Shown here in pieces: positions 1 to 30,443 of a DNA stretch of 30,443 nucleotides. The DNA is from a virus. Numbering within the stretch: the stretch's first letter is position 1; each line of letters starts with the position of its first letter. The stretch covers positions 1-30,443 of the IMG/VR virus record IMGVR_UViG_3300033149_007244, one strand, 5' to 3'. Under the pieces are notes generated by a model. That model made no database searches. It saw only the letters and a program-made list of their open reading frames with translations, and was not told the origin of the DNA. A program made the translations under genes and the position numbers.

Positions 1-75
1 TTTTTCTCTAAGAAGCCGAGATATTTTATCCCAATTCTCAGGATATAATTTCTTTCTCTCAAGTTTTATTGGCAT
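1..75 (-). CDS. HNH endonuclease, N-terminal 25 residues only (runs off the window)
   Basis: An ATG at 75 opens a frame that stays open to the window edge. Its first residues include YPENWDKISRLLRE, which resembles the opening of phage HNH nucleases (a Y-P-x-N-W-x-x-I-S motif just before the first zinc-binding cysteines). The zinc and HNH motifs would lie beyond the window and cannot be checked. The start overlaps the end of the preceding membrane-protein gene by 17 bases, as expected in a tightly packed phage operon. In many tailed phages such an HNH gene sits beside the terminase genes, so the packaging module probably follows. The assignment rests on a short motif and is moderately sure. 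Confidence 0.5.
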   Translation of the reverse strand, partial: MPIKLERKKLYPENWDKISRLLREK

Positions 76-298
76 CTTTAATTTCTCTATTTTTATTTCT
101 CTGTTCTCTTTTCAATATTCTTTTCAACTCATCAATCTTATTTTGTTTTCTTCTCACAGCATCAGAGAGTTTGCGCTTTTCCTCTTTCAGTGATACCAAC
201 TCATCTTCAACGTCACTGAGCTTCGCTAAAAAAAGGATTGAAGTACCAAACATACCGATGATGAAACCAAAGAAAAAAATCAATATTTTAATAAGCAT
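59..298 (-). CDS. small membrane-anchored coiled-coil protein
   Basis: The 79-residue product starts with a hydrophobic segment (about residues 3-24, rich in I, L, F and G) followed by a charged heptad-like helix to the end. This suggests one membrane span with a cytoplasmic coiled coil. A good ribosome site (AGGAGG) precedes the ATG at 298. The shape is compatible with a spanin-like or Rz-like lysis component or an inner-membrane accessory protein, but no lipobox, holin or endolysin gene is visible beside it, so no function is assigned. It lies between the radical SAM gene and the HNH gene in the same direction. Confidence 0.6.
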   Translation of the reverse strand: MLIKILIFFFGFIIGMFGTSILFLAKLSDVEDELVSLKEEKRKLSDAVRRKQNKIDELKRILKREQRNKNREIKDANKT

Positions 299-371
299 TT
301 TGACCTCCTATGTACACAGATAACATTGATTTATATAATATTTTAAATTCATTTCCTCTTCTCTTCATTCG

Positions 372-1193
372 TCAGGCATCTCCTTTTTCAACCCTAAATA
401 TTGATTTAATTATTGCTGGTCTACACCATTTTCTTTGAAATCGCCTCCATTCTCTTTCAGGAGAAGGATATTCTCCTCTTTGATTTCTGTACAACATAGC
501 AAATGGAAGCAATCCAAGGTTATATATAAATGAAAGTCGTCCTTTAGCAGCATTTAATGAATCTCCCCTAAATCCGATCAAAACATAACAGCGTAGTTGA
601 TTCCGTCGAAAATATTTTCTTAATTTTTCAACTGCTTTAATTAAATATTTCTCTCTGCTTTCATCATCAAAAGAAAGCCATAATTGGTGAATACTTAAAT
701 CTCTCAATGCCTCTATATGCCAATCTTTTATCAACCTTGAATCTAAACCTCCAGAAAAATTTATCCGTTTTTGATAAGAAAGCATTTGAAAAACTTTCCC
801 AAGATGAGATTTAGAACAAGCCAAAATATTATTATCCTGTATAATATTACCTTCTGGAAAATCGTCCAACTCAATTAACTCTTGTTTTACAAGACACCAA
901 GGACAACGATACGGGCAACCTCTAGAAGTAATTGTCACGCCTTTTCTGATATAAAAACCAGCCCTGAATCCATTTGTGGATTCTCCATTTATAGCTGGTC
1001 CACCGATTTTTACAGGAGCAATGCATTTCCATTGCTTTTTTAAAAATTGTGCTTTTTCTATATCCCAAGAAAAGGCTACCGATATATGGACTTCATCATA
1101 TTTAGGCATAAATAATTCTGGTTCTCCGAAATAAGCATCCCTATCTGTGGGGCTCATTGAAGTCTTTGTGGGGAAAACTCTGGCTATTTTCAC
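372..1193 (-). CDS. radical SAM family protein of a phage-associated type
   Basis: The 273-residue product carries the radical SAM cluster motif C93-x3-C97-x2-C100 in the context TSRGCPYRCPWC, which binds a 4Fe-4S cluster and S-adenosylmethionine. Later landmarks include an FSGGLD segment, an SFDDE segment and RCYVLIGFRGDS, as expected for successive strands of the barrel. From memory, similar proteins occur in many uncultured tailed phages, with unknown substrate. The start is GTG at 1193, ten bases below the sulfotransferase stop, so the two are probably co-translated. Possible roles are nucleotide, tRNA or DNA base modification. Family assignment is firm; substrate is unknown. Confidence 0.85.
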   Translation of the reverse strand: MKIARVFPTKTSMSPTDRDAYFGEPELFMPKYDEVHISVAFSWDIEKAQFLKKQWKCIAPVKIGGPAINGESTNGFRAGFYIRKGVTITSRGCPYRCPWCLVKQELIELDDFPEGNIIQDNNILACSKSHLGKVFQMLSYQKRINFSGGLDSRLIKDWHIEALRDLSIHQLWLSFDDESREKYLIKAVEKLRKYFRRNQLRCYVLIGFRGDSLNAAKGRLSFIYNLGLLPFAMLYRNQRGEYPSPEREWRRFQRKWCRPAIIKSIFRVEKGDA

Positions 1194-1202
1194 ATCCTAC
1201 CC

Positions 1203-1892
1203 CTATTCCCAATCTATTCCAAAGCGATAATAAAGCTCTGCATTAGCTTGCCTATAGTACTCAGTAAGAAAGTCAACAACCTCTTTATCAGGCTTTGGGT
1301 AAGTTTCTTTCTTTTTCGGATTCTTTTTCTTTGGGTCATAATAAGAAGCTTTCAGTATCCGAGTCGGCAGCCCGAGAAAAAAATAGAGAATCTCATTAAC
1401 AACAGCCACCGGTTGTCTAAAAAATTTTTCAGATTTGATAATGACAAAGCACTCTTCATCAAAAATACTCAACCATCGTTCTAAATAATCAACGTATCTG
1501 CCTCTTTTCAAGACTTCTGAATCGGGATTGAACAGGTCTGATTTCGGTATCTTATCTTTCCAATGCCAATAATTTGACCATGCCCTCTCTATCGGATTCC
1601 GTAATAAGATAATGAAATGATGGCTTTGCTCCGGAATATCTGTCTTGATTCGTATCGGTGCTTTCTCTGAATAGAGATAGCCGGGAGTCGTATCAAATGA
1701 TAGGCTGATTTCTCTTTCTGGGAAGTATGATTCATAATGCTTCAGACCTTTTGAGTACTGCTTGTCATTATCAAAAAAATGAATCTCTTTTTTTCTTGCT
1801 GGCAGTATCTCCGGTACTGAATTCAGCATGACCCTCAATGAATTAGTGCCTGAGCGGCTAGCACCGATGATAAAGAAGTCAGGTAATCTCAT
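1203..1892 (-). CDS. sulfotransferase (PAPS-dependent, heparan N-sulfotransferase-like fold)
   Basis: The 229-residue product has the two PAPS-binding elements of sulfotransferases: a 5'-phosphosulfate loop at residues 9-19 (IGASRSGTNSL) and the 3'-phosphate site RNPIERAWSNYWH near residues 98-110. Between them are KEIHFFD and DTTPGYLY, typical of carbohydrate sulfotransferases. The likely reaction moves sulfate from PAPS to a sugar hydroxyl or amine. I chose the ATG at 1892 because it sits one base below the previous stop and directly before the P-loop strand; an upstream in-frame ATG adds 14 basic residues without family support. The gene ends with TAG-GGG-TAG. It is unusual in a replication-side operon; a second sulfotransferase lies at 24523-25173. 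Confidence 0.85.
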   Translation of the reverse strand: MRLPDFFIIGASRSGTNSLRVMLNSVPEILPARKKEIHFFDNDKQYSKGLKHYESYFPEREISLSFDTTPGYLYSEKAPIRIKTDIPEQSHHFIILLRNPIERAWSNYWHWKDKIPKSDLFNPDSEVLKRGRYVDYLERWLSIFDEECFVIIKSEKFFRQPVAVVNEILYFFLGLPTRILKASYYDPKKKNPKKKETYPKPDKEVVDFLTEYYRQANAELYYRFGIDWE

Positions 1893-1893
1893 C

Positions 1894-2070
1894 TTACATC
1901 TCTTTATTCTTTTCACTAAGCACTTCAATTGCATCTTTCAGCTCTTCAATCTCACTGTCTCTATTCTCTTTTGTCTTATTAACATCCCAATCGACTTGAT
2001 GATATTGTAGGTTTTGCAAAAACCTCAACCTTAAAAGAAGCTGCCTTATGGCTCTCTTGAATCTTTTCAT
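1894..2070 (-). CDS. small hypothetical protein, basic N-terminus and acidic helix
   Basis: The 58-residue frame begins at an ATG that overlaps the RNase HII stop in an ATGA junction. It has a strongly basic first half (KRFKRAIRQLLLRLR) and an acidic, heptad-like second half (EIEELKDAIEVL). A longer reading from 2103 would run deep into the RNase HII gene. It ends one base before the sulfotransferase start. No family is recognised; a helical adaptor is only a guess. Confidence 0.5.
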   Translation of the reverse strand: MKRFKRAIRQLLLRLRFLQNLQYHQVDWDVNKTKENRDSEIEELKDAIEVLSEKNKEM

Positions 2071-2693
2071 TTCGCTTTTCCCTTTCTTATTCTCTCCCAC
2101 CATCCTATAGCATAATTAGTTCTATGATACGGCGATGGCCCTGCTTTTCTTAAGGCCTCAATATGGGCTTTCGAAGGAGACCCATGGTCATGCTCAAAGC
2201 CGTAGCCTGGATAAAACTTTCCAAACCCTTCAAATAAAGCATCAGCATAAACTCTAGCCACAATGCTAGCAGCAGAGACTGTATAAACTTTATTGTCAGC
2301 ATCAATCAAGCACTCAACCGGTACGGTAACTTTGCTTCTGAAATAATTCATCCATTCTTTTGAAAAAGGGCCGTCTATGACGGCTCTCTCTGGTCTGATG
2401 TTCATCTGTAGAAGCTGTAGATATAGGCTTTCAAGGGCTGACATTATTGCATTGTTCCGAGCTTTATAGATCCCAACACTGTTTATCGAATTCACTGTCG
2501 CTGGTACTATCGTATAAATGCTGTTGCGTTGCAGCTTCTCAAAAAGCTTGAGCCTTTGTTTGTGAGTCAGCAGTTTTGAATCTTTGACACCTCGCATCTT
2601 TTTCAGTGCATATAGGGCACAGACCACACAATCGCCGGCCAGTTAAAGGGATGGCGAATAATTGCATTCATCAATGCCTATTATATTCTCCAT
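2067..2693 (-). pseudogene. rnhB: ribonuclease HII, interrupted by an in-frame TAA at codon 17
   Basis: Starting at the ATG at 2693, two bases below the previous stop, the frame reads MENIIGIDECNYSPSL, then TAA (2643-2645), then LAGDCVVCALYA and on to 2067. The halves together give a whole RNase HII of about 207 residues: the catalytic GIDE at the start, the LAG loop, AVIDG, DADNKVYTVSAASIVARVYAD and the closing GPSPYHR. RNase HII cuts RNA in RNA-DNA hybrids, for example primers. A GTG at 2627 could restart translation, but that product would lack the first catalytic Asp-Glu. The rest of the frame is intact, so the lesion is either recent, a sequence error, or read through. Confidence 0.8.
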
Positions 2694-2695
2694 CC

Positions 2696-3022
2696 TTACA
2701 TCACCCCCTTTTCATATAATTCAAAGGCAGTTTCAATCATTTTCTCTCCAATGCCTTCAGCTTTCTTTAAGATCTTTGCTTCTTTTTTCTGAATTTTTTT
2801 GAAATCCTCTACTACAAATGCCAACATCGCAGTCAGCTCTTCAATTTCAGGAAGCTTTTCAGGTGGCTCTTCATCAAAATTAAAAAGCTTCATTACAAAC
2901 AACATGCCTGAGTAATAGCCCAGGCAATATGAGCGAAAGTCCGGTGTCTGGCTTCCGCACATTTTTACTGCTGAAAGCATCCAGACTAAAAGCTCTAATT
3001 CTTTCTTTGACAGCTTTTTCAT
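2696..3022 (-). CDS. hypothetical helical protein
   Basis: The 108-residue product starts at an ATG with a clear AAAGGAG ribosome site and looks mostly helical: a Leu-rich N-terminus (residues 3-20), a middle containing two Cys (KMCGSQ and SYCLGYYSG), and a Lys/Glu-rich C-terminal helix. It lies between the putative helicase-loader gene and the RNase HII gene in the leftward replication operon. No family is recognised. Confidence 0.65.
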   Translation of the reverse strand: MKKLSKKELELLVWMLSAVKMCGSQTPDFRSYCLGYYSGMLFVMKLFNFDEEPPEKLPEIEELTAMLAFVVEDFKKIQKKEAKILKKAEGIGEKMIETAFELYEKGVM

Positions 3023-3034
3023 AATAATCTCCTT

Positions 3035-3112
3035 TTAGCTGAAATATTCATTAAACTCATGCTCAAGCTCAATAATTCTCCCTGAGTTCTCATTAAACCC
3101 TTTTTCTTTCAT
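3035..3112 (-). CDS. very short ORF, 25 residues, coupled to the loader-like gene
   Basis: An ATG at 3112 overlaps the stop of the upstream gene as ATGA and opens 25 codons (MKEKGFNENSG... ending YFS) before TAA. It fills most of the gap before the ribosome site of the next gene. The acidic, helical composition and the overlap make translation plausible, but so short a frame could be chance. Confidence 0.35.
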   Translation of the reverse strand: MKEKGFNENSGRIIELEHEFNEYFS

Positions 3113-3597
3113 TTAGGTTTTATACCTCCAAATTTTTTTTGGTGGGCTTCATAGCAGTTTATTATATGATCTCTAAAACGATCCATCTTTTCTTCTATGC
3201 TGCCAATGCGCTTTTTTTTCTTCCTTATTTTTTTTACCTCCTCATAAAGGCAGCTGCACGGCCAGGTTATCAGCCTTCCTTGGCTGTCTTTTGAGGTCAT
3301 CCATCCAGTCCAAGAGCATTCTTTACAGCCGACTTTACGGTTTTGGCTCATGCGCTCATCTATAATATCCATCGCCATACGGATCTCTGGGATGCTTATC
3401 ATTTTGTTCCGGAGAAATTTATCAGCCGGGTCTCTGAGGTCCATAGCTACATTTATAGCTTCTTTTATCTGTAAGAGTGTATAACCTTGGAGTTCCTCAA
3501 AATAAAACTCAAGCTGATCTATTGTCATCGGCTGGCCAAAGTGATTGGCCATGCGGTCCATTATTGTTTTAAATCTTGGTTTATCGTTGAAGTCCAT
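3109..3597 (-). CDS. putative helicase loader or replication accessory protein with a zinc knuckle
   Basis: The 162-residue product has an N-terminal helical part (about residues 8-75: FYFEELQGYTLLQIKEAI, then ISIPEIRMAM). This resembles phage helicase-loader N-domains of the SPP1 G39P kind. It is followed by CKECSWTGW...PCSC, a likely CxxC/CxC zinc site, and a basic coiled C-terminus. It starts in a TAATG overlap with the replication initiator gene upstream, the place where lambda-like phages carry the loader. Loader function is inferred from position and a weak pattern; a nucleic-acid-binding protein of other function is the main alternative. Confidence 0.5.
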   Translation of the reverse strand: MDFNDKPRFKTIMDRMANHFGQPMTIDQLEFYFEELQGYTLLQIKEAINVAMDLRDPADKFLRNKMISIPEIRMAMDIIDERMSQNRKVGCKECSWTGWMTSKDSQGRLITWPCSCLYEEVKKIRKKKKRIGSIEEKMDRFRDHIINCYEAHQKKFGGIKPK

Positions 3598-4364
3598 TAT
3601 TTTTTACCCAACCATTCTTTGTATTTTTTCTCTTCCTCTTCCTCTCTCTGAAGCCCGCTCTCCTCCCAAAGCCTGCCGAAACGCTTCCTTAAGGTATCTG
3701 CCGAGAGTATGTTCTTGTACCAAAAATCGCTTTTATCAAAAATCCATATGATAAGCTGTTTAATCTCATCCTCAGTGGCTTCTTTCTTCTCAACCATAAT
3801 CCTAAAAGTGTTAGCCCAGTTCTCTAAATAAGCTTTACCTTGAAACTTATACCTAGGAAGTCTTTCTTTAATTTTTTTTTCTAAAAGAGCAGCGAGTTCA
3901 GAATATTTTTCTGAACGTTTCTTTTTAACTTTACTTTTATTTACTTTACTTAGATTATATTTAATTATATTAGGGCAACGTTTCGTTCCGGTTCGTTCCG
4001 GCTTCGTTACGTCCCGTTTCAAGAATGTAGCAGGATTAGGATAAAGTGCTTTTCTTTGTATATCTTTTCTGAAAGATTGATGTTCATCAAACCCTACAAT
4101 TTCAAGATAGTTCTCACCATCATGTTCATAAAGTTCAATAAGTCCAATTTGCCAAAGTTCATTTATTCTTTTATTAATAATAGAAGAGCTTATTTTTCTT
4201 CTTGTATAAACCTGGCCTTTAATAATATCTAAATCAGCATGAAAACGACCATAATCATCAGTCATTACAAGAAGCCTGTAATATAAATTTTCTGCTCCTT
4301 CTGAAACGGCATTAATTTTTTTACTTAAAATGATTACCTTATCAAGCATTCGTCCTTTCGCCAT
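3597..4364 (-). CDS. phage replication initiator (O-like / replisome organiser)
   Basis: The 255-residue product has an N-terminal winged-helix region (about residues 1-100: GAENLYYRLLVMTDDYGRF, then SIINKRINELWQIGLIELY, then YLEIVGF), typical of phage replisome organisers that bind the origin. A basic linker follows (about 125-165), then a C-terminal part ending in FWYKNILSADTLRKRF, the usual helicase- or loader-contact end of such proteins. It is in a TAATG overlap with the genes on both sides. Origins in such phages often lie inside this gene; the AT-rich linker-coding stretch around 3900-3980 is a candidate, but clear iterons were not seen. Confidence 0.7.
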   Translation of the reverse strand: MAKGRMLDKVIILSKKINAVSEGAENLYYRLLVMTDDYGRFHADLDIIKGQVYTRRKISSSIINKRINELWQIGLIELYEHDGENYLEIVGFDEHQSFRKDIQRKALYPNPATFLKRDVTKPERTGTKRCPNIIKYNLSKVNKSKVKKKRSEKYSELAALLEKKIKERLPRYKFQGKAYLENWANTFRIMVEKKEATEDEIKQLIIWIFDKSDFWYKNILSADTLRKRFGRLWEESGLQREEEEEKKYKEWLGKK

Positions 4365-4723
4365 TATTTTTCACCAATATTTTTAATAGGTAATTTATAC
4401 TTGATACAAATTTCCATCGCTAATTTTTTAACATAAGCCAAAGTAAAGCCAGGCTCTATTTCTTTCCAATTTTTAATACATGTATCAACCATCTCTTTAT
4501 AAGCATCACCAAGAAAAAAATGATGTTTCTTGCCGTTTGATAATACCTTGCCCCTTTTTATTTTATCTTCATTTATCCTCAGCTCATTGATACAGACAAA
4601 ACCAGCAATTATCATAGCAGGCCACATGCGGGCGATTTCAAAGCCGTCTCTCTCGTTAAATGTTTTACACTACAAAACATAATCATCCTTATGCTTTTTA
4701 CCTTTTAGCTGTTTAAATTTCAT
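4364..4723 (-). pseudogene. hypothetical gene interrupted by an in-frame TAG at codon 18
   Basis: A strong ribosome site (GAGGAG) precedes an ATG at 4723. The frame reads 17 residues (MKFKQLKGKKHKDDYVL), meets TAG at 4670-4672, then continues open through CKTFNERDGFEIARMWP to TAA at 4364, giving about 119 residues in all. A start at the ATG at 4627 would give 87 residues, but no ribosome site is seen before it. The single intact reading on both sides of the stop suggests a nonsense change in a real gene. TAG ends other intact genes here, so the codon is probably a true stop. Product family not recognised. Confidence 0.55.
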
Positions 4724-4749
4724 TTCTCAAATCTCCTCAAGTATTTTCA

Positions 4750-5742
4750 TTATGCCTTATTTGCTATGGATAAATCACTCACTTCATTTCCCCAATAAGT
4801 CCAATTTTTCCTCTTTTTCTCAGGCCTGGCAAATAGCTCTAAATATTTGAAGCCTGGGTACATCTTTTCAATTAAATCATAATAATAGTCAGGCTTTTTA
4901 CTATGTTCACTTCTTTTTTCTCTATAAACTGAACTTACTCTATTTTTTGGTTCCGGAGGGTGAAAATTGCCTTTTATTCCCACAAGTAATATCTCATGCT
5001 GCGTCCTAAACCAGTAACCCGGACCAATAATTTCCTTATCCCAAATTGCTGTTGTTCTAAACAAAAAGCCCCATGCTTCCATGACTTCTAAAGCATGACA
5101 TATAATTGATGCTGGACTCCAAAGAAAAAGTATCGCATCCTTTGCTGATGGTATTTCCAATTCTTTAATGTTTTCCAGCTTCATAGTCGGGTATTGTTTT
5201 TCTATCTTTCTGCTATTTGATATTGGATGTTCATATTGCCAGGGTGGATCGGCATAAATTACATTATATTTATCTTCAGGCAATGGTGGTGATTCTCCTT
5301 TTTCTTTGTCCCTTATCGCATCCCTCAATTCTCTTACTGACCAATTATTTTCTGCTGCTTTATTTAGCCAATAGCTCTGTTTATCTGGTGGAAGATAAGC
5401 CACCATTTCGTGATGCGTCCAAGATAAATTTACCCTTCGAAGGGTAAATTCTATATTTTTTGAAACCTGTTGGTATTTATTTAATGTTTTCCTCTCATAT
5501 CCTAGCTTCTCTGCCTCTTCATATTTGCCATGCTCATAACGCCCCCAGTTGGCATTGATCCAATCACCAATCCAAAATTGATTAGCGATTTCAAAAAGCT
5601 TTAATTTTCTTCCTATTATTAATCTTTCTTCATGAGAAATGTTTTTGTCAAAAATTAATCCCATGCCATTATTCGTTAAATGACATTTTTCTGATATTGA
5701 TAATTTTGGTTTTTGATATTTAATTAATTCAACCTTACTCAT
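4750..5742 (-). CDS. MT-A70 family N6-adenine methyltransferase with an N-terminal extension
   Basis: The 330-residue product has an N-terminal helical region (residues 1-145, including WIGDWINANWGRYEHGKY) of the kind seen in phage and plasmid proteins that join a ParB/KorB-like DNA-binding part to a methyltransferase. The catalytic part follows: DPPW at residues 165-168 in VIYADPPWQYEH, then LFLWSP, the TTAIWDKE strand, a GxxHPP segment and LELFARPE near the end. MT-A70 enzymes methylate adenine N6. A solitary phage enzyme may protect phage DNA from host restriction or mark it for regulation. It is the first gene below the structured leader, with GGGGAG before its ATG. Confidence 0.85.
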   Translation of the reverse strand: MSKVELIKYQKPKLSISEKCHLTNNGMGLIFDKNISHEERLIIGRKLKLFEIANQFWIGDWINANWGRYEHGKYEEAEKLGYERKTLNKYQQVSKNIEFTLRRVNLSWTHHEMVAYLPPDKQSYWLNKAAENNWSVRELRDAIRDKEKGESPPLPEDKYNVIYADPPWQYEHPISNSRKIEKQYPTMKLENIKELEIPSAKDAILFLWSPASIICHALEVMEAWGFLFRTTAIWDKEIIGPGYWFRTQHEILLVGIKGNFHPPEPKNRVSSVYREKRSEHSKKPDYYYDLIEKMYPGFKYLELFARPEKKRKNWTYWGNEVSDLSIANKA

Positions 5743-5752
5743 ATATAACTCC

Positions 5753-5876
5753 CCTAATAATAAAAAAGCCCCGATGCAACCTTACTTGGTAGTGGCAATT
5801 GGACGTCTCTTGATAGAGACAGGCTGCATTCGGGGCTTTGTTTTCAATATTCATTTTCCACTACCAAGTTTGTCAT
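5753..5876 (-). ncRNA. structured 5' leader: bistable or pseudoknotted RNA ending in an intrinsic terminator
   Basis: Transcription from the consensus promoter should begin near 5876. The RNA then holds, in order: element a (ACTTGGTAGTGG, 5869-5858), b (AAAGCCCCGAATGCA, 5839-5825), a small hairpin c (GTCTCT-TGAT-like loop-AGAGAC, 5820-5805), a' (5795-5784, perfect 12-nt complement of a) and b' (5778-5765, complement of b with one bulge). The order a-b-a'-b' is that of a pseudoknot. Only 5 nt separate a' from b', which is short to span a 12-bp stem, so the two pairings may be mutually exclusive. A 10-codon frame (ATG at 5876, MTNLVVENEY, TGA at 5844) covers element a and could be a leader peptide. 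Known RNA class not recognised. Confidence 0.6.
5762..5839 (-). terminator. intrinsic terminator within the leader before the methyltransferase gene
   Basis: A 14-bp GC-rich stem with one bulged A (5839-5825 with 5778-5765) is followed directly on the minus strand by six T (5767-5762). The loop of 46 nt contains hairpin c and element a'. It would stop leftward transcripts about 20 bases before the methyltransferase start, so expression of the replication genes should depend on readthrough or antitermination. Confidence 0.65.
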
Positions 5877-5882
5877 ACCTCA

Positions 5883-5912
5883 ATTATAAAAAACTGAATT
5901 AAGGCTTGTCAA
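5883..5912 (-). promoter_or_regulatory. sigma-70 type promoter for the leader and leftward replication operon
   Basis: The minus strand has a perfect -35 TTGACA (5912-5907) and a perfect -10 TATAAT (5888-5883) separated by 18 bases. The predicted start is near 5876, just before the structured leader. This is the strongest promoter seen in the window. Confidence 0.75.
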
Positions 5913-5927
5913 GAACTTTTTTCATAA

Positions 5928-5990
5928 GAGAGAGCCGCCAGCTTGAAAACAAAAGGAGGATGAAAAGGAGGGTTGACTGACGACTCTCTC
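5928..5990 (-). terminator. imperfect long stem after the upstream operon
   Basis: On the minus strand GAGAGAGTCGTC (5990-5979) can pair with GGCGGCTCTCTC (5939-5928), 12 bp with two G-U pairs in that strand only. It lies just after the last gene of the early operon (stop at 5997) and before the promoter at 5912. The following bases are not a clear T run, so it may be a weak terminator or an RNA-processing stem. Confidence 0.35.
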
Positions 5991-5996
5991 ATTGCT

Positions 5997-6182
5997 TCAT
6001 TTCTTTTTCTTCAGCCTGTGCGGTAGTAAATCAATGTTAGCATTGAGACACTCAAACTCCCTTCTTAATCCATGCATCTGAAGTGCAATTTCTTTAATTG
6101 AGCATCTTTCTAAATCTTTCAACCAGAGTGCACAGGCCTTCTCATCACATATGCTTTTTGTAAACGGACAAAGACTTCTCAT
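5997..6182 (-). CDS. small cysteine-rich protein, probably zinc-binding
   Basis: The 61-residue product starts MRSLCPFTKSICDEKACALW and has five cysteines in its first 32 residues. This matches a common small phage protein type with a CPFTKxxC...CALW...C signature, likely binding a metal. I chose the ATG at 6182, which overlaps the previous stop as ATGA, over an upstream in-frame start at 6206. It is the last gene of the recombination operon. Function unknown. Confidence 0.6.
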   Translation of the reverse strand: MRSLCPFTKSICDEKACALWLKDLERCSIKEIALQMHGLRREFECLNANIDLLPHRLKKKK

Positions 6183-6640
6183 TGTTTCCCTCCAATTCCC
6201 AAGCATTCATCAGAAATAATAGGCTTCCTCACAAGCTGTTCCTCCCATGTAATTTTGCAGTTGGGCATGAGTGTGGGATAATAAAGATGTACCTGGACTT
6301 GAATCGAATTATCTTTTTCTTCATAATAACCTTCAGCACTCAATCGGATTATTTTACCATTTCCATTAACAGTCGCATCTTTTCCAAGCCTTATATCAGG
6401 ACAAGCCATTTCAACCAGCTTACAGACAAGCTTGAATTCATTCGCATCGTGTTTTTCTGTGTCCTTTCCCCATGCGCCCTTTCTAATCCGAAGGTTAAAG
6501 CAAATCAACTCAATTCTACATTCCCAGCCATCAGGAAGATTCGGTTCAATTTTTCCTGCTATCGCTTTGGCAAACTCAATCTTTTTCAAGTTCTCTTGAT
6601 ATTCTTCTAATGCCCTTTTTTTGGCTTCTTTATAATTCAC
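6179..6640 (-). CDS. hypothetical protein of the recombination operon
   Basis: The 153-residue product begins MNYKEAKKRALEEYQENL, a charged helix, followed by a probable beta-rich part. The GTG at 6640 is preferred because GGAGG lies six bases upstream; a TTG at 6652 overlaps that site. The gene overlaps the end of the Cas4-like nuclease gene by 11 bases and the next start by an ATGA, so it is translationally coupled on both sides. No family recognised; a recombination accessory role is only suggested by position. Confidence 0.6.
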   Translation of the reverse strand: MNYKEAKKRALEEYQENLKKIEFAKAIAGKIEPNLPDGWECRIELICFNLRIRKGAWGKDTEKHDANEFKLVCKLVEMACPDIRLGKDATVNGNGKIIRLSAEGYYEEKDNSIQVQVHLYYPTLMPNCKITWEEQLVRKPIISDECLGIGGKQ

Positions 6641-7625
6641 TGCCGCCTCCAAGTTTTTTTATAACGGTTCTGAAGGCTTCTCTCTTTTGAGCAAACTCTT
6701 TCTTCACATCATCAGGCACTTTGTAGAATGTAGTTTCATATCTTTTTGACTCAATAAGAAAATCACCAACCACTGCATTCTTGCCTCTGAACATGCTCTT
6801 GATTTCTTTGTCGATTGCCTGGTACTCTTCAGCAGCAGCCTTCAGCTCTTCTCTTCTCTGAAGCTTTTCAATAAGCTCTTTGTCTGAGATAATGTCAAAG
6901 CCTTCACCAAAGTCTTTGTCCGGGAAGCAGTGCGTGAGAGAGAAGTCGCATGATGTACAGATATCTTTGTATTTAGGTTCTGGTATTATATTTTTTTCTG
7001 CATTCTCATTTGCTCTCTCTGCTCTCTTCAGCAGCTCCTCAGCATAATCATAATCAAGACCCATGACCCAAAACAAAAACCTGCCGCTCACCTTGTCATA
7101 GAAAATCCAGAGCCCGTATTCAACACCTTTCTGAAGCATGTAGATCATCAGCTGTGCTGGATATTTTCTAACCCAATGATACTTCGACTTAGTTAAAGGT
7201 ATGCCTTGGGTCTTGTGCTGAGCGATTGACCTGAATACATTTGGTGAGCATGCCTTATGCTCTGCTGGGATTTCAATTCTCCTGCCGTCTATATTGAGCC
7301 AGGCAATACCATCAGTCCTGCCGGAGATTTTGTATTTGTGCCATCTGTAATACTGGGCAGCGGGCTGGATAGGCAGCCCTGCTTGGTTTAGGAATGTGAG
7401 GTTTGGCAGCTCAACAATATTGCCGGTCCTAAAGAGCTGCTTCTTGTCAGGTGTCAACCTCGGCCTGAGCTCACCTTTGAGCCTGCAAAGAGCATGATAT
7501 GTGTCACAGTCAACACCCAAGTCAGAAGCTCTGTTTGTGTCTCTGCTCACAGAGTCTGTGATCTCAGAGAGTATGTGCCTCTGCAGCTTTTCCTCAAGCA
7601 TAGACTCTATCTTCTCAGTCTTCAT
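6630..7625 (-). CDS. Cas4/RecB-like PD-(D/E)XK nuclease with probable iron-sulfur cysteines
   Basis: The 331-residue product shows the core nuclease motifs: GRTDGIAWL with D105, then IPAEHK with E122 and K124, then YPAQLMIYML with the Q158-x3-Y162 motif of RecB-family nucleases. Cysteines C40/C47 at the front and C223, C226 and C233 after the core (CTSCDFSLTHC) match the layout of Cas4 and AddB enzymes, which hold a 4Fe-4S cluster. Such enzymes chew DNA ends to give single strands for annealing. It overlaps the annealing-protein gene by ATGA, the usual pairing of exonuclease and annealase in phage recombination. No cas1/cas2 gene or CRISPR array is near, so it is not a CRISPR gene here. Confidence 0.75.
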   Translation of the reverse strand: MKTEKIESMLEEKLQRHILSEITDSVSRDTNRASDLGVDCDTYHALCRLKGELRPRLTPDKKQLFRTGNIVELPNLTFLNQAGLPIQPAAQYYRWHKYKISGRTDGIAWLNIDGRRIEIPAEHKACSPNVFRSIAQHKTQGIPLTKSKYHWVRKYPAQLMIYMLQKGVEYGLWIFYDKVSGRFLFWVMGLDYDYAEELLKRAERANENAEKNIIPEPKYKDICTSCDFSLTHCFPDKDFGEGFDIISDKELIEKLQRREELKAAAEEYQAIDKEIKSMFRGKNAVVGDFLIESKRYETTFYKVPDDVKKEFAQKREAFRTVIKKLGGGSEL

Positions 7626-8503
7626 TGTCCCCCCTCACTTCCTTCGAAAGCCTTTCCGAAATAATTCTCATACTCTTTTACTGCTCTGCCATAAGTGGCA
7701 TCAATCCACTTGTCACTCTTCAGGTCTTCAAGCTTCTCTGCTTTGAATGTCTTCTTGCCTACTGTGAAGCTGCTGAACTTTACCAGCTTTGCAGACGCTT
7801 CTGCTTCATTGCCAGCAGTCAGTTCAAGACAGATGTCCCAGAGCTTATTTCTTCTCTTCAGCGCTTCTTCTGATAATTCTTTCTCTTCTTTCTTCTTGCC
7901 AGTCCTGAACTTGACTCTTGCAATCTTACCGATTTCAATCCCCGCTGCCTTCAGCTCATCCTCAGTGATATTCACCAGCCCAGCCAGCCGCTTGATAAGC
8001 CGGTTATAGAGGTTCGTCACAGCCTTCTTTCTAATCATGTTCATGTCAACATCCTCAATCGGCAGCAGCTTGCCGTTCACAGTGCCGAAAAACTTGTCCC
8101 TCTGACTGCATGTGCCGATGTCTTCAACATAGCGGTTCAGCTTTCTTGAGAGCGCTTGGCCATGAGCAACGAACTGATAATAGCGGCCTTTCTTGTCCTC
8201 ATGCCATTCAAGCTTAGGTGTCTCTGACTTGATATGAATTCCCCAGGCTATGGCAATCTTCTCAGCTCCGGAGTCCATGAGGTAGAGAGAGTCATCCTGA
8301 AACAGCCAGTCTTTGTGGTTGGTGAGGGATAAAGAGAGAGTCCTCACTTTCTTGAAAAACTGAATGTTTTGCTCTACTTGCTCAATCTGTTGGGTGATGT
8401 TGATGATGCTTTCTTCTTCTGGCATAGAAACAGCCGGCATCTCGCTCTCACCGTTGAGCTGCTGCAGCTCTTGACTTTTTTGATTCTTTTCTGTATCTTT
8501 CAA
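7622..8503 (-). CDS. putative single-strand annealing protein (recombinase)
   Basis: The 293-residue product has a low-complexity acidic N-terminus (about 1-45) and then a conserved-looking core: WLFQDDSLYLMDSGAEKIAIAWGI, a YYQFVAHGQALSRKL strand, DIGTCSQRDKFFG, and an AVTNLYNRLIKRLAGL helix. The last resembles the R-x-I-K-R-L-x-G-L segment of several phage recombination proteins. It starts at TTG 8503 with AGGAGG five bases before it, and overlaps the Cas4-like nuclease gene. I infer an annealase that binds single-stranded DNA and pairs it with a complementary strand. The family is recognised by pattern and context, not proven. Confidence 0.55.
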   Translation of the reverse strand: MKDTEKNQKSQELQQLNGESEMPAVSMPEEESIINITQQIEQVEQNIQFFKKVRTLSLSLTNHKDWLFQDDSLYLMDSGAEKIAIAWGIHIKSETPKLEWHEDKKGRYYQFVAHGQALSRKLNRYVEDIGTCSQRDKFFGTVNGKLLPIEDVDMNMIRKKAVTNLYNRLIKRLAGLVNITEDELKAAGIEIGKIARVKFRTGKKKEEKELSEEALKRRNKLWDICLELTAGNEAEASAKLVKFSSFTVGKKTFKAEKLEDLKSDKWIDATYGRAVKEYENYFGKAFEGSEGGQ

Positions 8504-8517
8504 AGTAACCTCCTTTT

Positions 8518-8554
8518 GCCCTGCATAATCCCCAAAGAGATATTAAGGCAGGGC
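8518..8554. repeat. inverted repeat (stem-loop) before the annealing-protein ribosome site
   Basis: GCCCTGC (8518-8524) is the exact inverted complement of GCAGGGC (8548-8554), with a 23-base loop that can form a further short stem. On the minus strand it lies between the GIY-YIG stop and the AGGAGG of the next gene. On the plus strand it is followed by TTTATTTTATTT, a terminator-like tail, although no plus-strand gene precedes it. Confidence 0.5.
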
Positions 8555-8555
8555 T

Positions 8556-8948
8556 TTATTTTATTTCATTCATTTCTTTTTTTATCTTAATTGAATATTT
8601 TGAAGGAATATATTTATTATTTTTTGGTCTAATACGATGTATTAATTTCATTTCTGTTATTTCTGCAAGTTCCCAACTATTGAGTTTTTTTATTTTTATT
8701 TTAGTTATAATTTTACCATAGCGGTTAAGATGACCTAATACTCTTGCTCCTATATTAGATGAAATGCCGATGTAAAATATTTCATCAAGAGAATAAAGAA
8801 CATAGATGCCTTCAATGTAAATATTTTCTAGTACCATCTCATCCCTAGGAATTGATACCCATTTATTGAAAGGAATTAGGTCGTTAGCTTTTTTTGCAAT
8901 TTCCTGAATTTCCTTTGAATATTTTTTTAATTGATTATAAACTTCCAT
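8556..8948 (-). CDS. GIY-YIG nuclease, possibly a free-standing homing type
   Basis: The 130-residue product has the GIY motif at residues 47-49, YIG at 59-61 in FYIGISSNIGARVLGHL (with the catalytic R69), and a later EITEMKLIHRIRPKNN helix with the metal-binding Glu and the conserved Asn. The N-terminal 40 residues are an extra helix. These nucleases cut DNA; small phage copies are often mobile homing enzymes. The gene looks more A+T rich than its neighbours and lies between the zinc-protein and annealing-protein genes. The ribosome site is weak; the start is four bases below the previous stop. Confidence 0.8.
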   Translation of the reverse strand: MEVYNQLKKYSKEIQEIAKKANDLIPFNKWVSIPRDEMVLENIYIEGIYVLYSLDEIFYIGISSNIGARVLGHLNRYGKIITKIKIKKLNSWELAEITEMKLIHRIRPKNNKYIPSKYSIKIKKEMNEIK

Positions 8949-8952
8949 CTGT

Positions 8953-9168
8953 TTATAGTCTTTCTATTTTTTCTTCTAATTTTTTAACTCTTTCTTCTAG
9001 CTTCATTTGCTTTAAAGCTAACCTGGATGAATCTCTTTTTTGTTTTTTACTCCAGTGTTGCCATCTGCATTGACTTGAGCAAAATTCTTGCCAGAATCTC
9101 ACAGGCTGAAACCTCTTACCGCATTCCAAGCAATTTTTTAGTGGTAACTTTTGCCTCTTATTTGCCAT
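8953..9168 (-). CDS. small zinc-ribbon-like protein with C-terminal coiled coil
   Basis: The 71-residue product contains CLECGKRF and, 13 residues on, CSSQCRWQHW, a four-cysteine zinc site (C-x2-C ... C-x3-C) like that of MYM/FCS-type or HNH-neighbour zinc domains. A heptad-like helix follows (residues 45-71, LEERVKKLEEKIERL). AAAAGGAGG precedes the ATG. It is the first gene of the leader transcript from the promoter at 9302-9274, so it is expressed at the head of the early operon and may bind nucleic acid. Confidence 0.6.
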   Translation of the reverse strand: MANKRQKLPLKNCLECGKRFQPVRFWQEFCSSQCRWQHWSKKQKRDSSRLALKQMKLEERVKKLEEKIERL

Positions 9169-9182
9169 ATAAGCCTCCTTTT

Positions 9183-9203
9183 AAAAAAGTACGTTTTTTG
9201 AGG
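9183..9203. repeat. direct repeat copy 1, possible operator
   Basis: The 21 bases run AAAAAAGTA, CG, TTTTTT, GAGG and match 17 of 21 bases at 9571-9591. This copy lies in the 5' leader of the early operon, 15 bases before the ATG at 9168, so a bound protein would block elongation or start of translation. Confidence 0.4.
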
Positions 9204-9273
9204 TAAATTAGTTAAATACATATTTAGCTACTTATAGATACGTTGAAATGCACAACAATTCATTTCTGGTACA

Positions 9274-9302
9274 AATATAAACAATTCTAAACATCCTGTC
9301 AA
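9274..9302 (-). promoter_or_regulatory. sigma-70 type promoter of the early (recombination) operon
   Basis: TTGACA (9302-9297) and TATATT (9279-9274) are 17 bases apart on the minus strand. The promoter begins 10 bases after the ribbon-helix-helix gene stop and gives a leader of about 100 bases that includes a small hairpin (GAAATG with CATTTC) and repeat copy 1. Confidence 0.65.
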
Positions 9303-9311
9303 CCCCCAACC

Positions 9312-9506
9312 TCACCCAATATCTTCAAGACCGACTTTATTGAGCTTGTTGATATATCCTTTCAGTATAGTTCTGATTAACGAACTCTTGCTGCGGTCTG
9401 TCTTTTTGGCCAGCTCATTGAGCTGCTGATCGTACTCGGGCTCGATCTCGAAATTGACTACGACCTTGCCCCTGGATGTTAATCTTTTTTGGTTTCCAGT
9501 TCTCAT
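9312..9506 (-). CDS. ribbon-helix-helix (CopG/Arc-like) transcription regulator
   Basis: The 64-residue product has a short basic arm, a beta strand (KVVVNFEIEPEYDQQL), then two helices (NELAKKTDRS and KSSLIRTILKGYINKL), the usual ribbon-helix-helix layout. Such proteins bind DNA as dimers through the strand. It has its own promoter (9556-9528) and a GGAGG site. It lies between the two copies of a 21-bp repeat and between the divergent operons, so it is the likely regulator of this switch region. Target sites are inferred. Confidence 0.7.
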   Translation of the reverse strand: MRTGNQKRLTSRGKVVVNFEIEPEYDQQLNELAKKTDRSKSSLIRTILKGYINKLNKVGLEDIG

Positions 9507-9527
9507 ATTTTTACCTCCTCACTAAAC

Positions 9528-9556
9528 AATATAATAAAAGTTATCTCAAAAGTCAA
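9528..9556 (-). promoter_or_regulatory. promoter of the ribbon-helix-helix gene
   Basis: TTGACT (9556-9551) and TATATT (9533-9528) are 17 bases apart on the minus strand, about 22 bases before the GTGAGGAGG ribosome-site region of the regulator gene. Repeat copy 2 lies 15 bases upstream of the -35 box. Confidence 0.6.
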
Positions 9557-9570
9557 GAAAATTTTTTAAT

Positions 9571-9591
9571 AAAAAAGTATCTTTTAAGAGG
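9571..9591. repeat. direct repeat copy 2, possible operator
   Basis: The 21 bases run AAAAAAGTA, TC, TTTTAA, GAGG and match copy 1 at 17 of 21 bases. It lies between the leftward regulator promoter and the rightward promoter at 9674-9702, a natural place for an operator. Confidence 0.4.
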
Positions 9592-9673
9592 TTAGCCATT
9601 AAAGCTAGACAAGTCACCCCAAAAGGTGATATAAATTTCATCGCATATTTCTTTAAATATTTTTATTTTTTAC

Positions 9674-9702
9674 TTGACAAATAAGGTTGAGAAGCTTATA
9701 TT
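9674..9702 (+). promoter_or_regulatory. promoter of the rightward small-gene operon
   Basis: TTGACA (9674-9679) and TATATT (9697-9702) are 17 bases apart on the plus strand. The start near 9709 leaves AAAAGGAAGAG as the ribosome site of the metalloprotein gene at 9739. A small hairpin, TCACC (9617-9621) with GGTGA (9628-9632), lies upstream; its role is unknown. Confidence 0.65.
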
Positions 9703-9738
9703 ATTAGTGTAATGAGAAAACAAAAGGAAGAGAAAGAA

Positions 9739-10149
9739 ATGAGTGTTAGAGATTTTCAAAGAAAGAAAATTTATAAGGCTGAAAATGCTGCGATGAGATG
9801 TTGTTATCCGATTGATAGGTTAAAGCTGGATGAATGCAGACAACTTGTATCTCGAGCTTGTAAATTTTTAGGCCTGACTACTTCACCATTGGTTACAGAC
9901 GGTCGGGGTACAAAACGGGCAAGTGGAACTATGTCTAAAATTAACTTGCCTAAATGGGCAAGAAACAAATGGATCGTTCTTCATGAAGTTGCCCACGCTT
10001 GTACTCCTCGTTCGTATCCAGCACATGGCAGAGAATTTGCAAGCACTTATCTTAAGTTAGTACGCCGATTTATAGGAAAGATAGAAGCTCAAATTCTAAG
10101 AGATGCCTTCAGACAGTATAAGGCAAAATATAGAAAAATAAGCCAGTGA
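9739..10149 (+). CDS. HExxH zinc metalloprotein (putative phage metallohydrolase)
   Basis: The 136-residue product has HEVAHACTP at residues 82-89 and a third zinc-ligand candidate in PAHGREF (H96, E99), the pattern H-E-x-x-H...H-G-x-x-F of small zinc peptidases. From memory this resembles a putative metallohydrolase family found in phages. I chose the ATG at 9739 because AAAAGGAAGAG precedes it; an ATG at 9712 would use that ribosome site as coding sequence and start very near the predicted transcript start. It is the first gene of the only plus-strand operon. Possible roles are protein cleavage or anti-host function; the substrate is unknown. Confidence 0.7.
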   Translation: MSVRDFQRKKIYKAENAAMRCCYPIDRLKLDECRQLVSRACKFLGLTTSPLVTDGRGTKRASGTMSKINLPKWARNKWIVLHEVAHACTPRSYPAHGREFASTYLKLVRRFIGKIEAQILRDAFRQYKAKYRKISQ

Positions 10150-10169
10150 GAAAACAAAAGGAGGAGAGA

Positions 10170-10373
10170 ATGAGGGAAGATTTTTTGGGACTTATTCAAG
10201 GATATTATTGGCATGTCCGAATGAGTAATGGAGCAAGGTTTAGCATTTGGACTCCATATAATTTGACAAAGAAAGAGGCAAAGAAAAAACTGCTAAAGAA
10301 TGCTAATGGTGATTATGTTGAAGTTTACAAAAGCCAGGACATAAAATCAATATGGCGGACAAGAAAAATATAA
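10170..10373 (+). CDS. hypothetical protein, 67 residues
   Basis: The product begins MREDFLGLIQGYYWHVRMSN and is basic with many aromatic residues. The ATG at 10170 has AAAAGGAGGAG upstream. The 16 bases TGAGAAAACAAAAGGA before it are identical to those before the metalloprotein start, so the ribosome-site region appears duplicated. No family recognised. Confidence 0.55.
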   Translation: MREDFLGLIQGYYWHVRMSNGARFSIWTPYNLTKKEAKKKLLKNANGDYVEVYKSQDIKSIWRTRKI

Positions 10374-10382
10374 GGAGACAAA

Positions 10383-10730
10383 ATGAGCTGGAGAAAATAT
10401 AAAAGTCATAGAGCTGAAACTATAGCAGTCAAAAAAGCTCTGGCAAAAGCTGGTATTAAGGCAACCGTAGGCCATGGTAAGGGAACAGCCTGGGCATGGC
10501 TTGAAATTAATATCGGGCCTGATAAAAGAAAACACCAGAAAATCAAAGACGGCCATATTGTAGAGATGACGCTAGAAGAGGCAGGCATGCAGCCGTATTA
10601 CTTACCATGTGTTGGTGGCTGCAAGGCTTGTGAAGAGGCAAGAAAACTAAGAAGGAAAGTCCTTGACATAGCCATGAAAGTAACCGGCCGCCATGGTGAA
10701 TATGATGGTATGATTAATATCATATCTTAA
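10383..10730 (+). CDS. hypothetical protein with a CxxC pair
   Basis: The 115-residue product has a basic start (MSWRKYKSHRAETIAVKKAL), a glycine-rich GHGKGTAWAWLEINIG stretch, and a VGGCKACEEARKL segment that could bind metal. AAGGAGA precedes the ATG. The first 60 residues look like a small alpha/beta domain seen in phage accessory proteins, but I cannot name a family. It is third in the plus-strand operon. Confidence 0.55.
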   Translation: MSWRKYKSHRAETIAVKKALAKAGIKATVGHGKGTAWAWLEINIGPDKRKHQKIKDGHIVEMTLEEAGMQPYYLPCVGGCKACEEARKLRRKVLDIAMKVTGRHGEYDGMINIIS

Positions 10731-10743
10731 AGAGGGGGATTTC

Positions 10744-10986
10744 ATGAATAATTTTCATTATGGCCTAAAGTATGTCCTAGATCATTCAGAAAAAGAGATT
10801 CAGGACACAGTTAAAATGCTTGCAAAGAGAAATAGAGTGTCTAGAGAAGAAGCGTTAGAGAAGGCAAGCATGCAAAAGCTGAAGAGGCGGCTGCGGAATG
10901 AGCTGAATACAGCGCTTGGAAAAGCTATAGAAAAAGAGCTCAACCTTAGATTCCGCAGACTTTACAGGCTGAGAATGAAATCATAA
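10744..10986 (+). CDS. hypothetical basic helical protein
   Basis: The 80-residue product is mostly charged helix, ending RFRRLYRLRMKS, with a net positive charge. AGAGGGGG precedes the ATG by a few bases, and the gene lies 13 bases after the previous stop. A nucleic-acid-binding role is possible but not shown. Confidence 0.55.
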   Translation: MNNFHYGLKYVLDHSEKEIQDTVKMLAKRNRVSREEALEKASMQKLKRRLRNELNTALGKAIEKELNLRFRRLYRLRMKS

Positions 10987-11000
10987 AAAGGAGATTAGCA

Positions 11001-11165
11001 ATGAAAAAAGATATCTTCAGACATGATGGCAAAAACTATGTCTTTCTTAGCTTCTTTGGTGGGGATTCAAAAATCTACGGTAGAGGCAAAGAGAGAATCC
11101 TTGTTGAGAATGGTAGGGTATTAATACATTATTCAGACCCAGAAGCCAGAAGAGTTAATGTTTAG
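11001..11165 (+). CDS. hypothetical protein, 54 residues
   Basis: An ATG at 11001 with AAAAAGGAG upstream opens 54 codons (MKKDIFRHDGKNYVFLSFFG ... EARRVNV) to TAG. The product looks like one small beta-rich domain. Its stop overlaps the stop of the convergent glycosidase gene at 11162, so the two operons meet end to end with no gap. Confidence 0.55.
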   Translation: MKKDIFRHDGKNYVFLSFFGGDSKIYGRGKERILVENGRVLIHYSDPEARRVNV

Positions 11166-12265
11166 CTTTCATTATATTTCGATAAGACCTCTGAAGCAAT
11201 CTCAAGGTATTTATAATAAGGGCTGCCTTCGGCATCTTCACAATTATCTGAACCAAAACCGGGAACACGAAATCCGTAATAATTCACAAGCTGAGCGCCA
11301 TGCTCCAAAGACTTCTCAAAAATAAACTTAACGCCCGATAATCCCAGCTCTTTTCTATCAAAAAACTCATTCCTTCCAATAGGCTTGTCATAATGTTTAT
11401 AGCCCAAGATCCAATCATTGTCCTCATGATTCTGGTACGGCCAGTGCCTGTGTACTTGAATAATACTGACAATATCGTATAAACCTTTTTTCTTGGCATA
11501 GTCAGCATACTTTTCACCACCTGCGCCAATAGCACCACCAGAGACAATGAGACCTTGATTTCTGAGATTCTTAGCAATGCTGATTGCTCCATCGACATCA
11601 TCTTCTGCATAGAGTTCGTTCCAACACTCGTAGATTATATTTTTCAGGTCTTTCGTTGCTTCAACAGTCTCTTCTATACTGCCTAAATCTCTGACACTAT
11701 CTTTTAAGGTAAGCTCAACAACAACATTTTTTTCATACATCCTTTCGCAGAAGCTTCTAACAAGCTTTGGGTCGTTACAGATATCTGTTCTCAAGTAGTT
11801 CAAACCATATTTATGGAATTCTCTCTCAGCCCAAGTTAGACTGTAATTCTTACCACATCTGCTCCAATGTTCCCCTTCCTGCCCTGCCTCAAGGCAGAGC
11901 GCTTCTCTTCTCCAGACACCGATGCCAATAAATCTTTCTGTCCCATTGTTCTTGAAATAGAGAGCGCCATCCTTAATCAGCAGCCTAGAGGGAAGCGACT
12001 TTCTGGCACACTCTTCATACTTATTTTTCCAGTAACTTAGTTTCTCCTTCAGCTCATCTGCTGAATTTTTAAGGTAATTATTCTGTGCTTTCAAGAGAGC
12101 AATCTCTTCTTTATGCGCTTCTCTTATAATTTCAATTCTTGAATTACAATCCGCCTGCGATTCCTTAATCCTCTTCTCGCATAAATGTTTCATTTGGTCT
12201 TCTAACAGCTTCAATTTTTTGCGGCAGTTTTTCAGGCATCCAAATATTTCACAAAAAAAGCTCAT
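11162..12265 (-). CDS. glycoside hydrolase-like protein with N-terminal coiled coil (tail-borne depolymerase candidate)
   Basis: The 367-residue product has a coiled-coil front (about residues 15-90) and then a (beta/alpha)8-type domain: FIGIGVWRREAL, the strand LNYLRTDIC, VVVELTLKDS, then IYECWNELYA with E217 in a W-N-E motif like the acid/base of clan A hydrolases (GH5-like), and later KPIGRNEFF with E300 as a nucleophile candidate. Clan A enzymes cut beta-linked sugars. It is the last gene of the tail operon, just after the fibre, so the coil may attach it to the tail tip. An endolysin role is possible but the fold argues for a surface-glycan target. Confidence 0.6.
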   Translation of the reverse strand: MSFFCEIFGCLKNCRKKLKLLEDQMKHLCEKRIKESQADCNSRIEIIREAHKEEIALLKAQNNYLKNSADELKEKLSYWKNKYEECARKSLPSRLLIKDGALYFKNNGTERFIGIGVWRREALCLEAGQEGEHWSRCGKNYSLTWAEREFHKYGLNYLRTDICNDPKLVRSFCERMYEKNVVVELTLKDSVRDLGSIEETVEATKDLKNIIYECWNELYAEDDVDGAISIAKNLRNQGLIVSGGAIGAGGEKYADYAKKKGLYDIVSIIQVHRHWPYQNHEDNDWILGYKHYDKPIGRNEFFDRKELGLSGVKFIFEKSLEHGAQLVNYYGFRVPGFGSDNCEDAEGSPYYKYLEIASEVLSKYNES

Positions 12266-12277
12266 AATGCCTCCCCA

Positions 12278-14110
12278 TCAAGAAGTGACCTGGACAGCAT
12301 GATATCGAAATTCTTCTATATCAAAAGTGCCGGCGCCAGAGGCCACAATCTCAAAGCAGTAGTCTCCATCTTCATCAAGGGGCTGCCAGCCAGTCACCCT
12401 GTTCGACTTATCATTATTTTTTCCGGATGGGTCATTGTAATAGACCGACTCAGCAGCCGCACTTTTGCTTAGCTTCAGTAGAGTATCATTGTTTTGAGAG
12501 GCCGAGTCTTTCACTTTGGAGGTCACAACTATTGATTTCGTACCTTTTGGCAGCATGGCATCTGTGTCAGCTTCAAGATTTATTAGCGTCGGTCCCTGTG
12601 AGCTTTGGCCTGTATAGGCCTCAAGCTGATTACTTGGTATGGCCTTTTCAAGCCAAATAACTTCATTGTTTCTGAATTGGTAGTTACCTTCACCAATGAC
12701 CGAGCTGAATACCAGCATCGGCTGCGATATATAGACGATGGTTGAGCCGTCTATGGAGGGGGAAGCATCTGCATAAATTCGGATGAAAAATTGAGTCGTT
12801 GCCGCTGCGATTTGCCTGGATACTTCAAGCCATTCCCAAGAACCACTGCCAGTATGGTAGCTTGAATACGTGGCTCCTGTACTATCGTCTATCTTGATTC
12901 TTGCATGAGAAGCTGTTGATGTTTTTATCCATGCCCCAAAGGTAACTGTTCTTCCCCTGAATTTTTTATAATAATATTCTAAATAGTAATGGGCCTTTGG
13001 GAATCTTAAGTAATTATGTGCCGCTGTTGGAACAAGTTTTAAGGCATATAAACTTCCATCTTTTATTACTTCATCGTCTCTGTATACATCTGGATATTGA
13101 TATTTGAACCATTGGTCATGCGCTTTAGAGTCAGCACCTGTACAGCAAGGTGTGATTTTATAGAGGCAAACTTCATCAAAAAGGGCTGTATTATTTGCCT
13201 CTTCACTTCCGAGTGTAATATATACATTTGTTGCTGTCGCCTCGAAAGTATGAGAGTAAGCCGTCCATGCCGCGTCTGTAAGCCCTGTCCATGACTTGTA
13301 CTGAGTGCCGTTTTCGGTTGTTCCTATCTTTATGAATCCGCTCGACGCCGTTCCCTTTTTGAAATAAACTACAACCTTATAGATTTTTCCCACTGTAAGG
13401 CCTGTTATGTTCTGGTATCCGTATCGATTAGCTGTGCCGTCGCAGGTGACCTGGAGGCAGTTGCCAACTTGGCCTCCTGCCACAGAGTTTAGAGTTGCTC
13501 CCACTCCAGCCGCCCAGCCGTTCGTACTTGATTCGAACTCACCATTCTGCACCAAGTCCACACCTGCCGCTGTATCAGGCTGATTGACAGTCAGCATATT
13601 TGCACCACCCACAGAGCCGTTGACATCTTCATTATCATTGAACCTTCCGTCGCATGCCCCGAGCTCAATAGAGCCCGTTGCGTCCCCTCCTCCCCAAGAG
13701 CCAGAAGTTACTGTGACTGAGATAACTTTTCCTACTGCCCCAGAGGTTGCTCCAGTGAGCGTCTCCCCGATTTGCGGTTCTACTGAGCCAGAGTCAAAAT
13801 TAAGAGTGCCAAGTCCTTTATTATCATCACTCTGAGACCAGACTCCAAAGCCTGAATTTATGAGCAGATTTATACCCCTTTCTTTTGGTACTACTTCTGA
13901 GTCTAGAAGATACCATGAGCCAGAGTGCCTGTAATAGATCCTGCCATCGTCACTATCAACCGCTATCATCCCATCCTGGGCTTCGGTCAGATTCGTTCTT
14001 GGGTCTGACATGTACCAATTGTTTTTCAGATAATTTATGAGGGTATCACAAAAAGCCTCATAGCCCTCATAATCAGCACCTTTGAGTAAGTCATCTCTTG
14101 ATGTTGCCAT
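12278..14110 (-). CDS. tail fibre / receptor-binding protein with carbohydrate-binding-like domains
   Basis: The 610-residue product has an N-terminal tail-attachment part (about 1-90, ending in RIYYRHSGSWYLLD), a low-complexity Gly/Thr linker, and then two jelly-roll-like modules: about 185-315 (starting LVQNGEFESSTNGW, ending VYITLGSEEANNTALFDEV) and about 330-480 (RGRTVTFGAWIKTS, then FFIRIYADASPS). Both look like CBM4/9-type sugar-binding folds, often used by phage fibres to hold host glycans. A last beta-rich part (500-610) ends IEEFRYHAVQV. It follows the hub gene and precedes the glycosidase gene. Confidence 0.7.
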   Translation of the reverse strand: MATSRDDLLKGADYEGYEAFCDTLINYLKNNWYMSDPRTNLTEAQDGMIAVDSDDGRIYYRHSGSWYLLDSEVVPKERGINLLINSGFGVWSQSDDNKGLGTLNFDSGSVEPQIGETLTGATSGAVGKVISVTVTSGSWGGGDATGSIELGACDGRFNDNEDVNGSVGGANMLTVNQPDTAAGVDLVQNGEFESSTNGWAAGVGATLNSVAGGQVGNCLQVTCDGTANRYGYQNITGLTVGKIYKVVVYFKKGTASSGFIKIGTTENGTQYKSWTGLTDAAWTAYSHTFEATATNVYITLGSEEANNTALFDEVCLYKITPCCTGADSKAHDQWFKYQYPDVYRDDEVIKDGSLYALKLVPTAAHNYLRFPKAHYYLEYYYKKFRGRTVTFGAWIKTSTASHARIKIDDSTGATYSSYHTGSGSWEWLEVSRQIAAATTQFFIRIYADASPSIDGSTIVYISQPMLVFSSVIGEGNYQFRNNEVIWLEKAIPSNQLEAYTGQSSQGPTLINLEADTDAMLPKGTKSIVVTSKVKDSASQNNDTLLKLSKSAAAESVYYNDPSGKNNDKSNRVTGWQPLDEDGDYCFEIVASGAGTFDIEEFRYHAVQVTS

Positions 14111-14119
14111 CTTAGCCTC

Positions 14120-16828
14120 CTATTGACATTTGCATATTTTCTTCAGAGGGTCACCGCCTGGCAGTGTACCTGTGGCGCAGCTGCCGACATAGCCAAAGAC
14201 TCTCATCCACTGCGAGGCATCTTCATAGTTGTGTTCGAGATCTTCACAACGGCCGATAATGAAGCATTGGCCTACCAGCCACTGTAAGTCTGATGCCTTC
14301 ACTCCGATTGTCATGTTCTGAAAATCATAAGTCAAGCTTATCACATAGTAGTAGTGCTGTTCTTCCCCCTCACCTGAAGGGCTGAGTCCGAATGTATCCT
14401 GGAGTATGAAAGTATCGAATATCTCCAGCTCATCTATAAAATCAATCGGCAGTGTGAAGCTCACTACTCTATTGCCATAAGCTAGTCGCTGTAAATCTTC
14501 ACCTGCTCTGAGCACTGCAAAGTCTTCACAGCTCACATACGGATATTCCCAGGTCTCATAGTTCTCAATCTCACTCTCAAAATCAGTTATAGATGACTCT
14601 GACTCAAACTCCCTAGCGCCACCGAACACAGAAGCAGCAGGGTAGTAATCCCAGCACACCTTGATTCTGTTCACTGCATCTCTCATGTTGAACTCAATCA
14701 TCGGCGCATCGATGCAATCAGTCTGAGCAATGATCGTCTTGTCAGTATCAAATGTTGTAAGGTCTTTCCTACCGAAATGAAGCTTGCCTTCTCTGTCAGG
14801 CCATGCCTTGATGCCAAAGCTGAATAGAAGTTTTTGAAGCACTGAAGAAGCATCCTCTAATTCAGTGAGTGCCAGCTTGCCGCATTCACCCCAGCCATTG
14901 TCTTCAAACAAATCAGCAACCTCATCTAGAGAGTCTGTATCAATATAGTCTATCGGCATCTCAGCAAGATATATAAGAAAGAAGCCAAGGACATAAGCAG
15001 GGTTATTAACTGAGTTCCAAGCTGCTAGGCTGTAGCCTTCAGCATTGTAAGTGATTTTCTTGTCGCCTTGGCTTGAGGTGAAAGTAATGAACGTCCTGCC
15101 CTCGGCATCATTTGAGACTGTGTAATTAGCAGGGTTGACAAGCACGTCATCAGCATAGACTTGAAGCACTGAGTTGAGCGGATGAGCAGCTGCGATATAT
15201 TTATGAGCAGTTGTGTCAACACAGTGAGCTTCTATAGCTCCGAGATGTTCCCCTGCTGTCAGACTGTGAAGCCCCAGCACTTCAGGAATCGATTTACCCA
15301 CAGCATTCCGATGAGCATTCGGCCACTCTTCTGTTGTCACGATATAAAGTGGCAGTTTTTTTCTCAAGTATTTTTGCGTGATGTCTTTCAAGGTAGCTTT
15401 GAATGTGGGGCCAGAGACAATATAATCATCAACTATGCCTTGAAAATAAGCCTGCATCCAGCCTGCCGGCTCATCGGTCCAGCCAAAATACAGCTTGACC
15501 GGCTGGTTTTTGCAGTAGCCTTGAGCCAAAAGCTTCTGGAACTCCGAGTCGTTGCTGGCAAGCTCAACCTCCATGTCTGCAACTTGGAACATACCAGTGA
15601 AGTCGTCAATAGAGCGGGTGGCTGATGCAGCACTGAGAATCCGCCCTTCATAGAATCTGTCGGCTGCTCTCATGTCAATCGGTGCATAGTACTTCCAAAC
15701 CAGCTCGCCTGCTATTTTCCAGGCCCACTCCCAAGTGAAATAGGGCGCCTTCTCTTCTGCTTCTCCGATGACTATAGTAAACATGCCGTAAAGATCGTCC
15801 ACACCTGAGCTCATCTTGCCTGTCTCATCTGTGAAAAATTCACCGGCATAGCTCTCTACGTTGATATCTCCTAATCCTGGCAAAACATTTTCTTTGAATA
15901 ATTTTATTCGGTAGACGCCGCCATTCATAGCAGGCATGGAAGGGATGGTTATCTTGGTATCGGAGTCGACGGTAAAATCAATACCCCTGTAAAGCGTATA
16001 GCTGCCTTGGCCTTCTTGACCCTCAAATGTAATTTCATCAACTATCGAGTCCCAGTTCACCAGATTGTTACTCGGATTTCTTGAAGTATCGCTCAGCTCA
16101 GAATTGCTCTGCTTAAAGCCTAGGCCTTCCATTACCAGCTCTTCGCCTCCATCGCCAGAAAATTTTCTTTTTGAGAGTGAGTTTACAATTGGGTTCAGAT
16201 AATGGGCTTTTATTTTTGTTGCTTCAAAAGTGCATTTAAAATATTTATTATCTGGGAATGGAGTGCTCACATCATAATTAGTTGTAAAAATTGAAAAGCC
16301 TACCCTAAAAATATCATCCTGATGTTGATTGCTTTTGGGCCCGGCTATATATGCCGGAGTCCAGAGGGTATCGGTAAAAGGCAGAGAGGCGACGGTTATG
16401 GTTTGCCAATCAAACTGGATTGAGCCGCTTGTAGGAGGATAATGGCCCCATTGGTTTACTCCATCATAGTATTTGCCGTTTACTGTATCCGGATCCCATG
16501 TATCGGGGTCTGCTGGATCATAAAGTAAATAAGAAGCTAATACAAACTGTCCTACTCCAGCAGAGTTCTCTTCAAGTTCCACTTGAACATCGATTCCGAC
16601 ATCTACAATTTGATCGGCACTTGATTCAAGTTGGAAGCCGTCGCTTGCTATGTAAATAACCTTCCAGCCCCAAAATTTCGGAGAAACCCCATCATTTCCA
16701 TGACCAATGATGCCGGTCTCTATGTGCTCTGTTGTCCAATCGTCGATATTATCTTCTTTGTTATCGGCAGAATTATAGGTAATTGTCCTAACTATGACTG
16801 ATGTCCATTCTCTGTATGGTAGAGTCAT
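14120..16828 (-). CDS. large tail hub / tail tip protein
   Basis: The 902-residue product has a beta-rich N-terminal part (1-205), an IPT/TIG-like domain (about 210-325, from NSLSKRKFSGDGGEELVMEG to GGVYRIKLFK), and then a long region typical of siphovirus tail hubs (about 385-870). That region holds VADMEVELASNDSEF, a PVKLYFGW segment, DDYIVSGPTFKATLKDI and FGIKAWPDREGKLHFG. Hubs join the tube to fibres and often resemble T4 gp27. A Cys-rich end (KKICKCQ) closes the protein. The gene ends with TAG, ten bases before the fibre start. Hub function is inferred from position, size and domain order. Confidence 0.7.
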   Translation of the reverse strand: MTLPYREWTSVIVRTITYNSADNKEDNIDDWTTEHIETGIIGHGNDGVSPKFWGWKVIYIASDGFQLESSADQIVDVGIDVQVELEENSAGVGQFVLASYLLYDPADPDTWDPDTVNGKYYDGVNQWGHYPPTSGSIQFDWQTITVASLPFTDTLWTPAYIAGPKSNQHQDDIFRVGFSIFTTNYDVSTPFPDNKYFKCTFEATKIKAHYLNPIVNSLSKRKFSGDGGEELVMEGLGFKQSNSELSDTSRNPSNNLVNWDSIVDEITFEGQEGQGSYTLYRGIDFTVDSDTKITIPSMPAMNGGVYRIKLFKENVLPGLGDINVESYAGEFFTDETGKMSSGVDDLYGMFTIVIGEAEEKAPYFTWEWAWKIAGELVWKYYAPIDMRAADRFYEGRILSAASATRSIDDFTGMFQVADMEVELASNDSEFQKLLAQGYCKNQPVKLYFGWTDEPAGWMQAYFQGIVDDYIVSGPTFKATLKDITQKYLRKKLPLYIVTTEEWPNAHRNAVGKSIPEVLGLHSLTAGEHLGAIEAHCVDTTAHKYIAAAHPLNSVLQVYADDVLVNPANYTVSNDAEGRTFITFTSSQGDKKITYNAEGYSLAAWNSVNNPAYVLGFFLIYLAEMPIDYIDTDSLDEVADLFEDNGWGECGKLALTELEDASSVLQKLLFSFGIKAWPDREGKLHFGRKDLTTFDTDKTIIAQTDCIDAPMIEFNMRDAVNRIKVCWDYYPAASVFGGAREFESESSITDFESEIENYETWEYPYVSCEDFAVLRAGEDLQRLAYGNRVVSFTLPIDFIDELEIFDTFILQDTFGLSPSGEGEEQHYYYVISLTYDFQNMTIGVKASDLQWLVGQCFIIGRCEDLEHNYEDASQWMRVFGYVGSCATGTLPGGDPLKKICKCQ

Positions 16829-16829
16829 T

Positions 16830-17693
16830 TTAGCCTAAAAGTCTAACACCTCTCGTCAGTGTTCGCAGGTCAATCTTCCAATCATATAACTCGCTTGTCA
16901 GGCCTTTCGCAATCTGAGTGCCGAAACCTGACATGTTCGTCATGTAGACATAGTAGCAGAACTTGAAATGATCGTCAGGTATAAATACAAATTTGCCACC
17001 AGCTCTCTTGACCGAACTCAAGAATTTCCTCATTTCACTGACCTGAGCTGGATTATTGATATTCTTAATGACAATACTGAACTCTTCTGCTTCTGAGTAG
17101 TAGTTTGACCAGATCTGGCCGTAATATGTTGTCTGAGTGCCTTCAAAGAAGATCGGCCCATCTGAGCGGCCGGGCTGCAGCCTTGCATTGCTGAATGACT
17201 GAAGGTTGCCTAAGAAAAGCTCGCCAAGCTCTATATATCCGTCATCATTATCGGCGTCAATGATCTCAAGCAGCCAGTACTGATGAGAGCCGCAGCTAAA
17301 TGTTTTACATAAATTTGGGAAGTCCTCAATTAACCTGTTCTTCAGATTGACCTCACAAGCAGGACCGCCTGAGCCGACGCCCCACCAATCACAAGCGCCT
17401 GACTGACCTGGGCAGCCTGCATCACAGGCTTTCAAATTGAGAACATCACCGACATCAGTTAATAAGAGATTATGATTAAAAATCGCTACAAAATCTGGTG
17501 AAATGTTACTACCAAAGTCAATGCAAATCCATTCAGGAATAGCACCTGAAGTTGTACCGATACCAGTAAATCGAAACGGCTTCGATGGCCTCACATTATA
17601 GAGATTTTCAAGAACATAGAGAGAATCCTCAGAACTTGAATATAAATCAACTTCAGAATTAATCAAATTATTAATTGCATATCTTATTGCCAT
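16830..17693 (-). CDS. distal tail protein-like, discoidin-type fold
   Basis: The 287-residue product lies directly after the tape measure gene, overlapping it as TAATG, which is the slot of the distal tail protein in siphoviruses. The N-terminal half (RYAINNLINSEVDLYSSS, later IPEWICIDFGSNISPDFVAI) resembles a discoidin or galactose-binding beta sandwich. Several cysteines (CDAGCPGQSGACDWW) may form a metal site. The C-terminal half has a tail-type beta structure with KFVFIPDDHFKFCYYVYM. Function is inferred from order. Confidence 0.6.
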   Translation of the reverse strand: MAIRYAINNLINSEVDLYSSSEDSLYVLENLYNVRPSKPFRFTGIGTTSGAIPEWICIDFGSNISPDFVAIFNHNLLLTDVGDVLNLKACDAGCPGQSGACDWWGVGSGGPACEVNLKNRLIEDFPNLCKTFSCGSHQYWLLEIIDADNDDGYIELGELFLGNLQSFSNARLQPGRSDGPIFFEGTQTTYYGQIWSNYYSEAEEFSIVIKNINNPAQVSEMRKFLSSVKRAGGKFVFIPDDHFKFCYYVYMTNMSGFGTQIAKGLTSELYDWKIDLRTLTRGVRLLG

Positions 17694-20600
17694 TATGCCA
17701 CTCCTAGAGCTCTTCTGAATTTCCTCTTCATCTCTGAAGCGTTGACATCAAGAGCTTTTACAATCTCCGGTATTAGCTTCTGTCTGGCGTACTCTCTGTC
17801 TGAGATGATTGTACCAGTGATCTCAACCTCATTATTAATTATAATTTCCTGATGTATTGGCGCTCTTGCTGATGCTGATAACAATCTGTTGAGCTGAGAT
17901 GATGGAAGTATGTACTCAGGGGCAGCAGGTGTGCCGTGTGCCATGACAAGCTGAGGCTTTGTAATGACAGCGCCACGTTGAGCACCAGCGATTGAGCTGC
18001 CGATCTTCTCTATAGCTGTAATAACATCCTTTATAGTTGTAACAATATGTTTTAGTCCAGCGTCTAGAGTTGATATGCCGCTGTCTACAGCAGCAGTCAC
18101 CTGATCTAGCTTTGTATGGGCAATAAATCCAAGCTTATCCCTTATGCCTTCTGCAAACATTGCGGTAGAGCTGGTAAAATTATATATGTTCTGGAAAAGC
18201 TCTATAATGTAGAGCAGATTTACATGATAAAAGCCAACAAGCTCATTCAAAATATTTTGAGAGTTCTCCCAAATAATCTTGAGCCAATAGGTAACATCAG
18301 AGGCTTTCTTGCCAGCCCCACCAAGCAGCCGGCCGATGCCTGTCAGCAAGCCGCCAACTGCTTTGCCGATGCCTCCGACTATATCTGAAATTGCACCAAA
18401 AACCGCATCAGAGACTTTGCCGATATTTTTAATTTGGTTAATTACAACTTTAGAGGCGGCTTTCCAAGCATCCTGCACAGTCTTTGATATATTCTTGAAG
18501 CCAATCATTTTGCCTATAAGAAGGCCGATGCCGAGCGGTCCAGCCATCTTACCAATTGTGCCTAGGAATGAGCCGCCGATGCTGCCGAAAAGACCGCCCC
18601 CGCCACCGCCACCTTCAGCACCAGTGAGCAGCTTTCCGATGCCTCCAAAGACGCTTTTCACGCTGTCAAGCAGGCCGCCTGAGCCACTCACTATCCCCCC
18701 TATGAGACCCAGCGTCCACTTTGAGACAAGCTGGGCAACAAGGGTAAAGAACTGCTCTTTGATTGTCCCCCAGATGCTGCTCATAACATCAGAGAATGAC
18801 CTTGCTCCAGACAGCATGTCCTTGAGTCCCATTGTCCAAGCATCTTTGATACGCTGTGAGACTTGGGTGAATTTTGACTCTGTTTTTGGAAGCTCTTGAA
18901 AAACAGTGTCTTTGAACTCAGTCACACCTGCTGTAGCTGGTGGCATCATGTCAGCGGCTATATCGCCAAAATTTCTTGCTTTTGGTACTAGAGCATCAAA
19001 CTGCCGTCCAAGCACTGCAAGCTGTCCGCCCATGATGGCGATTTCATCTGTGGCAGCGGCCAGCCTTTTCTCCAGCTCTTCCACTGCCTTGTTATACTCT
19101 TCCTGGGTGATTTCACCTGATTTTAATTTTTTCTGAAGCAGAGAGAAAGCAGTCTCCAAATACTCTGTTTCTTTCTTTGCCTGGGAGACGGTTTTAATGC
19201 CGAAATCCTCAAGCACCTTTCCCCAAGTTGTAGTTGCGCCTGAGAGAAGCTCAATCTCTTCTCTTGCTTTTGTTACTGCTACTGTGTATTCTTCTTCAGA
19301 GATCTTGCCATCTTTGAGCGCCTTATCCAGGTCAGCAATTATATTAGTAAGCTCCTTGACCCTGTCCTGCTTCTGCTTTAATGTCCGGATGCCAGTTTCT
19401 TTAAGATAGTCTATCCATGTCTGCTGCTTCTTTTTTGCAGCTTCTGTCTCTACCCCCAGGTCTCGGGTGCTCGTAGAGAGTTTATCGGTCTTATCTTTTG
19501 CCCCGCTAAATATACCAGCTAAAACCTTAGCCTTATCACCCAGGAAGCCCATTGCTTTCTTGTAGATATCCGTCTTTTTCACTGCATCAACGAATGCCTG
19601 TGCCATCTCTAGACTTTTTTCTGATACAAGAACCTCGGTATGAATCATCTCTTTACGGGCTTCTGCAAGAGCCTCTTTCCACGGCTTGACAAACTTACCA
19701 GCTAGAGGAATTTTGGAAATCTTGTCTACCAGCCAAAGGAGAGAGTCGATGATGAATTCCTTAACCTTACCAAAGATTTCAACTGCTTTATTCTTGATGC
19801 CATGCCAGATGTTAACCAGGAATTTGCTGATCTTACTCCAATTCTTGTAAACAAGCATTCCGACAGTGATAAGCCCGGTTATTGCAGCGACGGCAAGCCC
19901 GACTGGGCCAGTTGCAGCGACCATGGCGGTCCTCACGAGCGTGAAGCCAGCAGCAAGTTTAGGAAGTAGCAGAAGCATCGGACCGAACACGGCCATTAAG
20001 CCCCCCAGCACTGTGACAACCTTCGTGATTGTAGATGCTAAGAATGGATTGGCTTTCATCCATGCTGAAATTTTTGATATTACACCAGAGAGTCCCTCAA
20101 CGAACTTACTGAGCACGGGAACTATATTTTCAGCAATGGCAATAGTCAGACCCTGCATTGCACCCTTGAGTGTTGCTTGAGCATCAGCAAGGCGTGCTGC
20201 CTTGTCAGCAGCCTCCTGGTCGAACACCATGCCAAGTTCCCTGGCTTTCTTCCTTAGTGCCTCCATACCCTCGACGCCCTGAGCAAACAGCGGCAGCAGC
20301 TTCGTGCCAGCTCGACCGAATATATCTTGAGCTGTAGCGGCTCTTATTGTCGGGTCTTCTACTGCTGCTATGGCTTTTGCAAGGATCTCAAACTGCTGCT
20401 CTGGATGCAGGCCCAATAGCTCTTCATAACTGACACCGATCCGCTCGAACGCTCTCTGGTATGTTGTCATGCCTTCAGATGCGTCGACTATTGTCTTCTG
20501 CATCTTCTTGACAGCCTTCTCAAGCGAGGTCAAATCAGTGCCACTAATCTGAGCCGCATACCTCAGTTCTGAAAGAGTCTCTGTAGCAAAGCCAGTGCGG

Positions 20601-20854
20601 AGAGCCATCTTGTGGACTTCATCACCAGCCCTGACATAGCTCTTGACCATCATGCCGAGAGTGCCGACAATGGCGCCGCCGGCAAGAGTCATGGCTTTGC
20701 CGACACCTGCGAACTTACTGCTCATTCTTGCAGCGCTTCCGGCAAGCGTCTTCTCGTCACCTTTGACTTTTGAGACAGACTGCTGCCATTGAGTACGGTC
20801 AAGAATCATCTTGCCGACAATGGCGCCGGCAAGGAAACCACCAAAGCCGTCCAT
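17693..20854 (-). CDS. tail tape measure protein (TP901 type)
   Basis: The 1053-residue product is the largest in the tail module and sets tail length. Residues 80-220 hold the TP901-type core (LRTGFATETLSELRYAAQIS ... IRAATAQDIFGRAGTKLLPL). A hydrophobic region follows (about 270-345, with GPVGLAVAAITGLITVGML), then long coiled segments (about 470-640), a Gly-rich stretch near residue 750 (GGGGGGGLFG), and a C-terminal part with hydrophobic helices. It lies 2 bases below the stop of the frameshifted chaperone. By the usual scaling, a tape of this length suggests a tail of roughly 150 nm; this is inference. Confidence 0.9.
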   Translation of the reverse strand: MDGFGGFLAGAIVGKMILDRTQWQQSVSKVKGDEKTLAGSAARMSSKFAGVGKAMTLAGGAIVGTLGMMVKSYVRAGDEVHKMALRTGFATETLSELRYAAQISGTDLTSLEKAVKKMQKTIVDASEGMTTYQRAFERIGVSYEELLGLHPEQQFEILAKAIAAVEDPTIRAATAQDIFGRAGTKLLPLFAQGVEGMEALRKKARELGMVFDQEAADKAARLADAQATLKGAMQGLTIAIAENIVPVLSKFVEGLSGVISKISAWMKANPFLASTITKVVTVLGGLMAVFGPMLLLLPKLAAGFTLVRTAMVAATGPVGLAVAAITGLITVGMLVYKNWSKISKFLVNIWHGIKNKAVEIFGKVKEFIIDSLLWLVDKISKIPLAGKFVKPWKEALAEARKEMIHTEVLVSEKSLEMAQAFVDAVKKTDIYKKAMGFLGDKAKVLAGIFSGAKDKTDKLSTSTRDLGVETEAAKKKQQTWIDYLKETGIRTLKQKQDRVKELTNIIADLDKALKDGKISEEEYTVAVTKAREEIELLSGATTTWGKVLEDFGIKTVSQAKKETEYLETAFSLLQKKLKSGEITQEEYNKAVEELEKRLAAATDEIAIMGGQLAVLGRQFDALVPKARNFGDIAADMMPPATAGVTEFKDTVFQELPKTESKFTQVSQRIKDAWTMGLKDMLSGARSFSDVMSSIWGTIKEQFFTLVAQLVSKWTLGLIGGIVSGSGGLLDSVKSVFGGIGKLLTGAEGGGGGGGLFGSIGGSFLGTIGKMAGPLGIGLLIGKMIGFKNISKTVQDAWKAASKVVINQIKNIGKVSDAVFGAISDIVGGIGKAVGGLLTGIGRLLGGAGKKASDVTYWLKIIWENSQNILNELVGFYHVNLLYIIELFQNIYNFTSSTAMFAEGIRDKLGFIAHTKLDQVTAAVDSGISTLDAGLKHIVTTIKDVITAIEKIGSSIAGAQRGAVITKPQLVMAHGTPAAPEYILPSSQLNRLLSASARAPIHQEIIINNEVEITGTIISDREYARQKLIPEIVKALDVNASEMKRKFRRALGVA

Positions 20855-20856
20855 GG

Positions 20857-21407
20857 CTAGTCCTCTTCCTCCGAGTCAATCATTTTCATCTGAAACTCAA
20901 GCCTTGTCATCTCGTCCCTGAACTCAGTGCCTGTGCCCATGGCAAGCCGGCAGGCATAGTTGAGCCAGTACCGCCAGCGCAGATGCTTTTTTCTTGCCTC
21001 TTTCAGCCAGAAGTTCAAGTCTCTTACATCAAGGCAGTAGAGCCTCTCACCCGGAAACTGGCCCGGAAACTCACTTGCTATTATCGCGAGGTTTTGCCTC
21101 CAGGCCCTGTCAAGTTTTTTTCTTCAACAGCTAGCTCTCTCTCTGGTTTGAAGATGCAGTTTGTCACATAGGTAATGATCTCATTGACCTGTCTGAGCTC
21201 TAACTTGTTAATTACTTTTTGCTTGCCGAATATCAGCTCAACCTGTTCAAAAGCAGCTTCAACATCGCCTGCTCTGATTCGCTTTTCAAGAGAAGCCATC
21301 TTTCTCAGGACTTCTCTTGTCATCGGACGTGCTTCCAGCTTCACGCCATCAATTTCTACAGTGATCGGCTTATAAAGGCTTTTCTCTGTGCTAAGTTTTA
21401 GGCTCAT
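20857..21407 (-). CDS. tail assembly chaperone, -1 frameshift product (GT type)
   Basis: The zero frame (start 21407) can slip back one base at A-AAA-AAC (21120-21114) into an open frame that runs 85 more codons, starting LDRAWRQNLAI and ending DSEEED, to TAG at 20857-20859. The fused product would be about 183 residues. The second frame has no start codon near the overlap; its first ATG lies far inside, so it is expressed only by slippage. This matches the lambda G/GT arrangement found just upstream of most tape measure genes. The T part normally binds the tape and tube proteins during assembly. Confidence 0.85.
21081..21407 (-). CDS. tail assembly chaperone, short form (G type)
   Basis: The 108-residue product is encoded between the tail tube and tape measure genes, the standard place for this chaperone. 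It is acidic and helical (SLEKRIRAGDVEAAFEQVEL, then ELRQVNEIITYVTNCI). It shares its first 98 residues with the frameshift product and then ends after NLTGPGGKTSR. Its start overlaps the tube-protein stop as TGATG. Confidence 0.8.
   Translation of the reverse strand: MSLKLSTEKSLYKPITVEIDGVKLEARPMTREVLRKMASLEKRIRAGDVEAAFEQVELIFGKQKVINKLELRQVNEIITYVTNCIFKPERELAVEEKNLTGPGGKTSR
21114..21120 (-). promoter_or_regulatory. programmed -1 ribosomal frameshift site (A AAA AAC)
   Basis: The heptamer A-AAA-AAC fits the X-XXY-YYZ slippery rule in the zero frame (Glu-Lys-Asn) and leads directly into the open -1 frame. A small stem, GAGG-CAAAA-CCTC, begins about 14 bases after it and may help; no strong pseudoknot was seen by eye. 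Confidence 0.85.
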
Positions 21408-21931
21408 CAGCTAGATACTCCCCACTGATACAGTTTGCCCTCGTAGCCAGACTCTTGATTCGGGAACACCTTAAACATAACATTCAGAACTCTCTGGGTC
21501 TCTCTGTCAAAACCAATATCAAAAGCTCTGTAGGGGAAACACTTGTAAAGCAGAACTGCATGGGTTAGGTCAGGATCTGGTACATTATCACAAAGCGGCT
21601 GAATGAGTATCTGCTTTGCACTTGAGTACATGTCGCAGCCGCTCTTAACTGAGAAGATGGCAATATCAGCACCGCCTGATTCAACGCCCTCAAGTAAGGC
21701 TATGAGCTGAGTTAATGTGCTTCTAGTCATTGGTACATTGAGCTCAACAACAGTGCCAGTGAACACTGCATCAACAGGAGTCTCGCCATAACCTTCTTCT
21801 TGAACATCAGAAACACTATCAGTAGTAGTGAAAGAGACTGTGCCAAGCACTGGATTAATCACAAGGTTTGAATCTCCATAGTCCCAGGTCAAGCGAACTG
21901 GACCTTTGTCTTTGAAAGGTAACTGTGGCAT
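21407..21931 (-). CDS. major tail tube protein
   Basis: The 174-residue product is beta-rich (VRLTWDYGDSNLVINPVLG, then VDAVFTGTVVELNVPMTR) with a helix near TLTQLIALLEG, as in siphovirus tail tube proteins. It lies between the tail terminator gene and the chaperone gene and has a good CGGAGG site before the ATG at 21931. It forms the tube around the tape measure. No extra immunoglobulin-like domain is seen. Confidence 0.75.
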   Translation of the reverse strand: MPQLPFKDKGPVRLTWDYGDSNLVINPVLGTVSFTTTDSVSDVQEEGYGETPVDAVFTGTVVELNVPMTRSTLTQLIALLEGVESGGADIAIFSVKSGCDMYSSAKQILIQPLCDNVPDPDLTHAVLLYKCFPYRAFDIGFDRETQRVLNVMFKVFPNQESGYEGKLYQWGVSS

Positions 21932-21960
21932 TTTATACCTCCGTTAAAAATTTTGAAGTC

Positions 21961-22404
21961 TTACGGTGGAAACTCCGTCGCAAGACTCAACACGAAATTA
22001 CATGAAAATACATACAATCCTTTTTCATTAGGATTCTCTATTACAGCCGGCAAACCAACTGCATTTATTACCATAGCACAATAAGGGGGACCGCCGTCAA
22101 CTGCCGGCAGCGCCCAGCCTGCTGTGCCATGTATTGATTCATAGATGCAATATGCATCATCTCTAGCTTGCATGTAACTCTCAGCTCTGTTCCATATCTG
22201 TAATGATTTCTCTTCCCAGTCAGGTAAGTCTGGCACAACTGTACCAGGTGAAGTTTCTAATATGACAACACATCTTCTCGGTGGGTCAGTGCCTGCAGGT
22301 GTCTTTACAGGCAGTGAGCCGACAAAAAGATTTGTGCCTATAGTCAAGTCACAGCCACTGAGGCTCTCGATGAATGTTGCTATGGATTTCAGCACTGTAT
22401 TCAT
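21961..22404 (-). CDS. tail terminator protein
   Basis: The 147-residue product has the alpha/beta layout of tail terminators: a first helix (VLKSIATFIESLSG), a strand with FVGSLPV, a RRCVVILETSPG strand, the YMQARDDAYCIYESIHG helix and a final beta strand (GLYVFSCNFVLSLA). It caps the tail tube and joins it to the head. The start overlaps the HK97 gp10-like stop as ATGA. Gene order supports the call more than sequence alone. Confidence 0.7.
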   Translation of the reverse strand: MNTVLKSIATFIESLSGCDLTIGTNLFVGSLPVKTPAGTDPPRRCVVILETSPGTVVPDLPDWEEKSLQIWNRAESYMQARDDAYCIYESIHGTAGWALPAVDGGPPYCAMVINAVGLPAVIENPNEKGLYVFSCNFVLSLATEFPP

Positions 22405-22796
22405 TGCATTGCCTCTTTTATATATTCTGCAACTTTCTTCATATACTTTCTCATATTCTTCTCAAGCTTTGACTGCAAGTATTTCGGCCCTGAGCCTGGT
22501 TCTGACCAATTCCAATTTGTCGGTGCTTCATGCAATCTTGCTGCATATTCAGTATTGAAGCCAAAGACAATGCTGATTCCTTTTCTTCCTATCTGAGCCT
22601 CCCCGATTGCCTGCTCTCGACGTAATGTACCTGATTTTTTCGGTACAGTAGGCTGCTCACTCACAGCATCAGCTAGCACAAAAGCAGCGACCTTCTCTAG
22701 TGCTGCTGCTGACTCAGTCTTATGCTTTTTTAGATACTTCTCAAAGCCTTTATCAAATTCTGAGAAATCCATGTAAAGCCCAGTTTTTTTCTTCAT
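22401..22796 (-). CDS. HK97 gp10-like tail completion / neck protein
   Basis: The 131-residue product shows the pattern of this family: a long front helix (DFSEFDKGFEKYLKKH), VPKKSGTLRREQ, a VFGFNTEYAARLHEAP segment, and a C-terminal helix ending AEYIKEAMQ. Such proteins act at the head-tail joint or in tail completion. It overlaps both neighbours by ATGA junctions. Confidence 0.8.
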   Translation of the reverse strand: MKKKTGLYMDFSEFDKGFEKYLKKHKTESAAALEKVAAFVLADAVSEQPTVPKKSGTLRREQAIGEAQIGRKGISIVFGFNTEYAARLHEAPTNWNWSEPGSGPKYLQSKLEKNMRKYMKKVAEYIKEAMQ

Positions 22797-23095
22797 TTCA
22801 CATAGACCTCTATATGATGCAGAGCTGCTGAGTTCTGTACTTTTCTTATTTCAACAATTGAGTACTTTGTTCCGTTAAATCTGATAATATCTTCATGGCC
22901 GATACTCACTGATGTATCAAAAAAGAACTTACCTGTGCTCAGGATTTCTTCTCCTTCAATGTTTCTTATTAATTTGTGATGTCTCATATATCTACACTTG
23001 ATATTGTTTTGGGTAGTCTCTGAAGGCTCATTCCACTTGTCAAATGTCCGCTGTATGATATCACAAGTATTTATCAGAAGTCCTGTATATGACAT
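22793..23095 (-). CDS. head-tail stopper (adaptor) protein
   Basis: The product of about 100 residues begins MSYTGLLINTCDIIQR and ends ALHHIEVYVK, with DIIRFNGTKYSIVEIRK between. That final pattern is common in small beta-barrel stoppers of the SPP1 gp16 / HK97 gp7 kind, which close the portal channel. It starts at ATG 23095 (or GTG 23098) over the stop of a glycosyltransferase gene, so it is tied translationally to the glycan cassette rather than to the connector gene. Confidence 0.7.
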   Translation of the reverse strand: MSYTGLLINTCDIIQRTFDKWNEPSETTQNNIKCRYMRHHKLIRNIEGEEILSTGKFFFDTSVSIGHEDIIRFNGTKYSIVEIRKVQNSAALHHIEVYVK

Positions 23096-24036
23096 CACAG
23101 ATGCTCCTCAATCAAAGTTCTCAACTGTCTGACTCTGTTTCTAACACTGTGATTATTTCTTACATATGAGCATCCATCTTTTCTAATAGCCGAAAAAGCA
23201 TGCGGCTCTATCAGTACAGCTTCAATCTGAGCAAACATGTTGACTTTAGATATAGGCACATAATGAGCCCACGGAATAAGACCTGCTCTATCAATGTCAG
23301 GTGTTCTAACACCGAGAAGAAGAGAGCCAGCTGCAGGAATTTCAAAGTACTTAGCAAGACCATAATGATAGACTGAGTCAGTTGCTACTGAACAGAAATA
23401 TTTATTTAAAGTCATTGCATAGCTTTCATTGATACAAGCTTTAATCTCCCAACGGTTTAGTGGCGAAGGGTCATACCATCTAGGGTGACGCATCACTACA
23501 AAGAGCCGTCTATATTCTGATTTTTTAGGAATCGTATTTATTATCTGATTTCTCAGAGGATAAAGCTTAGCGTTCTTGTGTCCCGTCATTAAACATTTAT
23601 TGATTGGGTTTTTTTGAATTCTAAGCTTTGTGTACCTATTATGTGGTGCGAAATATAAAGGAAAGAATACGAATCTTTTTTTATATTTAGGAAATCTCAA
23701 GCTAAACTGATTAAAATAAGTCACGAGCAGCAGGTCTGCTCTCTCTGCTACTGGCTTCATCACCTGCTCTTTGAAGCTGTGAGCACCGGTCAGAAGATAG
23801 ATTATTTTTGGTAATTTAAGGCTCAAAGATTCAGAGAGCAATTCTTTACCATGAACGCCTGCATATATGAAGAGGATATCAGCATTCTTTGCATCATCAG
23901 TGAGATGTGCAGAATAGATGACATTGAAGCCGAGCGTCCGCTTCACAGAGCGAAAGAAGTTTCTGACTCTATCTGATACTCTGCTTGTCAAAAATATAGG
24001 ATGCAGATATGCAACTCTTTTCAATGTTTTCTCCAT
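23095..24036 (-). CDS. glycosyltransferase, GT-B type (CgeB / GT1-like C-terminus)
   Basis: The 313-residue product has a Rossmann-like first half (LGFNVIYSAHLTDDAKNADI, then KIIYLLTGAH). The second half has LMTGHKNAKLYPLRNQI, then VVMRHPRWYD and GLAKYFEIPAAGSLLLG, the F-E-x-x-A-x-G-x-L-L signature of GT-B enzymes that read a sugar nucleotide. It is the last gene of the glycan cassette and overlaps the stopper start and the methyltransferase end (16 bases). It should add a sugar to a glycan or protein; donor and acceptor are unknown. Confidence 0.75.
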   Translation of the reverse strand: MEKTLKRVAYLHPIFLTSRVSDRVRNFFRSVKRTLGFNVIYSAHLTDDAKNADILFIYAGVHGKELLSESLSLKLPKIIYLLTGAHSFKEQVMKPVAERADLLLVTYFNQFSLRFPKYKKRFVFFPLYFAPHNRYTKLRIQKNPINKCLMTGHKNAKLYPLRNQIINTIPKKSEYRRLFVVMRHPRWYDPSPLNRWEIKACINESYAMTLNKYFCSVATDSVYHYGLAKYFEIPAAGSLLLGVRTPDIDRAGLIPWAHYVPISKVNMFAQIEAVLIEPHAFSAIRKDGCSYVRNNHSVRNRVRQLRTLIEEHL

Positions 24037-24536
24037 GCAATGAGATTTGAACCTCTGCGGTTTTTCTTGCCGAGAGTTGAGGTCTTAAAACCAAGCTCTT
24101 TGAAGAATTCCGGGTATAGATGGCTTCTATGAACTTCATACGGATTTCCCTTTACTGCCTGTTGAACATACCGCCCCCATGGGCAAGCAAGCATGAGAAT
24201 CTTTTTCGTATGTTTGAATAGCTCATTAAATATGTTAGGTAATAACTCTTTCTCTACATGCTCAGGCCCATGCCACCACATCACAACATCAAAGCTCGCA
24301 AGCGGTATTTTGTTCACATTTCTTACATCGGCTTGAATGATATTAAATCTTGGATCTTGTCTATAGTATAGGACATTTTCAGTCCAAGCTTCCATAATCG
24401 TCACCTCATAATCTTTCTTTACGAAATAAGACAGCATCTCATTCCTTGCTATGCTCGCACCGATATAGAGTAGAGTCTCATAGTCCAGCAGATCTGGCAC
24501 GGCAGCAAATGCCTGTCTTGCTCTAGCTAAATTCAT
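24021..24536 (-). CDS. class I SAM-dependent methyltransferase
   Basis: The 171-residue product begins with LLDYETLLYIGASIARNEM, a short form of motif I, followed by VTIMEAWTENV, NIIQADVRNV and the post-motif segment FDVVMWWHGPEHVEKELL. These fit a compact methyltransferase with the usual strands 1-4. In the cassette it probably methylates a sugar or glycolipid. It overlaps the sulfotransferase gene by 14 bases and the last glycosyltransferase gene by 16. The Gly-rich loop is weak, so activity is not certain. Confidence 0.65.
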   Translation of the reverse strand: MNLARARQAFAAVPDLLDYETLLYIGASIARNEMLSYFVKKDYEVTIMEAWTENVLYYRQDPRFNIIQADVRNVNKIPLASFDVVMWWHGPEHVEKELLPNIFNELFKHTKKILMLACPWGRYVQQAVKGNPYEVHRSHLYPEFFKELGFKTSTLGKKNRRGSNLIAWRKH

Positions 24537-25173
24537 TCAGCCTCTCCCGATGATGCCAGAGTGAAGCATCAATGAATCTCTCTATTGACTCAGTGTTACC
24601 AGGTATTCTCAAGCCTAAGAAGCTGCAAACCTTTTCAAGCTCTGATCGCCAGTCAGAGAAGTAGTTATGATAGTATGTCCTTATATGAGGCAAGTACTTC
24701 ACATTCTTTTCAGCTTCAGAGCAGTAAAAATTATACAGCTCCCTACATTTTTGTACTGTAAACTTATTCCTCTTCTGCAAGCTCATGGCCACTTCTATGA
24801 ACGGTCTAAACACCAGCACAACCCTCAGCTCTTCTGGCTGTATTACCTGCTGCCAAAACTTTAGTGTAAGACAAGCCCTCGGATCTTTCCATCCGACTGC
24901 TCTGTCAGCAGGCCATTTTGCAGCAAATTGGGACATCTTCTCAATCAACCACTGAGGCACTTTGCTCACAGGCTTGCATTCTCTCCAGCTCGTCTTGTTC
25001 GCTTTGAGGATTTTGATGTTCAAACCAAGAAATTCTCTGTCTTCATAATGACCTTTCCGATTATCTCTCAGCCCATCGAGCAGATTATTACCAAGATAGA
25101 GGCCGCAGAGCTGAAGTAAGCCAGCAACCATTGAAGTGCCTGAGCGGTGCATGCCGCAAATTATAACCTTCAT
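24523..25173 (-). CDS. sulfotransferase of the glycan cassette
   Basis: The 216-residue product starts with the PAPS loop IICGMHRSGTSMVAGLL (residues 4-20). It then has GHYEDREFLGLN, a VGWKDPRACLTLKFW segment (KDPR at 96-99, a common pattern in bacterial glycan sulfotransferases) and VVLVFRPFIEVAMSL, the 3'-phosphate strand with R123. It should transfer sulfate from host-made PAPS to a sugar. Its ATG follows directly on the TAA of the gene before it. Together with the sulfotransferase at 1203-1892 it makes two such enzymes in the window, of clearly different sequence. Confidence 0.85.
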   Translation of the reverse strand: MKVIICGMHRSGTSMVAGLLQLCGLYLGNNLLDGLRDNRKGHYEDREFLGLNIKILKANKTSWRECKPVSKVPQWLIEKMSQFAAKWPADRAVGWKDPRACLTLKFWQQVIQPEELRVVLVFRPFIEVAMSLQKRNKFTVQKCRELYNFYCSEAEKNVKYLPHIRTYYHNYFSDWRSELEKVCSFLGLRIPGNTESIERFIDASLWHHRERLNEFS

Positions 25174-25560
25174 TTATTTCCTAACCTCAAAGACAATGAA
25201 CTTTCTTTCACCATCATTGAACAACACAACCGCTGCCTTGATGGAAAAGAACTTCCAAAGCTCTTGTCTGAATGCTTGCTCTTGGTGATAGTACTGAGTG
25301 CCCTTGAAATCGAATGATCGCTTTGTCCAAACGCCAAGAGCAGCAACGGCGGATCTCTTCATAACTCTCGCATATTCTCTGAGACCCTGCCTGTAGTTGA
25401 ACATCCTGCTGAGAGGACCGAAAGAGACAAGCGCAGTGATGCTGCTGTCAGGATTAGAGAGAACTAGCCTGCCGTTTCTGATATCATTCTTTGTTGACAG
25501 CAATGTGAGTTTTTTTCTTCCGAATATTTTCTTTTTGATTTTCTCTAACTCTCTTCTCAT
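25174..25560 (-). CDS. short methyltransferase-like protein lacking the SAM-binding front
   Basis: The 128-residue product has a segment ITALVSFGPLSRMFNYRQG followed by LREYARVMKRSAVAALGVW, which looks like the post-motif and helix D region of class I methyltransferases. The usual first half with the Gly-rich SAM loop is missing. The front (RRELEKIKKKIFGRKK) is basic helix. I chose the ATG at 25560, which overlaps the previous stop as ATGA. It may be a trimmed, non-catalytic partner or a decayed enzyme; the family call is weak. Confidence 0.4.
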   Translation of the reverse strand: MRRELEKIKKKIFGRKKLTLLSTKNDIRNGRLVLSNPDSSITALVSFGPLSRMFNYRQGLREYARVMKRSAVAALGVWTKRSFDFKGTQYYHQEQAFRQELWKFFSIKAAVVLFNDGERKFIVFEVRK

Positions 25561-26372
25561 TGTAATCTCTCCAGACAATGATTAATCCAGTCGATTACTT
25601 TGACTGGTGTACAGTACTCTTTGAACAGCTTTTTTGCCTGAATACCTATTTTGATGCATGAGTCTCTATCATTGATGCACTGCTCTATTACACTGAGTAT
25701 ATCAGAGTAGTCATCTCTGCAAGCAATATAATGAACGCCAGGCTTCAGCTCTTTCCAATACGGCAGCACGATATCAAGCTGCGGTGAGATGGTACAAGCT
25801 CCGAACGCCATGTACTGAAACTGGCCTCTATCCAGGATGTCATTCCTAGCACCAGGCACGCATACGGATACAAGACACTTATTCACTTTTTTCCAGAATG
25901 CTTTTTTGCCAGTGAATGATGTATCAACTTGTCCGCCGTACCACTCTTTGAGCCTGTACTGGACAAACCTTCTTCTCTTGAGAGCAGCTGCCCCAGGTCG
26001 CTGGTTGCTGAGAATCATGCCGTTTGCATTGTATCTGAGCATCTTCTCAAGCTTGAGATACTCAGTCCAGTCGTAGAAGCTTATCGGTGTCAGAGGGAAA
26101 GTGTTCTTTAGCTCTTTGTGCCTTTTCCGAGAATAATGAAATCTGAATTGAGCATCATACTTTGGATAGTCATCAGCCACGGTGAGATGATCACCAAAAT
26201 CGATGAGGATGCTTCTGTCTCTGTAGCACATGACAAAGCCTCGGCCCTTTCTCTTATCATGGTAGAGCTTCACTTCAACACCCGCTGCTTTCAACAGCTC
26301 AATAACAAACTTGTAATGAGTGTCATAGTATCTCTGACCTGTGTATTCAGGTACATAAGCTATATTATTCAC
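25557..26372 (-). CDS. glycosyltransferase, GT-B / GT90-like
   Basis: The 271-residue product has a donor-side half with DRGQFQYMAFGACTISPQLD and PGVHYIACRDDYSDIL, the pattern of CAP10/LpsA-like (GT90) and CgeB-like transferases, where a conserved R/E pair holds the sugar nucleotide. The first half (YRDRSILIDFGDH, FRFHYSRK) is a smaller acceptor-side domain. It starts at GTG 26372, overlapping the previous stop by GTGA. It lies in the middle of the cassette; sugar and acceptor are unknown. Confidence 0.65.
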   Translation of the reverse strand: MNNIAYVPEYTGQRYYDTHYKFVIELLKAAGVEVKLYHDKRKGRGFVMCYRDRSILIDFGDHLTVADDYPKYDAQFRFHYSRKRHKELKNTFPLTPISFYDWTEYLKLEKMLRYNANGMILSNQRPGAAALKRRRFVQYRLKEWYGGQVDTSFTGKKAFWKKVNKCLVSVCVPGARNDILDRGQFQYMAFGACTISPQLDIVLPYWKELKPGVHYIACRDDYSDILSVIEQCINDRDSCIKIGIQAKKLFKEYCTPVKVIDWINHCLERLQ

Positions 26373-27012
26373 GCCAGCTCTCCCAAAGCTTTAAGTCTTT
26401 TTTTACCCAGGTCAGTGACAAGCTCAAAATTGTGTCCCCAAAACAGCTTCTTCTCTCTTCTCAGCTTCATCGTCTCAAAGTCTCTGTCTCTCACTTTGTG
26501 AGCAGCTCTCCATGTTTTGTCTCTTAGCCTTTTATGATGTACAAGAGCCGATTCACAATAGCCCCATTTATTGATGTTTCGTGCGAATCGGCCGAGCTCG
26601 AAATCGCTTGAGTAGTGAACAAAGTCAGGACAGAACACACATCTGTGCGGAAATCTTTCTTGATATTCTGCCTGATGCCGATGAGCCCATCTGTATCAGG
26701 AAACTTCTCTCTCAGCATCTTTACAGCTTTTTCAATACAGTCTTTCTCAAAGATTAAATCATCAGAGGCATAGAACACAGCATCATCCCTTGCGTACTGC
26801 AAAAGAGTATTCATAGACATAACAAAGTCTTTTCTATTTTTATTATAAATCAAACAAACAGGCAGCTTGGCAATAGTATGCAAAATGCTCTCATTGCCAT
26901 CTACTGCTATGAATACTGAAATATCTTTATATGAGGAAGCTCTAAGGCTTTGTACAGTCGCCTTCAATGTGTCAAGCCTGTCAAAAGTGCTTATCAGCAC
27001 ATCAACTTGCAT
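26369..27012 (-). pseudogene. family 2 glycosyltransferase (GT-A) split by a frameshift near 26674
   Basis: From the ATG at 27012 the frame gives MQVDVLISTFDRLDTLKATV, then VFIAVDGNES and FYASDDLIFEKDC (the D-D metal and nucleotide site), clear GT2 features, up to GLIGI near 26674. The true continuation lies in the -1 frame: QAEYQERFPHRCVFCPDFVH, SSDFELGRFARNINKW and a helical end to 26369. Joining the frames gives about 214 residues. Left alone, the first frame runs on to 26524 with unrelated sequence. No slippery heptamer is seen, so a one-base deletion or sequence error is likelier than programmed shifting. The shift must lie between about 26697 and 26640. Confidence 0.7.
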
Positions 27013-27880
27013 TGATGAGCCTCCTATATGCTCGTTTGTATTTCTGCACTGTGTCAATGGCATGATAGTTCTGAAGCACCCATAGTCTTGTTCTTTCTTG
27101 TATGTCGGCAAGCATAGCAGATGAATCAATCAACTGCAGTAGTCTTTCTTCAAGTGTGTCAAGATTGGCAAATACAAATGGCACTTTCTTTACTCTGTTC
27201 AGCACAGCACAGGCAAAACATGCGCCCTCAAGTGAGGTGCGATGCCAGTTGCCTGTAACAACATCATCAATAAGAATATGGCTGCTCTGTTTCAATCTGA
27301 GATTCTCTCTGTAGCTCCTGCCTTCAATCCAGATTATTTCAACTGCTCTCTTTCTTGCAACCTCATCAAGGACTTTCTTAACCTCATAATAGCCCTTACT
27401 GCTTCGATGAGCAGGCGACAGCTTCGTTGTCGGAGCGAATGCTACCCTCACAGTTGATGCCCTTTTTATCGGCCTGTATTCATCTGGGTCGATCACATTC
27501 GGCAGCGCTGGCAGCTTATACTCTTTCTCCTGCAGCGGCTGACTTATTGTGTAACAGACATCGGCAAGCTTCATGAGCTCATGCCAGTTGCCAAGCCGTG
27601 GGACCGAGTGAAACTGAGCAAGTATTTTCTGAGAGCTGTGGAAGGAGGCAAGCTCTCTGTGCCAGTAGTTGTTAACATGCCAGATATCTGCTTTTTTCAA
27701 TGCTATAGATGCTGTGCCGTTCATTGAGAGCAATAGATGATAGGGGAATACTCTACCATCAGCATAACGGAAAGTCTGATTGATAAGAGATACATCTAAG
27801 TTAGTATACTTCTTCAGTGCTTTAAACAGTTCCCATGGTGCTGCTGCCAACGGTGTTCTTGAGAAGATAGCTACCTTCAT
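27002..27880 (-). CDS. glycosyltransferase, GT4-like (GT-B)
   Basis: The 292-residue product opens with VAIFSRTPLAAAPWELFKAL, the usual first strand and loop of GT4 enzymes. It then has ADIWHVNNYWHRE, LAQFHSVPRLG, VCYTISQPLQ and LPNVIDPDEYRP, a classic GT4 hinge pattern (P-N-x-I-D), followed by VRVAFAPTTKLS and a C-terminal SLEGACFACAVLN segment in place of the usual E-x-x-A-x-G-x-P. It should build a glycosidic bond using a nucleotide sugar. It overlaps the cupin gene by ATGA and the GT2 gene by 11 bases. Confidence 0.75.
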   Translation of the reverse strand: MKVAIFSRTPLAAAPWELFKALKKYTNLDVSLINQTFRYADGRVFPYHLLLSMNGTASIALKKADIWHVNNYWHRELASFHSSQKILAQFHSVPRLGNWHELMKLADVCYTISQPLQEKEYKLPALPNVIDPDEYRPIKRASTVRVAFAPTTKLSPAHRSSKGYYEVKKVLDEVARKRAVEIIWIEGRSYRENLRLKQSSHILIDDVVTGNWHRTSLEGACFACAVLNRVKKVPFVFANLDTLEERLLQLIDSSAMLADIQERTRLWVLQNYHAIDTVQKYKRAYRRLINAS

Positions 27881-28227
27881 TTCTTTCTCATGCCTCCCTG
27901 AGTTCTTCTCTCAATATCTGGGTCATGCAATAACACTTGATACATCTCTATGACTTCTGAGTCTTCAAGAGCTTCAAAACAATGCCAGAGACCGGGCGGC
28001 ACAGCACTCACCTGACCCTCTTTCAATGTAGTCACATCTTTCATACTCTTATCCCGCCAGATGGTTATCTTCAGCTTGCCGGAGATGATATAAAAAATAT
28101 TGTATTTATACTCATGTTTATGCTCTGAGCAGTAGCCTCCCTGCTTTATACTCAAATGATGAGCAGAGACAAGAGCATTGCGAAAGAATTCAGTTGTCTG
28201 GCCCCAGACTTTACCTTGTGTCTTCAA
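27877..28227 (-). CDS. cupin domain protein (sugar-nucleotide or sugar-phosphate enzyme-like)
   Basis: The 116-residue product is one cupin barrel: KVWGQTTEFFRN, LSIKQGGYCSEHKHEYKYN with HxH and E as metal ligands, an IISGKLKITIW strand, a VPPGLWHCFEALEDSEVIE strand with the last His, and a short tail. The start resembles the C-terminal cupin of mannose-6-phosphate isomerase / GDP-mannose pyrophosphorylase, so it may act on a sugar precursor. It starts at TTG 28227, overlapping the stop of the DUF115 gene by TTGA, with GAGGTG upstream. Confidence 0.7.
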   Translation of the reverse strand: MKTQGKVWGQTTEFFRNALVSAHHLSIKQGGYCSEHKHEYKYNIFYIISGKLKITIWRDKSMKDVTTLKEGQVSAVPPGLWHCFEALEDSEVIEMYQVLLHDPDIERRTQGGMRKK

Positions 28228-28928
28228 TGAAGCACCTCACTAATTGATTTTTTCTCAAAGCAGTTTATAGCAGAATCAGGGCATAAATTGATGACTCTGA
28301 TGCCTTTTGCTTTGATGACAGAAGCTGACTTCTCAAAGAATCTTACAAAGTCATTCACTATTTTTTCTGACTGAGGCGCAGGGTGGCCGTCATGCCAGTG
28401 TGTTCTATTGTTTGAGAACTTACAATCAAAACCGAGCAAGTAAATCGGGTTAGCACCTAGACAAGCTGCAATATTCAGTGCTGCATAGCCTGAATTATTA
28501 CCATGTCCGATGCCTTCTTTCAGACTCCATGTGAATGCTCTGAGGCCGGCTCTATAGTGCTTGTATACCTTGATGATATAGATATAGTCTGGCAGCTTCA
28601 CTGTGTATGTACAGAGCCAGACCCTGTAAGAGCGAAGCGAAAGAAACCTATCTCTAGCAGCACTCCCGTATTTATCGTTAAGTAGCCATTTCAAGAATCT
28701 AGTATCCATTGAGAACATCACTGTCGGCTCAAACTTCTCAAAAGCTCTATTGATGCCGATTGTCCTTTTGCCTTTGAGAAGATGCCAATCAAAATCTACC
28801 AGGCTCGGTCCGCCACCAACTATGAAGCATGGCTTATTTTTCCAAGAGCCATCTGGCAGCACCTCCCAAAGAAAGCGGTTGACAAGTCTGTCACTTCTGT
28901 ACAGTGTTGCTCTCTCTGCTGATATCAT
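28224..28928 (-). CDS. DUF115 / MptE-like Rossmann protein
   Basis: The 234-residue product has the DUF115 hallmarks: PCFIVGGGPSLVDFDWHLLK, then RTIGINRAFEKF, VMFSMDTRFLKWL, then GNNSGYAALNIAACLGANPI, LLGFDCKF and THWHDGHPAP. Family members include MptE-like pterin kinases and the Maf-type motility factors that put sugars on flagellin, and phage copies often sit by head or tail genes. It is the first cassette gene and overlaps the connector stop as ATGA. Its place beside glycosyltransferases favours a sugar-linked role, but the reaction is unknown. Confidence 0.75.
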   Translation of the reverse strand: MISAERATLYRSDRLVNRFLWEVLPDGSWKNKPCFIVGGGPSLVDFDWHLLKGKRTIGINRAFEKFEPTVMFSMDTRFLKWLLNDKYGSAARDRFLSLRSYRVWLCTYTVKLPDYIYIIKVYKHYRAGLRAFTWSLKEGIGHGNNSGYAALNIAACLGANPIYLLGFDCKFSNNRTHWHDGHPAPQSEKIVNDFVRFFEKSASVIKAKGIRVINLCPDSAINCFEKKSISEVLH

Positions 28929-29554
28929 GGCGTCTGAATAATTGGCTTTTTCTGCTTCATGTAAGCTCTGAGTATGATATCAACCTTTGGAATGCCTGTA
29001 TAGATGCCCTTCTTGGAGTAGCCTTCGATGCCGATTTTGTAAGAGTAGTCACCTATCTTTTCACTTTCAAACATACCGACAGATGCAAATGAGCCTTCAT
29101 TGATTGCATCAACCAAGTAGATAGCTGCTTTCTTTATCGGCTCTGGCACTGTGCTGTAGCCTGAAGTACCGACTATCCTGATATTGTTGTAGCCTCTCGG
29201 AAAGATACCTTCATTTGCTTCTTGAGAAAGGACATAGTAGTACTCAGAAAGCGCAACGCCAGACTTGCACAGATCAAGATAGATAGAGTTCTCATCAAAG
29301 CCGTACCATGTCGGATCGAGCTCATAGCCGCACACATAGACAGTTGACACACTGATGATATTTGCATGAAGCGGCGGGAAGACTCTATTCTTGCCGTTGC
29401 CGTTGATATAGATGTCAAAAGGCTTTTCATAGAAATGAGTGCTGGTGGTTTTTTCAATGAGCTGTTCTGCAAACTTGATAGTATTCTCTTTGCATGCGGC
29501 ATCACAACCTGAAGGCCATGAATCTATATCAGACGGGTCAATATAATTTCCCAT
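28925..29554 (-). CDS. head-tail connector protein (gp6 / adaptor-like)
   Basis: The 209-residue product has a helical front (CKENTIKFAEQLIEKTTST), a beta part with SVSTVYVCGYELDPTWYGF, and the end PEPIKKAAIYLVDAINEGSF ... IPKVDIILRAYMK. This end pattern is typical of head-tail connectors of HK97 gp6 type, which form a ring under the portal. The ribosome site AGGAGC precedes the ATG. In related phages the stopper gene follows at once, but here about 5.8 kb of glycan genes come between. Confidence 0.75.
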   Translation of the reverse strand: MGNYIDPSDIDSWPSGCDAACKENTIKFAEQLIEKTTSTHFYEKPFDIYINGNGKNRVFPPLHANIISVSTVYVCGYELDPTWYGFDENSIYLDLCKSGVALSEYYYVLSQEANEGIFPRGYNNIRIVGTSGYSTVPEPIKKAAIYLVDAINEGSFASVGMFESEKIGDYSYKIGIEGYSKKGIYTGIPKVDIILRAYMKQKKPIIQTP

Positions 29555-29589
29555 AGAAAGCTCCTGTCAACCCTTCACAAGGAGAAAGC

Positions 29590-29625
29590 AGAGAGAAGAA
29601 AGAGGCCACTCTCTCTCTTCTCTCT
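29590..29625. repeat. inverted repeat between the virion protein and the connector gene
   Basis: AGAGAGAAGA (29590-29599) is the exact inverted complement of TCTTCTCTCT (29616-29625), with a 16-base purine/pyrimidine-rich centre that can extend the stem. It lies in the 93-base gap after the LamG-like gene and could be an RNA processing or attenuation stem within the late operon. No clear T run follows on either strand. Confidence 0.45.
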
Positions 29626-29647
29626 ACCTATCTTTTATGTCTTCCAA

Positions 29648-30403
29648 CTATTCGATGACTCTCTGCTGCACGCACTTCAGATAATCAATGTCCAAGTAAT
29701 ATGCATCAGCCGCATCGTTTCTGAGGCCGAAGCCGATATTCATCTCTTCATCTTGACAGATATGAGTAGTCACTGAGCCGGTAGCGATGCAGTACTGATC
29801 ACTGTCTCTGAACACAAACCAGCGGATAGTGCCCTGGCCATCCCAATGAAAGCCTATCCTGTACCATGTGTCATCTTCTAGGTCGAGTGTCGTATCAACG
29901 TCTGTAGCGACGCCGTCAACAGCGGTGGAAAAATACAGATCATCACCGCCATCATCAACATGAAAAACTACATAGTCATTTGGAGCTGTGAAGAACTGAT
30001 TGCCAGTGACAAGCCCGAACCAGAAAGAGCTGTTGTCCGGGTCTTCAACCTTGAATCTAATCTCTGCATAGAGCGGATAACCGTCAACCAGCTTCCAGCA
30101 CTCGCAGCCATAAACAAGCTCATCTTGATCATCTGCATCACCAGCATTAGTTATTCTCAATACTCCGTTGACTACATCAGTGCAGGCCTCAGTAGCAGAG
30201 CCGGAGCCTCTTTCAGTAGTGGTGACTGTCCAGCAGTCTGAATCATAGCAGCAGAAATCTAGCTCTAACCGGTGAGCATCCTGAATGGTGAAGCTTCTGA
30301 ACCAGTCCCACTTATCGTGATTTATATGATAGTTCAGAAAATATATGTCTCTGATGAAGAGCTCTTTGGCATTGTCATCAATGTTAGCATGTGGAAATTC
30401 CAT
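29648..30403 (-). CDS. LamG/concanavalin-like virion protein
   Basis: The 251-residue product starts MEFPHANIDDNAKELFIRDI and then folds as a beta jelly roll: LELDFCCYDSDCWTVTTTE, VVNGVLRITNAGDADD, YAEIRFKVEDPDNSSFWFGL, YVVFHVDDGGDDLYF, WYRIGFHWDGQGTIRWFVF and YYLDIDYLKCV. This is the pattern of LamG or concanavalin-type sugar-binding domains. It is acidic and lies just before the connector gene, where capsid or decoration proteins are usual. A decoration protein that binds surface sugars is likely; the exact position in the virion is unknown. A strong GGAGG site fixes the start; the gene ends in TAG. Confidence 0.65.
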   Translation of the reverse strand: MEFPHANIDDNAKELFIRDIYFLNYHINHDKWDWFRSFTIQDAHRLELDFCCYDSDCWTVTTTERGSGSATEACTDVVNGVLRITNAGDADDQDELVYGCECWKLVDGYPLYAEIRFKVEDPDNSSFWFGLVTGNQFFTAPNDYVVFHVDDGGDDLYFSTAVDGVATDVDTTLDLEDDTWYRIGFHWDGQGTIRWFVFRDSDQYCIATGSVTTHICQDEEMNIGFGLRNDAADAYYLDIDYLKCVQQRVIE

Positions 30404-30443
30404 CTTTTTCCTCCAATAATTTGATTAACTCTTTCTTTGACTT
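30384..30443 (-). CDS. C-terminal end of an upstream gene (runs off the window)
   Basis: One minus-strand frame is open from the window edge and ends in TAA at 30384 with KSKKELIKLLEEKDGISTC, a natural-looking charged helix. It would overlap the start of the LamG-like gene by 20 bases and contain its ribosome site. The piece is too short for a family call, and another frame with an earlier stop cannot be excluded. Confidence 0.35.
   Translation of the reverse strand, partial: KSKKELIKLLEEKDGISTC

Follow-up and report, generated by a model that had tools for sequence, protein, structure and literature searches.

A variable glycan-type gene locus fixed in the neck gene block of an uncultured lineage of tailed phages

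The viral contig analysed here (30,443 bases, hereafter the window) belongs to a lineage of uncultured, siphovirus-like tailed phages in which a locus of glycan-type genes is fixed within the neck gene block. The constant part of this locus consists of a DUF115 gene and other glycosyltransferases, and a sulfotransferase is a common, not universal, component. The explanation that we favour, and regard as probable, is that of a lineage-specific glycan-assembly locus in the neck operon that decorates a virion protein and adds sulfate where a sulfotransferase is present. What appears to be new is a neck locus that is fixed throughout a lineage yet expandable, together with its sulfotransferase; no description of it was found in the literature searched.

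Gene order and predicted enzymes

The right part of the window is read from the minus strand and carries, in order, genes for a LamG-like protein, the connector, nine glycan-type proteins, the stopper, neck1, a terminator-like protein, the tube, a chaperone and the tape measure (Table 1). The separation of connector and stopper by nine glycan-type genes, claimed in a preliminary description of this DNA, was confirmed with PHROGs for the neck proteins and with Pfam and modelling for the cassette. The connector is 83-90% identical to those of close relatives, and in a 48.9-kb relative the genes follow one another as terminase, portal, MuF, ligase-fused prohead protein, scaffold, capsid, LamG-like protein, connector, cassette, stopper and tail.

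Table 1. Features of the neck region and the glycan-type cassette in the window
Feature	Position	Strand	Basis
Hairpin in the LamG-like/connector gap; upstream edge of the connector-cassette-tail block	29586..29629	-	RNA fold z -2.9
gp6-like head-tail connector, flanking the insertion site upstream	28925..29554	-	PHROGs phrog_442, E 1.7e-13
DUF115/MptE-like, GT42-sialyltransferase-like protein; constant first gene	28224..28928	-	Pfam PF01973 7e-9
Small cupin	27877..28227	-	Cupin_2 9e-11
GT-B fold, GT4-like retaining glycosyltransferase	27002..27880	-	AlphaFold2 pLDDT 85.6; Foldseek
GT2 glycosyltransferase, frameshifted in the window	26369..27012	-	Glycos_transf_2 1.9e-13
GT90/POGLUT-like glycosyltransferase	25557..26372	-	AlphaFold2 pLDDT 88.5; Foldseek
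Half-length methyltransferase-like protein	25174..25560	-	Alignment A12; dN/dS 0.16
PAPS-dependent sulfotransferase-like protein	24523..25173	-	Motifs: 5'-PSB loop GMHRSGTS, WKDPR, 3'-PB R...S..R
SAM-dependent methyltransferase-like protein	24021..24536	-	Methyltransf_25 3.3e-4; dN/dS 0.08
GT-B-type glycosyltransferase (Glyco_trans_1_2)	23095..24036	-	Pfam 6.7e-5, just under cut-off
Stopper/head-closure protein; downstream flank of the insertion site	22793..23098	-	phrog_793 9e-7, phrog_161 0.001
Neck1	22401-22796		PHROGs phrog_5

The DUF115 gene belongs by its own Pfam family to the MptE-like proteins, and the only consistent structural matches of its profile (A10), to the GT42 sialyltransferase CstII, are weak (E 0.0019-0.005). 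The cupin is possibly a sugar-nucleotide or sugar-phosphate isomerase or epimerase. Two cassette proteins, GT4-like and GT90-like, were submitted to the modelling proposed earlier because they had no useful Pfam match. The GT4-like model resembles 2jjm, BshA and PglA in Foldseek (E about 1e-9, TMq 0.64-0.76) and, by its predicted GT4 fold, is a typical GT-B enzyme; the best match of the GT90-like model is the human protein O-glucosyltransferase POGLUT2 (9w47, E 3.6e-7), with a TMq of only 0.54 and a profile match at E 0.0018. Sequence searches of the PDB with the sulfotransferase, GT4 and GT-B profiles gave no matches.

The PAPS-binding motifs of the sulfotransferase are kept in all 13 aligned members, with R123, S131 and R135 invariant. 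The window protein matches Sulfotransfer_3 at 1e-4 (score 23.1, cut-off 27) and scores 21.8 against Sulfotransfer_1 (cut-off 22); since both values lie under the curated Pfam cut-offs, it is named sulfotransferase-like. Sulfotransfer_3 is matched at E <= 0.01 by 10 of the 13 family members (best 3.6e-7), and the cassette sulfotransferase had no match in 50,697 phage records. APS kinase was absent from the nine phage records searched, so that PAPS should be supplied by the host; the enzyme is present in the one bacterial genome bin holding such a phage contig.

A second sulfotransferase (1203-1934; Sulfotransfer_1 1.7e-18) is encoded with a radical SAM-like protein in the segment 372-1934 of the window, where an RNase HII gene adjoins. 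It is found near RNase HII also in the relatives G001 and L017, and sulfotransferases of this kind lie elsewhere beside the portal gene or within the cassette.

A fixed site with variable content

Further contigs were recruited by scans with alignments of the sulfotransferase, GT4, connector and capsid, and duplicates were removed. Close relatives (10 loci and one overlapping pair, with sulfotransferases 67-87% identical) have identical genes in identical order wherever the contigs reach. Across the lineage, the gap between connector and stopper is filled with glycan-type genes in all 22 distinct contigs that span it, from about 19 metagenomes, and measures 2,808 to 8,947 bases with 92-100% coding. 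DUF115 is the next recognised gene past the connector in 39 of 41 readable contigs, and a cupin comes first in one more (40/41). Among contigs readable beyond the connector no empty site was found within the lineage; the remaining contig is that of the nearest outgroup, L109 (capsid 49% identical), in which the head-closure gene directly overlaps the connector and the site is empty.

The suggested search for sulfotransferase plus glycosyltransferases in the connector/stopper gap has in this way recovered such cassettes from many contigs. Rather than occurring at varying sites, the block stays at the same neck site within the lineage (22/22 spanning contigs), and an assembly chimera is ruled out by identical junctions recurring in many independent metagenomes. 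The divergence of cassette genes tracks that of the capsid (Mantel r 0.48-0.85), which indicates that the locus is mostly vertical in inheritance. Comparison with isolated phages yielded no DNA match, and capsid matches only at ~25-27% identity. One Desulfobacterales genome bin contains a capsid match; as this is only one of 389 genomes of the class, a Desulfobacterales host assignment was not adopted.

Cassette content varies in a manner reminiscent of a serotype locus. The extras seen among contigs include a duplicated GT2, additional methyltransferases, GT9, LicD, an epimerase and a radical SAM protein, and the close relative L007 has an extra glycosyltransferase-like gene (1385-2269) inserted precisely at the junction of the methyltransferase-like and sulfotransferase genes. 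The window-type sulfotransferase occurs in 11 of the 22 spanning contigs, with other sulfotransferases in L071 and L045. The term "sulfoglycan system", applied to the cassette at the outset, is too strong for the core, as roughly one half to two thirds of the cassettes have a sulfotransferase.

Intactness and selection

The reading of two cassette genes is revised here. The "split" GT2 is one gene with a 43-base frameshifting deletion in the window copy, placed between 26660 and 26659 by DNA alignment with six relatives; all relatives covering it have one intact gene of ~235 aa. The short methyltransferase-like ORF is half-length and faster-evolving and is present in all close relatives, and so is not debris of this contig; divergent relatives retain an RVLRPGG-type motif. 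For eight of the nine cassette genes (GT2 left out) dN/dS is 0.05-0.16, as against 0.05-0.07 in adjoining neck and tail genes, and the cassette genes are under purifying selection. Pseudogene debris is ruled out by the low dN/dS together with the intact GT2 of relatives. Deletions a few tens of bases long also occur within the GT90-like and GT4 genes of L001 and L009, and these similar cases suggest that some of the deletions are assembly errors.

These data bear on whether the block might be cargo, that is, a moron or auxiliary metabolic island trapped in the operon with no role in the particle. Variable gene content would suit such cargo, as would the fact that P1 can do without its homologues under laboratory conditions, but strong purifying selection, fixation in the entire lineage and the failure to find an empty member inside it make this very improbable.

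Transcriptional context

All the way from connector to stopper, neighbouring genes overlap by 0-16 bases or abut directly, as originally reported, with successive overlaps of 4, 4, 4, 11, 4, 4, 0, 14, 16 and 1 bases. A hairpin occupies the gap between the LamG-like and connector genes in all 10 contigs examined (the window and nine relatives), with diverged sequences, and a strong stem was found there in 9/9 relatives folded (z -2.1 to -4.8). In L045 it takes the form of a classical terminator, complete with a U run, and in phage PMG1 a terminator is annotated 3' of the capsid gene. The hairpin may keep the connector-cassette-tail unit at a lower level than the capsid. A consensus promoter scan gave 17 matches against 17.2 expected, and neither promoter-like nor terminator-like matches exceeded their frequency in shuffled sequence; the earlier remark that no internal promoter was seen is compatible with the consensus scan, although a scan of this type neither proves nor excludes one. 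The late-operon location of the cassette informs timing, not target.

Possible targets of the putative glycan

The preliminary description allowed for either the virion or the host surface as the target. The virion has since gained indirect support from the lack of multi-pass membrane proteins, from cassettes adjoining probable capsid genes in other lineages and from comparison with D3/PAJU2 and mycobacteriophages, and the host surface has been weakened. Glycan export to the cell surface normally needs a flippase or a lipid-carrier enzyme. By a simple hydropathy test, no multi-pass membrane protein was found among 167 cassette proteins (the window GT2, read there in a wrong frame, is to be disregarded), which favours a cytoplasmic target, namely virion proteins, over the host surface. 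In other phage lineages, related DUF115-GT2-sulfotransferase-methyltransferase cassettes lie directly 3' of a probable capsid gene, identified as such by position, its only match being phrog_24071 of unassigned function.

Remodelling of host surface glycans late in infection, via host lipid carriers and flippases and leading to superinfection block or release, would be in keeping with the well-known serotype conversion by phages, and the GT, LicD, epimerase and methyltransferase families of the cassette are shared with bacterial surface-glycan loci. We consider it improbable nonetheless: serotype-conversion sets encode membrane proteins (GtrA/GtrB, Wzx, Wzy), no cassette protein is multi-pass (0/167), and late co-expression with the neck is poor timing for a surface change. 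The gtr cassettes of temperate phages resemble the neck cassettes in bringing together phage-borne glycosyltransferases with variable content, but they encode a membrane flippase and bactoprenol transferases, and neither a membrane flippase nor a lipid-carrier transferase is present among the 167 neck cassette proteins.

Hypermodification of phage DNA bases, by glycosylation and sulfation through the cassette enzymes, has a precedent in the glycosyltransferase and sulfotransferase base-modification systems predicted for phages (Iyer 2013, as cited in PMC10829341), and members of the lineage do carry DNA methylases. Against it, a search of 10 phage records detected no thymidylate-synthase-like base hydroxymethylase while control genomes scored positive, and the cassette sits in the neck operon, apart from replication genes; this possibility is accordingly a very slight one. 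A Tet/JBP search gave no match, the control being likewise silent.

A glycosylated virion could also be combined with a sulfotransferase that acts elsewhere, on protein tyrosine or a small molecule. The sulfotransferase is missing from some cassettes and has no close solved relative, and the second sulfotransferase of the window (1203-1934) lies outside the cassette, all of which would agree with such a division of labour; where present, however, the cassette enzyme sits among glycan genes, in other phage lineages too, and a separate target seems unlikely. Provided that a virion glycan exists, its sulfation is quite probable.

Proposed mechanism

Under the favoured explanation of a decorated virion, transcription would start at or pass through the hairpin upstream of the connector, and the enzymes, to judge from the observed location of their genes, would be synthesised at the same time as the neck and tail proteins. 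The assignments to enzyme families suggest that the DUF115 (GT42-like), GT4, GT2, GT90-like and GT-B proteins would draw on host sugar nucleotides in the cytoplasm to make a short glycan in place, on a virion protein undergoing assembly, that the cupin and methyltransferases would adjust the sugar, and that the sulfotransferase, where present, would transfer sulfate from host-made PAPS. The likely acceptor would be a protein of the capsid, neck or tail tube, or the LamG-like protein. The LamG/concanavalin-like protein (29648-30403) is encoded between capsid and connector in most lineage members, and is a possible glycan carrier or binder. Different cassette content would result in different coats per phage, as in bacterial serotype loci. 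It is tempting, if still speculative, to view the cassette as a phage "serotype locus", at which the lineage keeps and swaps whole glycan pathways, PAPS-dependent sulfation included, at a fixed neck-operon site and thereby acquires distinct sulfated coats.

Relation to known systems

Glycosylation of phage virions is known from few cases, which usually involve one to three genes, and we know of no sulfated-glycan coat described for a tailed phage. In mycobacteriophages, capsid and tail-tube proteins are glycosylated by phage glycosyltransferases (Freeman et al. 2023, cited in PMC11652166, PMC12619734, PMC11600133), and in cluster O an O-methyltransferase gene adjoins the glycosyltransferase (PMC11652166, PMC12619734, PMC11600133). 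Phage-encoded glycosyltransferases, a methyltransferase neighbour (cluster O) and the virion as proposed target are shared features, whereas the present cassette is far larger, with DUF115, a cupin, often a sulfotransferase and a fixed neck-operon site.

Among cultured phages, the Pseudomonas phages D3, PMG1, PAJU2 and IME307 share with the lineage a neck region in which a DUF115 relative, a GT9-annotated gene and a methyltransferase occur among adaptor, head-closure, neck1 and terminator genes; they differ in having three such genes, located in the head closure/neck1 gap or after the capsid gene, and no sulfotransferase. In P1, a region annotated as morphogenetic likewise encodes a DUF115-type, sialyltransferase-like protein (pmgO) and a glycosyltransferase (pmgQ), but without a large cassette and away from the neck junction. 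The dispensability of pmgO in a laboratory CRISPRi screen (PMC10695390) fits decoration and is no proof of it.

The theme is wider than first supposed, extending to the D3/PAJU2 mini-cassettes and P1 pmgO. The original statement that such a system is not described holds, within the literature searched, for the neck cassette with a sulfotransferase, but the neck and morphogenesis DUF115 genes of cultured phages had already been annotated, without function. On sulfated phage virions, the literature searched contained nothing on point. If the proposal is correct, a sulfated serotype-locus coat would be the first such coat known for a tailed phage, sulfation would join the chemistry of the phage particle, and the fixed, variable multi-enzyme neck locus would mean that phages maintain a coat-diversity locus of their own. 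The D3/PAJU2-type mini-cassettes and P1 pmgO open this question to cultured phages.

Other features of the window and related contigs

A protein of 1,100 aa encoded between MuF and scaffold in L013/L014 (contig 3300021492_000030, 19662-22964) seems, on reading its sequence, to fuse metallo-beta-lactamase-like and DNA-ligase-like domains, and its length is highly variable in relatives. In a different phage, a MuF-like protein (L011:7357-9246) has an apparent intein insert. The tail-fibre region of the window encodes a protein (11162-12265) that by eye resembles a glycoside-hydrolase barrel, without a Pfam match, and that is ~79% identical in L017.
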